The notes under the pieces are model-generated. The model did no database searches. It was not told the origin of the DNA and saw nothing but the letters and a program-made list of their open reading frames with translations. The position numbers were made by a program, and so were the translations under genes. Below are positions 1 through 64,000 of a stretch of DNA of 64,000 nt, one piece after another. The stretch's first letter is position 1. Every line of letters starts with the position of its first letter. This DNA comes from Myxococcus stipitatus (GTDB taxonomy: Bacteria; Myxococcota; Myxococcia; Myxococcales; Myxococcaceae), in NCBI RefSeq assembly GCF_038561935.1, contig NZ_CP102770.1, forward strand, positions 1,488,001-1,552,000. The letters run 5' to 3'.

Positions 1-3
1 CCC

Positions 4-21
4 CTGAGGCGGAAGCCTCAG
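4..21 (-). terminator. Hairpin overlapping the prmA stop codon
   Basis: Perfect inverted repeat with a 7-bp stem (CTGAGGC / GCCTCAG) and a 4-nt loop. It overlaps the last codons of prmA. No T-run can be seen because the window begins here, so it is only a terminator candidate. Confidence 0.4.
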
Positions 22-884
22 CGCTTCAGGTCGATGCGCACCCACTCGCCCTGGGTGGCGCCGGGCAGCACGGTGAAGCCGAGGTTGCGGTAGGCCGCCT
101 CCACGTCCGCGCGCTGGTGGGACAGCACGCCCGCGAGCACCAGCCGGTCCTTCGCCTTGGGGGCGATGAGCGGCGCCAGCTCGATGAGCGTGTTGGCCAG
201 GATGTTGGCGAGCACCAGGTCGAAGGTGCCCTCCACCGCGGTCAGCTCCTTGCCAGACACGTCGATGTCCGGGGTGCCGTTGTCCGTCAGGTTCTCCTGC
301 GCCAGCTCCACGGAGGTCGGGTCGTTGTCGGTGGCGACGACGTGCCCCGCGCCCAGCTTCTTCGCCGCGATGGCCAGCACGCCCGTGCCCGTACCCACGT
401 CCAGGACGCTGGCGCCCGGGTGGTCCGCCATGAACGCGTCCACCGCCGCCAGGCACAGGGACGTCGTCGGGTGGTCGCCCGTGCCGAAGGCCATCTTGGG
501 CTCAATCACCAGCCGCACGGCGCCTTCCGGCGCGTTGCCCACATCCCACGGCGGCCCCACCCACAGCCGGCCCACGTGCACCGACTTGATGAGCGACTTC
601 CACTCGTTGCTCCAGTCCTGCTGGGGCTGCTCGTCCAGGCCCAGCCGGGCGGCGGGGAAGGACTCGGCCACCTCTTCGCGGGCGGCCTCCGCCGTCTCGC
701 GGTCCTCGAAATAGCCAATGACAATGGACTCACCCGCGTTCGGGGGACGCACACCGGGCATGGTGGGGGTTTCCCGGTCGCGCACCTCGAGCCCGAGTGC
801 TCCCGCCTCGTGGAGGAGGTCCTGTACGGCCTCGGACGCTTCTTCGGGCAACTCCACGGTGAGTGACAAATAGGTCTGTGACAT
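18..884 (-). CDS. prmA: Ribosomal protein L11 methyltransferase
   Basis: A 288-residue SAM-dependent methyltransferase of the PrmA family, which methylates ribosomal protein L11 in the cytosol. The family signature AFGTGDHPTT is at residues 132-141, followed by SAM-binding motif I (VLDVGTGTGVL, about 160-170) and the ANILANTL motif downstream. The N-terminal 100 residues match the usual L11-recognition domain in length. I chose ATG 884 because MSQTYLSLTVE is a typical PrmA start and an AAAGGG-like ribosome site precedes it; upstream in-frame codons look non-coding. It is divergent from the small lipoprotein gene at 925. Identification is secure. Confidence 0.95.
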   Translation of the reverse strand: MSQTYLSLTVELPEEASEAVQDLLHEAGALGLEVRDRETPTMPGVRPPNAGESIVIGYFEDRETAEAAREEVAESFPAARLGLDEQPQQDWSNEWKSLIKSVHVGRLWVGPPWDVGNAPEGAVRLVIEPKMAFGTGDHPTTSLCLAAVDAFMADHPGASVLDVGTGTGVLAIAAKKLGAGHVVATDNDPTSVELAQENLTDNGTPDIDVSGKELTAVEGTFDLVLANILANTLIELAPLIAPKAKDRLVLAGVLSHQRADVEAAYRNLGFTVLPGATQGEWVRIDLKR

Positions 885-924
885 GTGGGCCCTTTTACCG
901 CGCTGTGAGTAGCGTGGGAGCGCC

Positions 925-1296
925 ATGAGAAGATACGTGTTCGTCATGGGGACCCTGGCCTGGCTGACCGCTTGCTCCGGCTCGGGAGCAACGGACTCGG
1001 CCGTCTGTCAGGACGTCGTCTCCCGCTACTGTGCGTCGGAGGAGTGTCCGCAGGTGGCCGACAAGCTCCTCCCCGGCGCGGGCTGCGAGGCCTCCCTGCT
1101 GGAGCGCACGGGCTGCGGCGCGGAGGACTTCGCCTTCTCCACGCCCACGCGGGAGCGGATGCTCGAGTGCCGCACCCCCTTCGTCCAGGCGACCACCTCC
1201 ACGGGGCGCCCTCCGTCGTGCGCGGACGCGGCCAGCTTCATCGAGGCCTGCCCGGACGTCGCGGCGTTCTTCCGGGGGGAGCCTCCTCCTCCGTGA
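925..1296 (+). CDS. Small Cys-rich lipoprotein of unknown function
   Basis: A 123-residue protein with a lipoprotein signal peptide: positively charged MRR start, short hydrophobic stretch, and lipobox LTAC with Cys17. The mature part has several further cysteines spaced like a small disulfide-bonded periplasmic or outer-membrane domain, and it ends in a proline tail. I recognise no family. It is divergent from prmA (40-bp gap) and convergent with the lipoprotein gene at 1310. Export is well supported; the function is unknown. Confidence 0.75.
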   Translation: MRRYVFVMGTLAWLTACSGSGATDSAVCQDVVSRYCASEECPQVADKLLPGAGCEASLLERTGCGAEDFAFSTPTRERMLECRTPFVQATTSTGRPPSCADAASFIEACPDVAAFFRGEPPPP

Positions 1297-1309
1297 GGGC
1301 GGCCCAACC

Positions 1310-2155
1310 TCAAGGCGACGGGCGCGGGTCACCCCAGGCGGCGGAGGAAATCCTCCACTGCCCACCGGTGCGCACCAGCAGCAGGTGGTCGATGTAGCGG
1401 ACGCCCCGGAAGAGGACCTCGAGCTTCGCGGCGGCCACGCTCCCCCGGACCTCCACCTTCAGGATGTTCCAGGGGCTGTCGGGGTCCCGCTCGCCCGCGT
1501 CCTCGAGGGCCGCGTAGATCGCGGCGCCGACCGAGAGGGACTCCCAGGCGAAGCGCTCGCCCTCCACGTGGGCGCGGTAGTAGCGGCAGTCCGCAGTGTG
1601 CGTCTGGAGCAGCAGCGCCGGACTGTAGAGGGCATGGGCGCGAATCTTCCCCTCGAGCACGGCGCGAATCTCCTGCTCCGCTGAAGGGAAGCGGGGCAAC
1701 TCCTCGCCCGGCGCCAGCTTGTGGAACACCTTGCCCACGATGCGCCAGCCCGAGGGAGTCTCCATCGCGAGCATCAGGTCCACGAACGTGTGGCTCGGCC
1801 AGCGGGAGGTGGCCTCCAGCAGCGCGAAGGAGCCCTCCCGGTCCAGCATCGTCTGGTGCCGCTCGCTCGCGGGGGCCGGTGCCTGGGTCCTGTCGTCCAG
1901 CCGCTGCCACCACTCCAGCTGCGTCAGCGTGCGCAGTGCCCCGTCGCCGCCGTCCGCCCAGTGCATGAGCGCGTCGGGATGGAACGCGGAGCGCAGCTGC
2001 CTGCCGGAGCCCTCATCCGAGGCGCGGAAGTAGGCCTGGACGGCCTGCTCGGGGCTCGCGTGGCGCGGAGAGGAAGGTCCGGGCGAGGGCATGGGCATGG
2101 AGTGCGTACACGCCGAGAGCAGCGCGAACGTCACCCACGGGAGTGATTTCGACAT
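1310..2155 (-). CDS. Lipoprotein with two NTF2-like (lumazine-binding-like) domains
   Basis: A 281-residue predicted lipoprotein. The signal peptide ends in LLSAC (Cys about 15) and is followed by a Met/Pro/Ser linker. Residues about 30-140 (EQAVQAYFRASDEG onward) resemble the SnoaL/NTF2-like putative lumazine-binding fold. The C-terminal half, starting near AEQEIRAVL, looks like a second degenerate copy ending in WRISSAAWGD. ATG 2155 is chosen because it gives a clean signal peptide; a 20-residue upstream extension would bury it. The gene is divergent from the LysR regulator at 2227, which suggests that regulator controls it. The ligand is unknown. Confidence 0.7.
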   Translation of the reverse strand: MSKSLPWVTFALLSACTHSMPMPSPGPSSPRHASPEQAVQAYFRASDEGSGRQLRSAFHPDALMHWADGGDGALRTLTQLEWWQRLDDRTQAPAPASERHQTMLDREGSFALLEATSRWPSHTFVDLMLAMETPSGWRIVGKVFHKLAPGEELPRFPSAEQEIRAVLEGKIRAHALYSPALLLQTHTADCRYYRAHVEGERFAWESLSVGAAIYAALEDAGERDPDSPWNILKVEVRGSVAAAKLEVLFRGVRYIDHLLLVRTGGQWRISSAAWGDPRPSP

Positions 2156-2184
2156 GCCGACAAGGTGCGCCGACAGGCCCCTGA

Positions 2185-2197
2185 TATCCAATTGATA
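2185..2197. promoter_or_regulatory. Candidate LysR-type operator (T-N11-A)
   Basis: The 71-bp gap between the divergent lipoprotein and LysR genes holds TATCCAATTGATA, an imperfect dyad (TATC / GATA arms). It fits the T-N11-A rule for LysR-type regulators. It is the only AT-rich stretch in the gap. This is inference from position and form. Confidence 0.4.
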
Positions 2198-2226
2198 GGA
2201 GGGCCGCGCTTCCATAGAAACCTTCG

Positions 2227-3096
2227 ATGGACTTCCCGGACCTCCCCTTCCTGCGCACCTTCGTCGCCGTCTACGAAGCCCGAGGTGTCACGGAGGCCGC
2301 GTCGCGGCTGCATCGCACCCAGCCCACGGTGAGCTACCAGCTGCGGCGCCTGGAGGAGACGCTGGGCGCGCCGCTGTTCGAGCGCCGCTCGGCGAGGCTC
2401 GTCCCCACGCCGCTGGCGGACCGGCTCTTCCGCTTCCTCGGGGGCTTCGCCCGGGACGTGCAGGCGGTGTTGCAGGGCGCGGAGGAGGACCGGCCGCTGG
2501 AGGTGGCCTCGGTCTCCGGCTTCGGCCGCTACGTGCTCTTCCCCCTGCTCTCGGAGATGGAGTCGCTGCACCGCTCCCTGACCTTGCGCTACCCGCCCGC
2601 GGACGAGGTCTTCCGCCAGGTGCTGGAGGGACGGGTGGACGTGGGCTTCTCGTTCCGAGGCACCGTGCATCCCCGCCTGCTGCTGACGCCGGTGTACGAG
2701 GAGAAGCTGGTGCTCGTCGCGGGCGCCACCTGGGCGCGTCGCCTGCGAGCCCAGAAGGACTTCCGCGACGTGCCGCTGGTGACCTACGACGAGGGGGACT
2801 ACGTCGTCGGCCGGTGGCTGGGGCATCACTTCGGCCGGCGCCATCCGCACTGGTACAGCACCGCCCACTTCGAGGAGCTGGAGGAGGTGCTGGACTGGGT
2901 GGCACGAGGCAGGGGCACCGCCGTGGTCCCCGACTTCTGCATCCCCGAGGGACGCGGCCTGCACGTGGTGGGCTGGGGCAAGCCCGCGCTGGTGAACATG
3001 GTGCATGCCGTGCAGCGAGACCACGCGCCCGTGCGCCCGGTCGTCACGGAGCTGCTCACCCGGCTGCGGAAGCCAGCGCGACGAGCGCCGCGCTGA
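2227..3096 (+). CDS. LysR-family transcriptional regulator
   Basis: A 289-residue LysR-type regulator. The winged helix-turn-helix occupies residues about 5-63 (LRTFVAVYEARGVTEAASRL, TQPTVSYQLRRLEE, LFERRSARLVPT). The periplasmic-binding-protein-like effector domain starts near residue 88. Length is normal for the family. It is divergent from the NTF2-like lipoprotein, its most likely target, and is probably autoregulated as is usual for the family. The effector is unknown. Confidence 0.9.
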   Translation: MDFPDLPFLRTFVAVYEARGVTEAASRLHRTQPTVSYQLRRLEETLGAPLFERRSARLVPTPLADRLFRFLGGFARDVQAVLQGAEEDRPLEVASVSGFGRYVLFPLLSEMESLHRSLTLRYPPADEVFRQVLEGRVDVGFSFRGTVHPRLLLTPVYEEKLVLVAGATWARRLRAQKDFRDVPLVTYDEGDYVVGRWLGHHFGRRHPHWYSTAHFEELEEVLDWVARGRGTAVVPDFCIPEGRGLHVVGWGKPALVNMVHAVQRDHAPVRPVVTELLTRLRKPARRAPR

Positions 3097-3112
3097 CCTC
3101 CAGCGAACTGCT

Positions 3113-5713
3113 TCACGGGCCGACGATGGCGAGCGCGCTCCGGTCGAAGTCGATGACCTCGCGCGCCACCTCGAGCACCTGGTCCGGCGTCACCGCGGCG
3201 ATGTGCTCCGCGTAGTGGAGGAAGTTGTCCATGTTCAGCCCGTAGAGGGTGTCCATGGCCATCATCCCCGCGCGGGCGCCGTTGCGCTGGAGCCCGATTT
3301 CATGCGTGCCGATGAGGTTCTGCTTGGCGCGCTCCAGCTCCGCCTCGGGGATGCGCTCCTCGCGCACGCGCCGCAGCTCCGCGCGGATGCCGTCCAGCGC
3401 GGCGTCCACCTTCTCGGGGCTGGTGCCCATGTACGCGGCGAAGTAGCCCGGCTCCACGCCCTCCACCGCGAAGCTGCTCACGCTGTAGGCCATGGAGCGC
3501 TTGTCGCGCAGCTCCACGAAGAGCCGCCCGCCCTGGCCGGACAACACGCCCGTCAGCGCCTCCAGCGCGTGGCGCCTCGGGTCGTTGATGGTGAGGCCGC
3601 GGAAGCCCATGACCAGGTGGGTCTGCGCCTTGGCCAGCACGCGCTTCTCCACGCGCGCCGACTCCAGCCGCGCCTCCGTGGCGATGGCCGGCGCGGGCGC
3701 GGCCTTGCCCTTGGGCTTGCCGAAGTACTCCCGCGCGAGCGCGAGCACCTCGTCCACCTTCACGTCGCCCACGACGGTGAGCACCAGCTGCGACGGGTCC
3801 ATGTAGCGCGCGTGGTAGGCGCGCAGCGCGTCGGGCCCCAGGGCCTCCACGGACTCCTTCTCACCCAGCGACGGCATCCGGTACGGGTGCGTGCGGTACA
3901 GCGTCCGGTTGAACAGGTCGAACGCCACGCTGGAGGGCTTGTCCTCGCGTGTGAGGATGTCCTGGAGCATCAGCGTGCGCTCGCGGGCCACCTCCGCCTC
4001 CGGGAAGGACGGGTGCAGCACGCTGTCCGCGAACAGGCGGAAGGCGGGCTCGAAGTGCCGCGAGAGGAACTCGCCGCGCAGGTTCATCGAGTTGCGCCCG
4101 GCCATGCCGCCCATGCTGCCGGCGTAGATGTCCACGAGCTGGGAAATCTCCTCGGCGTCGCGCGTGGGCGTGCCGCGCGTGAGGCTGCGGGAGAGCAGGG
4201 TGGTGATGCCGTTGTCCGCGGCCGTCTCGTAGCGCAGGCCGCCCATGAAGGCGGCGCGCACCGCGAACAGCGGCACGGCGGGCTCCACGCGCACCAGCAC
4301 CGTCGCGCCCGAGGGCAGCTTCTCCGTGATGATGTCGCTGGGGCCCTTGCCCTTGGCGCCCAGCCGCAGCGAGGGCTCCCCCTGGGACACCTTGCTCGCC
4401 TTACGCTCCGGGGGCGGGGCGGCGGGCTCGCGCTCCACCTTGTCGAGCACCGCGTGGACTTGCGCCTCCGTGAGGCCGGCCCCCTCGGGCAGCAGCGCGG
4501 TGACGATGGCGTGGTCCAGGCGGAAGTACTTCTGGGCCACCGCGCGCACCTGCTCGGGCGTCAGGGCGCGGATGGCCTCGTAGTAGCGGGCCTCCTCGTC
4601 CAGGCTGCCCATGCCGGACTGGTAGTAGCCCATCTTCCGCGCGACGCCCTGCACCGTCTCGCGCTGGTAGACGGCATCCGACTCCAGGAGCGCCTTGGCC
4701 GTGGACAGCTCATCTGCCGTCACGGCCGTCGCGCGCAGCGTGGCCAGGCCCCGCGCCGTCTCCTCCAGCGCGCGCTCGCAGTGGCCCGGCTGGAGCGTCA
4801 TCGCGACGGAGAACAGGCCCGGGTCCTGCGGCGTGTACGCGAAGGCGTGGATGTCATTGACCAGGTTGTGGCGGCGCTTCACCTCGCGCGCCAGCCGGGA
4901 CGCGTCCCCCTGGCCCACCATCAGCGCGAGCACGTCCAGCGCGGGCACGTCCGGGTGCCCCGCCTGGGGGACGGGGAAGGCCAGGTGCAGCCACGCCTCC
5001 TTCACGTCGTCGGGGCGCAGGAGGATGCGGCGGCCCGTGAAGGCGGGCTCGTCCACGCGCTTCGCCATCCCCTCGAAGGGCCGGCCCCAGTCCCCGCCGA
5101 AAATCTCGTCGACCCAGGCGCGCAGCTCCTTCTCGTCCAGGTCACCGGAGACGGAGAGGACCAGGTTCCTGGGCGTGTAGTAGCGGTGGTAGAACTCCAG
5201 CACCTTCTCGCGGGTGAAGCTGCGCACGCTCTCCGCGGTGCCGATGACGGGCAGCCGGTAGGGGTGGCGCTCGTAGGCGGTGGCGAACAGGTCCCTGGAG
5301 GCGCGCCGCGAGGGGGTGTCCTGGCTGCGTTTGATCTCCTCGCACACCACCTCGATTTCGCGCGCGAGCTCCTCCGCGTCGAACGCGGAGCGGCGCACGG
5401 CGTCGCCCAGGATGTCCAGGCCCATCTTGGCGAACTGGCTGGCGATGACGATGTGGTAGACGGTCTGGTCGTACGAGGTCCAGGCGTTGATTTCACCGCC
5501 GTGGGCCTCCACGTCCCGCGCGATTTCCCCGGGGCCACGGCGCTCGGTGCCCTTGAAGAGCATGTGCTCGTGCAGGTGGGCCAGGCCCGCCTGGTCCGGG
5601 CGCTCGTCGGCGCTGCCGACCTTGACCCAGACCTGGAAGGCCGCGACCTTGGCGGCGTGCTGTTCCTCGAAGACGACGGTGAGCCCGTTGGGCAGCGCGT
5701 AGCGGATGGCCAT
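3113..5713 (-). CDS. M16-family zinc metallopeptidase, fused two-half form
   Basis: An 866-residue insulinase/pitrilysin-type peptidase. The N-terminal half carries the inverted zinc site HLHEH at residues 46-50, and the third ligand Glu126 lies exactly 76 residues after His50, as expected. The C-terminal half (from about residue 440) repeats the fold without HxxEH but keeps the ELRDKRSMAYSV segment, which provides the Arg/Tyr pair typical of the non-catalytic M16 half. So one chain supplies both halves of the clamshell. No signal peptide is visible from ATG 5713 (MAIRYALPNG); codons upstream are non-coding in character. It is convergent with the LysR gene. The substrate is unknown. Confidence 0.92.
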   Translation of the reverse strand: MAIRYALPNGLTVVFEEQHAAKVAAFQVWVKVGSADERPDQAGLAHLHEHMLFKGTERRGPGEIARDVEAHGGEINAWTSYDQTVYHIVIASQFAKMGLDILGDAVRRSAFDAEELAREIEVVCEEIKRSQDTPSRRASRDLFATAYERHPYRLPVIGTAESVRSFTREKVLEFYHRYYTPRNLVLSVSGDLDEKELRAWVDEIFGGDWGRPFEGMAKRVDEPAFTGRRILLRPDDVKEAWLHLAFPVPQAGHPDVPALDVLALMVGQGDASRLAREVKRRHNLVNDIHAFAYTPQDPGLFSVAMTLQPGHCERALEETARGLATLRATAVTADELSTAKALLESDAVYQRETVQGVARKMGYYQSGMGSLDEEARYYEAIRALTPEQVRAVAQKYFRLDHAIVTALLPEGAGLTEAQVHAVLDKVEREPAAPPPERKASKVSQGEPSLRLGAKGKGPSDIITEKLPSGATVLVRVEPAVPLFAVRAAFMGGLRYETAADNGITTLLSRSLTRGTPTRDAEEISQLVDIYAGSMGGMAGRNSMNLRGEFLSRHFEPAFRLFADSVLHPSFPEAEVARERTLMLQDILTREDKPSSVAFDLFNRTLYRTHPYRMPSLGEKESVEALGPDALRAYHARYMDPSQLVLTVVGDVKVDEVLALAREYFGKPKGKAAPAPAIATEARLESARVEKRVLAKAQTHLVMGFRGLTINDPRRHALEALTGVLSGQGGRLFVELRDKRSMAYSVSSFAVEGVEPGYFAAYMGTSPEKVDAALDGIRAELRRVREERIPEAELERAKQNLIGTHEIGLQRNGARAGMMAMDTLYGLNMDNFLHYAEHIAAVTPDQVLEVAREVIDFDRSALAIVGP

Positions 5714-5907
5714 AGAGAGGGTCCCAAGCTGGCACTCGTCTCCCAGGAGGGCAAGGCGAGGTGTGATGTTTCCCTCACTGGCTAACGTCCCGGGGCCCCG
5801 GCGTCGAGCGGACTGTGGCACTTCCAGCGTCCGGAGGCCGTCAAGCGCCGCTTCTCGAAACGCGTCCCTGGTAGGCCGCGCGTCCGGGCGGTAACCTGCG
5901 CAGGCCC

Positions 5908-8421
5908 ATGCCGTCACCTCCGGAAGAGGTGGATCCGCTCGCGGACCTGCGCGACAGCCTGGACCTGGAGGACACTGGCGTTCAAGCGGCCCCCCCCGCC
6001 CCCCCCGCCGCTGCCCTCCCCAGGCCTCAGCCCAAGCCCCCGCCCGCGGCGACACCACTCGCTGCTCCGCCCCCTCTGCCCCCGCGCCGTCCGGCCGCAT
6101 CCCCGGCCTCCGCGTCGGTCGGCACCGGCACACCCAGGACCCCGGCGACGACGCCGGCCCCCGTCCCTCCCGCCTCCGCGGCCGCGCGTGGGGTGAGGGT
6201 GCCCGGCAATGACCCGTTCAACGAAGCCCCCGAGCCCCGCATGCCCATGGGGGCCTCGCCGGAGGAGAAGCTCGAGTACTTCCGGACGGTGATTCGCCAG
6301 AAGACGGAGACGCTCGCGCGGGCGCGCACGCTGTACGCGGAGCGCGACGGCGAGGTGACGGGCCTGAAGCAGTCGCTGACCCAGGCGCGCAAGGAGGCCG
6401 CGGAGTCGAAGGCCCAGCTGGGGGCGGTGAAGGACGCGCCCGCGAAGCTGGTGCAGACGGCGGAGGCGCTGGCGGCGGCGGAGGCTCGGGCGGCGGAGGC
6501 CGAGGCGAAGCTGGCGGCCGTCGAAGCGGAGCTCGCCGGGGTGGAGGCGGACCGCAAGGATTTGTCGCGGGCGCTCGCGGAGGTGGAGTCGGACGTTCCC
6601 CGGCTGACGGCGGAGCTCCAGGAGGAGCGCGAGTCGCGGGGCGCGGTGGCCGAGGAGCTGGTGGGCGCCAAGGAGGCGCTGTCGCTGGCGCAGGACCGCG
6701 TGGCGGAGCTGGCCGCGGAGAAGTCCGAGTCGCAGGGCGCGCTGGAGGCCGTGCAGGAGCAGTACCAGCAGGTCCTCGCGGACGTGGAGCGGCTGGGCGG
6801 CGAGCTGGAGGCGATGACGGCGGAGCGCGACTCGCAGAGCCTTCGCGCGGAGCAGGTGGAGGCGGCGCTCGCGGAGGCTCAGACGGCGCTGAGCGCGGTG
6901 GAGAGCGAGAGCGACTGGTCGAAGAGCTCGCTGGAGGAGGCGCAGGGCCGAGCGCGGACGTTGGAGGAGGAGCGCGACGCGGCGCGGGGCCAGGCGCGGA
7001 CGTTGGAGGAGGAGCGCGACGAGGCGCGACGGCAGCTCGCGGTGGTGGAGGAGGGGCTGCGCACGGTGCAGGCGCAGGTGGCGGAGCTGGAGAAGGGGCT
7101 GGCGCTGAAGGACGCCGAAATCGTGGGGCTGCGCGCGGCGCTGTCGGCGCGCACCACGGAGGCGGCGGAGGTGCCTGTGTTGCGGCAGGCGCTGGAGGAG
7201 CGGGCGGCGGAGCTGGCGCGGCTGGCGTCGAGGCTGGAGGCGGAGGCGGCGCGGGCGGCGGAGCGGACGCAGGCGTTGGAGGAGGGGCTGGCGCAGGCCG
7301 GTGAGCGGGCGCAGGTGGCGGAAGGGGAGGCCGCGGCGCTGAAGGAGGCGCTGGAGGCGCTGGAGGTCGAGCAGGTGGCGCTGCGGGACCGCATGGAGGC
7401 GGACGCGGCGGCGCTGGGCGAGGCGGCGCAGCAGGCCGAGGCGAAGGTGGGCGAGGTGACGGCGGCGCTGGAGGCGGCGCAGGTCGAGCGGGAGGAGCTC
7501 AAGAAGCAGGTCACCGCGGCGGAGATGAAGGCGGCGACGACGGACGCCGAGCGCGTGGGGTTGGCCGCGCGGGTGTCGATGTTGGAGGCCGCGTCGTCGC
7601 AGCGCGAGGTGGAGCTGGCGCGGGTGCAGGCGTTGTTGGCGCAGGCGCGGGAGGATGGGGCGCTGGAGCAGGTGCGGCGCGAGGCGGCGGAGACGGAGCG
7701 CGCGGACCTGAAGGTCCAGGTGGCGGAGCTGGAGGCGCGGGCGGACGCGCTGATGGCGGGGCAGGGCGGCACCGAGGCGGAGCTGGCGGAGCTCCGAGAG
7801 GAGCTGGAGGCCACGCGCGCGGAGGCGGACAAGGCCGAGCGGTTCCAGCAGCGCTTGAAGATGCTGGAGGGCGCGCTGGAGACGGCCAAGGCGGAGGCCG
7901 CGCGGACGGTGCAGGCCGCGCAGACGGCGCAGGCCCACGCGAAGAAGGAAGCGGAGGAGCAACAGGCCCGCGCCGAGGCCGCGCATGCGGAGAAGCTGCG
8001 AGAGGTCGAAGCGAAGCTGGCGCAGGTGGAGGCCGGCTACGAAGACAAGCTGAAGGACGTCGAAGCGAAGCTCGCGCAGGCGGAGTCCACGAGCGCGAGC
8101 AAGCTCAAGGACCTCGAGGCGAAGCTCGCCAAGGCCGAGGCCGCGAGCAAGTCGGCGAAGCCATCTTCGAGCGATGCAACCAAGGTCCAGGAGCTGGAGG
8201 CGAAGCTGGCCCAGGCCGAGGCGGCCCTGGCGGAGGCCCGGAGCGCGAGCACGGGCTCAAGCGGTCCTCCGTCCGACTGGGAAGCCGAGCGCGACGGACT
8301 CAAGGCGGACGCGGCCAACCTGAAGCGCAAGCTGGTGGCGGCCGAGACAGCGCTCGAAGCCGCGGCTGGCTACAAGTCGAAGATCGCCAAACTGGAAGCG
8401 CAATTGAAGGGCCGGAAGTAA
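5908..8421 (+). CDS. Long coiled-coil protein with proline-rich N-terminus
   Basis: An 837-residue protein of unknown function. Residues 1-100 are rich in Pro/Ala and probably disordered. A short conserved-looking segment (EEKLEYFRTVIRQKTETLARAR, about 113-134) leads into about 680 residues of continuous heptad-type coiled coil dominated by Ala, Glu, Leu, Arg and Lys. Internal duplications are visible: the RTLEEERD unit occurs twice near residues 350-375, and KLKDVEAKLAQAE-type units repeat near 695-740. There is no ATPase motif, so it is not an SMC protein, and no membrane segment. A cytoskeletal, polarity or scaffold role is possible but unproven. It is followed after 13 bp by hemW. Confidence 0.8.
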   Translation: MPSPPEEVDPLADLRDSLDLEDTGVQAAPPAPPAAALPRPQPKPPPAATPLAAPPPLPPRRPAASPASASVGTGTPRTPATTPAPVPPASAAARGVRVPGNDPFNEAPEPRMPMGASPEEKLEYFRTVIRQKTETLARARTLYAERDGEVTGLKQSLTQARKEAAESKAQLGAVKDAPAKLVQTAEALAAAEARAAEAEAKLAAVEAELAGVEADRKDLSRALAEVESDVPRLTAELQEERESRGAVAEELVGAKEALSLAQDRVAELAAEKSESQGALEAVQEQYQQVLADVERLGGELEAMTAERDSQSLRAEQVEAALAEAQTALSAVESESDWSKSSLEEAQGRARTLEEERDAARGQARTLEEERDEARRQLAVVEEGLRTVQAQVAELEKGLALKDAEIVGLRAALSARTTEAAEVPVLRQALEERAAELARLASRLEAEAARAAERTQALEEGLAQAGERAQVAEGEAAALKEALEALEVEQVALRDRMEADAAALGEAAQQAEAKVGEVTAALEAAQVEREELKKQVTAAEMKAATTDAERVGLAARVSMLEAASSQREVELARVQALLAQAREDGALEQVRREAAETERADLKVQVAELEARADALMAGQGGTEAELAELREELEATRAEADKAERFQQRLKMLEGALETAKAEAARTVQAAQTAQAHAKKEAEEQQARAEAAHAEKLREVEAKLAQVEAGYEDKLKDVEAKLAQAESTSASKLKDLEAKLAKAEAASKSAKPSSSDATKVQELEAKLAQAEAALAEARSASTGSSGPPSDWEAERDGLKADAANLKRKLVAAETALEAAAGYKSKIAKLEAQLKGRK
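5990..6006 (+). repeat. Two adjacent C8 homopolymer tracts in the coiled-coil gene
   Basis: Two runs of eight cytosines (5990-5997 and 5999-6006) are separated by one G inside the Pro/Ala-coding 5' part of the coiled-coil gene. Slippage of one base in either tract would frameshift the protein after about 30 residues. Confidence 0.8.
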
Positions 8422-8434
8422 AGGTTTGCCCCTC

Positions 8435-9640
8435 ATGCCGTTCGACGCACCAGTGGACCCACTCACGGGGATGCCGGCGGCCCGCTTCGGGCTGTACCTG
8501 CACTTCCCCTACTGCCTCGCGAAGTGCCCGTACTGCGACTTCGCCGTGGCCGTCGCGCGCCAGGTCCCCGAGGAGCGCTACGCCAACGCCATCCTCGCGG
8601 AGCTCGACGCGCGGCTCGCCGCCTCCCCCGAGCTGCGCACGAAGCCCCTGGAGTCCATCTTCCTGGGCGGCGGCACGCCCTCCCTCTGGCATCCCCGCTA
8701 CGTCGCCCAGGTGCTCGACGGCATCGCCGCGAGGATGTCGGTCTCCCCCGGCGCCGAGGTCTCCCTGGAGGGCAACCCGGAGCGAGCGGACGCGGAGCGC
8801 TTCGCGGGCTATCGCTCCGCGGGCATCCACCGGCTGTCCCTGGGCGTGCAGTCCTTCCAACCACGGACGCTCAAGGCCCTCGGGCGCGCGCACGACGCGG
8901 CGCAGGTCGAGCTCGCCGTCTCCCTGGCCCGCCGCGCGGACTTCCCCGTGGTGTCCATGGACTTCATCTACGGCGTCCACGGCCAGAGCGTGGCCGAGGT
9001 CGAGGAGGACGCGAAGCGCGCCGTCGCCCTGGCCCCGGAGCACCTGTCCACCTATGCGCTGACCGTGGAGCGAGAGGTGCTGGCCGTCGACACGCCCCTC
9101 TCGAAGCAGCTCAAGCGCGGCGAGTTGGAGCTCCCCTCCGACGAAGACGTGGTCTCCATGGCGCAGGTGGTGCGAGACGTCTACGGCGCCGCGGGCCTGC
9201 GCCGCTACGAGGTCTCCAACCACGCGCGCGAGGGCTTCAGCTCGCGGCACAACGCCCTCTACTGGACCGGGGGCGAGTACCTGGCGCTGGGCGTGGGGGC
9301 CACGGGCATGCTGCTGACGCCCTCGCCGTCCCGCTACGTCAACGTGCGAAGCCCGGAGAAGTACCTGACCGAGGTGGAGTCGGGCCGGCTGCCGGAGGAA
9401 GGGCGTGAGGCGCTGGGGGCCGGGGAGCTGTTCGCGGAGCGGCTGGCGATGGGGCTGCGCCTGGTCTCGGGCGTGGACTGGGAGGCCGTGTGCGAGCGGT
9501 ATGGGCAGCCGGTCGCGCCCCGGCGAGCGGAGGTGGCGAGGCTGGTGGAGCACGGCTTCGCGACGCTGACGGGCGGACGGTTGGCCTTGACGGAGAAGGG
9601 CGCGGATGTGCACAGCGCCGTCTGTGCGCGGCTGCTGTAG
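8435..9640 (+). CDS. hemW: HemW, heme chaperone / radical SAM protein
   Basis: A 401-residue radical SAM protein of the HemN/HemW superfamily. The iron-sulfur motif is CLAKCPYC followed by DF, the form usual for HemW. GGGTPS and SLGVQSF follow, and the C-terminal part has the HNALYW segment. HemW proteins bind heme and help deliver it to respiratory enzymes; many are misannotated as coproporphyrinogen oxidases. I prefer ATG 8435 over an upstream TTG at 8426 because the AAAGG ribosome site at 8420-8424 is correctly spaced for the ATG. It lies 13 bp after the coiled-coil gene, so co-transcription is plausible. Confidence 0.9.
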   Translation: MPFDAPVDPLTGMPAARFGLYLHFPYCLAKCPYCDFAVAVARQVPEERYANAILAELDARLAASPELRTKPLESIFLGGGTPSLWHPRYVAQVLDGIAARMSVSPGAEVSLEGNPERADAERFAGYRSAGIHRLSLGVQSFQPRTLKALGRAHDAAQVELAVSLARRADFPVVSMDFIYGVHGQSVAEVEEDAKRAVALAPEHLSTYALTVEREVLAVDTPLSKQLKRGELELPSDEDVVSMAQVVRDVYGAAGLRRYEVSNHAREGFSSRHNALYWTGGEYLALGVGATGMLLTPSPSRYVNVRSPEKYLTEVESGRLPEEGREALGAGELFAERLAMGLRLVSGVDWEAVCERYGQPVAPRRAEVARLVEHGFATLTGGRLALTEKGADVHSAVCARLL

Positions 9641-9676
9641 TCCCGCGGCGCGCGTGCGAAGGACTTCGAGGAAGCT

Positions 9677-10489
9677 ATGAGCAAGTGGATGTTGTGGATG
9701 TTGCTGACCTTGCTGACGGGCAGTCCGTTGGTGTCCTTGGTCCTGGTCATCATCATCATCTTCGTGGCGGACCGCTTCACGTGGCGGCTGTTGCCCAGCC
9801 CGGTGCGCATGTTCAAGCGCTTCCAGCGCGCGGGGGAGCTGGCGGGAACCATCCTCACCAACCCGCATGAGCGCCGCGCGCGCCACGAGCTGGCGGACAT
9901 CCGCGTGGAGCAGAAGCGCTACGCGGAAGCGGTGGACATCCTCAAGCCCAACCTGGAAGCCGGCGACGACGACGTGGAGACGCTGTTCCTCCTGGGCGTG
10001 GCGTACCTGGGCGCGGGTGACGCCCGGCGCGGAGAGCTGCTGCTGGACGAGGCCGCGAAGCTGGACGCCGACTACCGGCAGGGCGCCATCGACCTGGAGC
10101 GAGGCCGCTTCCGGCTGAAGCGCGGAGAAGTGAAGCCCGCCATCGAGTCGCTGGAGCGCTTCTGCGCCACGCGGCTGGGGACGGTGGAGGGGCGCTACCT
10201 GCTCGCCAAGGCGCTCGCGAAGGATGGGCGCGGCGCGGACGCGAAGCGCGTGCGGGACCTGGCCTGGAACGAGTACGTGGCGGCCCCGGGCTTCCAGCGT
10301 CGCCGCGAGCGCCGGTGGGCCTGGCTGTCCCGGCCCAGCCGTCCGCTCACCTACGCGGCGGTGCTCGCGGTGGTGCTGGGCACGGGCGCGGCGGTGGCGA
10401 ACTCGATGGGCCTGTTCTCACCGCGCTCGAACCCCCACGCCCCCTACGACGGCCGAGGCGGCCCGCCCTCGGCCTCCGAGTGGGAGTGA
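9677..10489 (+). CDS. TPR membrane protein of unknown function
   Basis: A 270-residue protein with an N-terminal hydrophobic region (residues about 4-31), a central helical-repeat region with TPR character (about 60-200), and a second membrane segment (about 222-242) followed by a short hydrophilic tail. The ribosome site GAGGAAG precedes ATG 9677. TPRs mediate protein-protein contacts, so this may be a membrane-anchored assembly or scaffold protein. It follows hemW after 36 bp, possibly in the same transcript. No specific function is visible. Confidence 0.8.
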   Translation: MSKWMLWMLLTLLTGSPLVSLVLVIIIIFVADRFTWRLLPSPVRMFKRFQRAGELAGTILTNPHERRARHELADIRVEQKRYAEAVDILKPNLEAGDDDVETLFLLGVAYLGAGDARRGELLLDEAAKLDADYRQGAIDLERGRFRLKRGEVKPAIESLERFCATRLGTVEGRYLLAKALAKDGRGADAKRVRDLAWNEYVAAPGFQRRRERRWAWLSRPSRPLTYAAVLAVVLGTGAAVANSMGLFSPRSNPHAPYDGRGGPPSASEWE

Positions 10490-10716
10490 GAGGGTATTCC
10501 CGGGGCCCGGCCGCCGGATGTCTGGTTTGACGCGGCCAGGCCCCAAGCCCCTGTCTCAGTCGAAGCAAGCCACGCCGCAGTACGGCTTGCTCAGATTGCC
10601 ATTGGGTGCGGTGGGAGCACTCGCCCGCGCTGGCGCGCGTGACTGGACAGTGGGTGTGAGTGAGGGCGTAGGCTCCGGGTGTCGTTCTCCCCGCGGACAC
10701 AACAGAGGCTCACACC
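10490..10716. other. 227-bp intergenic region with hairpin
   Basis: No credible gene is present. An 8-bp perfect inverted repeat (AGCAAGCC / GGCTTGCT, 10564-10591, 12-nt loop) could end the hemW/TPR transcript. The remainder presumably holds the promoter of the gene at 10717; I see no clear -35/-10 pair. Confidence 0.5.
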
Positions 10717-12261
10717 ATGTTCCCCTCTCCGTCGCAGGTTCTCCGACAGCGTGAGGGATTGCTCGCCGACACGCCTTTTCCCCTGCTGCTGCACGCGCTG
10801 ATGGTGGAGGAGCGCACGTGCACGCTGGAGCTGAAGGTGCGTCAGCGCGAGAAGCGCATCCTCATCGAGGAAGGCTCTCCGGTGGCGTGCCAGTCCAACC
10901 TCCTGCACGAGACGCTGGGGAAGTTCCTGGTGGAGAAGGGGCGGCTGACGGAGGCGGACTACCAGAAGTCGCTGTCGGAGAGCGTGTCCTCGGGCATGCA
11001 GATGGGGAGCCTGCTGGTGCAGAAGGGGCTCATCAGCCCGTTCGATTTGTACAAGCAGCTCCAGGCGAACCTGGCGCACAAGCTCCTGGACTGCTTCCGC
11101 TGGGTGGACGCGAAGTACCGCCTCATCGCGGACGCGGAGACCCCCGACGCGAGCGTGCGCACCAACACCGCGCAGCTCATCCTGACGGGCGTGGAGGGCG
11201 TGATGCCCTTCGACGCGGTGGCCACCCACTTCACCTTCACGGATGAACGAAGGTTCGGACAGATGCCCGGCGTGGAGGCCGGACCCAAGCTGTCCTCCAA
11301 GGACGCGCGCCTGTTGCAGCAGCTGCGTCAGCGCCCCACGTTCAACGAGCTGCTGGAGCGCACGGGCTTCGACATGGAGACGGTGCTGCGGCGCCTGTAT
11401 GCGCTCTGCCTCCTGGGCGTGGCGGGCTTCGTCGAGGACGTGGACGCGCGGGCGGCGGAGGTGGCCGCGCGTGCCGTGGCTCCGGCGCCCGTGCCCGTCG
11501 TCGCGGAACCACCTCCCGCCGAGCCCCTCGCCGCCAAGGGCACCCCCTTCTCCGACGAGGACGTGAGCGCGCGAGATGCCCTCGTGTCGGCCTTCCTCGC
11601 GCACCGGAGCAAGGACCCGTTCGCGCTGCTGGAGGTCCCCGAGGACGTGCAGCCCCTGCCGCTGCGCCGGGCCTTCCTCGCGTGGGCGGAGCGCTTCTCG
11701 CCCCTGCGCTTCCAGACGCCCGAGCTCAAGGAGAAGGCGGAGGCGCTGCTGGCCGCCTACGCGAAGGCCTACGGGAGTCTGTCGGATGCGGAACAGAACG
11801 CCCTCTGGCGAAAGCGCCGCGCGGCGCACCGGGAGAAGGAGCGGGCCGCCACAGGACGCCCCAGCACCGCCGAGCAGTTCCGCATCCGGACAGACCTCCT
11901 GGACGCGACCACCCAGTTCGAGGAGGCCCGCCGCCGCCTGGCAGCCGGCAACCCCTCGGGCGCGTTCGAGTACCTCGAGTACGCCTGCGACATCGAGCCC
12001 AAGCCCCTGCATCACGCCTGGCGGGCCTGGGCGCGCTACCTCATGAAGCCCGAGGCGCACGGCCGCCTGGCCCTCCAGGAGCTCCAGGAGGTGGTCCGCC
12101 AGGAGCCCGCGCTCGAGGAGGGCTGGGCCTTCCTGGGCGAGGTGGCTCAAGGCGAGGGGCAGACGGGCCTGGCCGAGGAGTCCTTCCGCAAGGCCTTCAA
12201 GCTCAACCCCAAGAACCGCCGCTACGTGGACCTCATCCAGCAGCTCGCCCGGCGCCGCTGA
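10717..12261 (+). CDS. DUF4388 (PatA-like) protein with degenerate J-domain and TPR tail
   Basis: A 514-residue protein. Residues about 1-135 match the DUF4388/PatA N-terminal domain common in myxobacterial regulators (REKRILIEEGSPVACQSN, then HETLGKFLVEKGRLTEADY). The middle segment from about residue 300 (DPFALLEVPEDVQPLPLRRA) has the helix pattern of a DnaJ J-domain, but the HPD triad is replaced by SPL, so it should not stimulate Hsp70 in the usual way. The C-terminal 130 residues form TPR-like helices. This looks like an adaptor protein. The partner is unknown. Confidence 0.75.
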   Translation: MFPSPSQVLRQREGLLADTPFPLLLHALMVEERTCTLELKVRQREKRILIEEGSPVACQSNLLHETLGKFLVEKGRLTEADYQKSLSESVSSGMQMGSLLVQKGLISPFDLYKQLQANLAHKLLDCFRWVDAKYRLIADAETPDASVRTNTAQLILTGVEGVMPFDAVATHFTFTDERRFGQMPGVEAGPKLSSKDARLLQQLRQRPTFNELLERTGFDMETVLRRLYALCLLGVAGFVEDVDARAAEVAARAVAPAPVPVVAEPPPAEPLAAKGTPFSDEDVSARDALVSAFLAHRSKDPFALLEVPEDVQPLPLRRAFLAWAERFSPLRFQTPELKEKAEALLAAYAKAYGSLSDAEQNALWRKRRAAHREKERAATGRPSTAEQFRIRTDLLDATTQFEEARRRLAAGNPSGAFEYLEYACDIEPKPLHHAWRAWARYLMKPEAHGRLALQELQEVVRQEPALEEGWAFLGEVAQGEGQTGLAEESFRKAFKLNPKNRRYVDLIQQLARRR

Positions 12262-12538
12262 CCCGCTCCGAGCCCCGCTGCGGGCTGGCCTCGTGCGTCA
12301 GCTGTTTTTTCAGCGCCTGAGAGTTGACCCAGGGCCTTATCGGTCATGTGGCCGACGGGGGCGTTTCTCGCGCGGATTCTTGCTTAAGAGAGGGGATGCT
12401 TCATGCCTGGGACAACGGTTCTCGCTGATTTCACCCCGGGAGGAGAAACCCGGAGGTGGTGATCCGCGAGACTGGATTGTCAGTGTAACTTCGTTGGCGC
12501 ACAGGGGGTATTACTTGCTGTCCCTCATGCGAGGCCGG
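12262..12538. other. 277-bp region upstream of the first pilin cassette
   Basis: No gene is visible. A short stem (AGCCC / GGGCT near 12271-12286) and a T6 run at 12304-12309 may end the preceding gene. Closer to the cassette, GGGGGTATTACTTGCT (about 12505-12520) has GG and GC ten bases apart, a poor sigma-54-like match. I cannot assign a promoter with confidence. Confidence 0.35.
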
Positions 12539-13330
12539 ATGAACTCCCGCACCACAGCGACCCAGTCAGGACAGGCCGCGGTGGAATCCGCCATTGTCCT
12601 GCCGCTCTTCGTCTTCCTCATCCTGGGCACGCTCCAGATTGGCCTGATGCACCAGGCGCGGCTGCTGACCAAGTACGCCGCCTACAAGGCCGTGCGAGCG
12701 GGCTCGCTCCACAACGCCAACGTGAAGACGATGGAGGCCGCGGCGCTCGCGGTGCTCCTGCCCATCCTGGGCACCCGGGCCTCCGGGGCGGGCGGCATCG
12801 AGTACGTCCGGCCGGTGGGCAGCGCCAGCGAGTTCGAGACCAAGTTCAACGAGCTGAAGTCCAACGAGATGCCCGGGGTGAACCTCAAGTACGCCGAGGT
12901 CACCGTCTGCGGCCCCACCCAGGAGGAGATTTCCGGGAGCAGTGGCGAGCTCGACTTCGACGACCCGAAGAACACGACGCCCAGCGGCTGGAAGGAGAAC
13001 CACAAGACCAAGCTCCGCATCCAGGTGACGCTCAACTACCGGCTCGTCATCCCCTTCGCGGACTGGGTCATCTACCAGGCGGCGCGCGGCCGCGAGATTC
13101 CGATGCAGCTGCGCATGGGCAAGATCAAGGCCCAGGAGCAGGCGAAGACGTCCGGCCGCCGCTTCGGTGGCGCCGCCACGGGCGAGGGCCCCTACGAGAG
13201 CGCCGCCGGCCAGGGCATCTACATCATGCCCATCCGCGCTACGTACACCATGCGGATGCAGTCCAACTTCTACCTGGGCGCCAACGCCCTTCCTGGGAGC
13301 AACGTATGCGTCTTCCCGTTCTCCTACTGA
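12539..13330 (+). CDS. TadE-like pseudopilin, cassette A
   Basis: A 263-residue protein with a type IV pilin-like N-terminus: SGQAAVES, with Gly11 as the -1 residue and Glu16 at +5, followed by a hydrophobic helix (residues about 17-38, LPLFVFLILG). This fits cleavage by a TadV-type prepilin peptidase. The ectodomain of about 220 residues is far larger than in classical TadE. The start at ATG 12539 follows a GAGG site; an upstream ATG at 12527 lacks one. The 3' end overlaps the next gene by 25 bp, as in cassette B. It likely initiates or caps a Tad-type pilus. No assembly genes are adjacent. Confidence 0.82.
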   Translation: MNSRTTATQSGQAAVESAIVLPLFVFLILGTLQIGLMHQARLLTKYAAYKAVRAGSLHNANVKTMEAAALAVLLPILGTRASGAGGIEYVRPVGSASEFETKFNELKSNEMPGVNLKYAEVTVCGPTQEEISGSSGELDFDDPKNTTPSGWKENHKTKLRIQVTLNYRLVIPFADWVIYQAARGREIPMQLRMGKIKAQEQAKTSGRRFGGAATGEGPYESAAGQGIYIMPIRATYTMRMQSNFYLGANALPGSNVCVFPFSY

Positions 13331-14874
13331 GCCGGACGCGGCGCCGCCGCACCCAGCGAGGGCAGGCCATCGTCCTCGGGTCGCTGTCCTTCCTGGTGCT
13401 CGCGTTGATGGTGACGCTGAGCTTCAACCTGAGCCACGCGCTCCGTCAGAAGATGACGCTGCAGCAGCACAGCGACACGCTGTCGTACTCCATGGCGGTC
13501 CTGGAGGCGCGCGCGCTCAACTACTACGCGGTCAGCAACCGGGCCATCGCCAGCTCCTACGTGGCGATGAACAGCCTGCACGCGTACATGTCCGCGGCCA
13601 GCATCACCGGCCAGATGATGCGCGCGTCCTCCAAGAACTTCCAGATGATCGCCATCCAGGAGTTCGCGCTGTGCGCCGCCTGCTATTTCATGTGCGACCA
13701 CTGCGAGCACTTCGCGGAGGCGCTCAAGATCAGCCAGGACTTCAACAAGGCCGGCAAGGACTACGACGACAAGGTCCAGGGCTTCGAGTCGAACTTCAAC
13801 TCGGCCATGGAGGGCCTGGACCTGATGGTGGACAACATCCACACGGCCCAGAAGGAGGTCCACGAGAAGACGCTCCAGGCCGTGAAGGATGGCCGCAGCC
13901 ACGGGCTGGCCCAGCTGAAGGCCTACACCGCGCCCAACGCCAGCGAGCTCGTGGCCGCCGTGGGCTCCATCAACGCCAACGAGTTCAACTGCGCGGTGGA
14001 CGGGATGGAGTGCCAGGGCAGCGTGGGCAACAGCTCGCCGGAGGCTCGCGCGAAGGTGATGACGGAGGTCGCCAACGCGACGCGCGCCAAGTGGGCGGCG
14101 AACCGCGAGACCGGCGGCTTCGGCTCCCCCACGAACCTTCCCAAGTACCTCAACTCCCAGTTCTTCCAGGAGCTGGATGACATCCCGGGGAACGAGGGGC
14201 AGCGCATGGTCAGCGGCGTGCGCGGCACGGCCAAGACGGTGAAGGAGGAAGGCGCCGTCTCCGGAGGACAGTCGTCCGACAACACGGGCGCCAAGGTGGC
14301 GGCGCAGGACGAGGGGCGCATCTTCCACCAGTGGAAGGACGGCGCGTTTCTGTCCCCGTTCAAGTCCCGGGTGTGGAGCGACGAGGGCGGAGGCGACCAC
14401 GTGGGCGACGGCGCGCACTCCGGCCAGCACCGCTTCGAGGGCGTCAACGCACGCGCGCTCACCAGCTGCGCGGGCTCCGGCAACTGCTTCATGAAGTTCC
14501 GCGCCAACCCGGACCCCAAGCGGGACTGGGGCCAGCCGCGCGTCTACAGCTACCTGTCGATGCCCTTCCGCGTGGGAGACACGAAGCGGGCGCCCTGGGA
14601 GCTCAACTCGTCGGCGCAGGTGCGCTTCACCCACGGCCAGCAGGGCGAGGGCAGCCTCACCGTCGCGGCGACGGAGGGCGCGGCCATGTCCAAGTCGCTC
14701 GTCTACTACCACCGCTTCGGCAACCTCGGCTGGAAGGAGGCCCCCAACCTCTTCGCGCCGTACTGGCGCGCCAAGCTGCATCCCTTCACGAAGGGAGATG
14801 CCCAGGAGGTGCTGGACGCCGCGGGCAACTCCGAGGGCTCCCAGATGTCTCAAGTGGAGGGGGTGGCGCTGTGA
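13306..14874 (+). CDS. TadG-like pilus protein, cassette A
   Basis: A 522-residue protein with the N-terminal Tad/TadG signature (QRGQAIVLGSLSFLVLALM, membrane helix about residues 22-42) and a large exported domain. Unlike its neighbours it lacks Glu at +5 after the Gly, so it probably stays uncleaved, as TadG proteins do. The ectodomain has several Cys pairs (CAACYFMCDHC near residue 124). The start overlaps the TadE-like gene by 25 bp; it ends in a GTGA overlap with the next gene. The N-terminal 100 codons are almost identical to the cassette B homologue, whereas the central ectodomain is strongly diverged. Confidence 0.8.
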   Translation: MRLPVLLLSRTRRRRTQRGQAIVLGSLSFLVLALMVTLSFNLSHALRQKMTLQQHSDTLSYSMAVLEARALNYYAVSNRAIASSYVAMNSLHAYMSAASITGQMMRASSKNFQMIAIQEFALCAACYFMCDHCEHFAEALKISQDFNKAGKDYDDKVQGFESNFNSAMEGLDLMVDNIHTAQKEVHEKTLQAVKDGRSHGLAQLKAYTAPNASELVAAVGSINANEFNCAVDGMECQGSVGNSSPEARAKVMTEVANATRAKWAANRETGGFGSPTNLPKYLNSQFFQELDDIPGNEGQRMVSGVRGTAKTVKEEGAVSGGQSSDNTGAKVAAQDEGRIFHQWKDGAFLSPFKSRVWSDEGGGDHVGDGAHSGQHRFEGVNARALTSCAGSGNCFMKFRANPDPKRDWGQPRVYSYLSMPFRVGDTKRAPWELNSSAQVRFTHGQQGEGSLTVAATEGAAMSKSLVYYHRFGNLGWKEAPNLFAPYWRAKLHPFTKGDAQEVLDAAGNSEGSQMSQVEGVAL

Positions 14875-15980
14875 GGACTTCCCGACATCGTTCCCAGCGC
14901 GGCGCCGCGGCGGTGGAGACGGCGCTGTGCATGCTCGTCATCATCCCCGTCTTCATGTACGCGCTCTTCCTGGACGACCTCCTCCGGCATGCCCTGGATG
15001 GTCAGGAGACCGCGCTCACCACCGCGTGGGACTTCGCCGTCCAGGACTACGCCAAGAAGGCGAGCGGTCAGTCCTTCAGCGGCTTCAGCGAGGCCCAGCA
15101 CTACGCCCGCCTCATGTACTGCGACCACGAGTCGGGACTGGACAGCTTCGGCCCTGGCAACGGGCCCGAGTGTGACAACGACGAGGGACACCACCAGGAG
15201 CTGTCCGCGCATGCCTGCTGGCTCAACCCGGGCGCGCAGCAGGTGCAGTGCACGCTGAACCAGGGCGACCCCAACGCGGGCGGAGGCGGTGGTCCCGTCG
15301 GCGCCTACAACGTGACGCTGCACCAGTCGTACATGGACCAGTTCAGCAAGGGCGGCATCATCCGCTGCTCGGCGCGGCTGGGTGTGCAGAACTACCTGCT
15401 GCCCAAGAGCTTCCTCCAGGACTTCAGCCAGGTGGGGCTCGCGCGGCAGACGATGCGCCGCGCGGACGGCGTCCACAACAACGCGCAGGGCAGCGGAGAT
15501 CTGCAGGACGACCCGCGCGGGCTCGAGGGCAATGTCTACCTGCTGCCCTGGGAGCGCATCGCCATCGTCACCGACACCTGGGCGCTGACCAAGGAGCAGA
15601 AGGTGGAGCGCGGCACGAAGGACGGCGACGAGGAGGGCCTCTACGTGCGCGTGGCCCAGGTCTACAAGAACCAGGACAACTCGGGCTACACCCAGATGAC
15701 CTCGCCCGCCGAGGCCTTCGTCAACGAGGCGACCCAGGAAGTGCTCAGCCCCGACGTCGCGCTGGACCAGATGGACCCGGGTGACGACCCGCGCGAGCCC
15801 AGCCTCTCCATCGTCCCGTTCCCGGAGAGCGGCGGGCCGAAGCAGGACGTGGAGCAGTACGGCAGCAGCGCCAGCTACTTCAACAGCGAGTGGCGTGACT
15901 GGGATGCCGACAACAACGAGGCCACCCACAACGCCCGGGGGAACAACTACCTGGGCTGCTCTTCTCCGGAGAGCTGCTGA
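14871..15980 (+). CDS. Second TadE-like pseudopilin, cassette A
   Basis: A 369-residue protein with a second pseudopilin N-terminus, RGAAAVETALC (Gly11 at -1, Glu16 at +5), and hydrophobic helix about residues 17-38. The ectodomain of about 330 residues has conserved cysteines and a stretch of Asp/Asn-rich sequence. It starts with GTG 14871, overlapping the TadG-like stop codon by 4 bp, and ends in TGATG with the next gene. Its pairing with the other pseudopilins and Flp suggests it is a minor pilin of a Tad-like fibre. Confidence 0.8.
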   Translation: MRTSRHRSQRGAAAVETALCMLVIIPVFMYALFLDDLLRHALDGQETALTTAWDFAVQDYAKKASGQSFSGFSEAQHYARLMYCDHESGLDSFGPGNGPECDNDEGHHQELSAHACWLNPGAQQVQCTLNQGDPNAGGGGGPVGAYNVTLHQSYMDQFSKGGIIRCSARLGVQNYLLPKSFLQDFSQVGLARQTMRRADGVHNNAQGSGDLQDDPRGLEGNVYLLPWERIAIVTDTWALTKEQKVERGTKDGDEEGLYVRVAQVYKNQDNSGYTQMTSPAEAFVNEATQEVLSPDVALDQMDPGDDPREPSLSIVPFPESGGPKQDVEQYGSSASYFNSEWRDWDADNNEATHNARGNNYLGCSSPESC

Positions 15981-16828
15981 TGCCTTCCTCGTCGAGCCTG
16001 GTCATTCGGGTCCCCGCGCTGCTGTTCTCCGTCGCGGTGGTGGGCGCGTTGATTGGCTTTACCTGGGAGGGGGCTGTCTATGGCAAGCGCGCGGTCTCGG
16101 AGGAGTGGTCTCCGCCGCCGTCGCTGGATGATGCGCCCGAGGCGAAGGCCGCGCGCACTCCCGAGGAGGACGCGGCGCTGAAGCGGGCGCTGGTGCACTT
16201 CCCCGCGTACCCCAGGGCCAGCCGCGCGGAGCTGCTCGCGGTGGACTACCTGGGGCCGGACGTGCCCATCGCGGTGGCGTGGTTCAGCACGCAGGACACG
16301 CCCGAGCAGGTGCTGTCGCACTACGAGAAGGTGCTCCTGGACAAGGGGCTGCCGGTGCTCGGGGAGCGCCATGGCGTCAACGGCGGGTGGGTGGGCTACT
16401 GGAGCCCGGCGAAGGAGGAGATGCGGCTCATCTCCGTGCTGGCGCAGGGCGGGGAGACGCTGGGCTTCGTGTCCGCGGGCCAGGTGGGGCCGCTGCTCAA
16501 GCGCGCGTCGAGCGTGCCCGCGTGGATGCCGCTGCCGGCGGAGCTGAGTGAGCCGGTGACGCTCTCCTTCAACATGGAGGGGGCCTCGCACCACGTGGTC
16601 GCCGGCAAGCTGCCGGAGGGGACTCCCACGGAAGTCGGAGCGCGCTACCGCGAGCTGCTCACCCAGAAGGGCTGGGAGGTGGGCGCGGTGGAGCAGGTGG
16701 ACGTGGGCGGAATCGCCTTCGAGGTGATTCGCGGCACCACGCTGGGGCGGGCCACGGTGCGTCCGCGCCTGCCCGAGCCGGGCGTCGAGGTTCAACTCTC
16801 ACTGCTCCAGCGAGGAGCCACGCCGTGA
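15980..16828 (+). CDS. Anchored protein unique to pilin cassette A, unknown function
   Basis: A 282-residue protein with one N-terminal membrane helix (residues about 8-28) and an exported region. Two similar segments can be seen, each with a Y..L...G(L/W) pattern (QVLSHYEKVLLDKGLPVL near 113-130 and VGARYRELLTQKGWEV near 216-231), suggesting a duplicated alpha/beta domain. It is translationally coupled on both sides (TGATG before, GTGA after). Cassette B has no counterpart. I recognise no family; a role in fibre assembly or surface retention is inference from position only. Confidence 0.7.
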   Translation: MPSSSSLVIRVPALLFSVAVVGALIGFTWEGAVYGKRAVSEEWSPPPSLDDAPEAKAARTPEEDAALKRALVHFPAYPRASRAELLAVDYLGPDVPIAVAWFSTQDTPEQVLSHYEKVLLDKGLPVLGERHGVNGGWVGYWSPAKEEMRLISVLAQGGETLGFVSAGQVGPLLKRASSVPAWMPLPAELSEPVTLSFNMEGASHHVVAGKLPEGTPTEVGARYRELLTQKGWEVGAVEQVDVGGIAFEVIRGTTLGRATVRPRLPEPGVEVQLSLLQRGATP

Positions 16829-17037
16829 AAGACGTGAAGGGTCAGGTCATGGCGAAGACTTCCAGCAACCTCCGAGGCAGCCGCGCGCGCGGGCAGTCGA
16901 TGGTGGAGTACGCCATCATCACCTCCGCGCTGATGGGCTTCACCGTGATGGGCTGGCCGTTCCTGGTGCAGTTGCTCAACGCGCTGCACAAGTACTTCAA
17001 CTCCATCTACTACGTGATTCAGTCTCCCATCCCGTAG
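16825..17037 (+). CDS. flp: Flp-family type IVb pilin, cassette A
   Basis: A small pilin of 70 residues from GTG 16825 (a second possible start is ATG 16849, 8 codons later, with a GAAGG site). The leader ends RARG (Gly23) and the mature chain begins QSMVEYA. Glu at +5 followed by Tyr is the hallmark of Flp/Tad pilins. The predicted mature pilin is 47 residues, mostly one hydrophobic helix plus an IYYVIQSPIP tail. It is 42/47 identical to the cassette B pilin. Tad pilins form thin adhesive fibres or contact-dependent killing machines. Confidence 0.88.
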   Translation: MKDVKGQVMAKTSSNLRGSRARGQSMVEYAIITSALMGFTVMGWPFLVQLLNALHKYFNSIYYVIQSPIP

Positions 17038-17104
17038 GCAGGGACCGTCAGGCGGGCTTCACTTCTGGCTCGGGCGGTCCGGCGGCGTGTGCTCGCGCTG
17101 GAGG

Positions 17105-17314
17105 ATGAGTGGGACGGCGTATGCGGATGACGCGAACCGGCTGCTGACGGGCGTGGACGCGGCCGTGAAGCGCGAGTTCGAGCGGGATGTCTTCGGCAAC
17201 AGCCTGGTGGAGCGCCTGGATGGGCGGAAGCGGACGCCCGAAGGCCCCGAGCGGGTCGTGACCTGGCTCGAGTCCCTCGGCGTTCGCATCACCGAAGTCT
17301 GCTCCCGAGGGTGA
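17105..17314 (+). CDS. Possible small protein between the pilin cassettes
   Basis: A 69-residue reading frame (MSGTAYADDANRLLTGVDAA start) with strong G/C preference at third codon positions, consistent with real coding. GGAGG abuts the ATG, which is poor spacing; a GTG at 17087 is an alternative start. It is hydrophilic, with no signal peptide or recognised family. Its stop codon runs into an 8-bp hairpin. It could be a regulator of the cassettes or a remnant of a third cassette. Confidence 0.4.
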   Translation: MSGTAYADDANRLLTGVDAAVKREFERDVFGNSLVERLDGRKRTPEGPERVVTWLESLGVRITEVCSRG

Positions 17315-17335
17315 TCGTCACGACGGTGTGACGAT
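17314..17335 (+). terminator. Perfect 8-bp hairpin after the small ORF
   Basis: ATCGTCAC / GTGACGAT around a 6-nt loop, directly after a stop codon and before the promoter region of pilin cassette B. There is no T-run after it, so it could be a Rho-aided terminator or an operator. Confidence 0.45.
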
Positions 17336-17487
17336 TCAGGCCCGCTGAGTGGTCTTACGTGTTTCCCGCCAGACATTGTTTCAGTGCGACGCGTCTCGTG
17401 GGTTCCCACCAGACCGTGCCTGTATTTCTTTCAGCGCCACCGTGAAGAATGTACAGAGCAGCCCTCTGTAATTCCTTACTCCGGGTG

Positions 17488-17503
17488 TGGCGTTGTTGCT
17501 GCT
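17488..17503 (+). promoter_or_regulatory. Sigma-54-like -24/-12 element upstream of pilin cassette B
   Basis: TGGCGTTGTTGCTGCT has GG and GC with the required 10-bp gap and matches TGGC and TGCT of the consensus. It lies about 90 bp before the TadE-like start in an AT-richer region (17315-17594) that otherwise has no gene. The pilA promoter of Myxococcus is sigma-54 dependent, which makes this plausible, but the match is imperfect. Confidence 0.35.
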
Positions 17504-17594
17504 TCTGTGTGGTGAAGGACAGTGCGGGCTTGGAGGGGAAGTAAGGGTGTTGTGGTTTTGTCGATCTCACTGTGTGTGTGGTAGTGATTGGCCC

Positions 17595-18395
17595 ATGCGA
17601 CGTCGCCTCTGCTTTGGATATGCAAGGGCACAGTCAGGACAAGCGGCGGTGGAGACCGCGGTTGTCCTGCCGCTCTTCGTGTTTCTCATTCTGGGCGTGC
17701 TTCAGCTGGGCCTGATGCACCAGGCGCGGCTGCTGACGAAGTACGCCGCATACAAAGCGGTCCGCACCGGTTCGCTTCGCAGCGCCAGCGTCTCGGAGAT
17801 GGAGCATGCCGCGGTCGCGGTGATGCTGCCGATGCTGGGCAAGCGCTCATCCGGCGCGGGGAGCATCGAGTACGTCCGTTCGGTCGGCAGCGGGCAGGAG
17901 TTCGCGACGAAGTGGAATGAGCTGAAGAACAACCAGATGGCGGAGACGGACCTGAAGAACGTGGAGGTCACCATCTGCGGACCGACGCAGGAAGACGTCG
18001 GGAGTGGTGGGGGGGAGCTCGACTTCGACGACCCGAGTGTCGCCACCTCGGGGGACTGGCGTCAGAGCATGCGCACGAAGCTGCGCGTCCAGGTGACGTT
18101 CAACTACCGGCTCGTCATCCCCTTCGCGGACTGGGTCATCTACCAGGCGGCGCGTGGCCGCGAGATTGGGATGCACCTGCGCATGGGGAAGGTGAAGGCG
18201 GCCGAGCAGGCCAAGGTGTCCAAGCGCAAGTTCGGAAGCAAGAACAAGGGGGAGAACCCCTACGAGAGCGCGGCGTCGAGGGGCATCTACATCGCGCCCA
18301 TCCGCGCCACGTACACCATGCGGATGCAGTCGAATCTGGTGGCCGACGACGACATCCCCGCGAGGAACGAATGCATCTTCCCGTTCGCCTACTGA
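17595..18395 (+). CDS. TadE-like pseudopilin, cassette B
   Basis: A 266-residue paralogue of the cassette A gene at 12539. The pseudopilin motif is SGQAAVET (Gly15 at -1, Glu20 at +5), followed by the same LPLFVFLILG helix. The region around NYRLVIPFADWVIYQAARGR is identical between copies, while the segment between about residues 110 and 155 is diverged. ATG 17595 gives a short charged leader. The gene overlaps the TadG-like gene by 25 bp, as in cassette A. Confidence 0.82.
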   Translation: MRRRLCFGYARAQSGQAAVETAVVLPLFVFLILGVLQLGLMHQARLLTKYAAYKAVRTGSLRSASVSEMEHAAVAVMLPMLGKRSSGAGSIEYVRSVGSGQEFATKWNELKNNQMAETDLKNVEVTICGPTQEDVGSGGGELDFDDPSVATSGDWRQSMRTKLRVQVTFNYRLVIPFADWVIYQAARGREIGMHLRMGKVKAAEQAKVSKRKFGSKNKGENPYESAASRGIYIAPIRATYTMRMQSNLVADDDIPARNECIFPFAY

Positions 18396-19915
18396 GCCGG
18401 ATGCGCCGCCGCACCCAGCGCGGGCAGGCCATCGTCCTGGGCTCGCTGTCCTTCCTGGTGCTCGCGTTGATGGTGACGCTGAGCTTCAACCTGAGCCACG
18501 CGCTGCGGCAGAAGATGTCGCTCCAGCAGCACAGCGACGCCATGGCGTACTCCATGGCGGTGCTGGAGGCGCGCGCGCTCAACTACTACGCGGTCAGCAA
18601 CCGGGCCATCGCCGGCTCCTACGTGGCGATGAACAGCCTGCACGCGTACATGGCCGCCGCGAGCGTCACGGGGGAGATGCTGAGGGCCGGCGAGAGTAAC
18701 TTCAACAAGATCGCCGCTGCTGAGCTGGCCAAGTGTCTTGCTTGCAGATGTAGCTGCTGCAAGCACGCGGCCGATGCCAAGAAGGTCGCGAACAAGTTCG
18801 GCAAGAAAGCAAGGGAGTATGACCGCGACGCGCGAGCCCTTGAAGGAGACTTCAGGACGGCCATGGAGGGCTTGGACCTCATGGTGGACAATCTTCACAA
18901 GTCCCAGGCGGAGGTCCACGCGAGGACCGCGCAGGCCGTGAAGGACGGCTCAAGCCACGGTCTGGCTCAGCTGAAGGAAGACACCGCACCCAAGGCGAGT
19001 GAGTTGAGCTCGGCTGTGGGGGCCCTCAATGAGAACGAGTTCAACTGCGCGGTGGATGGAAAGACATGTAAGGGCAGCGTGGAAAGTACCTCCAATGAGG
19101 CTCGCGCCCGCGTCATGACTGAGATTGGGAACGCGAGCCGCTCGGCATGGCCTTCGAACCGGACGGGGACGAAGCACCTCCACCCGGAGTTCCTCGACGA
19201 GTTCCGAAAGATTCCAGATGAGGGCGTCTATCGCATCTCGGGACACAAGGGCTCCGCCAAGACGGTGGTCGACAAAGAGGCGATCTACGAAGGAGGTCAG
19301 AGTGGTGGCAACGAGGGCACCACCGTGGCCGCAAGCGAAGAGGGCGTGCTTCATCAGGACCAGTGGGAGGACATCCTTCCCGGGATGTTTTCGTCGGACT
19401 ATGAATCCGCCATCTCGAGCGACTCAGGGGGGGGCGATCATGACGGTGATGGAGACCAACACCGAGGCTCCCACCAATTCGAGGGCACCAACGCCCGGGC
19501 GCTCGACGGCTGCGCGAGTGGAGGCAACTGCTTCATGAAGTACCGCGCGAACCCCGACCCCGAGCGGGACTGGGGCCAGCCGCGCGTCTACAGCTACTAC
19601 ACGATGCAGTTGAGCGTGGGGAACGCCCAGCAGGCGCCATGGGAGCTCAACAACTCCAGGAGCGTGGAGTTCCAGCACGGCGCCCAGGGCTCCGGGAAGC
19701 TGACCGTGGCCGCGGGTGAGGGCATGAGCCTGTCCAAGGCCCTCGTCTACTACCACCGCTTCGGCTCGGGCGGCTGGAAGGAGCCACCCAACCTCTTCGC
19801 TCCCTTCTGGCGCGCGAAGCTGCATCCCTTCAAGCCGGGCGAGGCCGCCAGGGTGCTCCAAGAGGTAGGCAACTCCGACGCCGTCCCCATCGCCGAGACG
19901 GAGGTGCCGCTGTGA
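18371..19915 (+). CDS. TadG-like pilus protein, cassette B
   Basis: A 514-residue paralogue of the gene at 13306. The N-terminus QRGQAIVLGSLSFLVLALM is identical to copy A. The first 100 codons are near-identical at DNA level, then the ectodomain diverges, including a different Cys cluster (CLACRCSCCKHA near residue 121). The last 130 residues are again similar (NCFMKYRANPDP, YYHRFG..GWKE). It ends in a GTGA overlap with the next gene. Probably a single-pass envelope protein of the pilus machine. Confidence 0.8.
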   Translation: MHLPVRLLSRMRRRTQRGQAIVLGSLSFLVLALMVTLSFNLSHALRQKMSLQQHSDAMAYSMAVLEARALNYYAVSNRAIAGSYVAMNSLHAYMAAASVTGEMLRAGESNFNKIAAAELAKCLACRCSCCKHAADAKKVANKFGKKAREYDRDARALEGDFRTAMEGLDLMVDNLHKSQAEVHARTAQAVKDGSSHGLAQLKEDTAPKASELSSAVGALNENEFNCAVDGKTCKGSVESTSNEARARVMTEIGNASRSAWPSNRTGTKHLHPEFLDEFRKIPDEGVYRISGHKGSAKTVVDKEAIYEGGQSGGNEGTTVAASEEGVLHQDQWEDILPGMFSSDYESAISSDSGGGDHDGDGDQHRGSHQFEGTNARALDGCASGGNCFMKYRANPDPERDWGQPRVYSYYTMQLSVGNAQQAPWELNNSRSVEFQHGAQGSGKLTVAAGEGMSLSKALVYYHRFGSGGWKEPPNLFAPFWRAKLHPFKPGEAARVLQEVGNSDAVPIAETEVPL

Positions 19916-20976
19916 GCTCTCTTCCTCCCAGAAGCAGGAGACGCGCTGCCCGAGGTGCCGCCGCCGTGGAGACGGCGCTGTGCATGCTCGTCATCATCCC
20001 CGTCTTCATGTACGCCATCTTCCTCGACGACCTCTTGCGACACGCCCTGGACGCGCAGGAGACAGCGGTCTCCACCATCTGGGACTACACCGTCGCGGAC
20101 TATGCGAAGACGCCGGAAGGAGAGTCCTTCGCGGGCTTCGGTCAAATCCAAGGCGTGGCCCGGTTGACGTACTGCGACCACGAGTCAGGTCTGGACAGCT
20201 ACCAGACCGTGCCTCCCGAGTGCGACAACGACCAGAGCCACCACCAGGAGCTGGTGGCGCACGCCTGCTGGCTGAACCCGGGCGCGCAGCAGGTCCAGTG
20301 CACACTGAACCAGCAGGCCGTGGGCGCCTATGGCGTCACGCTGCACGCCGCGTACATGAACCAGTTCAACCGGGGCGGGCTCATCCGCTGCTCGGCACGC
20401 AACGGTGTGCAGAACTATCTGCTGCCCAAGACGCTCTTCTCCGAGTTCAGCCAGGTCGACCTGGCGAAGGAGACGAAGTCAGGCAATGTCCACACCAACG
20501 CCCAGGCGGAGCGAGACGTGGAGAAGGACACCTATCTGCTGCCCTGGGAGCGCATCGCCCTGGTGACGGACACATGGGCGCTGACCCGGGAGCAGAGCTT
20601 CGAGCCCGGCCAGTCGAACAATGACCCGGAGCGCGTCTATGCACGCGTGTCCCAGCTCTACACGAACGGAGAGAACCGGGGCTACACGGACATGAAGCCG
20701 GCCGCCGAGGCGCTCGTCTCCGCCGCCATCGAGGACAAGCTGCTCAGCGAGGACATGCGGTTGGATTCGCAGGGCCCCGGAGACGACCCGCGCAAGCTCA
20801 GCATGTCCATCAAGCCCCAGAACGGCGCGCCCACCCAGGACATCAAGCAGGGCGGCGACAGCGCCTCCTACTTCAACAACGAGTGGCAGGACTGGGACCA
20901 GGACAACAACAAGGCGACCTACGACGCGCGCGCCGAGTACTACATGGGCTGCTCGAGGCCCGGGTGCAAGAAATGA
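19912..20976 (+). CDS. Second TadE-like pseudopilin, cassette B
   Basis: A 354-residue paralogue of the gene at 14871 with the N-terminus RGAAAVETALC (Gly15 at -1, Glu20 at +5). It starts with GTG 19912, overlapping the TadG-like stop, and ends in an ATGA overlap with the Flp gene. In cassette A one extra gene is inserted at exactly this junction. The ectodomain keeps the aligned Cys positions but has deletions relative to copy A, for example at the Gly-rich loop near residue 140. Confidence 0.8.
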   Translation: MSSLPPRSRRRAARGAAAVETALCMLVIIPVFMYAIFLDDLLRHALDAQETAVSTIWDYTVADYAKTPEGESFAGFGQIQGVARLTYCDHESGLDSYQTVPPECDNDQSHHQELVAHACWLNPGAQQVQCTLNQQAVGAYGVTLHAAYMNQFNRGGLIRCSARNGVQNYLLPKTLFSEFSQVDLAKETKSGNVHTNAQAERDVEKDTYLLPWERIALVTDTWALTREQSFEPGQSNNDPERVYARVSQLYTNGENRGYTDMKPAAEALVSAAIEDKLLSEDMRLDSQGPGDDPRKLSMSIKPQNGAPTQDIKQGGDSASYFNNEWQDWDQDNNKATYDARAEYYMGCSRPGCKK

Positions 20977-21152
20977 CCAGGTCCCTTCGCCGCACCCGTG
21001 CGCGAGGCCAGTCGCTGGTGGAGTACGCCGTCATCACGGCCGCGCTCATGGGCTTCACCGTGATGGGCTGGCCGTTCCTGGTGCAGCTGCTCAACGCGCT
21101 CCAGAAGTACTTCGGCTCCATCTACTACGTCATCCAGTCCCCCATCCCCTGA
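20973..21152 (+). CDS. flp: Flp-family type IVb pilin, cassette B
   Basis: A 59-residue pilin. The leader is only 12 residues (ends RARG, Gly12); the mature chain is QSLVEYAVIT onward with Glu+5 and Tyr+6, 47 residues. It differs from the cassette A pilin at five mature positions, all conservative or in the short polar turn (H/Q, N/G). The start ATG 20973 overlaps the preceding stop (ATGA). It is convergent with the binding-protein gene at 21180. Confidence 0.88.
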   Translation: MTRSLRRTRARGQSLVEYAVITAALMGFTVMGWPFLVQLLNALQKYFGSIYYVIQSPIP

Positions 21153-21179
21153 GGGACGAGGGACCGGACGGCCACCGCC

Positions 21180-22424
21180 CTACGGCTGCACGGTGGTGAT
21201 GAACTCCGCCTTGCCACCCGCGACCTTGAGGACGACGGCCTCCTTCACCGCGTCCCGATTCGCGTCCAGCGTGATGCGCCCGGCCACGCCCGGGAAGTCC
21301 TTGGTCGCCGCGATGGCGTCGCGCAGCGCCGGGCCGCTGGTGTCCGGGGCGCGCTTGAGCGCCTCCACCAGCACGCGCCCCGCGTCGTACGCCAGCGCCG
21401 CCACGCTGTCCGGCACGCCGCCGTAGTTCTGCTTGTACTTCGCGAGGAACGTCTGGAGCACCGGGTCCGGGTTCCCCGGTGAGTAGTGATTGGAGTAGTA
21501 GCTGCCCTCCAGCGCGGAGCCGCCCAGCTCGAACAGCTTGTCGGAATCCCAGCCATCACCGCCCAGCAGCGGCACCTTCAAGCCCACCTCACGCGCCTGC
21601 CGCGCGATGATGCCCACGTCCGTGTAGTAGCCCGGGACGAACATCGCCTCCGGCTTCACCTGCTTGATGGCCGTGAGCTGCGCGCGGAAGTCCGTGTCGC
21701 CCTTGGAGTAGCTCTCCGTCCTCAGGACCTCGCCGCCGAACTCCTTGAACTTCGCGGTGAACACATCCGCCAGGCCCATGGAGAAGGCGCTCTTGTTGTC
21801 CGTGAGCACCGCGACGCGCGACAGCTTCAGGTTCTCCCGCGCGAACTTCGCCATCACCAGGCCCTGGAACTCGTCGATGAAGCACACGCGGAAGATGTAG
21901 TCGCCCTTCTTCGTCACCTCGGCGCTCGTGGAGGTGGGCGTAATCATGGGCACTTTGCCCGCCTGCGCCTTCTCCGCCATGGCCATGGACACCGACGAGG
22001 CCGCCTCACCCAGGATGGCCACCACCTTGTCCTGGCTGATGAGCCGCGTCGCCGCCTGGGCGCCTTCCTCGGGGCGGCCCTGGCTGTCGTAGACCCGCAG
22101 CGCCAGCTTCTTGCCCCTCACGCCGCCCGCGGCGTTGGCCTCGTTGATCGCCATCTCGATGCCGTTGCGCGCGGAGACGCCGAACGTGGCCTCGCTGCCC
22201 GTGAGGCTGCCCACCTCGCCGATGAGAATCGTGTCCGCGTCCGTGGGCGCCACGGCCCCTGGCTGCGTGCCCTGGGGCGACTGTCCCGCCGTGCCCTCCT
22301 TGTTGCCTGGAGCCTGGGCGGCCTGCCCCGCGGGGGATGGCTCGGTGGGGTTGGGCGCGGCGGACTTCTTCTCACAGCCCGCCAGGGCCAGGGCCAGCGT
22401 GGCGAGGAGCATCAGTGGACGCAT
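21180..22424 (-). CDS. Branched-chain amino acid-type ABC substrate-binding lipoprotein
   Basis: A 414-residue type I periplasmic binding protein of the LivJ group. Signal peptide with lipobox ALAGC (Cys17), then a Pro/Ala/Gln linker of about 55 residues, then the binding fold starting ILIGEVGSLTGSEATFGVSA. The typical hinge and pocket segments LRVYDSQGRPEEG and MITPTSTSAEVT can be seen. No permease or ATPase gene is adjacent, so it is an orphan binding protein that may feed a remote transporter or act as a sensor. Ribosome site GGAGGG precedes ATG 22424. It is divergent from the SUF operon. Confidence 0.88.
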   Translation of the reverse strand: MRPLMLLATLALALAGCEKKSAAPNPTEPSPAGQAAQAPGNKEGTAGQSPQGTQPGAVAPTDADTILIGEVGSLTGSEATFGVSARNGIEMAINEANAAGGVRGKKLALRVYDSQGRPEEGAQAATRLISQDKVVAILGEAASSVSMAMAEKAQAGKVPMITPTSTSAEVTKKGDYIFRVCFIDEFQGLVMAKFARENLKLSRVAVLTDNKSAFSMGLADVFTAKFKEFGGEVLRTESYSKGDTDFRAQLTAIKQVKPEAMFVPGYYTDVGIIARQAREVGLKVPLLGGDGWDSDKLFELGGSALEGSYYSNHYSPGNPDPVLQTFLAKYKQNYGGVPDSVAALAYDAGRVLVEALKRAPDTSGPALRDAIAATKDFPGVAGRITLDANRDAVKEAVVLKVAGGKAEFITTVQP

Positions 22425-22520
22425 CGTCGGGTTCCCTCCGGAAGACGAGGAATCCCACCCTAGTCGCCTCCTCCCTGCCCTCCAACCAGGGGTCTTCCCG
22501 ACGCCCCCCAAAATGCAATG

Positions 22521-22549
22521 TGGACTGAAACAGTCCAGATTACATATGA
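22521..22549 (+). promoter_or_regulatory. Probable SUF operon promoter and Rrf2 operator
   Basis: A perfect inverted repeat TGGACTG-AAA-CAGTCCA (22521-22537). Its left arm can serve as a -35 (TGGACT), with TATGAC/ATATGA at a 17-18 bp spacing as -10. A palindrome overlapping the promoter, 72 bp before the Rrf2 gene, is the expected place for autorepression. The assignment is inference from position and symmetry. Confidence 0.55.
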
Positions 22550-22608
22550 CGCCCCACGAGGCTTGGAGGCCCCGAGGGAATGGACCCAGGAAGGAGAGAG
22601 CGTCCCGC

Positions 22609-23124
22609 ATGCTCCGGATGAGCAAGATGACCGACTACGGCATCGTGCTGATGACCGAGCTGGCTCGCGCGGAGGGCGGCACCCGCACCACCCGCGAGCT
22701 GGCGGCGCGCACGCGCGTGCCCTTGCCCTCGGCCAGCAAGGTCCTCAAGGGCCTCCTGCAGGCGGGGCTCGTGGTGTCCCACCGGGGCGCCAATGGCGGC
22801 TACGGGCTGGCGCGTCCGCCCGCGTCGCTGTCCCTGGCGGAGCTGGTGGCCTCGCTGGAGGGCCCCGTCTCGCTCACCGAATGTGGTGAGCACACCACCG
22901 GCGGCGCGCCGTGTGAGCTGGAGTCCGTGTGCCAGGTGCGTGGCCACTGGCGGCTCATCAACCAGGCCATTCAAGAAGCGCTGGGGCGCCTGACGTTGGC
23001 GGACCTCATCGCGCCGGTGCCTCGCATGCCGGAGCGGCTGGTGGGACTGGGTGTCCCTTCGCGCTCCGCTGTAAGCACCGCCACCCCTTCGGCGTCTTCA
23101 TCGTCATCAGGAGTTCGCTCATGA
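22609..23124 (+). CDS. Rrf2-family iron-sulfur regulator of the SUF operon
   Basis: A 171-residue Rrf2/IscR-type repressor. The helix-turn-helix covers residues about 8-60 ([44 protein letters not shown]). Three cysteines (Cys92, Cys102, Cys108) sit in the cluster-binding loop; IscR uses Cys92, 98 and 104. The [11 protein letters not shown] start is typical of the SUF-system regulator subfamily. The last 30 residues are a Ser/Thr-rich tail. Its stop overlaps the sufB start (ATGA). It probably senses iron-sulfur status and represses its own operon through the palindrome upstream. Confidence 0.9.
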
Positions 23125-24557
23125 CCACCGACACCCTCCAGGAGCTGACGCGGCGTCCGTACGCGGCTGGCTTCGTCTCCGCCGTGGAGGCGGACACCTT
23201 CCCGCCGGGGCTCGACGAGGACGTCATCCGCGCGCTGTCCGAGAAGAAGGGCGAGCCCGCCTTCCTCCTCGAGTGGCGCCTGAAGTCCTTCCGCCACTGG
23301 AAGACGCTGCGCGAGCCCACGTGGCAGGCGGTGACGTACCACCCCATCGACTACCAGGCCATCAGCTACTACTCGGCCCCGCGCTTCAAGCCGAAGAAGG
23401 ACAGCCTGGATGAGGTGGACCCGGAGATCCTCCGCACCTACGAGAAGCTGGGCATCCCGCTCGAGGAGCAGAAGCGGCTGCAGAACGTCGCGGTGGACGC
23501 CGTGTTCGACTCGGTGTCGGTGGCCACGACGTTCAAGGACAAGCTGGCCAAGGCGGGCGTCATCTTCTGCTCCTTCTCCGAGGCGGTGCGTGAGCACCCG
23601 GAGCTGGTGAAGAAGTACCTGGGCTCGGTGGTGCCGCACTCGGACAACTTCTTCGCGGCGCTCAACTCGGCGGTCTTCAGCGACGGCTCGTTCGTCTACA
23701 TCCCGAAGGGCGTGAGATGCCCCATGGAGCTGTCCACGTACTTCCGCATCAACGCCGCGGAGACGGGCCAGTTCGAGCGCACCCTCATCGTCGCGGACGA
23801 GGGCTCCTACGTGAGCTACCTGGAGGGCTGCACCGCCCCGCAGCGCGACACCAACCAGCTGCACGCCGCGGTGGTGGAGCTGGTGGCGCTGGACGGGGCC
23901 ACCATCAAGTACTCCACGGTGCAGAACTGGTACCCCGGCGACGCGCAGGGCAAGGGCGGTATCTACAACTTCGTCACCAAGCGCGGCATCGCGCACAAGG
24001 GCGCGAAGATTTCGTGGACGCAGGTGGAGACGGGCTCGGCGATTACGTGGAAGTACCCGAGCGTCATCCTCAAGGGGGATGACTCGGTGGGCGAGTTCTA
24101 CTCGGTGGCGCTCACCAACAACCTCCAGCAGGCGGACACGGGCACGAAGATGGTGCACCTGGGGAAGAACACCCGCAGCACCATCGTGTCCAAGGGCATC
24201 TCCGCGGGGCGTGGACAGAACACGTACCGGGGACTGGTGAAGGTGCTCAAGAGCGCGGAGAACGCGCGCAACTACACCCAATGCGACTCGCTGCTCCTCG
24301 GTGACAAGTGTGGCGCCCACACGGTGCCGTACATCGAGGTGAAGAACTCGACGGCGCAGGTGGAGCACGAGGCGTCCACGTCGAAGATTGGCGAGGACCA
24401 GCTCTTCTATTGCCGGCAGCGCGGCATCTCGCAGGAGGACGCGGTGTCGATGATTGTGAACGGCTTCTGCCGGCAGGTGTTCAAGGAACTGCCCATGGAG
24501 TTCGCGGTGGAAGCTCAGAAGCTGCTTGGAGTGAGTCTGGAAGGGAGCGTGGGGTAG
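23121..24557 (+). CDS. sufB: SufB, Fe-S scaffold subunit
   Basis: A 478-residue SufB. It forms the SufBC2D scaffold where clusters are built from sulfur supplied by SufS and SufU. The family core is clear: [29 protein letters not shown], and the conserved Cys in [13 protein letters not shown] near the C-terminus, followed by [20 protein letters not shown]. Length is normal. It starts at ATG 23121, coupled to the regulator, and is followed by sufC after 2 bp. Confidence 0.97.
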
Positions 24558-24559
24558 GT

Positions 24560-25321
24560 ATGGCTTTGCTGTCCGTTCGGAATCTGCACGCCCGCGTGGG
24601 CGACAAGGACATCCTCAAGGGCATCAACCTGGAGGTGGGCGCCGGAGAGGTGCACGCCATCATGGGGCCCAATGGCTCGGGGAAGAGCACGCTGGCGAGT
24701 GTGCTCGCGGGCCGTGACTCCTACGAGGTGACGCAGGGCGAGGTGCTGCTCGACGGCAAGCCGCTGCTGGAGCTGGCCCCGGAGGCCCGCGCGGCGGAGG
24801 GCGTGTTCCTGGCCTTCCAGTACCCGGTGGAGATTCCGGGCGTGGGCAACCTGCACTTCCTGCGCACGGCGCTCAACGCGCAGCGCCGGGTGAAGGGCTT
24901 GGAGGAGCTGGACGCGATGGACTTCCTCCAGCTCGCCAAGGAGAAGTCGAAGCTCGTGCAGCTGGACCAGGCCTTCATGAACCGCTCGGTCAACGAGGGC
25001 TTCTCCGGCGGCGAGAAGAAGCGCAACGAGGTGTTCCAGATGGCGGTGCTGGAGCCGCGTCTGGCCATCCTCGACGAGACGGACTCCGGTCTGGACATCG
25101 ACGCGCTGCGCACGGTGGCGGGCGGTGTGAACGCGCTGCGCTCGCCCCAGCGCGCCATGGTGGTCATCACGCACTACCAGCGGCTCTTGGACTACATCGT
25201 GCCGGACCATGTGCATGTGATGGCGGCGGGGCGAATCATCCGCTCGGGTGGGCGGGAGCTGGCGCTGGAGCTGGAGGAGAAGGGCTACGGCTGGCTGGGG
25301 CTGGACGGAGCGCGGCGATGA
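24560..25321 (+). CDS. sufC: SufC, Fe-S assembly ATPase
   Basis: A 253-residue ABC-type ATPase of the SUF complex. Walker A GPNGSGKST is at residues 36-44, the signature FSGGEKKRNE near 154, and the Walker B segment LDETDSGLD is the SufC-specific form. It drives conformational change of SufBC2D during cluster assembly. ATGA overlap with sufD. Confidence 0.97.
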   Translation: MALLSVRNLHARVGDKDILKGINLEVGAGEVHAIMGPNGSGKSTLASVLAGRDSYEVTQGEVLLDGKPLLELAPEARAAEGVFLAFQYPVEIPGVGNLHFLRTALNAQRRVKGLEELDAMDFLQLAKEKSKLVQLDQAFMNRSVNEGFSGGEKKRNEVFQMAVLEPRLAILDETDSGLDIDALRTVAGGVNALRSPQRAMVVITHYQRLLDYIVPDHVHVMAAGRIIRSGGRELALELEEKGYGWLGLDGARR

Positions 25322-26646
25322 CGTCGGGCCTGACGCGCTACGTGGACGTGGCCACGCGCTTCCAGGCGCGGGAGGCGGCGGTGCCCGCGTGGCTGGCACG
25401 CATGCGAGAGGAGGGCCTGGCGCACTTCGCGCGGCTGGGGCTTCCGACGACACGTGACGAGGCATGGAAGTACACGAACGTCGCGCCCATCGCGGACGGG
25501 GCCTTCGCGCCCGTGTCCTCGGTGCGGGATGCGGCGGAGCTGAAGGCGGCGGTGGCTCGGCTGGCGCTGCCGGGGCCTCGGCTGGTGTTCGTGGACGGGC
25601 GGCTTGCTCCGGAGTTGTCGTCGGTGGAGGGGCTTGCTCGCGGCGTGTCGCTGAAGCCGCTGCGGGACGTGTGGGCGGAGGACGGGGCGTGGCTCGCCGG
25701 GGAGCTCGGTCAGCGGGCGCTCGTGGCGGAGCATGCGTTCACCGCGCTCAACGCGGCGCTGCTGGAGGACGGGGCGGTGCTGCGGCTGGCGCCGCGCGCG
25801 CTGAGCGAGGCGCCGGTGCAGCTCCTGTTCCTCACGCGGGGAGACGCGCCGGTGCTGGCGAGTCCTCGGGTCCTCGTCGTCGCGGGCGAGGGCAGCGAGG
25901 CGACGCTGGTGGAGACGTATGCCAGCGTGACGGGCGGCTCGGGGCCCACCTTCACCAACGCGGTGACGGAGGTGACGCTGGGCGACAACGCGAGCCTCAA
26001 GCACTACCGGGTCCAGTCGGAGGGGGACTCGGCGCTGCACGTCGGCGGGCTGCATGTGCGGCAGGGGCGCGACAGCCGCTTCGCCTCGCACACGTTCGCG
26101 CTGGGCGGGGCGCTGGCTCGCACCGAGGTCCATGTCGCGCTGATGGGCGAGGGCGCGGATGCCACGCTCAATGGCCTGTACGTGGGACGCGGGACGCAGC
26201 ACCTGGACCAGCGGACGGCGCTGGACCACGCGGTGCCCAAATGCACCAGCCGCGAGCTGTACAAGGGCGTGCTCGATGACCGGGCGCGCGGCACGTTCCA
26301 TGGGCTGGTGCGCGTGCGGCAGGACGCGCAGCACACGGACGCGCGGCAGCAGAACCGGAACCTCCTGTTGTCGGAGCACGCGCAGGCGGAGACGCGGCCG
26401 CAGCTCGAAATCTTCGCGGACGACGTGAAGTGCGCGCACGGCGCGGCGGTGGGGCGGCTGGATGCGCAGGCGCTGTTCTACCTGCGCTCGCGCGGCATTC
26501 CCCGGGCGGAGGCGGAGCGGCTGCTCACGTATGCCTTCGCGCGGGAGCTGGTGGAGGCCGTGCCGGAGGGGCCCGTGCGCGCGAGCGTGGAGGGACTGTT
26601 GGCCCCGAGGCTCCCGGGCGCGGCCCGGACGGAGGTGGCGGCATGA
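25318..26646 (+). CDS. sufD: SufD, Fe-S scaffold subunit
   Basis: A 442-residue SufD, the SufB-like partner in SufBC2D. The beta-helix core and its conserved C-terminal signature are present (DDRARGTFHGLVRVRQDAQ, FADDVKCAHGAAVGRLD, FYLRSRGIPRAEAERLL). The N-terminal region contains TRDEAWKYTNV, typical of SufD. It is coupled to sufC and sufS by ATGA overlaps. Confidence 0.96.
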   Translation: MTSGLTRYVDVATRFQAREAAVPAWLARMREEGLAHFARLGLPTTRDEAWKYTNVAPIADGAFAPVSSVRDAAELKAAVARLALPGPRLVFVDGRLAPELSSVEGLARGVSLKPLRDVWAEDGAWLAGELGQRALVAEHAFTALNAALLEDGAVLRLAPRALSEAPVQLLFLTRGDAPVLASPRVLVVAGEGSEATLVETYASVTGGSGPTFTNAVTEVTLGDNASLKHYRVQSEGDSALHVGGLHVRQGRDSRFASHTFALGGALARTEVHVALMGEGADATLNGLYVGRGTQHLDQRTALDHAVPKCTSRELYKGVLDDRARGTFHGLVRVRQDAQHTDARQQNRNLLLSEHAQAETRPQLEIFADDVKCAHGAAVGRLDAQALFYLRSRGIPRAEAERLLTYAFARELVEAVPEGPVRASVEGLLAPRLPGAARTEVAA

Positions 26647-27866
26647 GTGCGTTCGACGTTCAGCGCGTCCGCGAGGACTTCCCGATTCTGCGGCAGGAGG
26701 TTCGCGGCCGGCCGCTGGTGTACCTGGACAGCGCGGCCACGGCGCAGAAGCCGCAGGCCGTCATCGACGCCATCGTCCGCTTCTACCAGCACGACAACGC
26801 CAACGTGCACCGCGGCGTCCACGTCCTCTCCGAGCGCGCCACGGAGGCCTACGAGGGCGCTCGCGAGACGGTGCGGGAGTTCATCAACGCGCGGGATGCC
26901 CGGGAGATTGTCTTCGTTCGCGGCACCACGGAGGCCATCAACCTGGTGGCGCAGACCTACGGCCGGAAGAACGTGGGCCCGGGCGATGAAGTGCTCATCA
27001 CGCACATGGAGCACCACGCCAACATCGTCCCCTGGCGGATGCTGTGTGAGCAGACGGGCGCCACGCTGCGCGTGATTCCCGTGGATGACCGGGGCGAGCT
27101 GGTGCTGGACGCGGTGGACGCGCTGCTCACGGAGAAGACGCGCATCCTCGCGGTGACCCACGTGTCCAACGCGCTGGGCACGGTGAATCCGGTGAAGGAG
27201 CTGACGCGCAAGGCGCACGCGAAGGGCATCCCCGTGCTGGTGGACGGGGCGCAGTCGGTGACGCACTTCCCGGTGGATGTGCGGGAGCTGGGCTGCGACT
27301 TCTACGCGTTCAGCGGCCACAAGATGTTCGGCCCCACGGGCATCGGCGTGCTGTACGGGCGGCTGGAGCGGCTGGAGTCGATGCCTCCGTATCAGGGCGG
27401 CGGCGACATGATTCTCTCCGTGACGATGGAGAAGATTACGTACAACCGCGTGCCGCACCGGTTCGAGGCGGGGACGCCCAACCTGGAGGGCGCGGTGGGC
27501 CTGGCCGCGGCCATCCGCTACCTGCGGGGCCTGGGGATGGACGCCATCGCCGAGCACGACCGGGCGCTCATGGCCTACGGCACGCAGGTGCTGGAGTCGG
27601 TGCCGGGGCTGCGGCTGGTGGGCACCGCGCGGGAGAAGGCGGGGGTGCTGTCCTTCATGCTGGAGGACATCCACCCGCACGACGTGGGGACCATCCTGGA
27701 CCGCGAGGGCATCTGCATCCGCACGGGCCACCACTGCGCGCAGCCGGTGATGCAGCACTTCAAGGTGCCGGCCACCGCGCGGGCGTCCCTGGCGCTCTAC
27801 AACACGCGCGAGGACGTGGACGCGCTCGTGCGCGGGCTGCACAAGGTGAGGGAGGTGTTCGGATGA
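26643..27866 (+). CDS. sufS: SufS cysteine desulfurase
   Basis: A 407-residue group II cysteine desulfurase, PLP dependent, which takes sulfur from cysteine for cluster building. The PLP lysine is Lys227 in SGHKMFGPTG and the catalytic Cys365 is in RTGHHCAQP, almost the same positions as in E. coli SufS (226, 364). Group II enzymes need a sulfur acceptor; here that is SufU, encoded next. ATGA overlaps on both sides. Confidence 0.97.
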   Translation: MSAFDVQRVREDFPILRQEVRGRPLVYLDSAATAQKPQAVIDAIVRFYQHDNANVHRGVHVLSERATEAYEGARETVREFINARDAREIVFVRGTTEAINLVAQTYGRKNVGPGDEVLITHMEHHANIVPWRMLCEQTGATLRVIPVDDRGELVLDAVDALLTEKTRILAVTHVSNALGTVNPVKELTRKAHAKGIPVLVDGAQSVTHFPVDVRELGCDFYAFSGHKMFGPTGIGVLYGRLERLESMPPYQGGGDMILSVTMEKITYNRVPHRFEAGTPNLEGAVGLAAAIRYLRGLGMDAIAEHDRALMAYGTQVLESVPGLRLVGTAREKAGVLSFMLEDIHPHDVGTILDREGICIRTGHHCAQPVMQHFKVPATARASLALYNTREDVDALVRGLHKVREVFG

Positions 27867-28324
27867 GCTCGGGCTCGGATGACTTGAAGGACCTCTACCA
27901 GGAGGTCGTGCTGGAGCACTCCAAGCGGCCGCGCAACTTCCGCGTGGTGGAGGGCGCCAACCGCGAGGCGGCGGGACACAACCCGCTGTGCGGAGACCAG
28001 CTCTCCGTGACGCTGAAGCTGGAGGGCGACGTCATCCGCGACATCGGCTTCCAGGGCCAGGGCTGCGCGATTTCGCGTGCGTCCGCGTCGCTGATGACGG
28101 GCGCGGTGAAGGACAAGTCGAAGGCGGAGGCGGAGGCGCTCTTCGAGCTGGTGCACAAGCTGGTGACGGAGGGCCCGGAGTCGGTGGACATGGAGGCGCT
28201 GGGCAAGATGGCGGTGCTGTCGGGGGTGAGTGAGTTCCCCGCGCGCGTGAAGTGCGCGAGCCTCGCGTGGCACACGATGCGCGCGGCGCTCGAGGGTCGG
28301 GATGAAGCGGTCTCCACGGAATAG
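27863..28324 (+). CDS. sufU: SufU sulfur-transfer protein
   Basis: A 153-residue U-type protein. The Zn/sulfur ligands Cys43 (PLCGD, with Asp45), Cys68 (GQGCAIS) and Cys131 (VKCASLAW) are present. The longer spacing between the second and third Cys is the SufU insertion that separates it from IscU. SufU accepts persulfide from SufS. It replaces SufE in this operon. Confidence 0.95.
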   Translation: MSSGSDDLKDLYQEVVLEHSKRPRNFRVVEGANREAAGHNPLCGDQLSVTLKLEGDVIRDIGFQGQGCAISRASASLMTGAVKDKSKAEAEALFELVHKLVTEGPESVDMEALGKMAVLSGVSEFPARVKCASLAWHTMRAALEGRDEAVSTE

Positions 28325-28342
28325 GGACGGAGGGAGCGGACC

Positions 28343-28885
28343 ATGCGAGGCGTGACGGCGATGTTGGAGCGGGAGGTCCCCGCGACCATCATTCCCAGCG
28401 GAGACAAGGTGATGTTGCCCGAGGGCGCGGAGCTGCGCGTGATGCAGACCCTGGGCGGCAACATCACGGTGCAGGACCCCTACGGGCAGCTCTTCCGCAT
28501 CGACGAGAAGGACGGCGCGGCGCTGGGCGAGGAGTACGCGCCCAAGGAGAAGGCCGCGGGCGACCCGAGCGAGTTCCACGAGGAGCAGGTCTGGGAGCAG
28601 CTGCGCACGGTGTATGACCCGGAGATTCCGGTGAACATCGTGGAGCTGGGCCTGGTGTACGCGTGCAAGGCGGAGCCGTTGCCGGAGGGCGGACACAAGG
28701 TCGAAATCCAGATGACGCTCACGGCGCCGGGCTGCGGCATGGGGCCGGTGCTCGTCGAGGACGTGAAGACGAAGGTGGGCTCGGTGCCGGGCGTGAAGGA
28801 AGCCAACGTGGAACTCGTCTGGGAGCCGGCGTGGGACCAGAGCCGGATGACGGACGTCGCGAGGCTGCAGCTCGGCTGGATGTGA
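28343..28885 (+). CDS. sufT: SufT, Fe-S maturation protein (DUF59/MIP18 family)
   Basis: A 180-residue SufT-type protein. The C-terminal DUF59 domain (residues about 80-180) contains VYDPEIPVNIVELGLVY and the conserved Cys in TAPGCGMGPVL. The N-terminal 70 residues are the SufT-specific extension. SufT helps maturation of Fe-S proteins when cluster demand is high. It has a GGAGGGAG ribosome site, follows sufU by 18 bp, and ends the operon. Confidence 0.93.
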   Translation: MRGVTAMLEREVPATIIPSGDKVMLPEGAELRVMQTLGGNITVQDPYGQLFRIDEKDGAALGEEYAPKEKAAGDPSEFHEEQVWEQLRTVYDPEIPVNIVELGLVYACKAEPLPEGGHKVEIQMTLTAPGCGMGPVLVEDVKTKVGSVPGVKEANVELVWEPAWDQSRMTDVARLQLGWM

Positions 28886-28898
28886 GGCCGTGATTCCG

Positions 28899-28928
28899 CC
28901 TGCCCGGAGCATCCTGGCTCCGGGCGGG
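28899..28928. terminator. Long hairpin between convergent suf and pfpI-like genes
   Basis: A 12-bp stem with one G-U pair around loop ATCCTG (core CCCGGAGC / GCTCCGGG). It sits 13 bp after the sufT stop and 12 bp from the end of the opposing gene, so it can serve both. There is no T-run. Confidence 0.6.
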
Positions 28929-28939
28929 GGCGGGGGCCG

Positions 28940-29644
28940 TCAGCGCATCGAGAACCTGTGCACCACTCCGAACCCCAGTGCCGCGGTGGCGAGGCTCCCC
29001 GCGAGCACCTTGGGCCACTGCCGCGAGACCTCCTCGGGCGGGTGGTAGTGCATGGACGTGGGGTAGGCCTCGACTTGCCGGATGCGCTCGCGCACCTCCG
29101 GGAGCTTCTCCGCGAAGAGCTCCACCATGGCCTTCTCGAAGAAGGGGAGGTCGAGCGGGCTCCGGCTGGAGACCCAGTTGTCGTCATGCACCAGGGGCTC
29201 GTCGCGCCAGTTCGCGCCCGCGTTCTTCACGTCGTCGCGGATGCCCGGCCATGAGGTGAGGGTGCGCCCCTCCGCGAGCCCCGCGGAGATGAGCAGCCAC
29301 GGCGCATGGCAGATGATGGCCATGGGCAGGTTGAGGGAGTCCGCGTCATGCACGAAGTCCCGCGCGAGCGCGCTCTGCCGCAGCGTGTCCGGATTGATGA
29401 GCCCTCCGGGCAGGAGCACGGCGTCGAAGTCCGCGGCCTTCACGTCCTTCAGCGTCGCGTCCACGCGGACCTTCTTGCCGGGCACCATGTGCTTCATGGC
29501 GCGGATGTAACCGGGCTGGAGCGAGACAATCTTCACGTCGGCTCCGTGCCGCTCCAGCTTCCTGACCGGCCGCGTCAGCTCGACTTGTTCGAAGCCATCC
29601 GCCGCCAGCACCGCCACTCGCAAGCCTCTGAGTTTCCTTCCCAT
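28940..29644 (-). CDS. DJ-1/PfpI family protein with C-terminal membrane anchor
   Basis: A 234-residue member of the DJ-1/PfpI superfamily. The nucleophile elbow Cys is in AIICHAPWLL and the conserved Glu in DGFEQVEL. The core ends near residue 195; the extra C-terminus includes a hydrophobic stretch (KVLAGSLATAALGFGVVH, about 209-226) that could anchor it to the membrane, which is unusual. Proteins of this type are deglycases, chaperones or proteases; which applies cannot be told. ATG 29644 is preceded by GGGAG. Confidence 0.85.
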   Translation of the reverse strand: MGRKLRGLRVAVLAADGFEQVELTRPVRKLERHGADVKIVSLQPGYIRAMKHMVPGKKVRVDATLKDVKAADFDAVLLPGGLINPDTLRQSALARDFVHDADSLNLPMAIICHAPWLLISAGLAEGRTLTSWPGIRDDVKNAGANWRDEPLVHDDNWVSSRSPLDLPFFEKAMVELFAEKLPEVRERIRQVEAYPTSMHYHPPEEVSRQWPKVLAGSLATAALGFGVVHRFSMR

Positions 29645-29833
29645 TGCGCCGCTCCCTTGCCGTTGGTCGCTCCCGACACTGTGCATGGTGGGGAACGCGG
29701 GCATGGCCCAGACGCCGGGCGGACGACCTTCTGTTCGCGGGTCGCCGCCGTGGAGCCCGAGCAGCCAGGCTGGCGGCGTTGTGCCTCCCCAGCGGCCGTG
29801 CTACCGACCCGGCACACCCCCGGAGGTCACCGC

Positions 29834-30958
29834 ATGTTCGCCTCGCGTCCGTCGTTTCCCCGGAGCCTCGTCGCGGGCACCGCGCTGCTCCTGAGCCCCG
29901 TGGGCTGCACGAGCACCCAGTCCGCCACGCGCGCCGATGACACGCGGCTCACCCAGGAGGGCACACCGGCCCGGAAGCCGAAGTGGGGTCTGGTCATCCA
30001 CGGTGGTGCGGGTGTCATCTCCCGGGAGAACCTCTCCGCCGAGCGGGAGGCCGAGGTCCGCGCCGCGCTCCAACAGGCGCTCCAAGCGGGCCACGCTGTG
30101 CTGGCCCAGGGAGGCAGCAGCCTGGACGCGGTGACGGCGGCCGTGCGCATCCTGGAGGACTCGCCGCACTTCAACGCGGGCAAGGGCGCGGTCTTCAACC
30201 ACGACGGCGTCAACGAGCTGGATGCGGCCATCATGGACGGCGCCACGCGCTCGGCGGGCGCGGTGGCGGGGCTTCGGCGCGTGAAGAACCCCATCGAGCT
30301 GGCGCGTCGGGTGATGGAGAAGTCGCCGCACGTGATGATGATGGGCGAGGGCGCGGAGCAGTTCGCCCAGGCCCAGGGCGTGGAGCTGGTGGACCCCAAG
30401 TACTTCTTCACGGAGGACCGGTGGCAGGGCCTCCAGCGTGCGCTCGAGAAGGAGCGCGCGGTGCCCTCGCAGTCTCCTTCCTCGCTCCGGCCGGGACTGG
30501 ACCCGGTGACGGGGGACCACAAGTTCGGCACGGTGGGCGCGGTGGCGCTGGACCAGGCGGGGAACCTGGCCGCAGGGACGTCCACGGGTGGGATGACGAA
30601 CAAGCGCTTCGGCCGCGTGGGCGACTCGCCCATCATCGGTGCGGGGACCTACGCGGACCCTCGCTGCGCCGTGTCCGCCACGGGGCACGGTGAGTTCTTC
30701 ATCCGGTACACGGTGGCGCGCGACATCTGCGCGCGCGTCGAGTACCAGGACCTGCCGCTGCCCGAGGCCGCCAACGTCGTCGTCAACGACGTGCTGGTGA
30801 AGGCCGGAGGGGAAGGGGGAGTCATCGCCATGGACCGCGACGGGAATGTGGCCATGCCCTTCAACTCCACCGGCATGTACCGGGGCTATGTGGGAGAGGA
30901 CGGCCAGCCCCACGTGGCCATCTTCAAGGAGTCGGAGGAGTCGGCTCCCAGCCCGTAG
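29834..30958 (+). CDS. Exported plant-type asparaginase / isoaspartyl peptidase
   Basis: A 374-residue N-terminal-nucleophile hydrolase. Self-cleavage before Thr233 in HKFGTVGAVALD would release the catalytic Thr; the GTSTGGMTNKR and FNAGKGAVF segments fit the substrate site. The family hydrolyses asparagine and beta-aspartyl dipeptides. The N-terminus has a signal peptide (hydrophobic to about residue 24) ending near VGC, a weak lipobox because Pro is at -3, so it is exported, possibly as a lipoprotein. The 189-bp gap to the divergent PfpI-like gene presumably carries both promoters; I see no clear element there. Confidence 0.9.
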   Translation: MFASRPSFPRSLVAGTALLLSPVGCTSTQSATRADDTRLTQEGTPARKPKWGLVIHGGAGVISRENLSAEREAEVRAALQQALQAGHAVLAQGGSSLDAVTAAVRILEDSPHFNAGKGAVFNHDGVNELDAAIMDGATRSAGAVAGLRRVKNPIELARRVMEKSPHVMMMGEGAEQFAQAQGVELVDPKYFFTEDRWQGLQRALEKERAVPSQSPSSLRPGLDPVTGDHKFGTVGAVALDQAGNLAAGTSTGGMTNKRFGRVGDSPIIGAGTYADPRCAVSATGHGEFFIRYTVARDICARVEYQDLPLPEAANVVVNDVLVKAGGEGGVIAMDRDGNVAMPFNSTGMYRGYVGEDGQPHVAIFKESEESAPSP

Positions 30959-31050
30959 CGACGGGGCTGGCTTGGATGCAATGGCGCTGCATCTGTAAGC
31001 TGGGTGACGCCCGCGTGCGCGGGCGTGCCTGACGTGAAAAGGAGCAGCCC

Positions 31051-31455
31051 ATGAGGTTCTTGCCGTCGACCCTGTCGTGGAGCGCCGTTTCCTGTCTCAT
31101 CCTCTCGGCGGTGATGCTGGCCGCCAGTCCCGCTCGCGCCGAGTCGAGCGAAGAGGCTGTCTGCGGTGGTGAGTCTCGGAGCACCGAGCGGGTACAAGGG
31201 CTCTACTGTTACGAGTCGGACTGCATCTGGGACAGCGATTGTTGGAATGCGTGTCCCTCCGCGCGCAGCACGTACTGCGACAGCAGCAACGTCTGCGTGC
31301 ATGACCTCGGGGGTGGAGGCGGAGGGGGTGGTGGCGGAGGCGGCGGCGGTGGCGGTGGCCCCACCTGCGAGATGCGCGACTGCTATGACGACAGTCAGTG
31401 CGAGTGTAACGGTCGCCCGGGCTCCTGTGGGAGCGACGGCACCTGTTCCTACTGA
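31051..31455 (+). CDS. Secreted Cys-rich protein with polyglycine linker
   Basis: A 134-residue exported protein. Signal peptide with cleavage after ASPARA (about residue 31). Then come two Cys-rich modules separated by an uninterrupted tract of 17 glycines (31309-31362). The first module has a CxxDSDCWNAC pattern and the second CYDDSQCECNGRPGSC, suggesting two small disulfide knots on a flexible tether. The ribosome site AAAAGGAG is strong. The function is unknown. Its 3' end overlaps the convergent gene by 7 bp. Confidence 0.75.
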   Translation: MRFLPSTLSWSAVSCLILSAVMLAASPARAESSEEAVCGGESRSTERVQGLYCYESDCIWDSDCWNACPSARSTYCDSSNVCVHDLGGGGGGGGGGGGGGGGGPTCEMRDCYDDSQCECNGRPGSCGSDGTCSY

Positions 31456-32294
31456 GGTGTGGCCGCGGCGCGCGCCATGGCGCCGACGACCAGGTGATGG
31501 AAGGGCCGGATGACGTTGAAGTACACCGGCCCCGCCCAGTTCCGGTAGCGGACCACGGTGACGACATGGAAGCGGCGAGGCTGCTCGGGCGCTGACTCCA
31601 TGGTGACGGCGAGGACCGCATCCAGGTGCGAGTCCTCCGCGCCCGCCACCCAGGTCTGCTCCTCCTCCGCGTGGCGCACGGTGAAGAAGGCCACCTTCTC
31701 ACCGGGCGTCATGGGCACGGTCTCCGCGCGCAATGGGGGGCGTCGAGGAAGACGCGCCTGGCGCAGGCCGAGGAACCGGACGAAGACGGCGCGGATGCCG
31801 AACAGCGCGGTGAACCAGAAGGGCTGATACGACATCAGCCGGGCGACGAACTCGCGCAGGGAAGCCTCGGACTCCACCGTTTTCACGTCCACGTGGTCAG
31901 CGCCCTCGATGAGGGTCCGGGAGACGACGGGTGGGACTGGCGCCTGTTTCGCTCGGTAGATGGCGAGGGCTCCCAGGGGGAAGAAGATCCAGGCCCCTGT
32001 CTCGGGCATGGGCACCACGCAGAACGCGCCGAGCGCGACGAGGGCCCAGCCGAAGCCCGACGGGAGGGGACGGCCCAGCTCGCGCTCCGCCCAGTGCGCC
32101 AGGCCTCCCATCATGACCATGCCCAGGCCCGCCACCAGGAACCAGAAGGCCGAGGCCCGCGGGCCCATGTCATCCACGCTGCCGACGATTCCTGCTCGAG
32201 CAATCTCCAGCAAGGGCTCCCGGTAGAGCGCCAGCCCCACCAGCTGGTGCAGTCCTCCGATGACCATCAACAACGTCCCCGTCGTCGTGCGCAT
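31449..32294 (-). CDS. Membrane protein fusing DUF6463-like and DUF2867-like domains
   Basis: A 281-residue protein. Residues 1-120 form about four membrane helices with the pattern of small DUF6463 proteins (GTLLMVIGGLHQLVGLALY). Residues about 150-281 resemble DUF2867, a hydrophilic domain often attached to NAD-binding epimerase-like proteins, with the closing segment YFNVIRPFHHLVVGAMAR. The combination in one chain is unusual. It is divergent from the TetR regulator at 32412 across a repeat-containing operator region, so it is the likely target of that regulator. Confidence 0.65.
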   Translation of the reverse strand: MRTTTGTLLMVIGGLHQLVGLALYREPLLEIARAGIVGSVDDMGPRASAFWFLVAGLGMVMMGGLAHWAERELGRPLPSGFGWALVALGAFCVVPMPETGAWIFFPLGALAIYRAKQAPVPPVVSRTLIEGADHVDVKTVESEASLREFVARLMSYQPFWFTALFGIRAVFVRFLGLRQARLPRRPPLRAETVPMTPGEKVAFFTVRHAEEEQTWVAGAEDSHLDAVLAVTMESAPEQPRRFHVVTVVRYRNWAGPVYFNVIRPFHHLVVGAMARAAATPQ

Positions 32295-32315
32295 GTGCGG
32301 CCCCTTCCGCGTCAG

Positions 32316-32348
32316 TACGGTACCGGATGTCCATACGGTAGCGTATGG
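32316..32348. promoter_or_regulatory. Candidate TetR operator region
   Basis: TACGGTACCG (32316-32325) is repeated as TACGGTAGCG (32334-32343), 18 bp apart. CGGTACCG (32318-32325) is a perfect palindrome and CCATAC-N6-GTATGG (32331-32348) a perfect inverted repeat. This arrangement in the gap between divergent genes suits two TetR dimers. Inference. Confidence 0.55.
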
Positions 32349-32411
32349 AGGGGATGTAACGTGCCGCGCCGCTGGACGCCAGGAGCGGGCTCCTCCAGAC
32401 TTCGAGGGACG

Positions 32412-33038
32412 ATGAGCCGCGCTTCTTCCCGCCCCCGGAGCCCCGCAACCCTTCGTCCTTTCGAGGAGATACGTGACCGCCGTCGGGGGCCGGGGCTCAC
32501 CGCCGAGGACTGGGCGGATGCGGCGCTGTGGAGCTTGGAGGAGGGGGTCGACGCGCTGTCGGTGGAGCGATTGGCCCGCAAGCTCGGGGTGACGAAGGGG
32601 AGCTTCTACTGGCACTACGAGGGGCGGCCTGCCTTGCTTCAGGCCGCGCTGGCGCGCTGGGAGCAGCTGGCCACGGAGGAGGTCATCGCCCGTCTGGAGG
32701 AGTTGCCGACGCCGGAGGAGCGGTTGCAGCGGCTGTTGGCCGTGACGTTCGACCCCGCGCCTGCGGGGAGGCTCGAAGTGGCCATCGCCGCAGCGGCCGC
32801 GAATCCGCTCATCCAGCCCGTGGTCGCGCGGGTGTCGCGGCGACGTATCGACTACCTCGTGTCGCTGTACCGGGCGCTGGGGGTGTCAGCGAGGGAGGCC
32901 CGCGCGTGGGCACTCCAGGCGTACTCCACGTACGTAGGGCTGTTGCATCTGACCATCACGAGTCCGGAGACACTGCGCTCCCCTCGCGAGCGCGCCGATT
33001 ACGTGAAGCATCTGGCGAAGGTGTTGATGCCCGCGTGA
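32412..33038 (+). CDS. TetR-family transcriptional regulator
   Basis: A 208-residue TetR-type repressor. The N-terminal 30 residues are an Arg/Pro-rich tail. The helix-turn-helix spans about residues 40-80 (ALSVERLARKLGVTKGSFYW, then HYEGRPALLQAALARWE). The C-terminal ligand domain is all-helical and has no assigned ligand. It likely represses itself and the divergent DUF6463/DUF2867 membrane protein. Confidence 0.88.
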   Translation: MSRASSRPRSPATLRPFEEIRDRRRGPGLTAEDWADAALWSLEEGVDALSVERLARKLGVTKGSFYWHYEGRPALLQAALARWEQLATEEVIARLEELPTPEERLQRLLAVTFDPAPAGRLEVAIAAAAANPLIQPVVARVSRRRIDYLVSLYRALGVSAREARAWALQAYSTYVGLLHLTITSPETLRSPRERADYVKHLAKVLMPA

Positions 33039-33730
33039 GGGCGCAGCGCCTCCCGGGAGCTCACCGTGAAGCACCTGGTGTGGCGCTTGTCACTGGCGCC
33101 TGATGGGACCGTTCTTGCGGTACGATTGCCGAATTGCGCCTGCATGGGTGCAGTGCTGCCCGCATGAGTGGATTGGGTCGAGCATGGTTCCATCCAGCGG
33201 CTCATCGCATGAGGGATGGAGCTGGCCTGGCGCTCGTCACAGATGCCCGTATCGGTCGCGGGCAGTGATGCCTGTGTGAAGGGCTTGGTCTGGGCGCGGT
33301 GCCATCCAATGGCTCGCCGCAGGAGGGAAGAAGTTGGCTTGGCGCTCGTCACAGATGCCCGTATCGGTCGCGGGCAGTGATGCCTGCGTGAAGGGCTTGG
33401 TCTGAGCGCGGTGCCATCTAATGCCTCGCCGCATGAGGGAAGGAGTTGGCTTGGCGCTCGTCGCAGATGCCCGTATCGGTCGCGGGCAGTGCTGCCTGTG
33501 TGACGGGCGTGGTCTGGGCGCGGTGCCATCCAATGCCTCGCCGCAGGAGGGAAGGAGCTGGCTTTGTGCTCACTGCTGACGACTGCATCGGATGCTGTCG
33601 GTGATGTCGTGAGTGCGTCTTTCCGAGGCTCTGTTCCGTCTGCCGAGTCGCGCCAGGAGGACGCCCGTGTCCGGCACGTTGCCGGTGGCGCCCTCCTGGT
33701 TGTCCACGAAAAGTGTGTGGTGCTGTCCGC
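33039..33730. other. 692-bp gene-free region built of tandem repeats
   Basis: Apart from the 112-bp repeat array I see no credible gene. Reading frames on the minus strand across the repeats exist in all three phases because the 112-bp period is not a multiple of three, so they are chance frames. Confidence 0.7.
33129..33690. repeat. 112-bp tandem repeat array
   Basis: Three well-kept units at 33241-33352, 33353-33464 and 33465-33576, with degenerate copies before (about 33129-33240) and after (to about 33690). Units 1 and 2 differ at 7 of 112 positions. Each unit starts AGATGCCCGTATCGG and contains the hairpin TGCCCG-N9-CGGGCA. The period of 112 does not preserve a reading frame, so the array is not protein-coding. 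Confidence 0.85.
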
Positions 33731-35947
33731 CTACTCTGGATGCGAGGTCGTCTCCGGCATGCCTTCAGCGGAGGGCGCCAGCGCGCTGCTGTATGTGGCC
33801 GTGAGGGTGGCGTTGGCGGCAGGCGTCAGATAGCCGTGCGCCCTGGCGCCTCCGTCGGACCAGGAGGCCCAGTTCCACGTCGTGCCGCCGCTGACCTGCG
33901 GAGATGGCGCGGTGACGTTGAGCGTGTAGCGCTCCCACGACTTGACGTTGGCGGGTGTGACGAAGCTGGTGCCGTTGACGTCGATGGTCAGCCCCGGCGG
34001 CTCCGACTGAATCGTCACATCGACGATGTGCGGCAGGAGGTATCGCGACACCGTGGTGCTCCGCCCCTTCGAGTCCGTCGCGGTGAGCAGCACCTCCACG
34101 TAGTTGGTCGTCACCGCGGGAAGGTCCTCGGGCTGCGGCGCGGTGAGCGGGACGTTGTTCCCCGACGTGGGCGGCAGGAGCGGGTGGTTGTGCTCGTTGT
34201 GATGCAAGAGCGCGCGCCATGAGAGCGAGCTCGCCGGGAGCGTGCCGTCCTCCGCGTCCGTGGCGGTCCCCGTCAACACCAGCGGCTGGCCCGCGTAGAA
34301 GCGCAAGCTCTCCAGCGGCCCCGTGATGACCGGCACGGGCGCCGTGTTGCCCGAGTCGATGCGCTGCGTGGCTGCCTGAACCGACGAGGTCCCTCGTGCA
34401 TCGCGCACCGTGAGCGAGGCCGTGAAGGTCCCCGTCGCGGTGTACACGTGGCTCGTGGTGGGCGTGGTCGTCTCCACCGCCGCGCTGCCATCTCCGAACG
34501 TCCAGATGTACCTCAGCGCATCACCATCCGGGTCGCTGCTGGTGCTCCCGTTGAACTGCACAGTCAGCGGAGTGGCCCCATCGGTGGGCGTCGCCGTGAA
34601 GGCCGCGACGGGCGGGCGATTCGTCGCACCCGTGAAGTTGATGCGCCGCACCTCTCCGCCCCCCGCGTACGTCGTGTAATAGAGCGCCGTCCCATTGGGC
34701 GAGGGACCGAAGCGCAGCATCACCGCGGAGCTGTTGCCCAGTCCCGTCGCGAACGCGCTCACGGACACCGCGCCCCCCGAGCCTCGCGTCAGCTTGAACA
34801 CCTTCCCGCAGACGTAGTCGCTGAAGAAGTACGCGTTGTCGTCCGAGGCCGCCCACGCCCCCGGAGGCGCGAAGGCGCCACCTGTAATGGAGTTGCAACC
34901 CTGGAACGGAGAGGGTGACGGGTTGGTCCCGTGCTTGTAATCGAAGATTGGATTCGTCATCCCCGCGGGCGGCGCTCCACAGTTGGTGGTGGAGTTGTTC
35001 GCGCAGTGCCCCTCGCGCGTATTCCATCCGTAGTCCGCGCCCTTGATGCCTTCGTCAATCTCCTCCCAGACGCCCTGGCCCACGTCGTTGATGAAGAACG
35101 TGCTCGTGCCCGGCTGGAAGGCGAAGCGGAACGGATTGCGCAACCCCGTCGCGTAGTTCTCCTGACACGGCCCGGTGCCCGACGGCACGCCCGCGGGATT
35201 GCCACACCGGCGGCTGCCAGCCGACGCGAACCACGGGTTGTCCGTGGGGATGGTGCCGTCCTTGCGGATGCGCAGCATCTTCCCCAGCATCACGTCCAGC
35301 CTGCGAGCGGTGGTGTTCTGTCCCGCGCAGCGCGTGGGGTCGCCAAGCTGGCAGCCGCCGTCACCCACGCTGATGTAGAGCAGCCCATCCGGGCCGAAGT
35401 GCAGGTCCCCGCCGTTGTGGTTGCCCGCCGTGGAGGGGATGTTGTCCAGCAGCACCACCTCGCTGGCCGGGTTGATGATGCTGTTGCCCGACAAGAGGAA
35501 GCGCGACACGCGATTCACCGCCACGTTGGCGATGTTCGTCGAGCACGTGTTGAACTTGTTGAACGTGTAATAGAGATACACGTGCGCGTTGCTGATGAAG
35601 TCCGGGTCCACCGCCACGCCCAGCAGGCCCCGCTCCGAGTTGGTGCAGAGCTTGGAGGACAGGTTCAGCGCCGGCGTCGCCAGCAGCACGCCTCCGGAAT
35701 ACACCCGCAGCTGTCCGCCTTGCGTGGTGATGAGCAGCCGCCCGTCCGGCGTGAAGGCCAGCGCGGTGGGCTGCGCCACCGGCGTCACCTGCGTGTCCGA
35801 ATAGGACGGCGGCAACGTGGCGGCGGTCTGGATGGAGTCCGTTCCCTCCGGGCTCGCGGCCCCTTCCGTCGAAGGTTCCGGTGCACACGCCAGGGCCAGC
35901 AGGAACAACGGCCACAACCGAGCGAAACGACAAGTCCAAGGTGTCAT
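33731..35947 (-). CDS. PQQ-type sugar dehydrogenase lipoprotein with PKD domain
   Basis: A 738-residue exported protein. The signal peptide ends LALAC (Cys about 21). Residues about 45-440 form a six-blade beta-propeller of the soluble glucose/aldose sugar dehydrogenase type: the catalytic-His segment GNHNGGDLHFGPDGLLYI and the downstream ATGLRNPFRFAF are typical. A PKD domain follows (about 445-535, DGDALRYIWTFGDGS), then further beta domains ending SWSDGGARAHGY. PQQ binding is inferred from the family. ATG 35947 is preceded by GGAG. An AT-rich stretch at about 35980-36010 probably holds the promoter. Confidence 0.85.
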   Translation of the reverse strand: MTPWTCRFARLWPLFLLALACAPEPSTEGAASPEGTDSIQTAATLPPSYSDTQVTPVAQPTALAFTPDGRLLITTQGGQLRVYSGGVLLATPALNLSSKLCTNSERGLLGVAVDPDFISNAHVYLYYTFNKFNTCSTNIANVAVNRVSRFLLSGNSIINPASEVVLLDNIPSTAGNHNGGDLHFGPDGLLYISVGDGGCQLGDPTRCAGQNTTARRLDVMLGKMLRIRKDGTIPTDNPWFASAGSRRCGNPAGVPSGTGPCQENYATGLRNPFRFAFQPGTSTFFINDVGQGVWEEIDEGIKGADYGWNTREGHCANNSTTNCGAPPAGMTNPIFDYKHGTNPSPSPFQGCNSITGGAFAPPGAWAASDDNAYFFSDYVCGKVFKLTRGSGGAVSVSAFATGLGNSSAVMLRFGPSPNGTALYYTTYAGGGEVRRINFTGATNRPPVAAFTATPTDGATPLTVQFNGSTSSDPDGDALRYIWTFGDGSAAVETTTPTTSHVYTATGTFTASLTVRDARGTSSVQAATQRIDSGNTAPVPVITGPLESLRFYAGQPLVLTGTATDAEDGTLPASSLSWRALLHHNEHNHPLLPPTSGNNVPLTAPQPEDLPAVTTNYVEVLLTATDSKGRSTTVSRYLLPHIVDVTIQSEPPGLTIDVNGTSFVTPANVKSWERYTLNVTAPSPQVSGGTTWNWASWSDGGARAHGYLTPAANATLTATYSSALAPSAEGMPETTSHPE

Positions 35948-36024
35948 GGAGCTCTCCGGGGGGAGGGTCATGAAGCACCTTGGATTTGCTTGTTAATCTT
36001 GATTTTCGCGAGTCTGAAACAGGC

Positions 36025-36049
36025 GCCTGTCGACAGGTGAACGACAGGC
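36025..36049 (-). terminator. GC-rich hairpin after the YXWGXW gene
   Basis: Perfect 8-bp inverted repeat GCCTGTCG / CGACAGGC with a 9-nt loop, 35 bp after the stop of the gene at 36084 and followed on that strand by GCCTGTTTC. Two nested palindromes (CAGGCGCCTG at 36020, CCTGTCGACAGG at 36026) overlap it. Terminator is the likely role. Confidence 0.5.
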
Positions 36050-36083
36050 ACCCCCGCGGCACGTCACGACTGTCCGCCAGTGC

Positions 36084-37178
36084 TCAGTGGTTGCGGTCGC
36101 CGCGGCCCCATCCTCGGCCGTGGCCGTGGTTGCCGACAGGCGTGGCGCCGTGGCTGCCACCAGAGCGGTGGCTCGGGGCGCGCCAGCGCTCATGTCGCTC
36201 GGAGGGACGGCTGCGCCAGCCGCCGCCGTTGTCGCGGTTGCGCCAGCCGCCGTTGTCGCGGTTGCGCCAGCGGTCATCGCGGTGATGGCCGTACCCGGGG
36301 GAGGCGTCGTGGCGCCGGTACCTGTAGTAGTCGTGGTACCTCGGCGAGCGCCAGACGCGGTCATGCCGGTAGTAGTGGCCGTGGGTCCGCCAGGGGCGGT
36401 GGTAGTAGTAGCGAACGGCCGGGGCCCGGTACCACGTGTGCGCGAAGTAGTTGGGGTGGCCCCAGCCCACCGAGACGTGCGCGTGGCGGAAGACGGGGAT
36501 GGTGATGTTCACCGAGCCGCGAGGCGCCCAGCCCCCGCCGACGAAGTGCCAGCTCAGCCCGCGCTGCACCCAGCGAGGCGACACATAGGCCAGGTCCGCG
36601 CGCGGCGGAGCGGCCCACGTGCCATCCACCCAGTCCCACTCGCTGCCAGACCAGTACCAGTAGCCCGGCTCCCAGACGAGGTTGGCCGCGGGCGCCGCGG
36701 GGCGCATCTCCTGGCGGGGCGCGGGAGGCGCCTGCCGCGTGGAGAGCGCCTCGGCGGAGACGGCGATGGGAATCTCCACCTCCGTCGTGCCCAGCCGTGC
36801 CCAGCCGCCGGAGACCCAGTACCAGGAGCCTCGGTCCTCCTCCCAGTAGCCGTTGACGAACTGGTAGCCCTCCATGGGGGCCAGCCAGGTGCCCGCGTTG
36901 AAGCGCCACTCACCGCCATCCCAGTACCAGTGGCCGGAGGCCCACACCGCGCCGCTGAACGGGCGGCGGGTCGGCCGCTCGGTGGGCAGCGCGGGCGGCG
37001 GCTGGGGCGCCGAGGGGGTCATCTCCTCGTCGGAGTCCTCGTCGTCGTACCGGTCATCCGAGTCCCGGTCCTCGTCGTCGGAGTACTCCGAGTCGTCCGC
37101 GGGCACCGGGGTTGTCTGCGCCTGGACCATCGGGGCGGACAGCAGGGCCACCATCCAGAGCCAGTTTCGAGGACTCAT
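36084..37178 (-). CDS. Exported protein with YXWGXW-type repeats
   Basis: A 364-residue exported protein. Signal peptide cleaves after APMVQA (about residue 20). A very acidic Asp/Glu/Ser stretch follows (about 28-55), then repeated aromatic motifs of the form W.SGHWYWDGGEW..NAGTW and EPGYWYWSGSEWDW. The C-terminus is rich in His, Arg, Tyr and Gly with WRNRDNGG repeats. Such WxxGxW proteins are common exported proteins of unknown function, perhaps surface or metal-binding. ATG 37178 is chosen over a GTG one codon upstream; GGAG precedes it. A GCCCCC/GGGGGC hairpin (37203-37219) lies in its leader. Confidence 0.75.
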   Translation of the reverse strand: MSPRNWLWMVALLSAPMVQAQTTPVPADDSEYSDDEDRDSDDRYDDEDSDEEMTPSAPQPPPALPTERPTRRPFSGAVWASGHWYWDGGEWRFNAGTWLAPMEGYQFVNGYWEEDRGSWYWVSGGWARLGTTEVEIPIAVSAEALSTRQAPPAPRQEMRPAAPAANLVWEPGYWYWSGSEWDWVDGTWAAPPRADLAYVSPRWVQRGLSWHFVGGGWAPRGSVNITIPVFRHAHVSVGWGHPNYFAHTWYRAPAVRYYYHRPWRTHGHYYRHDRVWRSPRYHDYYRYRRHDASPGYGHHRDDRWRNRDNGGWRNRDNGGGWRSRPSERHERWRAPSHRSGGSHGATPVGNHGHGRGWGRGDRNH

Positions 37179-37242
37179 CACATCGTCTCCGTGCAGTGCG
37201 GCGCCCCCGACGAGGGGGCAGTCGGTAAACCCATGGACGCGA

Positions 37243-37275
37243 AAGGGGCCCCCGTATTCAACCCGGGAGCCCCTT
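37243..37275 (-). terminator. Terminator of the TPR/DUF3857 gene
   Basis: A 12-bp stem with one mismatch (AAGGGGCCCCCG / CGGGAGCCCCTT), 36 bp after the stop of the gene at 37311, followed by TTT on the minus strand. A good intrinsic-terminator shape for a high-GC genome. Confidence 0.65.
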
Positions 37276-37310
37276 CGAGGATGCCTTGCCTGCCGTGGGA
37301 TTCCGAGCGG

Positions 37311-40300
37311 CTACGGCTTCACCAGAAACATCTCCCGTGTCTGGATGAGGTCCACGTCGCCGGTGAAGCCGGAGAACGGCTCGTACTGGCGCGGGGCGAT
37401 GCGCGCGCGAGGCAGGCGCAGGGACTCGGTGATGACGAGGCTGCCCCCTTCCTGCTTCTCCGTGCGGGTGAACTGGCCGAAGCGGTTCTTCACGTCCAGC
37501 GCCGGCTGCGGGTCCGGCAGGCGCCAGCCTGGGGGCAGCGTCAGCGTCACGCGCGTGTCACTGGCCTCCGTGCTGCTGATGTACAGCGGCGTGCGGCGGG
37601 AGCTGAGCTGCACGTAGCGCCGGCCCAGCTGCGCGGGGAAGGTGAGGGGCCCCAGGGCCATGCGGCCCTCGCCATCCAGCCGGCCGAAGCGCGGCACGGT
37701 GAACTCGTAGCGCAGCACGAAGGGCGCGCCCACGGCCTCCTCGTGCTCCAGCTTCACGCTCGACAGCGCGGCCCCGCCGAAGTACCGGGCCACCGCGCCC
37801 TGGAGCGCCTGGTTGCGGCTCTCCGCGGAGAGCTGGTTGAAGGCCTCGGCGAGCTGCGCGGCCTCGAAGCCCAGGTACGTCTCCTCTCCCTTGCCGCTAA
37901 GCTTTCCCTCCGCGTCCAGCGACAGCGTCAGCCGCACCTGCTTGCCAGGGGACTCCTTCAGCGCGGGCGTCTTCACCTTCTCCAGCGCCAGGCCCGGCTC
38001 GGGCAGCAGGTACGCCTCGCGCTCGCCCATGGCGAACTCGGGCAGCTCGCCGAAGGGGCCATGCCGCACCGACGTGTCCACCCACACCGGCTCGCTGCCC
38101 GGCACCTCCACGCGCAGCGCGGCGTAGGGCAGCAGGCTGTCGTTGGGGAACAGGTACTGCGTGGGGTCCACGTTGAAGGTGCGAATCGCCGCCACGCGCG
38201 AGGGGATGCCCAGCTCCTTCAGGCCCGCCTTCATCACCGACAGGCGGCTGCCCCGGTCCTGCGCCACCGTGGACGCCGCGGACTGGCTCAGGCCGTTGTC
38301 GCGGCCGGAGAAGCGCTGCATCACCGCCGCGTGCAGCGCCTTCACCGCCTCCAGGCCCTCCTTGCCCTGCGTCGCCTTGCGCGTGAAGTCCACCACCTCC
38401 GAGGTGAGCAGCCAGCGGTCCTGGAAGACGTCGCCGTAGACGCGCGCCAGGCCGTCATTGCCCGTGGCGCCCGCGCCCACCATGACGAAGGGCAGGTACT
38501 CGTTGCCAGAGGGCGGCGCGTCCGGCTCCGGAATGAACGGCGGCACGCCGTGGGCCGCGTAGTGGAAGACCTCCTCGTCGCCCTTCACCGTGGGCTCGGG
38601 CGCCTTCATCCCGTGCGCGTCCACCTTCATGCCCGTGCCCTTGGGGGCCACCACCGTGTACGTGGTCCACGCGTTGGGCTGGTTGGCAATCTGGAAGTAG
38701 AACGCGGAGGCGGTGAAGCCCGGCTGCGCGGGGCCCCGAGGCGACTCCGCCAGCAGGTACTCCACCTCCACGCTGTCGCCCACCTGGACGCCCGGCAGGC
38801 TCACGGTGTCCTTGCCCTCGATGTTCTCGGGCTCCAGCACGCGCCCATCCGCCTTGAGCGTGCGCAGCGACAGCACCTGCGCGCCGCGTGGCACGTTCAC
38901 CTCGGCGATGTCCTGCACCCCCGACTGCTCCAGCGCCTTCTGGATGGTGTGGATGCGGTTGATGACGCTGCCGTCCGGGTACACCCGCACCGCCGCCGCA
39001 TCCAGCACGAACACGGCCGAGCCACCCGTGAGGGGCTGCTCGTTGAAGCGGCGCATGGCCTCGCGCCCGTCGATGGCGTGCTCCTGGAGCAGCTCCTTGC
39101 CCGTCTTCGCGCGCTCCACCGCGCGGCGCAGCGTCAGGTCCTCACCCTCCAGGGCCAGCGCCTTCTCCCGGAGCGCGAGTGCCTCCGCGGCTTGGCCCGA
39201 GTACTCGCGCACGTCCGCCATGCGCTTGAGCAGCTCCGCGTTGCGCGGCCACGTCACCGCCAGGCCCTGGAGCACCGCCATCGCGTCGTCGTAGCGGCGA
39301 AGTCCCACGTAGAGGTTGGCCAGCGACGTGCCCACGCTCACGCTGGTGGGGTCCTTGGCGAGCAGCTGCGCGTACTCGCGCGCCGCCGCGTCCTGGTCCC
39401 CGCGCGTGCGCGCATGGTCGGCCCGGCGCGCCTCGACCCCCGGGCAGTCGGCCTGCGCCTCCACCAGCGTGTTCGCGCGCTCCACCGCGTCGCGGCGGCG
39501 CGCCAGGTTGTACTGGAGCCCCAGCGCCTCACACAGTCGAGGCTGGATTTGCAGCGCCGCCTCCAGCGATTCCTCCGCCAGCGCGTCCACGTCCAGCGTC
39601 AGCGCCGCGCGGGCGCGCGCGAGGAACAGCGGGTAGCCCGGAGGCTGCACGGCCTCGCCGGCCGTCTTCAGCGTCTCCAGCGCGGACGCGGGCTGGCCGT
39701 CGTCCATGAAGAGGTCCGCGCGAAGAAGCAGCGCGGCGACGTTGCCCGGGTCCTTGGACAGCAGCGCCTCCAGGTCCCGGGTGGCCCGGCCACGCGTCAC
39801 CTTCGTCGGCACCGTCCGGTCCGCGGCCGCCAGGTCCGCGCGCAGTGAGAGGAGCGCGGGCGTCGTCGCCTCCACCTCCGAAACCAGCCGCCGCGCGCCG
39901 TCGCCGTCACGCGCGAGCGCGTCGCGCGCCGCCAGCACGATGGAGAGGAGCTCTCCCGCCTCGCTGGCCAGGGTGTCCTTCATGCTCCGCGCGGTGGAGT
40001 ACATGCCGCGCGCCTCCGTCAGCGAGGGCGCGCTGCCCCAGGTCGCGGGCGCCGCGCCCGTGGCGGCGGTGTAGCGCACGTTGGCGGGCCGGCCGTCCTC
40101 GCGCAGCAGCGAGAAGGACAGCACACCCGTCGTCGCGCCCTTGAGCTGGCGGACGATGATGCGGTGCTTGCCGGCGGACAGCTCCACGCCCTGGTGGGTG
40201 ACGGTGGAGGTGGCGCGCTCCCAGCCTCGGCGCGTCAGCAGGGGCGTGCCATCCACCACCACCTGGTGCGAGCCCGCGCTCACCGTGCGCGCCACGTAGG

Positions 40301-41087
40301 TGGCTCCCTCCGGCACCTCCGCGTCGAAGGCCATGAGGTAGGTGTCTCCCTCGCCCGCCTCACCCGCCAGGTCCAGCCGCCCGTCCGGCGCGAGCAGCTT
40401 GCGAGGCGTCAGGGGGCCGAAGGCGCCGGTGAAGGGCCCCGCCATGGAGCCGTCCTGCTTCATGGGGGAATGCTCGTCCCACGACAGGACGTGGAAGGCG
40501 GAGAAGGGGCCCACGAGTGTCGCCTCGGGCACGCCGCCCATAGCGAGCAGGGCCGCGTCGCGGGCCTTCGTGTCGCCGCGCGACACCGCCACGGACAGCT
40601 GCGCGCCGCGCAGCAGGTAGGCCGTCTCCGCGGTGGCGCCCGCTTGGAGCGCCTCGTTCGACGCCTTCAGGATGGCCTCGTCGAGCGGCGGCGCGATGCC
40701 CGCCGAGTCCAGCGCGTAGCGCGCGGCGATGAGCGCCAGCGGGTGCCGGGGCGCGCGCTTCACCACCTCCAGCGCGGCCGTCAGCGCCCGGTCCGGTCGG
40801 CCCGCGCGCCGCGCGAGCAGGTGCTGGCCCATGAGCGCGTACGGCTCACCCGGGTCCTTCGCGATGGCCGCGTCGAAGCGCTGCTGCGCGAGCGTCGCGT
40901 CCCCGCCCATCAGGTACGCGTGGAACCCCGCGAAGGCCAGCGTGCGCGCCTCACTCGAGCCGGCCTGGACTTTCTCCGCGGCGGACTCCAGCACGCGGGG
41001 CGCGACGCTGGTGGAGGAGGTGTGGGAGCAGCCCGAGAGGCCGGCGACGAGTGCGAACGCGGTCAGGCCGCGGCGGAAGGTGCGCAT
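37311..41087 (-). CDS. Large TPR lipoprotein with DUF3857 and degenerate transglutaminase domain
   Basis: A 1258-residue lipoprotein: lipobox LSGC (Cys20), N-terminal TPR helices, a beta-rich insertion (about 200-330), a second TPR block (about 400-640), then DUF3857 (from about 660, DAAAVRVYPDGSVINRIHT) and a transglutaminase-like fold (about 880-1010) with a C-terminal beta domain. In active relatives a GDC motif supplies the catalytic Cys; here the aligned residues are Gly946-Ser947-Arg948, and the His position appears to be Tyr in LLPYAALRVEV, while Asp is kept (VWVDTS). It is probably a non-catalytic, protein-binding version. It lies 75 bp downstream of the kinase gene on the same strand. 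Confidence 0.82.
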   Translation of the reverse strand: MRTFRRGLTAFALVAGLSGCSHTSSTSVAPRVLESAAEKVQAGSSEARTLAFAGFHAYLMGGDATLAQQRFDAAIAKDPGEPYALMGQHLLARRAGRPDRALTAALEVVKRAPRHPLALIAARYALDSAGIAPPLDEAILKASNEALQAGATAETAYLLRGAQLSVAVSRGDTKARDAALLAMGGVPEATLVGPFSAFHVLSWDEHSPMKQDGSMAGPFTGAFGPLTPRKLLAPDGRLDLAGEAGEGDTYLMAFDAEVPEGATYVARTVSAGSHQVVVDGTPLLTRRGWERATSTVTHQGVELSAGKHRIIVRQLKGATTGVLSFSLLREDGRPANVRYTAATGAAPATWGSAPSLTEARGMYSTARSMKDTLASEAGELLSIVLAARDALARDGDGARRLVSEVEATTPALLSLRADLAAADRTVPTKVTRGRATRDLEALLSKDPGNVAALLLRADLFMDDGQPASALETLKTAGEAVQPPGYPLFLARARAALTLDVDALAEESLEAALQIQPRLCEALGLQYNLARRRDAVERANTLVEAQADCPGVEARRADHARTRGDQDAAAREYAQLLAKDPTSVSVGTSLANLYVGLRRYDDAMAVLQGLAVTWPRNAELLKRMADVREYSGQAAEALALREKALALEGEDLTLRRAVERAKTGKELLQEHAIDGREAMRRFNEQPLTGGSAVFVLDAAAVRVYPDGSVINRIHTIQKALEQSGVQDIAEVNVPRGAQVLSLRTLKADGRVLEPENIEGKDTVSLPGVQVGDSVEVEYLLAESPRGPAQPGFTASAFYFQIANQPNAWTTYTVVAPKGTGMKVDAHGMKAPEPTVKGDEEVFHYAAHGVPPFIPEPDAPPSGNEYLPFVMVGAGATGNDGLARVYGDVFQDRWLLTSEVVDFTRKATQGKEGLEAVKALHAAVMQRFSGRDNGLSQSAASTVAQDRGSRLSVMKAGLKELGIPSRVAAIRTFNVDPTQYLFPNDSLLPYAALRVEVPGSEPVWVDTSVRHGPFGELPEFAMGEREAYLLPEPGLALEKVKTPALKESPGKQVRLTLSLDAEGKLSGKGEETYLGFEAAQLAEAFNQLSAESRNQALQGAVARYFGGAALSSVKLEHEEAVGAPFVLRYEFTVPRFGRLDGEGRMALGPLTFPAQLGRRYVQLSSRRTPLYISSTEASDTRVTLTLPPGWRLPDPQPALDVKNRFGQFTRTEKQEGGSLVITESLRLPRARIAPRQYEPFSGFTGDVDLIQTREMFLVKP

Positions 41088-41162
41088 AGGAGTACCGAGG
41101 GATAGTGCAATCCCCCGTCACTGGCCATATTCCCCTGCGCTTCTTGGGTTTCCCCGGCCGGA

Positions 41163-43028
41163 CTACCGACGCTTGCCGTTCTTGGGCGCGGGCTTGGGCG
41201 GCTGCTTCTTGGGCGGCGGAGGGGGCGGCGTCTTCTTGGTCCCCACGGCCTTCACGGGCACCGTGGCGGCCGCCACCGCCTTCACCACGGGCGGAGTCGG
41301 CGTCGGCGTCGGCATGGGCGCCGTCGTCCCGCCCGGCGGGGACTGCTTGAGCACGTAGGTGATGCCCGAGACGCGGCAGGTGGCCTCGATGCAGCCATAG
41401 GCGGGGAAGGGCGCGTCGCCGAACTGCTCCACCCAGCCGGTGCCCAGCACCAGGGGCTCGAAGAGGGCGCGGCGGTCCTTGCCCGCGCCGATGAACGCCT
41501 CCAGCCGGCCCTCGGCGTCCACCGCCAGCTCCAGCGTCACATCCCCCGTCCGGGGCGACTCCATGCCCAGCATGGCGCCCCGCCGCTCCCCCAGCGCCCA
41601 CTCCAGCCGCAGGGGCTCGCCCACGCCGTTGTGGACCAGCGCCACGTAGCGGCCCGTGGTGCCCAGCAGCATCATCGCGACGGTGGGCGGCGCGGAGGGC
41701 TGGTACAGGTTGAACATGTCGCGCAGGCGGCGCTCCCACGTGGGCGGCGGCCCCGCCACGGAGAACTGGCTCGTGAGGCTGAGGATGTCGCCATCCCGGC
41801 GCGTGACGTCCACGCGCACGCGCCCCACCGGCTGCGTGTCCTCCTGCCACGGGAAGACGAGCGTCTTGTCCTCCAGGTGCACCGGACGGCCCGCGACGAC
41901 GAGGCTCTGCTCGGCCAGGCCCTCGCCCAGCGTCACCCTGCGGCGCTCGGCGTTGGCCTCCTCGCGGCCCGGCACTGGCTGCGTCTTGGGCTCGCCCAGG
42001 TAGCCCATGATCGCGGCACCGGGGGCGATGGGCGCGCGGCGCTCTCCGCTCAGGTAGTAGGCCGTGCCCAGCACGGCGCTCGCGGCCAGCACCATGAGGC
42101 TCGCGGCCACCCGCAGCGTGACACGCACCACCTGGCGCACGCCCGCCTTGAAGCGCTGCATGCGTGTCTGCTTCACGGGCAGCAGCGACGGGAGGCTGCC
42201 GGGGACCAGCAGCTCCAGGTCCGCGATGAGCGCCGCCACCGACGGGTAGCGGTCCTCCGGGTCCGGCTTGAGGCACTTGGTGACGATGCCGTCCAGCCGC
42301 GCGTCCAGCCCGGGCTTGCGCTGGGACGGCGGGTCGAACGTGCCCAGCGGCACCTCGCCGGTGAGCCACTCGTAGAGGATGACGCCCAGCGAGAAGATGT
42401 CCGCGCGCGCGTCCGCGTTCTTCGCGTCCACGCGCTGCTCGGGCGCCATGTACGACAGCGTGCCCATGGACACGTGCGTGGACGTCAGCGCGTAGCGCGA
42501 GGACGGGCTGGCATCATCCAGGAACGACGCGAGCCCGAAGTCGGACACCTTCGCGATGCCGCCGGCCTGCTGGTCCAGCAGGATGTTCTCCGGCTTCAGG
42601 TCGCGGTGGATGACGCCGCGGCCGTGCGCGTACTCGATGGCCCGGCAGATTTCGAGCATCCGCCGGAGCGCCCCGAGCATGTCGAGCTGCGGCGCGCGGA
42701 TCAGCTCGCGCAGCGACGGGCCGTCCACGAACTCCATCACCAGGTAGTAGGTGCTGTCCGTCTTGCCCTTGTCGACGATGGAGACGATGTGGGGGTGGCT
42801 CAGCGCGGCGAGCGCCGCGGCCTCCTTCTGGAAGCGGGCGATGAAGGAGGGGTCCTTGGCCAGCTCCGCGTTGAGCAGCTTCACCGCGACGGTGCGGCCC
42901 AGGGAGAGCTGGGTGGCCTTGTGGACCTCGCCCATGCCTCCGGTGCCGACGAGCTTTTCAAGGCGGTAGCCGCTGATGAGGTCCGGTGAACGGGGCCGGC
43001 TGATCGCCGTCGGGTCGATGGAGGACAT
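41163..43028 (-). CDS. Membrane-anchored Ser/Thr protein kinase
   Basis: A 621-residue eukaryotic-type kinase. Glycine loop GTGGMGEV (28-35), catalytic Lys50, HRDLKPEN (141-148), DFG (163-165) and APEQ are all present, so it should be active. A membrane helix follows (about 303-327), then an exported beta-rich sensor-like domain of about 230 residues and a Pro/Lys/Ala-rich tail ending in a basic run. The exported part has no recognised PASTA repeats. It may share a transcript with the large TPR lipoprotein downstream. The signal and substrates are unknown. Confidence 0.92.
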   Translation of the reverse strand: MSSIDPTAISRPRSPDLISGYRLEKLVGTGGMGEVHKATQLSLGRTVAVKLLNAELAKDPSFIARFQKEAAALAALSHPHIVSIVDKGKTDSTYYLVMEFVDGPSLRELIRAPQLDMLGALRRMLEICRAIEYAHGRGVIHRDLKPENILLDQQAGGIAKVSDFGLASFLDDASPSSRYALTSTHVSMGTLSYMAPEQRVDAKNADARADIFSLGVILYEWLTGEVPLGTFDPPSQRKPGLDARLDGIVTKCLKPDPEDRYPSVAALIADLELLVPGSLPSLLPVKQTRMQRFKAGVRQVVRVTLRVAASLMVLAASAVLGTAYYLSGERRAPIAPGAAIMGYLGEPKTQPVPGREEANAERRRVTLGEGLAEQSLVVAGRPVHLEDKTLVFPWQEDTQPVGRVRVDVTRRDGDILSLTSQFSVAGPPPTWERRLRDMFNLYQPSAPPTVAMMLLGTTGRYVALVHNGVGEPLRLEWALGERRGAMLGMESPRTGDVTLELAVDAEGRLEAFIGAGKDRRALFEPLVLGTGWVEQFGDAPFPAYGCIEATCRVSGITYVLKQSPPGGTTAPMPTPTPTPPVVKAVAAATVPVKAVGTKKTPPPPPPKKQPPKPAPKNGKRR

Positions 43029-43144
43029 GGCGGTAACTGGGGGCCGCCAGGGTAGCAGAAACGCCTGCTACAGGTGGCTCATGCGAGCCTTGGGTCGCCT
43101 GGACCCTCCCTTTCCCGCCAGGAAGGCCCGGGGAAATCGCCCGG

Positions 43145-43735
43145 TCAGCGTCCGGAGGCGGGGGTGCGGTTCACCGCCGCCCGCAGGCTGGTGCGGACCT
43201 GATCCAACGACGAGCGCATCTGCCCGTGACGCACCGACGCCGCCACCGCGCGCGCCAGCGACTTCAGCAGGGAGACCTCCTCCGGCCGCCACGCCCGGGG
43301 ACGGTGGCAGTCCTCGAAGACCGTCACGCCCCACCACTGCTGCCGCGAGGGATTCACCGGGCACAGGAGGATGGACTGCGTCCCCTGGCGCTCCAGCAGG
43401 TCGCGCATCATCGGCGGCGCGTCCCGGGTGGGGCACGCCACCACCATCCCCGCCTCCAGCATGTCCACCCAGCCCGGCGCGAAGTCCCGGAACGAGAACG
43501 CGCGCAGCACGGGGTTGGCCAGGGGCGACGCCGTGGGAGGCTCCGCCCACGCGTAGCGCAGGTCCGTCACGAACCGGCCATACGTCTGCTGCGTGCGGTT
43601 CTCGAAGATGTACGCCCGGTCGACGCCCATCGAGTGGCCCACCATGCCCAGGCACTCGACGGCGGTGCTGGCGCACAGGCCCTTCTCCAACAACAGCTTC
43701 GAGGCTTCCGACACCTTCGAGAAGGCTTCGACCAT
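43145..43735 (-). CDS. GAF-domain protein
   Basis: A 196-residue cytosolic protein that is essentially one GAF domain: VGHSMGVDRAYIFENRT, later ACPTRDAPPMMRDLLERQG and WWGVTVFEDCHRPRAW, and a closing helix with SLLKSLARAVAASVRH. GAF domains bind small ligands or sense redox and usually sit in signalling proteins. With no output domain here, it may act as a stand-alone sensor for the kinase gene 116 bp downstream on the same strand. GGAG precedes ATG 43735. Confidence 0.78.
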   Translation of the reverse strand: MVEAFSKVSEASKLLLEKGLCASTAVECLGMVGHSMGVDRAYIFENRTQQTYGRFVTDLRYAWAEPPTASPLANPVLRAFSFRDFAPGWVDMLEAGMVVACPTRDAPPMMRDLLERQGTQSILLCPVNPSRQQWWGVTVFEDCHRPRAWRPEEVSLLKSLARAVAASVRHGQMRSSLDQVRTSLRAAVNRTPASGR

Positions 43736-43975
43736 GGGCGGCTCCAGAAAGGGCGATTTCGCGATGAGTTCCGTGTGTATCTGGAACGAACTGTCATCCT
43801 CTGAAGTCGCATTAAGCGCGTTTACTGTGTTTCTGTCAAATCCCAGCTTTGCTGAAAGTCAAGACTTGCTCCTGGGGACAATGACCCATGCGGGGCATGG
43901 ATGACACAGGGAACGACTCGTGAGTTCACGGGGCGTTGCGGAAGTGTCAGGGGCTGAACAGACCCGCAAACGCAA
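43736..43975. other. Intergenic region upstream of the GAF gene
   Basis: No gene is seen in this region. The part near 43795-43870 is AT-richer than its surroundings and probably contains the promoter of the GAF gene on the minus strand. No clear operator was recognised. Confidence 0.4.
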
Positions 43976-44029
43976 CGAGGGCGCCCCCTTTCGGAGAGCG
44001 CCCTCGCGGCATTTCCTGAACTAGGAAAT
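43976..44029 (-). terminator. Double hairpin after the Lys/Ala-rich protein gene
   Basis: Two stacked perfect hairpins: ATTTCCT / AGGAAAT (44011-44029, 5-nt loop), just after the stop codon, and CGAGGGCGC / GCGCCCTCG (43976-44006, 13-nt loop), which on the minus strand is followed by TTGCGTTTG. The second looks like the intrinsic terminator; the first may protect the mRNA 3' end. Confidence 0.7.
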
Positions 44030-44034
44030 CGAGA

Positions 44035-44301
44035 TTACTTGGTCTCGGTGGCCGTCTCGGCCTTGGGGGCCGCCTTCTTGCCAGCCTTCTTGCCCTTCGC
44101 GGCCGGCTTGGCCTCGGGAGCAGCGGTCTCCGCCTTCATCTCGGCGGCGGCGGCCGGCTTGGCCTCCTCGGCCTTGACCTCGGCGGCGGCGGCGGGCTTG
44201 GCCTCGGCGGCGGCCGGCTTGGTCTCCGCGGCGGCAGGAGCCGGGGTGTTGGCAAACGCGGTGGCGGCGGCGAGCAGGGCGGCGGCGAACACGGTCTTCA
44301 T
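44035..44301 (-). CDS. Small exported Ala/Lys/Glu-rich protein
   Basis: An 88-residue protein with a signal peptide (MKTVFAAALLAAATAFA, cleavage about residue 17) and a mature part made of PAAAEAKPAAAAEVKAEE-like repeats, turning basic at the end (KGKKAGKKAAPKAETATETK). The composition resembles histone H1 tails, but the signal peptide argues for the periplasm or outside. GGAG precedes ATG 44301; longer upstream frames lack one and would bury the signal peptide. The strong double hairpin downstream suggests high expression. The function is unknown. Confidence 0.72.
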   Translation of the reverse strand: MKTVFAAALLAAATAFANTPAPAAAETKPAAAEAKPAAAAEVKAEEAKPAAAAEMKAETAAPEAKPAAKGKKAGKKAAPKAETATETK

Positions 44302-44601
44302 GGAAAGCTCCGTTGAGGGGGAAACGGCGCTTGATTGCGCCGTACCAGCGGACCGGGACATGAGCAGCGCGCGTGCCAGCGCCTGCTTCCGAGGGGCCAG
44401 CGAGTGGTGGATGGTGTGCGGTGGGGAGAAACTCCTCAGTTGAAGCCCCAACATTGGGGGCTTGCTCCCCAGACAGGCGCTTGTCGCTTTGACGACACGG
44501 AGGCACTTGAGCAAGCTGCACGCGCATCCTCGGCAGGAGGGCGCGAGCCCGTGGCACCCGTCGCGAATCCCTCGCGACCTCGGCGCGGGTAGAGACGGTG
44601 T
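44302..44601. other. 300-bp divergent promoter region
   Basis: No gene is seen. A 21-bp near-palindrome (AAGCCCC-N7-GGGGCTT, 44443-44463) lies in the middle between two divergent genes and could be an operator or a hairpin in a leader RNA. No clear -35/-10 pair. Confidence 0.45.
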
Positions 44602-45054
44602 ATGCGGTTCCTGGGGTTCGCGACGGCGTGTGTGGTGGTGGCGACGGGGTGCGCCGCGCGAATACCGCCGGAGGTCCTGGAGGCGCAGGTTCGCGAGACG
44701 TTGCATTGGCAACGCGAGTACGAGCGCGAGCGCGACCGCCTGGAGGCGGTGGCGGTGCGCCTGGCGGCGCTGGAGTCCGCCATCGAGCGGCTGAAGCAGG
44801 AGCGCGCGGAGGCGGAGCAGGGGCGGGTGGCGCTCATGGAGGAGCTGGTGCGCACGGAGGCGGACCGGCATGCCTTGGAGGAGCACAACGCCCAGCTGCT
44901 GGCGCGTGAGCGCGAGCTGAACGAGCTCCGGGAGATGCACGAGCAGCTCTCCGATGTCTTCTATGAGTCAGCGCTGGAGCGGGCGCGGCGGCGACTGCCA
45001 GCGGCGCGGCAGCCGGACGCTCCGGAGGCTGGCGGCAGGACGGCGACGCCTTGA
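44602..45054 (+). CDS. Coiled-coil lipoprotein
   Basis: A 150-residue predicted lipoprotein with lipobox ATGC (Cys17) and a mature domain that is one continuous Glu/Arg/Leu-rich coiled coil (residues about 25-130). It resembles Lpp-like or spacer lipoproteins in form, but no family is recognised. It precedes the histidine kinase by 51 bp in the same direction, so it may be part of the sensing module. Confidence 0.7.
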   Translation: MRFLGFATACVVVATGCAARIPPEVLEAQVRETLHWQREYERERDRLEAVAVRLAALESAIERLKQERAEAEQGRVALMEELVRTEADRHALEEHNAQLLARERELNELREMHEQLSDVFYESALERARRRLPAARQPDAPEAGGRTATP

Positions 45055-45105
45055 CGGAAGGCCGGGCCCTCCCGGCGCCGCCACCGTGGTAGAGGACGGA
45101 CCCTG

Positions 45106-46536
45106 GTGAGCTCCCGTACGTCCATCCGCGCCTACCGCGCCGGCTTCTTCTTCGTGGTGGTCCTGCTGTCGGCCGTCACGGCCTTCACGCTGTGGACGGA
45201 GGTGCGCACGGGCGCGCGCGTGGAGGCGCTGGTGAACGAGGCGCTGGTGCGTGCGCGCTTGATTGGGCGCATCCGCGTGGACGTGCTGTCGCTGGAGTCC
45301 GCCATCGAAGCGCACATCCGCGCGACGGATGACTCGGAGCGCGACGCGGCGGACGTGGTGATGGAGGAGATCCTCTCCGACATCCGCCTGGCCTCGGAGG
45401 AGTACACGCGCAACCTGCCGCCGGGCGACAAGGCGGTGTGGGAGCGCTTCAATGCCGCGTGCCAGGGGTTGGCGGACCAGGTGCGCGCGGCGGCGGTGTT
45501 CTCCCAGCGGCGCGAGGCGGACCGGGCGCGACGACACCTGGCCGAGCGCATCCGTCCGCTGGCCGCGCAGCTCGACGCCCTGGGCGAGTCGCTGTCGGAG
45601 GAGAACTCCAACGAGGCGCGCCGCGTGGGTGGACGGCTGGCGGACATGCGCGTGCGCAACACGGCGCTGGGCGCGGGCACGACGCTGCTGGCCATGCTGC
45701 TGTCCGTATTGGTGGGGTGGCAGGTGACGTCCCTGCTCAAGCGCCAGGACGCCACGATTCAGGGGCAGCTCGAGGAGCTGGGCCGCCACAACCAGGAGCT
45801 GGACTCGTTCACCCGCCGCGTGGCGCACGACCTCATCAGTCCGCTGGCGCCGCTCAAGGGCTACCTGACGCTCATCCGCCGCACGGGCGCGGTGAAGGAC
45901 GCGGGGGCGCTGGAGATGCTGGCGCAGTGCGAGTCCAGCGCGGTGCGCATGGGCGAGCTGATTGAGGCGCTGCTGCGCTTCTGCCGCGCGGGCACGCGAG
46001 GCGAGCGCACCGTGGGCGAGCTGGACACGGCGGTGACGACGGTGCTGCTGGAGGTGTCGCAGACGGCGGCGGCGCAGGGCGTGGCGGTGGACCGGGCGCT
46101 GCAGCCGGGCGTGGCGGTGGACTGTCCCGGACAGCTGCTGCAGGTGACGGCGCGCAACCTGCTGACGAACGCGGTGAAGTACTCGGCGGGGCGGCCCGAC
46201 GCGCGGGTGACGGTGAAGGTCTTCACCGAGGGCGCGGACGCGGTGCTGGAGGTGGCGGACAACGGCATGGGCATGGGGCCCGGGGTGCTGGCGCTGTTGT
46301 TCCAGCCGTTCTTCCGGGCGCCGGAGGTGCGCTCGCTGCCGGGGCATGGCCTGGGCCTGGCCACCACGAAGCGCGTGGTGGAGGCGCATGGGGGGACGCT
46401 GACGGTGCGCTCGGAGGAAGGCAAGGGCACGCACGTGGTGGTGCGCTTCGCGCATGTGGCGCGGCTGGCGGAGGGAAGCACCGCCGAGTCCGTGCAGTCG
46501 TCCCCTGCTTCCTCGATTCGCAAGGTGGCCTCTTGA
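45106..46536 (+). CDS. Sensor histidine kinase
   Basis: A 476-residue membrane histidine kinase. Two membrane helices (about 12-31 and 188-207) enclose an all-helical periplasmic sensor of about 155 residues. The HisKA motif is RRVAHDLISPLAP with His241 as the phosphorylated residue; the N, G1 and G2 boxes follow (NLLTNAVKYS, ADNGMGMG, GHGLGLATTKRVVEAHGG). It starts at GTG 45106 with AGAGGA upstream. Its stop overlaps the TTG start of the response regulator, so the two form a two-component pair. Confidence 0.93.
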   Translation: MSSRTSIRAYRAGFFFVVVLLSAVTAFTLWTEVRTGARVEALVNEALVRARLIGRIRVDVLSLESAIEAHIRATDDSERDAADVVMEEILSDIRLASEEYTRNLPPGDKAVWERFNAACQGLADQVRAAAVFSQRREADRARRHLAERIRPLAAQLDALGESLSEENSNEARRVGGRLADMRVRNTALGAGTTLLAMLLSVLVGWQVTSLLKRQDATIQGQLEELGRHNQELDSFTRRVAHDLISPLAPLKGYLTLIRRTGAVKDAGALEMLAQCESSAVRMGELIEALLRFCRAGTRGERTVGELDTAVTTVLLEVSQTAAAQGVAVDRALQPGVAVDCPGQLLQVTARNLLTNAVKYSAGRPDARVTVKVFTEGADAVLEVADNGMGMGPGVLALLFQPFFRAPEVRSLPGHGLGLATTKRVVEAHGGTLTVRSEEGKGTHVVVRFAHVARLAEGSTAESVQSSPASSIRKVAS

Positions 46537-47876
46537 GCACAGCTCGCATCCTCGTCGTGGACGATGACCCTCAGGCGAGGGACCTGCTCCAGCGGTTGTT
46601 GGGGCCCCTGGGCGCCGTGTCGCAGGCGGCGAATCCGAAGGCGGCGCAGGAGCGGCTGGCGGAAGGCGCGTACGACCTGGTGCTGACGGACATGGCCATG
46701 CCCGAGCCGGGCGATGGGCTGAAGGTGCTGCAGGAGGTGAAGGCGCACCTGCCGGACACGCCGGTCATCGTGGTGACGGCCTTTGGCAACATCGAGGGCG
46801 CGCTCGACAGCATCCAGCTGGGAGCATTCGACTACCTGGCGAAGCCCTTCGACGTGGACGCGATTCTTCGCGTGGCGCGGCGGGCGCTGGAGCAGAAGCG
46901 GTTGGTGGAGGAGAACCGCTCGCTGCGCCAGCAGGTGGACCGCAGCGCGCTGGTGGGCCGCAGCCCCGCGTTGCTGGAGGTCTACAAGCAGGTGGCGCGC
47001 GCGGCGGCGAGCAATGTACCGGTGTTGATTACGGGCGAGACGGGCACGGGCAAGGAGATGGTGGCGCGGGCGCTGCACAAGCGGTCGCCTCGCACGTCGG
47101 GGCCGTTCATCCCGGTGGACTGCGGCGCCATCACCGAGTCGCTGATGGAGAGCGAGCTGTTCGGCCATGCGAAGGGCAGCTTCACGGGCGCCTCGGGGGC
47201 TCGCCGAGGTGTCTTCGAGGAGGCGAACGGCGGGACGCTCTTCCTGGATGAGATTGGCGATGTGGGGATGAAGGTGCAGTCGCAGCTCCTGCGCGTGTTG
47301 CAGGAGGGCGAGATTCGCCGCGTGGGCGAGAGCGTGCCGGTGAAGGTGGACGCGCGCGTGGTGGCGGCGACGAACAAGGACTTGAAGGAGCGGGTGGCGG
47401 AGGGCGTGTTCCGCGAGGACCTGCTGTACCGGCTGGACGTGGTGCACCTGCACCTGCCGCCCTTGCGCGAGCGGCGCGAGGACATCCCCGCGCTGGTGCA
47501 GCACTTCGCGGGGCGGCATGCGCGGGGTGGGGTGAGTCCGGTGGTGACGTCGGAAGCGATGTCTCGGCTGACGGCGTATGACTGGCCGGGCAACGTGCGG
47601 CAGCTGGAGAACGTGGTGGCGCGCGCGCTGGCGCTCAACGTGACGGGCGTGCTGGGGCCGCAGGACTTCCCGGAGCCCATCGGTGATGCGCCCAAGCGGC
47701 TGACGGGGCTCGCGGGGGATTTGCCGAGCCTCGCGGAGCTGTCGCGTCGGTATGCCGCGCATGTGCTCCAGGCGGTGGGAGGCAACAAGAGCGAGGCGGC
47801 GCGGCTGCTCGATGTGGACCGCAAGACGCTCTACAAGCTGCTCGAGGCGACGGGCGTGGAGCCGGAGGCATCGTGA
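46533..47876 (+). CDS. NtrC-family sigma-54 response regulator
   Basis: A 447-residue enhancer-binding protein. The receiver domain has the acidic pocket Asp10-12 and phosphoacceptor Asp53 (VLTDMAM). The AAA+ domain has Walker A GETGTGKE (168-175), GSFTGA (215-220, a variant of the GAFTGA loop that contacts sigma-54) and Walker B GGTLFLDE (233-240). A Fis-type helix-turn-helix ends the protein (GGNKSEAARLLDVDRKTLYK). It starts with TTG 46533, coupled by 4-bp overlap to the kinase. It should activate sigma-54 promoters. The targets are unknown. Confidence 0.94.
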   Translation: MSTARILVVDDDPQARDLLQRLLGPLGAVSQAANPKAAQERLAEGAYDLVLTDMAMPEPGDGLKVLQEVKAHLPDTPVIVVTAFGNIEGALDSIQLGAFDYLAKPFDVDAILRVARRALEQKRLVEENRSLRQQVDRSALVGRSPALLEVYKQVARAAASNVPVLITGETGTGKEMVARALHKRSPRTSGPFIPVDCGAITESLMESELFGHAKGSFTGASGARRGVFEEANGGTLFLDEIGDVGMKVQSQLLRVLQEGEIRRVGESVPVKVDARVVAATNKDLKERVAEGVFREDLLYRLDVVHLHLPPLRERREDIPALVQHFAGRHARGGVSPVVTSEAMSRLTAYDWPGNVRQLENVVARALALNVTGVLGPQDFPEPIGDAPKRLTGLAGDLPSLAELSRRYAAHVLQAVGGNKSEAARLLDVDRKTLYKLLEATGVEPEAS

Positions 47877-47997
47877 GCCTTCGGTTCCGCTGTGCCCGCC
47901 AACGGACGTCGTGGGTGCATGGCTCGGAGCTGAGCGGCCTTGGGGTTGATGCGATGCAACTTGTGCGACGCGGGGCGAGGCTCGCAGACTTCGGGCC

Positions 47998-49254
47998 GTG
48001 AAAGCCCGCTCCCTGACGATGTTCACGCTGCTCCTGGCGCAAACGCAGACGGCCTGTGTCTCGCAGCAGAGAGGCCTCGAGGACTCGCCGGTGGATGAGC
48101 CGGGACCTCCGGCCCGGCTGTGGCGTCGCAGCGCGAGCGAGCGCGACTTCGACCGCTTCACGCGGGAGGGCACCGCGCTGACGGCGGATGGGGCCCTGGT
48201 GCTGGACTCCACGGCGCGCACGGAGAGCACGCCGGTTCCAGCGGGCCGCAGGGAGGATGGGAGCACGCGCTACCACGAGGCGGCATATCGCCTGGGGCAC
48301 GCGGTCTCCGAGGTGCAGCTCGTGCCGGGTGGGTTCACCAGCGTGGTGCCCTCGTTCGACGTGCTCACGCCGCCGGGGACGTGGGTGAAGGTGACGCTCG
48401 CGGCTCGCATCGACGGGGTGTGGACGAAGGACTACGAGCTGGGGGTGTGGGCATTCGACAAGGAGCCCGTGGCCCGGCACAGCGTGGAGGGGCAGGGCGA
48501 CGCGGATGGGTATGTGTCCACGGACACGCTCAACCTCAAGCGGCGCGCGGAGGCGCTGAGGATGGCGGTGTGGCTGCATTCGTCGCAGCCGGACGTGTCG
48601 CCTCGGGTCCGGGCCTTGTCGGCGGCGGTGAGCGACAAGAAGGGTGTGGCCGCTGACGCGGTGTCGGACCGGGCGGCGTGGGGGACGGTGCTGGAGGTGC
48701 CGGGGTACTCGCAGATGCTGTATCCGGATGGAGGCCCGGTGTGGTGTTCGCCCACGTCGACCTCGATGTTGCTGGGGTACTGGGGGCGCAAGCTCGCGCA
48801 GCCGGCGCTGGAGCCGACGGTGCCGTTCTCGGCGGACCGGACGTATGACTGGGTCTACAAGGGCACGGGCAACTGGGCCTTCAATACGGCGTATGCCTCC
48901 GCCATCGGTGATGGCGCGCTGCATGGCGCGGTGATGCGCCTGGATGGCTTCGCGCAGGTGGAGCGGCTCATCGCCGCGGGCATCCCGGTCAGCATCAGCA
49001 TCGCGTACGCGGAGGGGGAGCTCACGGGCTCGCCCGTGCGCAGCTCGGATGGGCACCTCATCGTGCTCAAGGGCTTCACGTCCGAGGGCGATGTCGTGTG
49101 CAACGACCCCGCGTTCAAGACGAACGAAGCGGTGGCGGTGACGTACAAACGCGATGAACTGTGGCGTGCGTGGCAGCACTCGCGCGGCATGGCGTATGTG
49201 CTGTGGCCCGCGGGGACGGTGCTCCCGGCGGAGCTCATCGGGCTGCTGCGCTAG
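47998..49254 (+). CDS. Exported C39-like cysteine peptidase
   Basis: A 418-residue exported protein, probably a lipoprotein (signal ends QTAC, Cys20). Residues about 95-215 form a beta-rich domain. The C-terminal half is a C39-like papain-fold peptidase domain with Cys250 in GGPVWCSPTSTSMLLGYWG and His in SSDGHLIVLKGF. Such domains stand alone in many secreted enzymes of unknown substrate. It starts at GTG 47998, or possibly at ATG 48019. A partial duplicate of its 3' end lies directly downstream. Confidence 0.85.
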   Translation: MKARSLTMFTLLLAQTQTACVSQQRGLEDSPVDEPGPPARLWRRSASERDFDRFTREGTALTADGALVLDSTARTESTPVPAGRREDGSTRYHEAAYRLGHAVSEVQLVPGGFTSVVPSFDVLTPPGTWVKVTLAARIDGVWTKDYELGVWAFDKEPVARHSVEGQGDADGYVSTDTLNLKRRAEALRMAVWLHSSQPDVSPRVRALSAAVSDKKGVAADAVSDRAAWGTVLEVPGYSQMLYPDGGPVWCSPTSTSMLLGYWGRKLAQPALEPTVPFSADRTYDWVYKGTGNWAFNTAYASAIGDGALHGAVMRLDGFAQVERLIAAGIPVSISIAYAEGELTGSPVRSSDGHLIVLKGFTSEGDVVCNDPAFKTNEAVAVTYKRDELWRAWQHSRGMAYVLWPAGTVLPAELIGLLR

Positions 49255-49255
49255 C

Positions 49256-49351
49256 TTCACGACGAACGAGGCGGTGGCGCGCGTGGCACGGCGCATGTGC
49301 CGTGGCTTGTGGGGACGGTGCCCCCAACGAAGTTCATCGGGCTGCTGCGCT
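49256..49351 (+). pseudogene. Degenerate copy of the 3' end of the C39-like peptidase gene
   Basis: This segment matches 49114-49252 of the upstream gene with an internal loss of about 40 bp. Both contain TTCA.GACGAACGA.GCGGTGGCG and end in TCATCGGGCTGCTGCGCT. It lies just after the parental stop codon, as expected for a small tandem duplication that then decayed. Confidence 0.7.
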
Positions 49352-49386
49352 GGTGATGCGTTGTCGGCCATGTGACATGGCTCGGG

Positions 49387-49402
49387 ACGAGACATGTCTC
49401 GT
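49387..49402. promoter_or_regulatory. Perfect 16-bp palindrome
   Basis: ACGAGACATGTCTCGT has no mismatch. It lies 159 bp before the L,D-transpeptidase gene. It could be an operator; as a hairpin it would have no loop, so a terminator is less likely. Confidence 0.45.
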
Positions 49403-49560
49403 GTGGTGAATCGAGACGGTGGGTGCGGGCCTCATTCCGTTGCATGTGACATCGACCGTCGGGGCGGCACGGCTTGCGCACTCGCGCGGAGTCGGGCGCA
49501 GGCGGCCCCACCTCGGACGACGTTGAGCAAGCAGGCAAGCCCTCGTACCGTGTCGGCCAC

Positions 49561-51834
49561 ATGCGACGTTGGCTTCAGCTCGCCCTTCTTCTGCCCGGAA
49601 TCGCCTGTACGCCGTCATCGAAGTCGGAGGACTCCCGCCCGGATGGCGAGGTGAAGAACCCTTCCACGCGCGCGGGAGGACTCTCCGTCGCCGATGCGGC
49701 GACGGGGGCCTCCGCGACAGGACGACCGTCGGCGCCCGAGAACGGCGCTCCGCCAGGAGATGCGCGGGGCGCGGAGGCCGTGTCCGGAACGGGCTCGCCA
49801 GATGCGCGTGACGTCGATGCGAACGGGCAGCTGCCCGCGGCGAGTCCTCCCTCCGAGAGTATGGATGGACATGCCGCGCTTCCGCTGGATGCATCCGTTG
49901 CGGAACCGTCAGCCATGGCGCGGCAGGGTGTGGCTCCGCAGGCACCCGGAGGAGACGAGGGGGTATCGGCACCTGCGGACGGGACCGTATCCCCAGCGCG
50001 CAACAGTGCTGCGCTGAATGCGCCAGGGAGCGACGAGAGCGCTCCCACCGGGTCGCAGCGCGATGCACTCGCTGGACACGGCGACCCGTCGAGTCACGAT
50101 GGTCCCTCGCATCGAGGCGACGGCCTCGCGGTGCGAGACACGCTCCTCACAGGTGACGGAGGCACAGCCCTCACCGGTGAAGCGTCGGGCCATCCACCCG
50201 CGGCGGGCACGACCCCGGGCGACCTCCATGCCGCCTGGACACGGACCGCGCTCACGCCAGACGCAGGCCCCGCGCGTCCCCTCGCTCCAGCGCGTTCCGA
50301 AACTCCCGAGACCAGCCCCGCGGACCACGAACCTTCGCTCGCCATCGACCCCGCGCTCAGTGCCCTCCCCAAGCCGGAGCATGACGACACCGACACCGAC
50401 GGGGCTTCGGAACCGCCCCCCGCCGAGCAGCTCGTTGTCATCCCCGACAAGAAGAACCCGGACGAAGAGCTCGTACTCGGCCCCGACGGCGAACCCCTGG
50501 AGGACACGAGCTACGTGCTCGACGACCCGGCCCTCGGGCTCGACGACGACACCCCTCGGCCCACCACGGCCAGCGGCGCGGACGCCGGCACGGAGCCCGT
50601 CGCCATTCCCTACCAACCCGACGCCGGCTCGCTGCGAGTGCTCCGCTCCATCGCCGTCCGCTCGGAGCCGCGTCAGGACGCGCCGCCCCTCGGCACCGTG
50701 GCCCAGGACATGCGCATCCTCTGGAAGAGCGAGACCGCCATGCGCGGCCCGGAGTGCGACGCCTGGGTCGAAATCCAACCGCGCGGCTGGGTCTGCGAGC
50801 GCTACCTCGAACGCAACTTCCGAGAGCCGCGCGTCCGAGACCTCCCGCGCCTCCGCGAAGGAGAGCTGACCCCCGGCACCTACGCACGCGTGGTGGGCAA
50901 GCGCGTGCGCGCCTACCCGAGCCTCGCGCTGGCCCGCACCCGCCGGAAGGGCATCCTGCTCAAGGGCTCCGTGACGGTGAAACTGCGCGGGCAGGTGCGA
51001 GTGGGCCGGCGCACCTTCTGGCGCACCACGGATGGCCAATACCTGGAGGCCCGAGTCCTCCGCGAGTACCGCCCCTCCGCCTTCGTCGGCGTGGACGCGG
51101 AGCAACTGTCGGAGCTGTCCGCGCCCTTCGCCTGGGCCCAGTCCCGCACGAAGCCCTCGGCCCCCGTCGAAGTGAAGATGGCCCCGGACGCGAAGGCCGC
51201 GCGGGAGACCGTCCTCCCACCTCGAACCCTCGTCGCCGTGCGAGAGCTCTCCGCCGACGGCCACTGGGTCCTCATCGCCGAGAACCACTGGGTCTCCCGC
51301 GATGACCTCCACGTCGCCTGGTTCTCCCACGCACCTCCCGGCGTCGAGCCCGGCGCGCGTTGGGTGGACGTGGACCTGGATGCGCAGGTGCTCGTGGCCT
51401 ACGAGGGAGAGCGCCCCGTGTACGCCACGCTCATCTCCTCCGGGAAGCCCGGCACCGACACCCCCGAGGGCCTCTTCCGCGTGTGGATCAAGTTCGCCGA
51501 GGCGGACATGACGGGCAACGGCACCGCGGGCAATGACACCTACCGCGTGGCCACCGTGCCCTGGACCATGTTCTTCGAGCAGGACTACGCGCTGCACACC
51601 GCCTACTGGCACGACCGCTTCGGCGAGCCCACGAGCCACGGCTGCGTCAACCTGGCGCCTCGAGACGCGAAGGCCCTCTACGCCTGGGCCTCACCGGAAG
51701 TACCCACGGGCTGGTCCATGGTGCACGCCACGCCGGATGCACCGGGCTCCTGGGTGCGCATCCGAGGCCAGGCGCGCATCCCCGTGAAGGAGCGCAAGGT
51801 GCGCGTCGCCAGCAGCACCCGCACCCCGCGCTGA
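49561..51834 (+). CDS. L,D-transpeptidase lipoprotein with long disordered linker
   Basis: A 757-residue lipoprotein (lipobox PGIAC, Cys16). Residues about 20-340 are low-complexity Pro/Ala/Ser/Gly/Asp sequence, likely a disordered tether. A small SH3-like region follows (about 355-425, RVLRSIAVRSEPRQDAP to RGWVCERYLE), then the YkuD catalytic domain (about 598-720) with HTAYWHDRFGEPTSHGCVNL; the nucleophile is Cys695. YkuD enzymes make 3-3 crosslinks in peptidoglycan or attach proteins to it. A tether this long could span the periplasm. Convergent with yjbQ, 3 bp apart. Confidence 0.88.
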   Translation: MRRWLQLALLLPGIACTPSSKSEDSRPDGEVKNPSTRAGGLSVADAATGASATGRPSAPENGAPPGDARGAEAVSGTGSPDARDVDANGQLPAASPPSESMDGHAALPLDASVAEPSAMARQGVAPQAPGGDEGVSAPADGTVSPARNSAALNAPGSDESAPTGSQRDALAGHGDPSSHDGPSHRGDGLAVRDTLLTGDGGTALTGEASGHPPAAGTTPGDLHAAWTRTALTPDAGPARPLAPARSETPETSPADHEPSLAIDPALSALPKPEHDDTDTDGASEPPPAEQLVVIPDKKNPDEELVLGPDGEPLEDTSYVLDDPALGLDDDTPRPTTASGADAGTEPVAIPYQPDAGSLRVLRSIAVRSEPRQDAPPLGTVAQDMRILWKSETAMRGPECDAWVEIQPRGWVCERYLERNFREPRVRDLPRLREGELTPGTYARVVGKRVRAYPSLALARTRRKGILLKGSVTVKLRGQVRVGRRTFWRTTDGQYLEARVLREYRPSAFVGVDAEQLSELSAPFAWAQSRTKPSAPVEVKMAPDAKAARETVLPPRTLVAVRELSADGHWVLIAENHWVSRDDLHVAWFSHAPPGVEPGARWVDVDLDAQVLVAYEGERPVYATLISSGKPGTDTPEGLFRVWIKFAEADMTGNGTAGNDTYRVATVPWTMFFEQDYALHTAYWHDRFGEPTSHGCVNLAPRDAKALYAWASPEVPTGWSMVHATPDAPGSWVRIRGQARIPVKERKVRVASSTRTPR

Positions 51835-51837
51835 GCC

Positions 51838-52251
51838 TCAGCTCACCACCGACACGGTGACGCGCCGCCGATGGGCGGACGTGCGGTGCTCCCAGACGTA
51901 GATGCCCTGCCACGTGCCCAGGTCCGCCGCGCCGTTCTTCACGGGGATGTTCAGCGCCGTCTGCGTCAGCACCGTGCGCACGTGCGCGGGCATGTCGTCC
52001 GGCCCCTCCGCGTCGTGGACGAAGAGGGGGTCTCCATCCTTCACCAGCCGCGCGAAGAAGGACTCCAGGTCGCGGCGCACGTCGGGGTCCGCGTTCTCGC
52101 ACAACAACAAGGACGCGCTCGTGTGGTGGATGAACACGGTGCACAGGCCCTGCCTCGCACCGCTCTCCGCCACGGACCGCTGCACGTCCTCGGTGATGTC
52201 CGTGAAGCCGCGCCCCCGGGTGGGCACCGTGAGCTCCTTCGCGTGGTACAT
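51838..52251 (-). CDS. yjbQ: YjbQ/UPF0047 family protein
   Basis: A 137-residue YjbQ-type protein. The conserved segments FIHHTSASLLLCENADP, EGPDDMPAHVRTVL and GTWQGIYVWEHR are all present. The family is reported to have weak thiamine-phosphate synthase activity, though its real role is unclear. Length is normal. It follows the esterase gene on the same strand with a 4-bp gap. Confidence 0.92.
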   Translation of the reverse strand: MYHAKELTVPTRGRGFTDITEDVQRSVAESGARQGLCTVFIHHTSASLLLCENADPDVRRDLESFFARLVKDGDPLFVHDAEGPDDMPAHVRTVLTQTALNIPVKNGAADLGTWQGIYVWEHRTSAHRRRVTVSVVS

Positions 52252-52255
52252 GCCG

Positions 52256-53002
52256 TCAGCTCCCCAGCCGGGCCTTCAGGAACGCGGCCATGCGTTCCTG
52301 TTCCTCGTCGTCGATGGTGTGCTGCCCATCGAAGGGGAAGAAGTCCACGCTCAGCCCTTCCTGCACCAGCGTGTCGCGCAGGTGCTCGGCCGTCGCGAAG
52401 GGCAGCAGGGGGTCGTATCGGCCATGGCCCTGGAACACGGGCAGGCCCTGCCGGGCCTTGGCCTTCTGCCGCCACTCCGGCTCCGCGATGAGCGTGCCCG
52501 AGAGGATGCACAGCCCCGCGGGACACTCCTCCAGTCGTAGCGCGACGTCCGTCGTCACCATGCCGCCCTGACTGAATCCCCCCAGGACGATTTTCGAGTA
52601 GGGGAGCTTCGTCGCGGCGGACACGGCGGCCACCACGGACATGAGGGCCCGGCGCGCGGCGGGCAACCCCGGAGGCACCTCCTTCGCGAACGCGGGCCAG
52701 TCGCGCATCTGTCCGAGCAGGATGGCGTCGGGGATGGGGAACCAGGAGCGTCCGGTGGGCATGCCCCTGTCCGCCAGTGACAGCGGTGCCCCCGGGAGGA
52801 TGAAGCGCACGCGCTGGGCCAGGGGTGGATGCATCGCCAGCAGCTGTGCCGCCATCGGCACCAGGTCCCCCGCTGGAGCGCCGAAGCCGTGGCAGAGCAC
52901 CACCGCCAATTCGGGCGACTTGCCCTCGGGGAGTCCCTCCACGACCTGGCAGTCCAGCTCACCCAGGCGCGTGGACACCCGCCGCAGCTTCGGCGCGCCC
53001 AT
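52256..53002 (-). CDS. Phospholipase/carboxylesterase-type alpha/beta hydrolase
   Basis: A 248-residue hydrolase of the acyl-protein thioesterase/carboxylesterase group. The oxyanion segment VVLCHGFGAP, nucleophile Ser in GGFSQGG, catalytic Asp in GRYDPLLPF and His in DGQHTIDDEE complete the triad. No signal peptide, so it is cytosolic. The ATG at 53002 overlaps the stop of the upstream cyclophilin gene (TGATG); a GTG at 53005 is an alternative. The substrate is unknown. Confidence 0.9.
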   Translation of the reverse strand: MGAPKLRRVSTRLGELDCQVVEGLPEGKSPELAVVLCHGFGAPAGDLVPMAAQLLAMHPPLAQRVRFILPGAPLSLADRGMPTGRSWFPIPDAILLGQMRDWPAFAKEVPPGLPAARRALMSVVAAVSAATKLPYSKIVLGGFSQGGMVTTDVALRLEECPAGLCILSGTLIAEPEWRQKAKARQGLPVFQGHGRYDPLLPFATAEHLRDTLVQEGLSVDFFPFDGQHTIDDEEQERMAAFLKARLGS

Positions 53003-53709
53003 CACTTCCCGCCCGCGGCGGGCGCGTCCGCCAGGGTGATCTTCTGGATGACGACGGGCTCCACCGGCCGGTCGCCCGGGCCCGTCGGGACGTTGGAGAT
53101 CTTCTCCACCACGTCATAGCCCTTCACCACCTCGCCGAAGATGGTGTGCTTGCCGTTGAGGTAGCTCGGCGTGGACGTGGTGATGAAGAACTGGCTGCCG
53201 TTGGTGTTGGGGCCCGCGTTGGCCATGGCCAGCAGGCCCGTCTTGTCGAACGTCCGACCGCTCTGGAACTCGTCGCCGAAGCGGTAGCCCGGGTCACCGC
53301 GGCCGGTTCCCGTCGGGTCGCCGCCCTGAATCATGAAGCCCGGAATCACGCGGTGGAAGATGACGCCCTCGTACAGGGGCTTGCCCGTCATGCGCTCGCC
53401 CGTGCGCGGGTCGGACCACTGCTTCTCGCCCGTGGCGAGACCCACGAAGTTGGCCACCGTCAGGGGCGCGTCCTTCGAGAACAGGCGGATGACGATGGTG
53501 CCCTGGTTGGTCTCCATCGTGGCCAGGAGGTCCTGTCCGGCCTGGGCCTTCTTCGTCCACTCACCCGCGGGCTCCGCGGGCTTCGGCGCCGGGGTGGGCG
53601 TGGCCGCGGGGGGCGTGGCATTGGAAGGGGTCTCCTTCTTCTCGGAGGACTCCTTGCAGGCGGAGACAGTGAGGCACAGGAGGAGGGCGGTCAGGATTCG
53701 GATGTGCAT
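53002..53709 (-). CDS. Cyclophilin-type peptidyl-prolyl isomerase lipoprotein
   Basis: A 235-residue lipoprotein (lipobox VSAC, Cys18) with a Pro/Ala/Thr linker to about residue 60 and a complete cyclophilin domain: FHRVIPGFMIQGGDPTG, GLLAMANAGPNTNGSQFFIT and KHTIFGEVVKGYDVV. It isomerises proline bonds during folding of envelope proteins. Translationally coupled to the esterase downstream. Divergent from the gene at 53886. Confidence 0.93.
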   Translation of the reverse strand: MHIRILTALLLCLTVSACKESSEKKETPSNATPPAATPTPAPKPAEPAGEWTKKAQAGQDLLATMETNQGTIVIRLFSKDAPLTVANFVGLATGEKQWSDPRTGERMTGKPLYEGVIFHRVIPGFMIQGGDPTGTGRGDPGYRFGDEFQSGRTFDKTGLLAMANAGPNTNGSQFFITTSTPSYLNGKHTIFGEVVKGYDVVEKISNVPTGPGDRPVEPVVIQKITLADAPAAGGK

Positions 53710-53885
53710 GGCGGGCGGAGACTACCCCCACTCCGGCCGGATTCCAGGGGGTTACAGCACCCGGGCCTCGCTTGCGTTTCGCGGACGGCAATTCGCCGCG
53801 CACAAAGCCCGCTTTCACCCCAATGAGGGGGCGGGATGAGGGATGCTCTCGGACGTATCCGCCGCATTGCCGCTTGGAGTCCCAG

Positions 53886-54734
53886 TTGGCGCCCATCGAG
53901 CCTCGCCCCAGCCCTCCGTCCCCCTCCACCGCTGGCGCCAAGCAGACCCCCGCCGCCCCCGCTCCGCGCCCTGGCGCGGACAGCTTCTCGTCGACCCCCA
54001 CGGGACGGCAGGACCGCTGGATGCAAGGGACGGGGGACGCGGGCAAGAGCCCTCACGCGGTGAATCCCTCCGCCAACGCGCCGGGCGCCGCGCAGGTGCC
54101 TCCGCGCTCCACGGGCCCCATCCTCTTCGGCCCCGTCGAGACGAGCGCCCTCGTCGCGAGCGCGAGCGCCCGGAGCCCCCGCTGGGCCCACGCGGCGGCG
54201 ACGGTGGTGCAGGTCGCACGGCTCCCGGGCACGGCCTATCTGACGTTCCGCGACGTGCGCGAGACGTTCCGCGACAAGGCGCGGGCCGTGGCTCCTTCCT
54301 CGGCCCGCGTGAGCTCCTTCCGCGCGGCCGCGAACCTCGCTCGCACCGCGCTCGCGGAGACGACGCCTCGAGCCGCTCGCGTGGCGACTCCTCGCGCGGT
54401 GAGCACCCTGGCCGCGCAGGTCCTGAAGGCTGGCTCCACCGGGGGCTCGCGCGAGGCGGAGGCCCCCTCGACGCGCCTGGGCGTGGACGCGGCGCGTGTC
54501 GCCGTCAGCAAGGGCGCGGGACGCTTCGCTCCGGGATTCGATGTCACCCTCGCGCAGCCCTGCGCCACGGCGGCGGCGAGCACGCTCGGGGAGCCGGGTG
54601 TCGCGATGAGCAAGAAGGTCACCGCGGGCGTCTCCTCCGTGGGCGCCATCTCCGCGGCCACGCACATCCCCGTGGTGAGTCAGGCGGGCGCCGTCGTGTC
54701 GATGGCGTCCGGGTTCGTCGGCACGTTCCTCTAA
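53886..54734 (+). CDS. Ala-rich protein of unknown function next to a trigger-factor-like gene
   Basis: A reading frame of 282 residues from TTG 53886 (GGAG eight bases upstream); earlier in-frame codons look non-coding, and a later ATG at 54021 is also possible. Residues 1-80 are Pro/Ser-rich. The rest is Ala/Arg/Val/Ser-rich and helical (FRDVRETFRDKARAVAPSSA), with a moderately hydrophobic Gly/Ala/Val C-terminus (about 235-282). No family is recognised and no clear signal peptide exists. It precedes the trigger-factor-like gene by 37 bp on the same strand. Confidence 0.55.
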   Translation: MAPIEPRPSPPSPSTAGAKQTPAAPAPRPGADSFSSTPTGRQDRWMQGTGDAGKSPHAVNPSANAPGAAQVPPRSTGPILFGPVETSALVASASARSPRWAHAAATVVQVARLPGTAYLTFRDVRETFRDKARAVAPSSARVSSFRAAANLARTALAETTPRAARVATPRAVSTLAAQVLKAGSTGGSREAEAPSTRLGVDAARVAVSKGAGRFAPGFDVTLAQPCATAAASTLGEPGVAMSKKVTAGVSSVGAISAATHIPVVSQAGAVVSMASGFVGTFL

Positions 54735-54771
54735 CCCCCATGCGGCGCCTGCTCGTGTCGCCCAAGCCGTC

Positions 54772-55863
54772 ATGACGTCCCAGAACGAAGGCCCCAAGCC
54801 CGGCGTTGCGCGCTCGCTGGCGGAGCTGCACGCGCTCGGCATCATGAAGCGCATGCCCGCGGCGCTGTCGCTGAGCAGCACCGAGCCCATCGCGCTCCCC
54901 TCCATCCAGGCCCCCTCGCTCGAGGGCCTCACCGTCGCGCGGACCGCGCCCGCCCCCATCTCCGAGCACGACCTGGTGGAGCGCTTCGATGTGCTGCGCC
55001 GCAAGCACGCCGACCGCCGCGACCGCCTCGCGGGCGAGGACGTGGCCCCCGACGACGAGGTGCTACTGGACGTGCTCGGCTTCGCCCACGGCCGGCTGAT
55101 TCCCTTCTCCGCGCGAGAGGGCTGGCGCGCGGAGGTGGTGCCGGAGCCGCTGCTCCCCGGCTTCTTCGAGGCGCTCGTCGGCGCCAAGGTGGGCTCCTCG
55201 CTGGGCATCGAGCTGAAGCTGCCAGACACCTACGTGGTGGAGTCCCTGCGTGGCGCGACGGCGCGCTTCCTCCTGGAGGTGCGCGCCGCGTCCGAGGTGA
55301 AGCTCTTGGCGGATGACTCGCCGGAGCTGCTCAAGCGCCTGGGCGCGGGCACGCTCATCGACGTGATGCGCCAGCTGAACGACACGCTGACGCACGAGCG
55401 CGCCGTGGAGGCGGAGCAGCTCACCCAGGAGCGCGTGCTGGACGAGGTGGTGGCGCGCACGCAGGTGACCCTGTCCGCGGCCCTGGTGGACGAGGAGCTG
55501 CGCCACCGCTGGGTGGAGACCGAGCGCCCCATCCTGGTGCGCAAGGCCCTGCAGCCCGACGAGCTTCAAGAAGCGCTGGAGGGCTGGCTGAGAGACCCGC
55601 TCTTCCGCGCGGACGCGGAGCGCCGGCTGGTGCTGGCCCTGGCCCTGCGCGCCATCGCCGCGCGTGACGGCGTGAAGCTCTCGAAGCCGGCCGTGGATGC
55701 GCTGGTGAGCGACCTCGCCTCGGTCTCCGGCGTCGCTCGTGAAGAGGTGGTGCGCACGCTGAAGGAGGACGCGGCGCTGGCCAAGCGGCTGGAGGACCTG
55801 GCGCTGCACCTGGCCACGCTAGACAGCGTCATGCGCCGCGTGGTGCTGACGCCGCCCGTCTGA
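54772..55863 (+). CDS. Trigger-factor-like protein lacking the ribosome-binding domain
   Basis: A 363-residue protein. Residues about 95-185 resemble the FKBP-type isomerase domain of trigger factor (LLPGFFEALVGAKVGSSLGI, then LPDTYVVESLRGATARFLLE). Residues about 190-363 match the helical C-terminal arms (ERVLDEVVARTQVTLSAALV, then LALALRAIAARDGVKLSKPA). The usual N-terminal ribosome-binding tail with the GFRxGK-type loop is replaced by a short Pro/Ser-rich region, so it is not the general ribosome-bound chaperone. It may be a dedicated chaperone for the adjacent unknown protein. ATG 54772 has no obvious ribosome site. Confidence 0.7.
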   Translation: MTSQNEGPKPGVARSLAELHALGIMKRMPAALSLSSTEPIALPSIQAPSLEGLTVARTAPAPISEHDLVERFDVLRRKHADRRDRLAGEDVAPDDEVLLDVLGFAHGRLIPFSAREGWRAEVVPEPLLPGFFEALVGAKVGSSLGIELKLPDTYVVESLRGATARFLLEVRAASEVKLLADDSPELLKRLGAGTLIDVMRQLNDTLTHERAVEAEQLTQERVLDEVVARTQVTLSAALVDEELRHRWVETERPILVRKALQPDELQEALEGWLRDPLFRADAERRLVLALALRAIAARDGVKLSKPAVDALVSDLASVSGVAREEVVRTLKEDAALAKRLEDLALHLATLDSVMRRVVLTPPV

Positions 55864-55868
55864 CGCGC

Positions 55869-56876
55869 TCAGCGCGCCTCGAGCGCCAGGGCCACCATCG
55901 CCTCGGTGACGTCGCCGGGGTGGTAGCGGCCCAGCCCGGGGAGGGCCCGCAGCGCGGCCTCCGAGTGGTCCATGTCGTCCAGCCGCACCACGCCCGAGCC
56001 CGGTATCTCCGCGTCCAGCGGCATCACCAGCCCATCCGAGGCCTGGCCATACCGCTCCTGGAAGTAGCGCTGGAGCGGATAGAGCGTGGACAGGCGAGAC
56101 AGGCGTGAGGTGGCGAGCGCCACCGTGGGGATGTCCGTGGGGTAGGGGTACTGGCGGATGAAGGCCATGCGCTGCGGATAGGCCAGCTCGTCCACCGAAC
56201 GCGACACGCCGTGGAACAGCAGCGGGAAGGCGAAGTCGATGAGCCGCCGCATCTCCGGCGTGGTGGCCAGGTCATGGGCGAGCGCGGAGCCGGCATACGG
56301 CGCCTGGAGCGACACCACCGCGCGCACCACCGGGCGCAGCTCCGGGTGCATCGCCAGCACCGCCGTGCACTCCACGCCCCCCTTGCTGTGCCCCACCAGC
56401 ACCACCGAGCGGCCAAAGTGCCGTGCGTCCAGCAGCACCTCGCGCAGCACCGCGACGTTGCTCAGGAGCAACCCCTCGGTGTCCACATCCGCCTCGCGCA
56501 CGCTCAGCCCCCGCCCCTCCAGCCGCTGCACGTTGTCGAGCAGGTAGCCGGGCATCTCGTCGCCGAGCATCCCTCGCACCACGACGTATTGGTGGTCGCG
56601 GGCCTCGGCCGGGAGGACGGGCTCACCCTCCCGCACGCGGTGGAGCAGGGCGCGGAACCGGGGCGTGAGGTCCACGGTGGGCGGGGTCAGCCCTCCGGGC
56701 TCCCGATGGAGCCAGCCCGCCAGTCCTCCCGAGCCGGGCCCCCACCAGCGCGGCGCCGCGGGCAGCCCCCTCAGCCCTCGCGTCAGCCGAGCGATGGCCG
56801 TGGGCGCTCGCGACGGGGCGGGGGTGGGGGTGGAGGTCAGGGGGAGAAGGTCTTCGAGGTCGGACCGCCGCGTCAT
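55869..56876 (-). CDS. Lipase-like alpha/beta hydrolase
   Basis: A 335-residue hydrolase. The nucleophile elbow is VGHSKGGVE (Ser about 194), Asp is likely in VMPLDAEIPG and His in DDMDHSEAAL. The GHSKGG form and long N-terminus (Pro-rich, about 1-100) resemble triacylglycerol-lipase-like proteins of bacteria. No signal peptide. ATG 56876 gives MTRRSDLEDL; the upstream extension is non-coding. Convergent with the trigger-factor-like gene (5-bp gap) and divergent from speH. Confidence 0.83.
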   Translation of the reverse strand: MTRRSDLEDLLPLTSTPTPAPSRAPTAIARLTRGLRGLPAAPRWWGPGSGGLAGWLHREPGGLTPPTVDLTPRFRALLHRVREGEPVLPAEARDHQYVVVRGMLGDEMPGYLLDNVQRLEGRGLSVREADVDTEGLLLSNVAVLREVLLDARHFGRSVVLVGHSKGGVECTAVLAMHPELRPVVRAVVSLQAPYAGSALAHDLATTPEMRRLIDFAFPLLFHGVSRSVDELAYPQRMAFIRQYPYPTDIPTVALATSRLSRLSTLYPLQRYFQERYGQASDGLVMPLDAEIPGSGVVRLDDMDHSEAALRALPGLGRYHPGDVTEAMVALALEAR

Positions 56877-56987
56877 TTCACCGGAAGCGTAGCGGTAACA
56901 GGATACCAGGAGCCAACCCGGCTTTCGGGATGCGGGAACGCGCCTTAGGGAGGAGCCCGTGCTAAGACGGCCGGAGGCAGGAGGACT

Positions 56988-57344
56988 TTGAAGCTGACCA
57001 CCGGACAGGAATGGCTGGTTGACGCGAGCGGCTGCTCGCCCGGATTGCTCAAGGACGCGGCGGGTCTGGCGGCGCTCTTCGAGGAGCTCATTGTCCTGTT
57101 GGACCTGAAGGTCGTGGGCCAGCCGCAGTGGCATGTGTTCCCGGAGCCCGGCGGCATCACCGGCCTGACGCTCCTGGCCGAGAGCCACCTCGCCATCCAC
57201 ACGTTTCCCGAGCATGGCTTCGCCGCGCTCAACGTCTATTGCTGCCGCCCCCGCGAACGTCCCGACTTCGAGTCGTTGCTCGCGCGCCATCTGGGGGCTG
57301 CGTCGTGCCAGGCGCGTGAATTGAAGCGGGGGGTGACGGCGTGA
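56988..57344 (+). CDS. speH: S-adenosylmethionine decarboxylase, SpeH type
   Basis: A 118-residue pyruvoyl enzyme that makes decarboxylated SAM, the aminopropyl donor. Self-cleavage occurs in LAESHLAIHTFPEHG, before Ser66, which becomes the pyruvoyl group; His71 and Cys86 match the processing and catalytic residues of bacterial SpeH. It starts at TTG 56988 just after GGAGG. GTGA overlap with the DUF4178 gene places it at the head of a coupled cassette ending at 62788. Confidence 0.92.
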   Translation: MKLTTGQEWLVDASGCSPGLLKDAAGLAALFEELIVLLDLKVVGQPQWHVFPEPGGITGLTLLAESHLAIHTFPEHGFAALNVYCCRPRERPDFESLLARHLGAASCQARELKRGVTA

Positions 57345-59236
57345 CCCAGGGGAGGTGTCCGTCGTGCGGCGCGGACGTGGAGTTCACCGCGGGCTCGGCG
57401 CAGGTGGTGGTGTGCAGCCACTGTCAGACGGTGGTGGCGCGCAAGGACGCGGACTTCGAGGCGCTCGGGAAGATTGGCCGGGTGGTCGTCACCGACTCGC
57501 CGCTCCAGGTGGGCGCGGAGGGCCGCTATGACGGCTCCGCCTTCCAGGTCGTGGGCCACCTCCAGAAGGACCACGGCGCGGGCCCCTGGGACGAGTGGTA
57601 CGTCGAGTTCTCCGACGGCCGCACCGGCTGGGTGAGCGAGTCCGAGGGCACCGTCCACCTGCTCTTCTCCGGAGGCGTGGAGGAGGGGCTGTCGCTGTCG
57701 GACCTCCACCCCGGCGAGAAGCTGCGCCTGCGCAACCGGCACTGGGTGGTGGAGGAGCGCGGCCACGGGAAGGTCATCGCCGCCGAGGGGCAGCTGCCCA
57801 GCGACGTCGACCCGCAACAGGACTCCTGGTACGTCGACGCCACGTCGTCCAAGGGCGCCATCATCACGCTCGACTTCGGCGTCCACGCCAGCGACCCGGA
57901 AGTCTTCATCGGCGCGCGGCTGAAGCTCGAGCAGCTGGGGATTCCCCCGGACCAGCTCCGCCCCCGCGTCCGCCGCAAGGTGGAGCTCAAGCAGGCGCGC
58001 TGCCCGGAGTGCAACGGCCCCCTGGAGCTGCGGGCGCCGGACAAGTCGCTGCGCGTGGGCTGCCCCTTCTGCGGCGCGCTGCTCGACGTCTCCAAGGGCA
58101 AGCTCTCCTTCCTCCGGCTCCTGGAGAAGCCCGCGCATGCGCCCCTCATCCCGCTGGGCGCGAAGGGCAAGCTGCGCGACACGGAGTGGATGTGCCTGGG
58201 CTTCCTCGTGCGCTCGTGCACGGTGGAGGGCATCCGCTACCCGTGGGAGGAGTACCTCCTCTTCAACCGCTCCAAGGGCTTCGTCTGGCTGATGAACTCC
58301 CAGGGCCACTGGGTGTTCCTGGAGCCGCTGGCCGCCGGCGACGTGCAGCTGGTGCCGCATGTCTCCGCCTTCTTCGACGGGCGCCGCTACAAGGCCTACC
58401 AGAACGTCCACGCCGTCACGGAGAACGTGCAGGGTGAGTTCTACTGGGAGGTGACGGCGGGCGAGTACGCCGAGGCCACCGAGTACGTGGCCCCGCCGTA
58501 CTCCATCAACGTGGACAGCACCGAGAACGAGGTGTCGTACACGTTCGGTGAGTACCTGGCGCCGGAGGTGGTGAAGGAGGCCTTCAAGCTGGAGGCGGTG
58601 CCTTCGCCCGAGGGAATCCTCCCGAGCCAGCCCAACCCCCACAAGGCCAAGATGCTGTCCACGGTCCTGTGGTCCATCGGCTGGCTGATGCTGCTGCTCC
58701 TGGTGGCGGGCCTGTTCTCCGCGACGTCGCTGAACAAGGTCGTGCTGGACCAGCAGGTGACGGTGCCGGCGGAGGCCACGCCCGGCACGCCCTCCGCGAT
58801 GAAGTTCAGCGAGCCCTTCGACCTGGAGCGGCGCGGCAACATGAAGGTGTACATCGCCGCGGGGGTGGCGAACGACTGGCTGGGCATCCAGGGCGACCTG
58901 GTGAACCAGGAGACGGGCGAGGTGGTGGGCTTCTACGAGGAGATCAGCCTCTATCAGGGCAGCGACAGCGACGGCTCCTGGTCCGAGGGCAGCGCGAGCG
59001 GCAGCCTGCACCTGTCCGCGCTCCCCGCGGGCAAGTACGTGCTGCGCACCACCGCGTCGTACGACCCGACCCCGGCCCGCGTGCGCAACTACACCGTGCG
59101 GCTGACGCATGACTCGCCCAACGGGGGCTGGCTGTGCGTGGCCTTGGTGCTGCTGCTGCTGGGGCCGGTGTTCGCGTTCTTCCGCTCGCACAACTTCGAG
59201 ACCCGCCGCTGGGCGGACAGCAACCTGTCGGAATAG
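57341..59236 (+). CDS. DUF4178 zinc-ribbon membrane protein
   Basis: A 631-residue protein. Two zinc ribbons (CPSCG..CSHC at residues 6-29; CPEC..CPFC at about 222-245) each precede a beta-rich DUF4178-like domain (about 45-185 and 260-400). Two membrane helices follow (about 445-465 and 592-612) with an exported beta domain of about 120 residues between them. DUF4178 proteins are often found with DUF350 and spermidine-synthase-like genes, as here; their biochemical role is not known. GTG start, coupled to speH. Confidence 0.85.
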   Translation: MTQGRCPSCGADVEFTAGSAQVVVCSHCQTVVARKDADFEALGKIGRVVVTDSPLQVGAEGRYDGSAFQVVGHLQKDHGAGPWDEWYVEFSDGRTGWVSESEGTVHLLFSGGVEEGLSLSDLHPGEKLRLRNRHWVVEERGHGKVIAAEGQLPSDVDPQQDSWYVDATSSKGAIITLDFGVHASDPEVFIGARLKLEQLGIPPDQLRPRVRRKVELKQARCPECNGPLELRAPDKSLRVGCPFCGALLDVSKGKLSFLRLLEKPAHAPLIPLGAKGKLRDTEWMCLGFLVRSCTVEGIRYPWEEYLLFNRSKGFVWLMNSQGHWVFLEPLAAGDVQLVPHVSAFFDGRRYKAYQNVHAVTENVQGEFYWEVTAGEYAEATEYVAPPYSINVDSTENEVSYTFGEYLAPEVVKEAFKLEAVPSPEGILPSQPNPHKAKMLSTVLWSIGWLMLLLLVAGLFSATSLNKVVLDQQVTVPAEATPGTPSAMKFSEPFDLERRGNMKVYIAAGVANDWLGIQGDLVNQETGEVVGFYEEISLYQGSDSDGSWSEGSASGSLHLSALPAGKYVLRTTASYDPTPARVRNYTVRLTHDSPNGGWLCVALVLLLLGPVFAFFRSHNFETRRWADSNLSE

Positions 59237-59266
59237 GCCCGTGGGCCACGACCCCGGAGGCGCGGC

Positions 59267-59428
59267 ATGAAGTGGTTCGGAGGATTGGTGGTGCTGCTCT
59301 ACAGCGCCGTGGTGTGGTCCGGATGGTCGCCCTTCACGCGCGAGGAGCGAGACCGCGTGCCGGGCAACGTGCGGCGGAGCCCGGGCGGCGTCCTGTTGTG
59401 GACCGGTGGTTACATGGGAGGGAAGTGA
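59267..59428 (+). CDS. 53-residue membrane protein of the DUF4178/DUF350 cassette
   Basis: A short frame: MKWFGGLVVLLYSAVVWSGW, then a charged region (TREERDRVPGNVRRSPGG) and a hydrophobic end. It has one N-terminal helix that could be a signal or anchor. GGAGG precedes ATG 59267 and its stop forms TGATG with the DUF350 gene, so it is translationally coupled and very probably real. Confidence 0.7.
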   Translation: MKWFGGLVVLLYSAVVWSGWSPFTREERDRVPGNVRRSPGGVLLWTGGYMGGK

Positions 59429-59655
59429 TGCTGTTACTAGGCGTCGTTGTGAACCTCGATGGCGTGTTGGCGAGCATCGTCTATTCGCTCATCGGACTGG
59501 CCGTGTTCGTCGCGGGGTTCTATGCCATCCGCAAGATCATGCCGTTCGACGTGCACAAGGAACTGGAGGTCGACCAGAACACGGCCCTGGGCATCGTCAT
59601 CGGTTCGTTCATCATCGGCCTGGCCATCATCGTGGCCGCGGCCATCGGCGGTTGA
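59428..59655 (+). CDS. DUF350 (YjfL-like) membrane protein
   Basis: A 75-residue protein with two membrane helices (about 12-33 and 52-73) and a polar loop KIMPFDVHKELEVDQNTA, the DUF350 pattern. Full-length DUF350 proteins often contain two such units; this is the single-unit form. Its ATG overlaps the stop of the preceding small gene. DUF350 is repeatedly associated with polyamine or glutathionylspermidine-type genes, but its function is not established. Confidence 0.85.
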   Translation: MLLLGVVVNLDGVLASIVYSLIGLAVFVAGFYAIRKIMPFDVHKELEVDQNTALGIVIGSFIIGLAIIVAAAIGG

Positions 59656-59669
59656 AGTGAAGTGACGAC

Positions 59670-61166
59670 GTGAACAAGACGCTGCTGTACATCACCGTCA
59701 TCGTCATCGCGACGTGTGGGCTCGTCTACGAGCTCGTCGTCGGCGCGCTGGCCAGCTACCTGCTCGGTGACTCCATCACCCAGTTCTCCACCGTCATCGG
59801 TGGCTACCTCTTCGCGATGGGCATCGGCAGCTACCTGTCGCGCTACATCGACAAGGGGGTGGCGCAGCGCTTCGTGGAGGTGGAGCTGGCGGTGGCGCTC
59901 TTGGGCGGCATCTGCGCGCCGCTCCTGTTCCTCACCTTCACGCTGACGGACCTGTTCCAGGTGGCGCTGTACGGAAGCGTCATCGTCATCGGCACGCTGG
60001 TGGGGCTGGAGATTCCCCTCCTGCTGCGCATCCTCAAGGACCAGCTGAAGTTCAAGGACCTGGTCAGCCAGGTGCTGTCGCTGGACTACCTGGGCGCGCT
60101 GGCGGCCAGCGTCGCGTTCCCGCTGCTGCTGGTGCCCAAGCTGGGGCTGGTGCGCACCTCGCTCCTGTTCGGCATCCTGAACGCGGCGGTGGGCCTGTGG
60201 AGCACGTGGCTGCTCGCGCCGCTGCTCGGCAATCCCCTGCGCCTGCGCATCAAGGCGGTGCTGCTGACGGTGTTCCTCATCATCGGCTTCGCGCTGGGCG
60301 ACCGGCTCACCACGTTCTACGAGGACCAGCTCTACGCGGACGACGTGGTGCACGCGTCCAGCTCGCCCTACCAGCGCATCGTCCTGACGCGCGGCAAGCG
60401 GGGCTTCTCGCTGTTCCTCAACGGCAACCTCCAGTTCGCCAGCATCGACGAGTACCGCTACCACGAGTCGCTGGTGCACCCGGCCATGGTGCGCGCGGGC
60501 AAGGTGGAGCACGTCCTCATCCTAGGCGGGGGAGACGGGCTCGCCGCGCGCGAGGTGCTGCGCTACCCCGAGGTGCGCTCCGTCACGCTGGTGGACCTGG
60601 ACCCGTCCATCACGAAGCTCGCCATGGGCTACGACGAGCTGTCCCGCCTCAACGAGAACTCCATGAAGGATGCCCGCATGCGCGTGGTCAACGCGGATGC
60701 CATGCAGTTCCTCATGGAGGGGGACCAGCGCTACGACGTGGTGATTGTCGACTTCCCGGACCCCAACAACTTCGCGCTGGGCAAGCTGTACACCACGGGA
60801 TTCTACAAGCTGCTCAAGAAGCGCGTGGCGCGGGACGGCGTGGCCGTGGTGCAGAGCACCAGCCCGCTGTTCGCCCGGCGCTCCTTCTGGTGCGTGGAGA
60901 CGACGCTGAAGGCCGCGGGCTACTGGACGCAGCCGTACCACGCGCTGGTGCCGTCCTTCGGCGAGTGGGGCTACGTGCTCGTGGCCCACGAGGCGCCGGG
61001 ACACCACCGGCCGCTGCCCCAGGGCCTGCGCTTCCTGGACATGGACACGCTGGAGACGCTCACGCACTTCCCTCCGGACATGGGCCCCTTGCCCGCGGAG
61101 GTGAACCGGCTGAACAACCAGGTGCTGGTCCACTACTACGAGGCGGAGTGGCGGAAGTGGAACTGA
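59670..61166 (+). CDS. Membrane-fused aminopropyltransferase (spermidine synthase-like)
   Basis: A 498-residue protein with about seven membrane helices in residues 1-210 (ITVIVIATCGLVYELVVGAL start) fused to a spermidine-synthase-type domain (about 225-470). The dcSAM-binding motif GGGDG is at 286-290, followed by VTLVDLDPSITKLA and VVIVDFPDPNNFAL. It would transfer an aminopropyl group from the product of SpeH at the membrane; the acceptor is unknown. GTG 59670 start. It overlaps the flavoenzyme gene by 10 bp. Confidence 0.9.
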   Translation: MNKTLLYITVIVIATCGLVYELVVGALASYLLGDSITQFSTVIGGYLFAMGIGSYLSRYIDKGVAQRFVEVELAVALLGGICAPLLFLTFTLTDLFQVALYGSVIVIGTLVGLEIPLLLRILKDQLKFKDLVSQVLSLDYLGALAASVAFPLLLVPKLGLVRTSLLFGILNAAVGLWSTWLLAPLLGNPLRLRIKAVLLTVFLIIGFALGDRLTTFYEDQLYADDVVHASSSPYQRIVLTRGKRGFSLFLNGNLQFASIDEYRYHESLVHPAMVRAGKVEHVLILGGGDGLAAREVLRYPEVRSVTLVDLDPSITKLAMGYDELSRLNENSMKDARMRVVNADAMQFLMEGDQRYDVVIVDFPDPNNFALGKLYTTGFYKLLKKRVARDGVAVVQSTSPLFARRSFWCVETTLKAAGYWTQPYHALVPSFGEWGYVLVAHEAPGHHRPLPQGLRFLDMDTLETLTHFPPDMGPLPAEVNRLNNQVLVHYYEAEWRKWN

Positions 61167-62788
61167 CGCGGCGGGAGCTCATCGCCGCGTTCCTCGGCTC
61201 GGCGGTGGCCAGTGCGTGCAAGCGCGAGGCGCCCCGAGCGCTCATCCCCGGCGCGGTGGTGGACCGCGCGGTGGAGGTGGGCCACCGGCTCCGAGGCGGC
61301 CCGCTGCCTCGCGCCCAGACGGTGGAGCCCGTGGACGTGCTGGTGGTGGGCGCGGGCGTGGCGGGCCTGTCCGCCGCGTGGCGGCTGATGGGCGCGGGCG
61401 TGAAGGACGTGCGCGTGGTGGAGCTGGAGGCGGATGCCGGCGGCACGTCGCGCTCCGGGCGCAACGCGGTGTCCGCCTTCCCGTGGGGCGCGCACTACCT
61501 CCCCGCGCCGCTGGAGGACAAAGGCCCGGTGGTGCGGCTCCTGCGCGAGATGGGTGCGGTGACGGGCGTGGACGCGGAAGGGCGGCCGACCTTCGAGGAG
61601 ACGCTGCTCATCCAGGAGCCCGAGGAGCGCCACTACTACCGGGGCCACTGGTACGAAGGGCTCTATCTGCGCGTGGGCGCGACGCCGGAGGACCTGGCGG
61701 AGCTGGAGCGCTTCGACACGCGGATGAACGCCTTCGCCGCCGCGAAGGACGCCAAGGGCCGCAAGGCCTTCGCGGTGCCCACCGCGCGCTCCAGCGATGA
61801 CGCCGAGTGGACGGCGCTGGACGCGCTGAGCATGGCCGACTGGCTCACGCGCGAGGGCTTCCACTCCACGCGCCTGAAGTGGTTGGTGGACTACGCGTGC
61901 CGCGACGACTACGGCGCCACGTCCGAGCACGTCTCCGCGTGGGCGGGCATCTGGTACTTCGCCGCGCGCCAGGACGGGCAGGGTGAGCGCAGCGAGGGCT
62001 TCCTGAGCTGGCCGGAGGGCAATGGCCGGCTGGTGCAGCAGCTCCGCTCCGCGTTGCCTCCGCGCATGCTGGAGCGCGACGTGCTGGTGCACACCGTGGA
62101 GCCGGGGGAGCGCGGCTGCCGGGTGGATGCGCTGGATTCGCGCACGGGGCAGCCTCGCTCCTTCCAGGCGCGGCAGGTGGTGCTGGCGTGCCCGCGCTTC
62201 ATCGCCGCGCACGTGGTGGCGCCGTGGCGGACCGCGCGGCCCGAGTGGGTGGACGCGTTCAGCTACGCGCCGTGGGTGGTGGCGAACCTGACGCTGTCGA
62301 CGCCGCCGGAGTCGCGGGGCTTCCCGCTGGCGTGGGACAACGTGTTCCAGGAGAGCAAGAGCCTGGGCTACGTGGTGGCCACGCACCAGCAGCTTCGCCA
62401 GTACGAGCGAGGCCCCACGGTGCTCACGTGGTACCTGCCCATGTCGGGCGGAGACGTGAAGGCCGAGCGGCAGAAGGCGCTCTCCGCCACCTACGAGGAC
62501 TGGGAGGCGCTCGTCATGGCGGACATGCGCCCCGCGCACCCGGGCATCACCCAGCAGGTGCAGCGGCTGGAGGTCATGCGCTGGGGCCACGCGATGGTGC
62601 GGCCCACGCCGGGCTTCATGTGGGGCGCGGCGCGCAAGGCCGCGCAGGAGAGCCTGGGCAGGAGCCTGCACTTCGCGCACACGGACCTGGGAGGGCTGGC
62701 GCTCTTCGAGGAGGCCAACTGGTTCGGCGTGAAGGCCGCCGAGCGGGTGCTGGCGGAGCTGGGCCAGCCGTCTTCGAGCTGGCTGTAG
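61157..62788 (+). CDS. Tat-type FAD-dependent oxidoreductase, probable lipoprotein
   Basis: A 543-residue flavoprotein. The N-terminus MELTRRELIAAF looks like a twin-arginine signal and ends in a lipobox-like ASAC (Cys22), so it is probably folded with FAD and exported as a lipoprotein. The FAD-binding motif VVGAGVAGLSAAW is at about 61-73, followed by an amine-oxidase-like GGTSRSG segment. It may oxidise a polyamine or other amine made by the cassette; the substrate is inferred only from context. GTG 61157 overlaps the aminopropyltransferase gene. Confidence 0.85.
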   Translation: MELTRRELIAAFLGSAVASACKREAPRALIPGAVVDRAVEVGHRLRGGPLPRAQTVEPVDVLVVGAGVAGLSAAWRLMGAGVKDVRVVELEADAGGTSRSGRNAVSAFPWGAHYLPAPLEDKGPVVRLLREMGAVTGVDAEGRPTFEETLLIQEPEERHYYRGHWYEGLYLRVGATPEDLAELERFDTRMNAFAAAKDAKGRKAFAVPTARSSDDAEWTALDALSMADWLTREGFHSTRLKWLVDYACRDDYGATSEHVSAWAGIWYFAARQDGQGERSEGFLSWPEGNGRLVQQLRSALPPRMLERDVLVHTVEPGERGCRVDALDSRTGQPRSFQARQVVLACPRFIAAHVVAPWRTARPEWVDAFSYAPWVVANLTLSTPPESRGFPLAWDNVFQESKSLGYVVATHQQLRQYERGPTVLTWYLPMSGGDVKAERQKALSATYEDWEALVMADMRPAHPGITQQVQRLEVMRWGHAMVRPTPGFMWGAARKAAQESLGRSLHFAHTDLGGLALFEEANWFGVKAAERVLAELGQPSSSWL

Positions 62789-62935
62789 CCGCGAGAGCGC
62801 CGTCGCCCAGCGGCGGGCGTGCCGGGCCTTGCCCGCTCGGGTCGTCCAGAAGGGCAGCGGTGGCTGTTCAGCCGCGTGCGCATTCCTGACCTCCGGGGCC
62901 GGTGAGGTGTTTCGCCGGCGCATGGAGGCCTCGAC
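62789..62935. other. 147-bp gap before the sulfatase gene
   Basis: A 6-bp stem GCGGGC / GCCCGC (62813-62836) may end the polyamine-like cassette. Otherwise there is no gene; it probably includes the sulfatase promoter. This gap argues that the sulfatase is a separate transcription unit. Confidence 0.4.
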
Positions 62936-64000
62936 ATGTCGCTCAAGGAATACAAGCCGGGCAGCGCCTTCCCTGGAACCATCGGCCGCACGTGGGAGCA
63001 GTCCTCGCCCGCGTGGCCCCAGCCGCTGCGCGCGAGAGAGGGGGCGCCCAACGTCCTCTTCATCGTCCTGGACGACACGGGCTTCGGGCACCTGGGGTGC
63101 TACGGCTCCCCCATCCGCACGCCGAACCTGGACCGGCTGGCGAAGGGCGGCCTGCTCTACAACAACATGCACACCACCGCGCTGTGCTCGCCCACGCGCT
63201 CGTGCATCCTCACCGGCCGCAACCACCACTCGAATGCCATGGCCACCATCACCGAGGTCTCCCTCGGCTACCCGGGCTACAACGGCATCATCCCCTTCGA
63301 GAACGGCTTCCTCTCGGAGATGCTGTTGGAGCACGGTTACAACACGTATGCCCTGGGCAAGTGGCACCTGACGCCCACGGAGCAGACGAGCGCGGCGGGG
63401 CCCTACAGCCGGTGGCCGCTGGGGCGCGGCTTCGAGCGGTTCTACGGATTCCTGGGCGGGGACACGCACCAGTACTACCCGGACCTCGCTCACGACAACC
63501 ACCCGGTGCTGCCCCCCAAGACACCTGAGGAGGGCTACCACCTCACCGAGGACCTGGTGGACCGGGCGGTGGACTTCATCGCGGACGCCCGGCAGGTGGC
63601 GCCCGACAAGCCCTTCTTCATGTACTTCTGCACGGGCGCGATGCACGCCCCGCATCACGTGCCCAAGGAGTGGGTGGACAAGTACAAGGGCCAGTTCGAC
63701 GACGGCTGGGACGCGTACCGCCAGAAGGTGTTCCAGCGGCAGCTCAAGCTGAGCGTGATTCCTCCGGGCACCCAGCTGTCGCGGCATGACCCGGACGTGG
63801 CGGACTGGGACAGCCTGCCTCCCGACGAGAAGCGTCTGTATGCCCGCATGATGGAGGTGTTCGCGGGCTACCTGGAGCACACGGACCACCACATCGGCCG
63901 GCTGCTGAAGTTCCTGGAGGAGACGGGGGAGCTCGACAACACGCTCATCATGGTCATCTCCGACAACGGCGCGAGCGCCGAGGGTGGGCCCCATGGCTCC
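62936..64000 (+). CDS. Arylsulfatase-type sulfatase, 3' end outside the window
   Basis: The first 355 residues of a type I sulfatase. The formylglycine site CSPTRSCILTGR begins at Cys84, preceded by the metal-binding VLDDTGFGH and followed by GKWHL and ISDNGASAEGG. No signal peptide is visible, as in cytosolic or unusually secreted arylsulfatases. A formylglycine-generating enzyme is needed but not encoded here. GGAGG eight bases before ATG 62936 supports the start. The gene runs off the window edge. Confidence 0.93.
   Translation, partial: MSLKEYKPGSAFPGTIGRTWEQSSPAWPQPLRAREGAPNVLFIVLDDTGFGHLGCYGSPIRTPNLDRLAKGGLLYNNMHTTALCSPTRSCILTGRNHHSNAMATITEVSLGYPGYNGIIPFENGFLSEMLLEHGYNTYALGKWHLTPTEQTSAAGPYSRWPLGRGFERFYGFLGGDTHQYYPDLAHDNHPVLPPKTPEEGYHLTEDLVDRAVDFIADARQVAPDKPFFMYFCTGAMHAPHHVPKEWVDKYKGQFDDGWDAYRQKVFQRQLKLSVIPPGTQLSRHDPDVADWDSLPPDEKRLYARMMEVFAGYLEHTDHHIGRLLKFLEETGELDNTLIMVISDNGASAEGGPHGS

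Follow-up and report, generated by a model that had tools for sequence, protein, structure and literature searches.

The Kil (Tad-type) predation pilus of Myxococcus xanthus carries four tips. Its tip3 cluster consists of KilM3, KilN3 and KilL3 together with KilO, an Flp adapter of 59 aa (Herrou 2025, PMC12075869). Genetic work in M. xanthus showed that tips and adapters act in prey killing; KilO is a low-level adapter needed only for Tip3, the fibre is made of KilP, and Tip3 is among the weaker tips on the prey tested (PMC12075869). How the pilus chooses its tip and which part recognises the prey were left as open questions in the same study (Herrou 2025, PMC12075869).

The window analysed here, a stretch of 64,000 nucleotides from the 10.17 Mb genome of Myxococcus stipitatus (G000:C1:1488001-1552000), carries two consecutive minor-pilin cassettes, copy A followed by copy B (Table 1). 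It is very likely that the locus is a tandem pair of tip3 cassettes of the Kil pilus, working by the mechanism proposed below. The core interpretation, that these are tips of a Kil machine whose motor is encoded far away, has been published before for M. xanthus. What is new is an old and asymmetric tip3 tandem in one Myxococcus clade, and a protein, X, that accompanies Kil tips one to one.

Two cassettes of the tip3 type

An earlier reading made from the sequence alone (the sequence-only reading) had recognised two gene sets, each with a TadE-like gene, a TadG-like gene, a second TadE-like gene and an Flp gene. Both sets are present, and the paralogues of copies A and B are 68% (KilM), 65% (KilN), 65% (KilL) and 81% (Flp) identical, far above chance. 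The overlaps it described, one of 25 bp and one of the form GTGA, occur in both cassettes, and the first gene of each matched Pfam TadE above the gathering cut-off; an NCBIfam search gave zero matches for any protein. The core gene order is indeed the same, but the two sets are not identical: copy A alone has an extra gene, that of X3, which the sequence-only reading overlooked. For KilO-A, an alternative GTG start at 16825 would give 70 aa. An ORF of 69 aa between the cassettes (17105-17314) was rejected as a gene, showing no conservation in other tandem loci.

Table 1. Genes of the two tip3 cassettes, with positions counted from the first letter of the window.
Gene	Product	Position	Strand	Evidence
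KilM3-A	TadE-like minor pilin, 263 aa, G/QAAVE	12539..13330	+	Pfam TadE 43.8 bits; orthologues in ~40 loci
KilN3-A	TadG-like large minor pilin, 522 aa, G/QAIVL, without Glu5; predicted distal tip end	13306..14874	+	profile matches, tree, model
KilL3-A	second TadE/F-like minor pilin, 369 aa, G/AAAVE	14871..15980	+	synteny, orthology
X3	tip-linked accessory protein, 282 aa, between KilL and Flp of copy A	15980..16828	+	
KilO-A	Flp adapter pilin, 62 aa from ATG, G/QSMVE	16849..17037	+	homology with M. xanthus KilO (59-aa Flp, tip3 cluster, PMC12075869)
KilM3-B	TadE-like minor pilin, 266 aa	17595..18395	+	Pfam TadE 46.2 bits
KilN3-B	TadG-like large minor pilin, 514 aa, G/QAIVL	18371..19915	+	
KilL3-B	second minor pilin, 354 aa, G/AAAVE	19912..20976	+	
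KilO-B	Flp adapter pilin, 59 aa, G/QSLVE	20973..21152	+	

Prepilin sites of the form G/xxxxE were found in KilM, KilL and Flp of both copies, the six of eight core proteins counted earlier; the two exceptions are the KilN proteins, with G/QAIVL instead. Among KilN orthologues the Gly is kept, and Leu stands in place of Glu5 in 47 of 48. GspK, the tip-most minor pseudopilin of type II secretion, also lacks Glu5. By analogy with GspK, the missing Glu5 fits a position of KilN at the far end of the tip, as drawn in published models. The model of KilN3-A (pLDDT 78.6) shows a helical part and a beta part besides a very long helix at the N-terminus; its best match among solved structures had a Z of 7.4, which is the level of common helical matches, and none reached a Foldseek E < 0.001. 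For a domain of KilN4, no structural match was reported either (PMC12075869). To call the pseudopilins "giant" and far larger than in standard Tad systems was an overstatement, as the TadG proteins of other Tad pili are also large and have a C-terminal modular domain (PMC12075869).

Of 145 genomes of the order, 86 were matched by a KilN profile. The usual order in 40 fetched loci, which include those of M. xanthus AM003, M. eversor, M. qinghaiensis, M. llanfairpwll... and M. dinghuensis, was KilM-KilN-KilL-X-Flp, with a small Cys-rich protein before the Flp in some genera. The KilM-N-L loci of M. xanthus AM003 number exactly four. Leaving kil cluster II aside, an Flp is found in just one of them (L060), which shares the flanking genes of the two cassettes; this Flp is 59 aa long, with 82% identity to KilO-A. 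The other two non-motor tip loci lack an Flp. L060 is a single cassette, compared to two in M. stipitatus, and its KilM-KilN-KilL orthologues (53-61% identity) stand in the same order as in the window. The assignment to tip3 was thus made by synteny, size and elimination among the four AM003 tip loci: since the locus with the same flanks carries the 59-aa Flp, and KilO is placed in tip3 (PMC12075869), the two cassettes correspond to tip3 and are taken as its orthologues.

The sequence-only reading took the cassettes as tips for a Kil-type machine encoded away from its motor, an idea that depends on a Tad motor somewhere in the genome. A search of the genome located one in two clusters. Cluster I, at 4.43 Mb, holds the peptidase (Peptidase_A24), the secretin (Secretin) and the ATPase (FHA+T2SSE); cluster II, at 6.50 Mb, holds two T2SSF platform proteins, RcpC/CpaB, KilK and the tip4 genes. 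The Peptidase_A24, Secretin, FHA+T2SSE, T2SSF and RcpC matches were all above the Pfam cut-offs. The motor is distant, as proposed; "orphan" was too strong a word. No T2SSE ATPase match was found within the window, in line with the earlier description, and the pilin genes do not have ATPase, platform, secretin and peptidase genes beside them as a self-contained Tad locus would. Further tip sets lie at 0.47, 0.91, 1.02 and 7.69 Mb, so that the genome, with tip4 at 6.50 Mb and the two cassettes of the window, has seven tips. A KilP candidate is located at 7.13 Mb; no other place in the genome gave a Pfam Flp_Fap match, and this one stayed below the curated cut-off. Two SctV/FlhA-family genes are also present in the genome, consistent with the T3SS* partner of the Kil pilus.

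In the mechanism we propose, each cassette would supply a KilM-KilN-KilL heterotrimer that caps the pilus, the Flp adapter (KilO) would join the cap to a fibre made of KilP, the major pilin that the tips share, and the Kil motor would polymerise that fibre. KilN, without Glu5, would form the distal end, and its variable part would meet the prey and decide which contacts trigger extension and killing. The "two fibre types" suggested earlier should be worded as two tips on a shared KilP fibre: by homology the Flp of each cassette is a KilO adapter, and the fibre is a separate major pilin (PMC12075869). One point against the tip3 reading is that Tip3 is among the weaker tips on the prey tested in M. 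xanthus, which makes it hard to see what a second copy would bring.

Age and asymmetry of the tandem pair

The tip3 tandem was found in nine Myxococcus genomes, M. eversor, M. qinghaiensis and M. llanfairpwll... among them. In the KilN tree the A copies form one clade and the B copies another, each with 100/100 support, and the M. dinghuensis group, which has one copy only, falls with A. When three genes were combined, a topology in which A and B pair to the exclusion of the M. dinghuensis group was rejected (AU p = 0.00024), while the flanking genes make the M. dinghuensis group the sister of the tandem clade. From the tree and the placement by flanking genes it follows that either the duplication is older than the M. 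dinghuensis split and B was lost there, or B was transferred in.

The two copies have not evolved alike. Over the same nine genomes the within-clade length was 1.22 for B and 0.57 for A, which means that B changed 2.2 times as much. Copy A has kept X; copy B lacks it in all nine genomes. Both copies are under purifying selection, with dN/dS of about 0.02-0.43 for the three large pilin genes of each; the Flp is too short for a stable estimate. All four pilin genes of copy B are intact in nine of nine genomes.

Divergence within copy B was concentrated in the distal part of KilN. At fourfold sites with conserved amino acids, this part differed from the nearest relative at 47 of 108 sites, compared to 35 of 252 in the rest of copy B (p = 3e-9). 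Similar values were obtained for two further pairs (41/112 vs 32/244, p = 9e-7; 47/109 vs 40/240, p = 3e-7) and a smaller excess for a fourth (37/124 vs 33/200, p = 0.006), the pairs of the window's clade not being mutually independent. One of the five pairs, L044-L045, showed no excess of synonymous divergence in the distal part of KilN-B (p = 0.38). The same test on copy A gave at most p = 0.025. Nucleotide identity at the distal part of KilN-B fell to 73-77%, vs 88-99% in the flanks. An excess of synonymous change in this part, presumably the one facing the prey, is what recombination would leave behind. The simplest reading, which we infer from these sequence comparisons, is that divergent alleles have apparently taken the place of the distal part of KilN-B; in view of the L044-L045 pair this replacement is not general. 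Over the first 62 KilN columns, synonymous divergence was 0.16 within genomes vs 0.27 between clades; we make no claim of gene conversion between the two copies in this N-terminal stretch, KilM and KilL showing nothing similar.

Copy B might have been acquired horizontally, as a tip3 cassette of another myxobacterium inserted beside the resident tip3. Its branching outside A plus the single-copy M. dinghuensis group, with the A+B clade rejected, speaks for such a transfer, as does the absence of X from every B copy. We nevertheless regard it as rather unlikely: B falls inside the Myxococcus clade beside A (96/94 and 99/98 support), no donor from outside was identified, and the same tree would result if the duplication preceded the M. 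dinghuensis split and that group then lost B. That the twofold faster evolution and the lost X mark B as a decaying spare, under relaxed constraint and with no function of its own, is quite improbable given its intact pilin genes, its retained processing sites and a dN/dS well below 1 in the large pilins; moreover, the KilN-B excess is seen at synonymous sites too, which relaxed protein constraint does not give.

A more radical alternative is that each cassette encodes a Tad fibre of its own, for adhesion or surface sensing, built mainly of its Flp, independent of the other fibre and unrelated to predation. We give this very little credence. Flp is the main pilin of classical Tad systems and both cassettes supply one with a good prepilin site, but M. 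xanthus KilO is a low-level adapter serving Tip3 only, with KilP forming the fibre (PMC12075869), the two Flps of the window have remained closely similar in cassettes without a motor of their own, and the only Flp_Fap match of the genome lies elsewhere.

Under the preferred reading of a tip3 tandem, copy A would have stayed conservative after the duplication and retained X, while copy B would have lost X, evolved about twice as fast and, in the window's clade, had the distal part of its KilN swapped for divergent alleles, leading to a second tip3 specificity. A difference in prey specificity between A and B is plausible.

Protein X, a companion of Kil tips

The stop codon of KilL3-A and the start codon of X3 share base 15980, and X3 is probably translationally coupled to KilL. 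To determine the distribution of X we used a profile that was built from the X proteins of tip3 and widened stepwise; its seeds are tip-linked, but the search itself is blind to gene neighbourhood. In this genome and in M. xanthus it found exactly one protein for each other tip locus, with a clear gap to the next protein, and the tip3 locus of M. xanthus has an X gene as well, as does every M. xanthus tip locus. Genome-wide counts of X equal those of tip loci except for copy B: six here (seven tips), four in AM003, and four and five in two relatives. Across 60 genomes there are 91 X genes, of which 83 follow a same-strand TadE gene at a distance of 1.1-6.6 kb; the remaining eight are all in multi-contig assemblies. 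TadE was present with X absent in 11 genomes, nine of them of one family (f3). Identity among 35 tip3 orthologues of X across the order ranges from 29 to 97%. X is not described in the main text of either Kil paper, the supplements of which may include X or the tandem tip3; MXAN_4656 and MXAN_4657 are unnamed in both main texts.

X3 of tip3 has a predicted transmembrane helix and no prepilin site. In its model, of modest confidence (mean pLDDT 69.7), this one N-terminal helix is followed by two bbabbbb domains. Domain 2 of the model superposes on PA1624 (Z 10.6), DcrB (87 residues, 2.1 A, Z 10.0), EagT6 (Z 8.5) and BamC (Z 8.2), and so has the bbabbbb domain that characterises solved members of the DcrB/Eag/BamC-like fold. 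In the model the elements of domain 1 follow one another in the same order, and the structural matches barely cover it. Compared as sequence repeats, the two domains gave a match of 34 columns only, with a probability of 44%; the predicted two-domain repeat rests on the model. At the sequence level X matched no Pfam family and no PDB chain, and DUF1795 (Eag) matched none of 17 X members at E 0.1.

Eag proteins are described as chaperones of effector transmembrane segments in type VI secretion (PMC7773334). By our own count the 22 genes of the 2025 profile set comprise 15 pilins and seven machine proteins. Our proposal is that X serves as a chaperone or loader for its tip; similarity of fold does not establish function, and the proposal is a serious candidate that still falls short of probable. 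X would then be a periplasmic or membrane-anchored protein dedicated to each tip, and copy B would use the X of copy A. The fuller picture, in which X is a periplasmic two-domain partner, one per tip, that holds minor pilins or an effector for the pilus as Eag does for the type VI spike, and in which both tip3 copies of one Myxococcus clade depend on a single X while recombination varies the prey-facing end, is offered tentatively. X could instead belong to the structure of the tip, or be the effector that is delivered, and we treat this as a real possibility. Being co-encoded with each tip and probably coupled to KilL would suit such a role, as would the START-like matches of the predicted fold, which could bind a ligand. 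The transmembrane helix predicted for the tip3 protein, its want of a prepilin site, its resemblance to holder proteins (DcrB, BamC, Eag) and its conservation across the order speak against a structural or effector role.

Comparison with known systems

The tip3 pair, one copy slow and one fast, amounts to a natural experiment on the role of the distal part of KilN. The X family is a concrete candidate for tip assembly or loading, and its presence at every M. xanthus tip locus makes it testable in the model strain. Domain 2 of X is predicted to share the fold of the DcrB / PsbP / Eag (DUF1795) / BamC group, from which X differs in being a two-domain, tip-linked protein without a sequence match.

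The closest described locus is tip3 of M. xanthus (PMC12075869), which is alike in gene order, in the flanking genes (as seen in AM003), in its 59-aa Flp, in its large KilN and in its distant motor. M. xanthus has one copy where M. stipitatus has two diverged ones; X is found there too, unnamed in the main text of that paper. Tip1, Tip2 and Tip4 (KilLMN1, 2 and 4) have the KilM-KilN-KilL order with X downstream in common with the window, and their counterparts in this genome are at 0.47, 0.91 and 6.50 Mb. They differ in the distal parts of KilN, and of the three only the tip4 cluster (kil cluster II) has an Flp (KilK). The TadE, TadF and TadG proteins of classical Tad systems resemble those of the cassettes in their pilin N-termini, the Pfam TadE match and the large TadG-like protein; standard tad loci, however, keep motor and tips together, whereas here the motor is encoded apart.

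Genes accompanying tip3

The tandem tip3 cassettes are immediately preceded by a gene (window 10717-12261) encoding a protein with DUF4388 and TPR, whose position upstream of tip3 is kept across Myxococcus and Corallococcus-like genomes. Several genera (Pyxidicoccus, Corallococcus, Archangium) have, between the X and Flp genes of their tip3 loci, a gene for a small secreted protein in which CX3C motifs recur; three examples are tabulated and further tip3 loci also carry one. The tip3 loci of the window's clade lack this protein. A protein resembling it was also found near L027:13038-13328. In two Corallococcus-like genomes the KilM gene call is twice the usual length, reflecting either a fusion or a wrong start.

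Features of tip loci (coordinates count within each fetched locus, L)
Feature	Locus	Context
Small secreted CX3C-repeat protein	L064:7441-7659	between X and Flp
Small secreted CX3C-repeat protein	L069:7063-7335	between X and Flp
Small secreted CX3C-repeat protein	L073:7267-7548	between X and Flp
KilM, ~540 aa as called	L072:2232-3860	Corallococcus-like genome
KilM, ~540 aa as called	L073:2148-3767	Corallococcus-like genome
KilM-N-L-X-Flp set	L024:8485-13219	G000
KilM-N-L-X-Flp set	L028:6945-11850	G000

Additional tip sets

One genome of the same genus (G120) has a second, divergent tip3-like set elsewhere on its chromosome (L066), from which X and the usual flanking genes are absent. The M. stipitatus genome (G000) carries two more sets of the KilM-N-L-X-Flp type, one at 1.02 Mb (L024) and one at 7.69 Mb (L028); the Flp of the L028 set is a short gene call (48 aa). 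M. xanthus has four tips, to which these two sets are additional. Herrou 2025 (PMC12075869) speaks of a 'fifth type of Tip', which one of the two G000 sets may represent.

Follow-up and report, generated by a model that had tools for sequence, protein, structure and literature searches.

Bacterial minisatellites and VNTR loci belong to a kind of feature that has long been described (PMC2884548). The loci of the MLVA type treated in that source are intergenic and consist of imperfect head-to-tail copies, each measuring from tens of bp to around a hundred; they occur in a single lineage and are explained by slippage or recombination. The array reported here is of the same make, but its copies have diverged beyond the 90% identity applied there. 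A further likeness is offered by VNTR3239 (ETR-F) of Mycobacterium tuberculosis, whose tandem repeats fill the region between rnc and fpg1. According to PMC2734929, this region is hundreds of bp long in the M. tuberculosis complex (279-358 bp among the members listed) and only a few bp long in relatives (6 to 54 bp among the other mycobacteria listed). There, repeat length was linked to the expression of the downstream gene. The two loci differ in that the mycobacterial genes are co-directional, with units of 55 and 79 bp upstream of fpg1 and an effect on expression, whereas the genes flanking the present array converge. In the mutation accumulation study of Myxococcus xanthus, gains and losses of tandem-repeat units made up 27 of the 39 indels, with short units of up to 16 bp (PMC11069108). 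Literature searches on myxobacterial VNTR or long noncoding repeats returned no matching paper, and those on REP or interspersed repeats with Myxococcus gave unrelated matches only. This particular locus may thus be undescribed, though its kind is already known.

Setting and architecture of the 112-bp array

The window, i.e. the whole stretch of 64,000 nucleotides of Myxococcus stipitatus DNA that was analysed, contains an intergenic gap of 692 bp (33039-33730), the length already given in a preliminary description of the locus. The array is located in this gap, where a TetR-family regulator gene and a glucose/sorbosone-dehydrogenase-like gene converge with their 3' ends. G014, G013 and G008 designate the three nearest relatives examined, with one genome compared per species.

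32330..32349, no strand: palindrome TCCATACGGTAGCGTATGGA, 63-82 bp upstream of the TetR start
32412..33038, plus strand: TetR-family regulator gene (Pfam TetR_N, E 4.3e-9); orthologs in G014, G013 and G008 are 99, 98 and 89% identical at the amino acid level
33025..33038, plus strand: coding end of the TetR gene, TGATGCCCGCGTGA, corresponding in the alignments to the unit start TGATGCCTGTGTGA
33068..33093, plus strand: weak, possibly decayed piece (26 bp) of a further copy
33150..33261, plus strand: unit u1, first 78 bases diverged and last 34 identical to u2; 23/112 differences from u2
33262..33373, plus strand: unit u2, 7/112 differences from u3
33374..33485, plus strand: unit u3, delimited by in-register comparison and TRF
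33486..33571, plus strand: unit u4, truncated after 86 bases where the similarity stops; 10/86 differences from u3
33731..35971, minus strand: glucose/sorbosone-dehydrogenase-like gene with a PKD domain (Pfam GSDH, E 9.8e-39; PKD_4, E 8.7e-20); same neighbour in G013, G014 and G008

The TetR gene was found (E 1e-30) in 14 of the 61 genomes searched, its own included, and a scan of contigs with the TetR protein detected distant relatives only (best 51% identity). In G011 and G022, the spacer sequence (L204, L209) that precedes the TetR gene on the side of the dehydrogenase resembles, by eye, coding sequence of the opposite strand over its last 400-500 bp. An example reading ends in VCFVDVEQQE, as if the C-terminus of the dehydrogenase were longer there than in the window.

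In the 112-bp register the tandem array consists of four units, three of them full (33150-33485) and one cut short (33486-33571). TRF called it at 33206-33571 with a period of 112, 3.3 copies, 91% matches and a score of 613, while the best score among 500 dinucleotide shuffles of the 692-bp gap was 60. With at least two head-to-tail copies, a unit in the range of roughly 10 to 100 or more bp and a signal above chance, it has the makeup of a minisatellite. The three 112-bp units announced in the preliminary description, with 7 differences in 112 in one neighbouring pair, were recovered as such (u2 against u3). The array is real, but narrower than the span of 33129-33690 originally attributed to it. 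To the right of 33571 (33572-33730) the sequence is unrelated and resembles the unit no more than shuffles do (score 16, equalled or bettered by 204 of 300), and to the left of 33150 nothing unit-like was seen except the weak piece at 33068-33093 (score 27, equalled or bettered by 3 of 300 shuffles). Decay had been described on both sides; it is present on the left, in u1 and weakly further left, whereas the right-hand end, u4, is truncated and not decayed.

All four units differ mutually, at 7 to 36 of 112 positions. All 23 differences between u1 and u2 fall within the first 78 of the 112 positions (P 7e-5 if evenly spread), and comparison of each base with the base 112 further on showed this zone of divergence to be followed by an identical tract of 47 bases. 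Such a mosaic fits exchange between copies or duplication with shifted ends, which lends partial support to the homogenisation proposed earlier. No sign was seen of an expansion going on now, as near-identical units are lacking and the closest pair (u2/u3) is 6% apart.

Protein coding was rejected, in agreement with the preliminary description: 112 is not a multiple of three, the 176-aa frame of the minus strand has no Pfam match, and the GC content by codon position is flat in the array (0.67/0.61/0.66) compared with 0.71/0.53/0.86 in the TetR gene.

Sister genomes and the origin of the unit

The converging genes are spaced by 692 bp here, in comparison with 162 bp in G014, 156 bp in G013 and 30 bp in G008. 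The idea of a variable-length locus is borne out to the extent that the spacer differs strongly in length between species. Each unit opens with a version of TGATGCCTGTGTGA, corresponding to the last codons and the stop of the TetR gene. In the alignments, the ancestral repeat unit starts within the TetR gene, at its final 11-14 bases with the stop, and the single-copy counterpart of the unit in the sister genomes is made of this gene end plus the spacer. Local alignment of the unit with the G013 spacer, spanning the TetR end and most of the unit, scored 56 (maximum of 29 in 300 shuffles); the scores were 44 for G014 (best of 300 shuffles, 30) and 34 for G008 (best of 300 shuffles, 28), to be read with the caveat that short GC-rich spacers align ambiguously. 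Among the 13 relatives with the TetR gene, the unit beat 100 mononucleotide shuffles in four (G013, G008, G014 and G019) and not in nine, the match in G019 covering just the TetR end. For the final 34 bases of the unit (CGCTCGTCACAGATGCCC...), G014 offers just a partial counterpart, and a clear one is lacking in both G013 and G008. When the TetR end of the window itself was searched with its flank, the best match fell outside the expected place, and the proposed origin thus rests on the sister genomes and the alignment. Blastn gave the appearance of a clean insertion of 540 bp, lying between 33042 and 33585; this reading was rejected, since finer alignment finds diverged unit sequence in the sister spacers.

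G014 displays its own tandem duplication of the TetR end, of 37 bp (16-mer with 1 mismatch; 0 of 60 shuffles below 3). Together with the homology of the unit to the TetR end and spacer of the sisters, this indicates that each lineage has rebuilt the spacer in its own way, the 112-bp array being the version of this one. Fourfold sites of the TetR gene differ from those of the window at 21 of 131 in G014 and 21 of 130 in G013. Since u2 and u3 differ less (7/112, 6%), the duplication that separated them is likely younger than the split from the sister species; u1 is likely older, or faster changed, than u2 and u3.

From these data, we consider it highly probable (about 0.84) that a gene end was duplicated in tandem with its spacer, that the copies then diverged and to some extent exchanged sequence, and that the result is a noncoding minisatellite or VNTR-like locus specific to this lineage. 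In an ancestor, the last TetR codons and stop would have been duplicated in tandem together with the downstream spacer. Further slippage or unequal exchange in the 112-bp register would then have led to about four units, among which divergence went along with partial sequence exchange. The presumed mechanism is replication slippage or RecA-type exchange, and selective neutrality of the array is taken as the default assumption.

Occurrence in the genome, the genus and the order

The preliminary description had proposed to look for the unit elsewhere in its own and in related genomes. Outside the array nothing was detected in the own genome beyond short, chance-like matches (best 0.143), and at E 1e-4 the unit was present in 1 of the 145 genomes of the order, namely its own, and in none of the 144 others. 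The unit is locus-specific and non-dispersed, as is typical of a minisatellite. No second place in the own genome was found that would assign it to REP/BIME or another class of dispersed palindromic repeats. It also differs from a CRISPR array, as the similarity runs through the whole 112-bp unit and unique spacers are lacking. A mobile or viral element was rejected, with 0 exact matches of a 24-base junction pattern in viral contigs.

The rarity of such arrays was assessed by a TRF census of 100 stretches of 20 kb of the own genome plus the window (~2.06 Mb; two of the stretches overlap by ~2.7 kb). Of 199 arrays, 45 had a period of at least 30, and in two of these the period is not a multiple of three: the 112-bp array and a 32-bp array of 1.9 copies with a score of 77. 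The 112-bp array is thereby the sole sizeable long-period array of this sort in ~2.06 Mb, a fifth of the genome, and such arrays are therefore not a routine product of this genome. Elsewhere in the window, a cluster of in-frame tandem repeats with periods of 18, 21, 27, 42 and 54 is located at 6458-8148, as is typical of a coding repeat region.

Of the 27 genomes that represent the genus, 14 contain another palindrome, TGGAANGARCGTTCCTTCCA, and none contains the reversed pattern used as a control; TGGAANGARCGTTCCTTCCA was not found in the own genome nor in those of G013, G014 and G008. At the six loci read (L295-L300) it occurs in tandem arrays with a period of 46-110 bp and up to 14 copies, which have a common core and locus-specific filler and look, from their sequences, like a dispersed, iteron-like palindromic family. 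In G020, the orthologous TetR spacer (L206:1969-2297, minus strand) harbours its own, unrelated tandem array, with periods of 48 and 97, built on TGGAANGARCGTTCCTTCCA. Like the array described here, these dispersed arrays have palindrome-bearing tandem units (about 46-110 bp), and one of them lies in a TetR spacer. They differ from it in that their core is common to many loci and genomes; the best match to TGGAANGARCGTTCCTTCCA in the 112-bp array has 6 mismatches.

Competing readings and biological meaning

The structures relevant to a possible function of the array are the following.

33244..33264, 33356-33376 and 33468-33488, no strand: stem TGCCCG/CGGGCA, three copies at the unit junctions, without sign of conservation
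33653..33699, no strand: GC-rich hairpin outside the array; fold z of -3.1 on the plus and -5.4 on the minus strand in 68-nt folds

The stem was correctly noticed early on, but the hairpin that it was taken to form in each unit is weakly founded. Isolated 30-mers carrying the junction stem gave fold z values of -1.8 and -2.3 (two folds), while whole-unit folds on both strands (eight folds) ranged from -1.31 to +1.26, like shuffles. The stem is altered in G014 and absent from the spacers of G013 and G008, and a conserved per-unit hairpin is not supported. A repeated small RNA gene, for which a length near 100 nt and the hairpin would speak, is the least probable of the readings considered and is not supported: besides the shuffle-like folds, the three Rfam matches (E up to 5) are all far below the gathering score, and in relatives the unit was not found outside the TetR/dehydrogenase spacer. 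A scan of 32900-33900 for promoters of the sigma-70 type and for intrinsic terminators gave no site resembling either. Judged by sequence, the units do not have the structure, the conservation or the promoter link of a small RNA gene array. It is hardly more credible that the array is an assembly artefact. Tandem copies are a usual spot of misassembly, but these copies are all mutually different, unlike what artefactual copying of one unit would give, and the chromosome is assembled as a contig of 10.1 Mb.

The regular spacing and the short palindrome at each unit junction could suggest an array of protein-binding sites, bound e.g. by a nucleoid protein or by the TetR repressor encoded next to it. 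The core ATACG-N4-CGTAT of the palindrome TCCATACGGTAGCGTATGGA precedes the TetR gene at the same position in all 13 relatives, making TCCATACGGTAGCGTATGGA the probable operator of the neighbouring TetR protein. It is absent from the array, where the best match has 8 mismatches in 20 positions, as in shuffles, and a TetR-binding array is not supported. Given also the loss or change of the junction stem in the sisters and the lack of dispersed copies in the own genome, binding sites of any such protein appear very improbable. Somewhat less so, though still unlikely, is a functional variable-number spacer, in which the number of units would tune expression, either by altering where the TetR transcript ends or how stable it is, or by affecting how the two converging transcripts interfere. 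The position between converging genes would suit such a role, as would the displacement of the conserved hairpin, and repeat number is tied to expression in the case of fpg1 of M. tuberculosis as reported in PMC2734929, with the repeats upstream of the gene there. Against it, the array shows no conservation beyond what common descent explains, the units are 6-20% different, and promoter-like or terminator-like sites were not found. Its more specific form, a tunable spacer whose unit number sets both the length of the TetR 3' tail and the collision with the dehydrogenase transcript, and hence the levels of both, is a little more doubtful again.

The part of the gap that does appear conserved is the hairpin at 33653-33699, which is nearly identical in the sister species G013 and G014 according to the alignment, and has no T run. 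Taken over the whole gap, its energy fails to beat all shuffles. A general claim of terminators in these spacers was dropped, as three of the 13 relatives had a best 50-mer that beat all 20 shuffles, and that of the 695-nt stretch of the window did not. The hairpin is a probable shared transcription stop between the converging genes. It is located about 615 bp from the TetR end here, compared with about 75-80 bp in G013 and G014.

The array is most likely neutral and ordinary. With a minisatellite derived from the gene end, the sole likely effect would be that the stretch from the TetR stop to the hairpin is lengthened to about 615 bp, giving the TetR transcript a longer 3' tail. The significance of the finding is small: together with the sister genomes, the locus offers a clean example of a spacer between converging genes growing by repeated duplication of a gene end. 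If the copy number varies within the species, the array would be usable as a typing marker, and should the number of repeats influence how strongly the neighbouring genes are expressed, the locus would join the small set of such cases known in bacteria.
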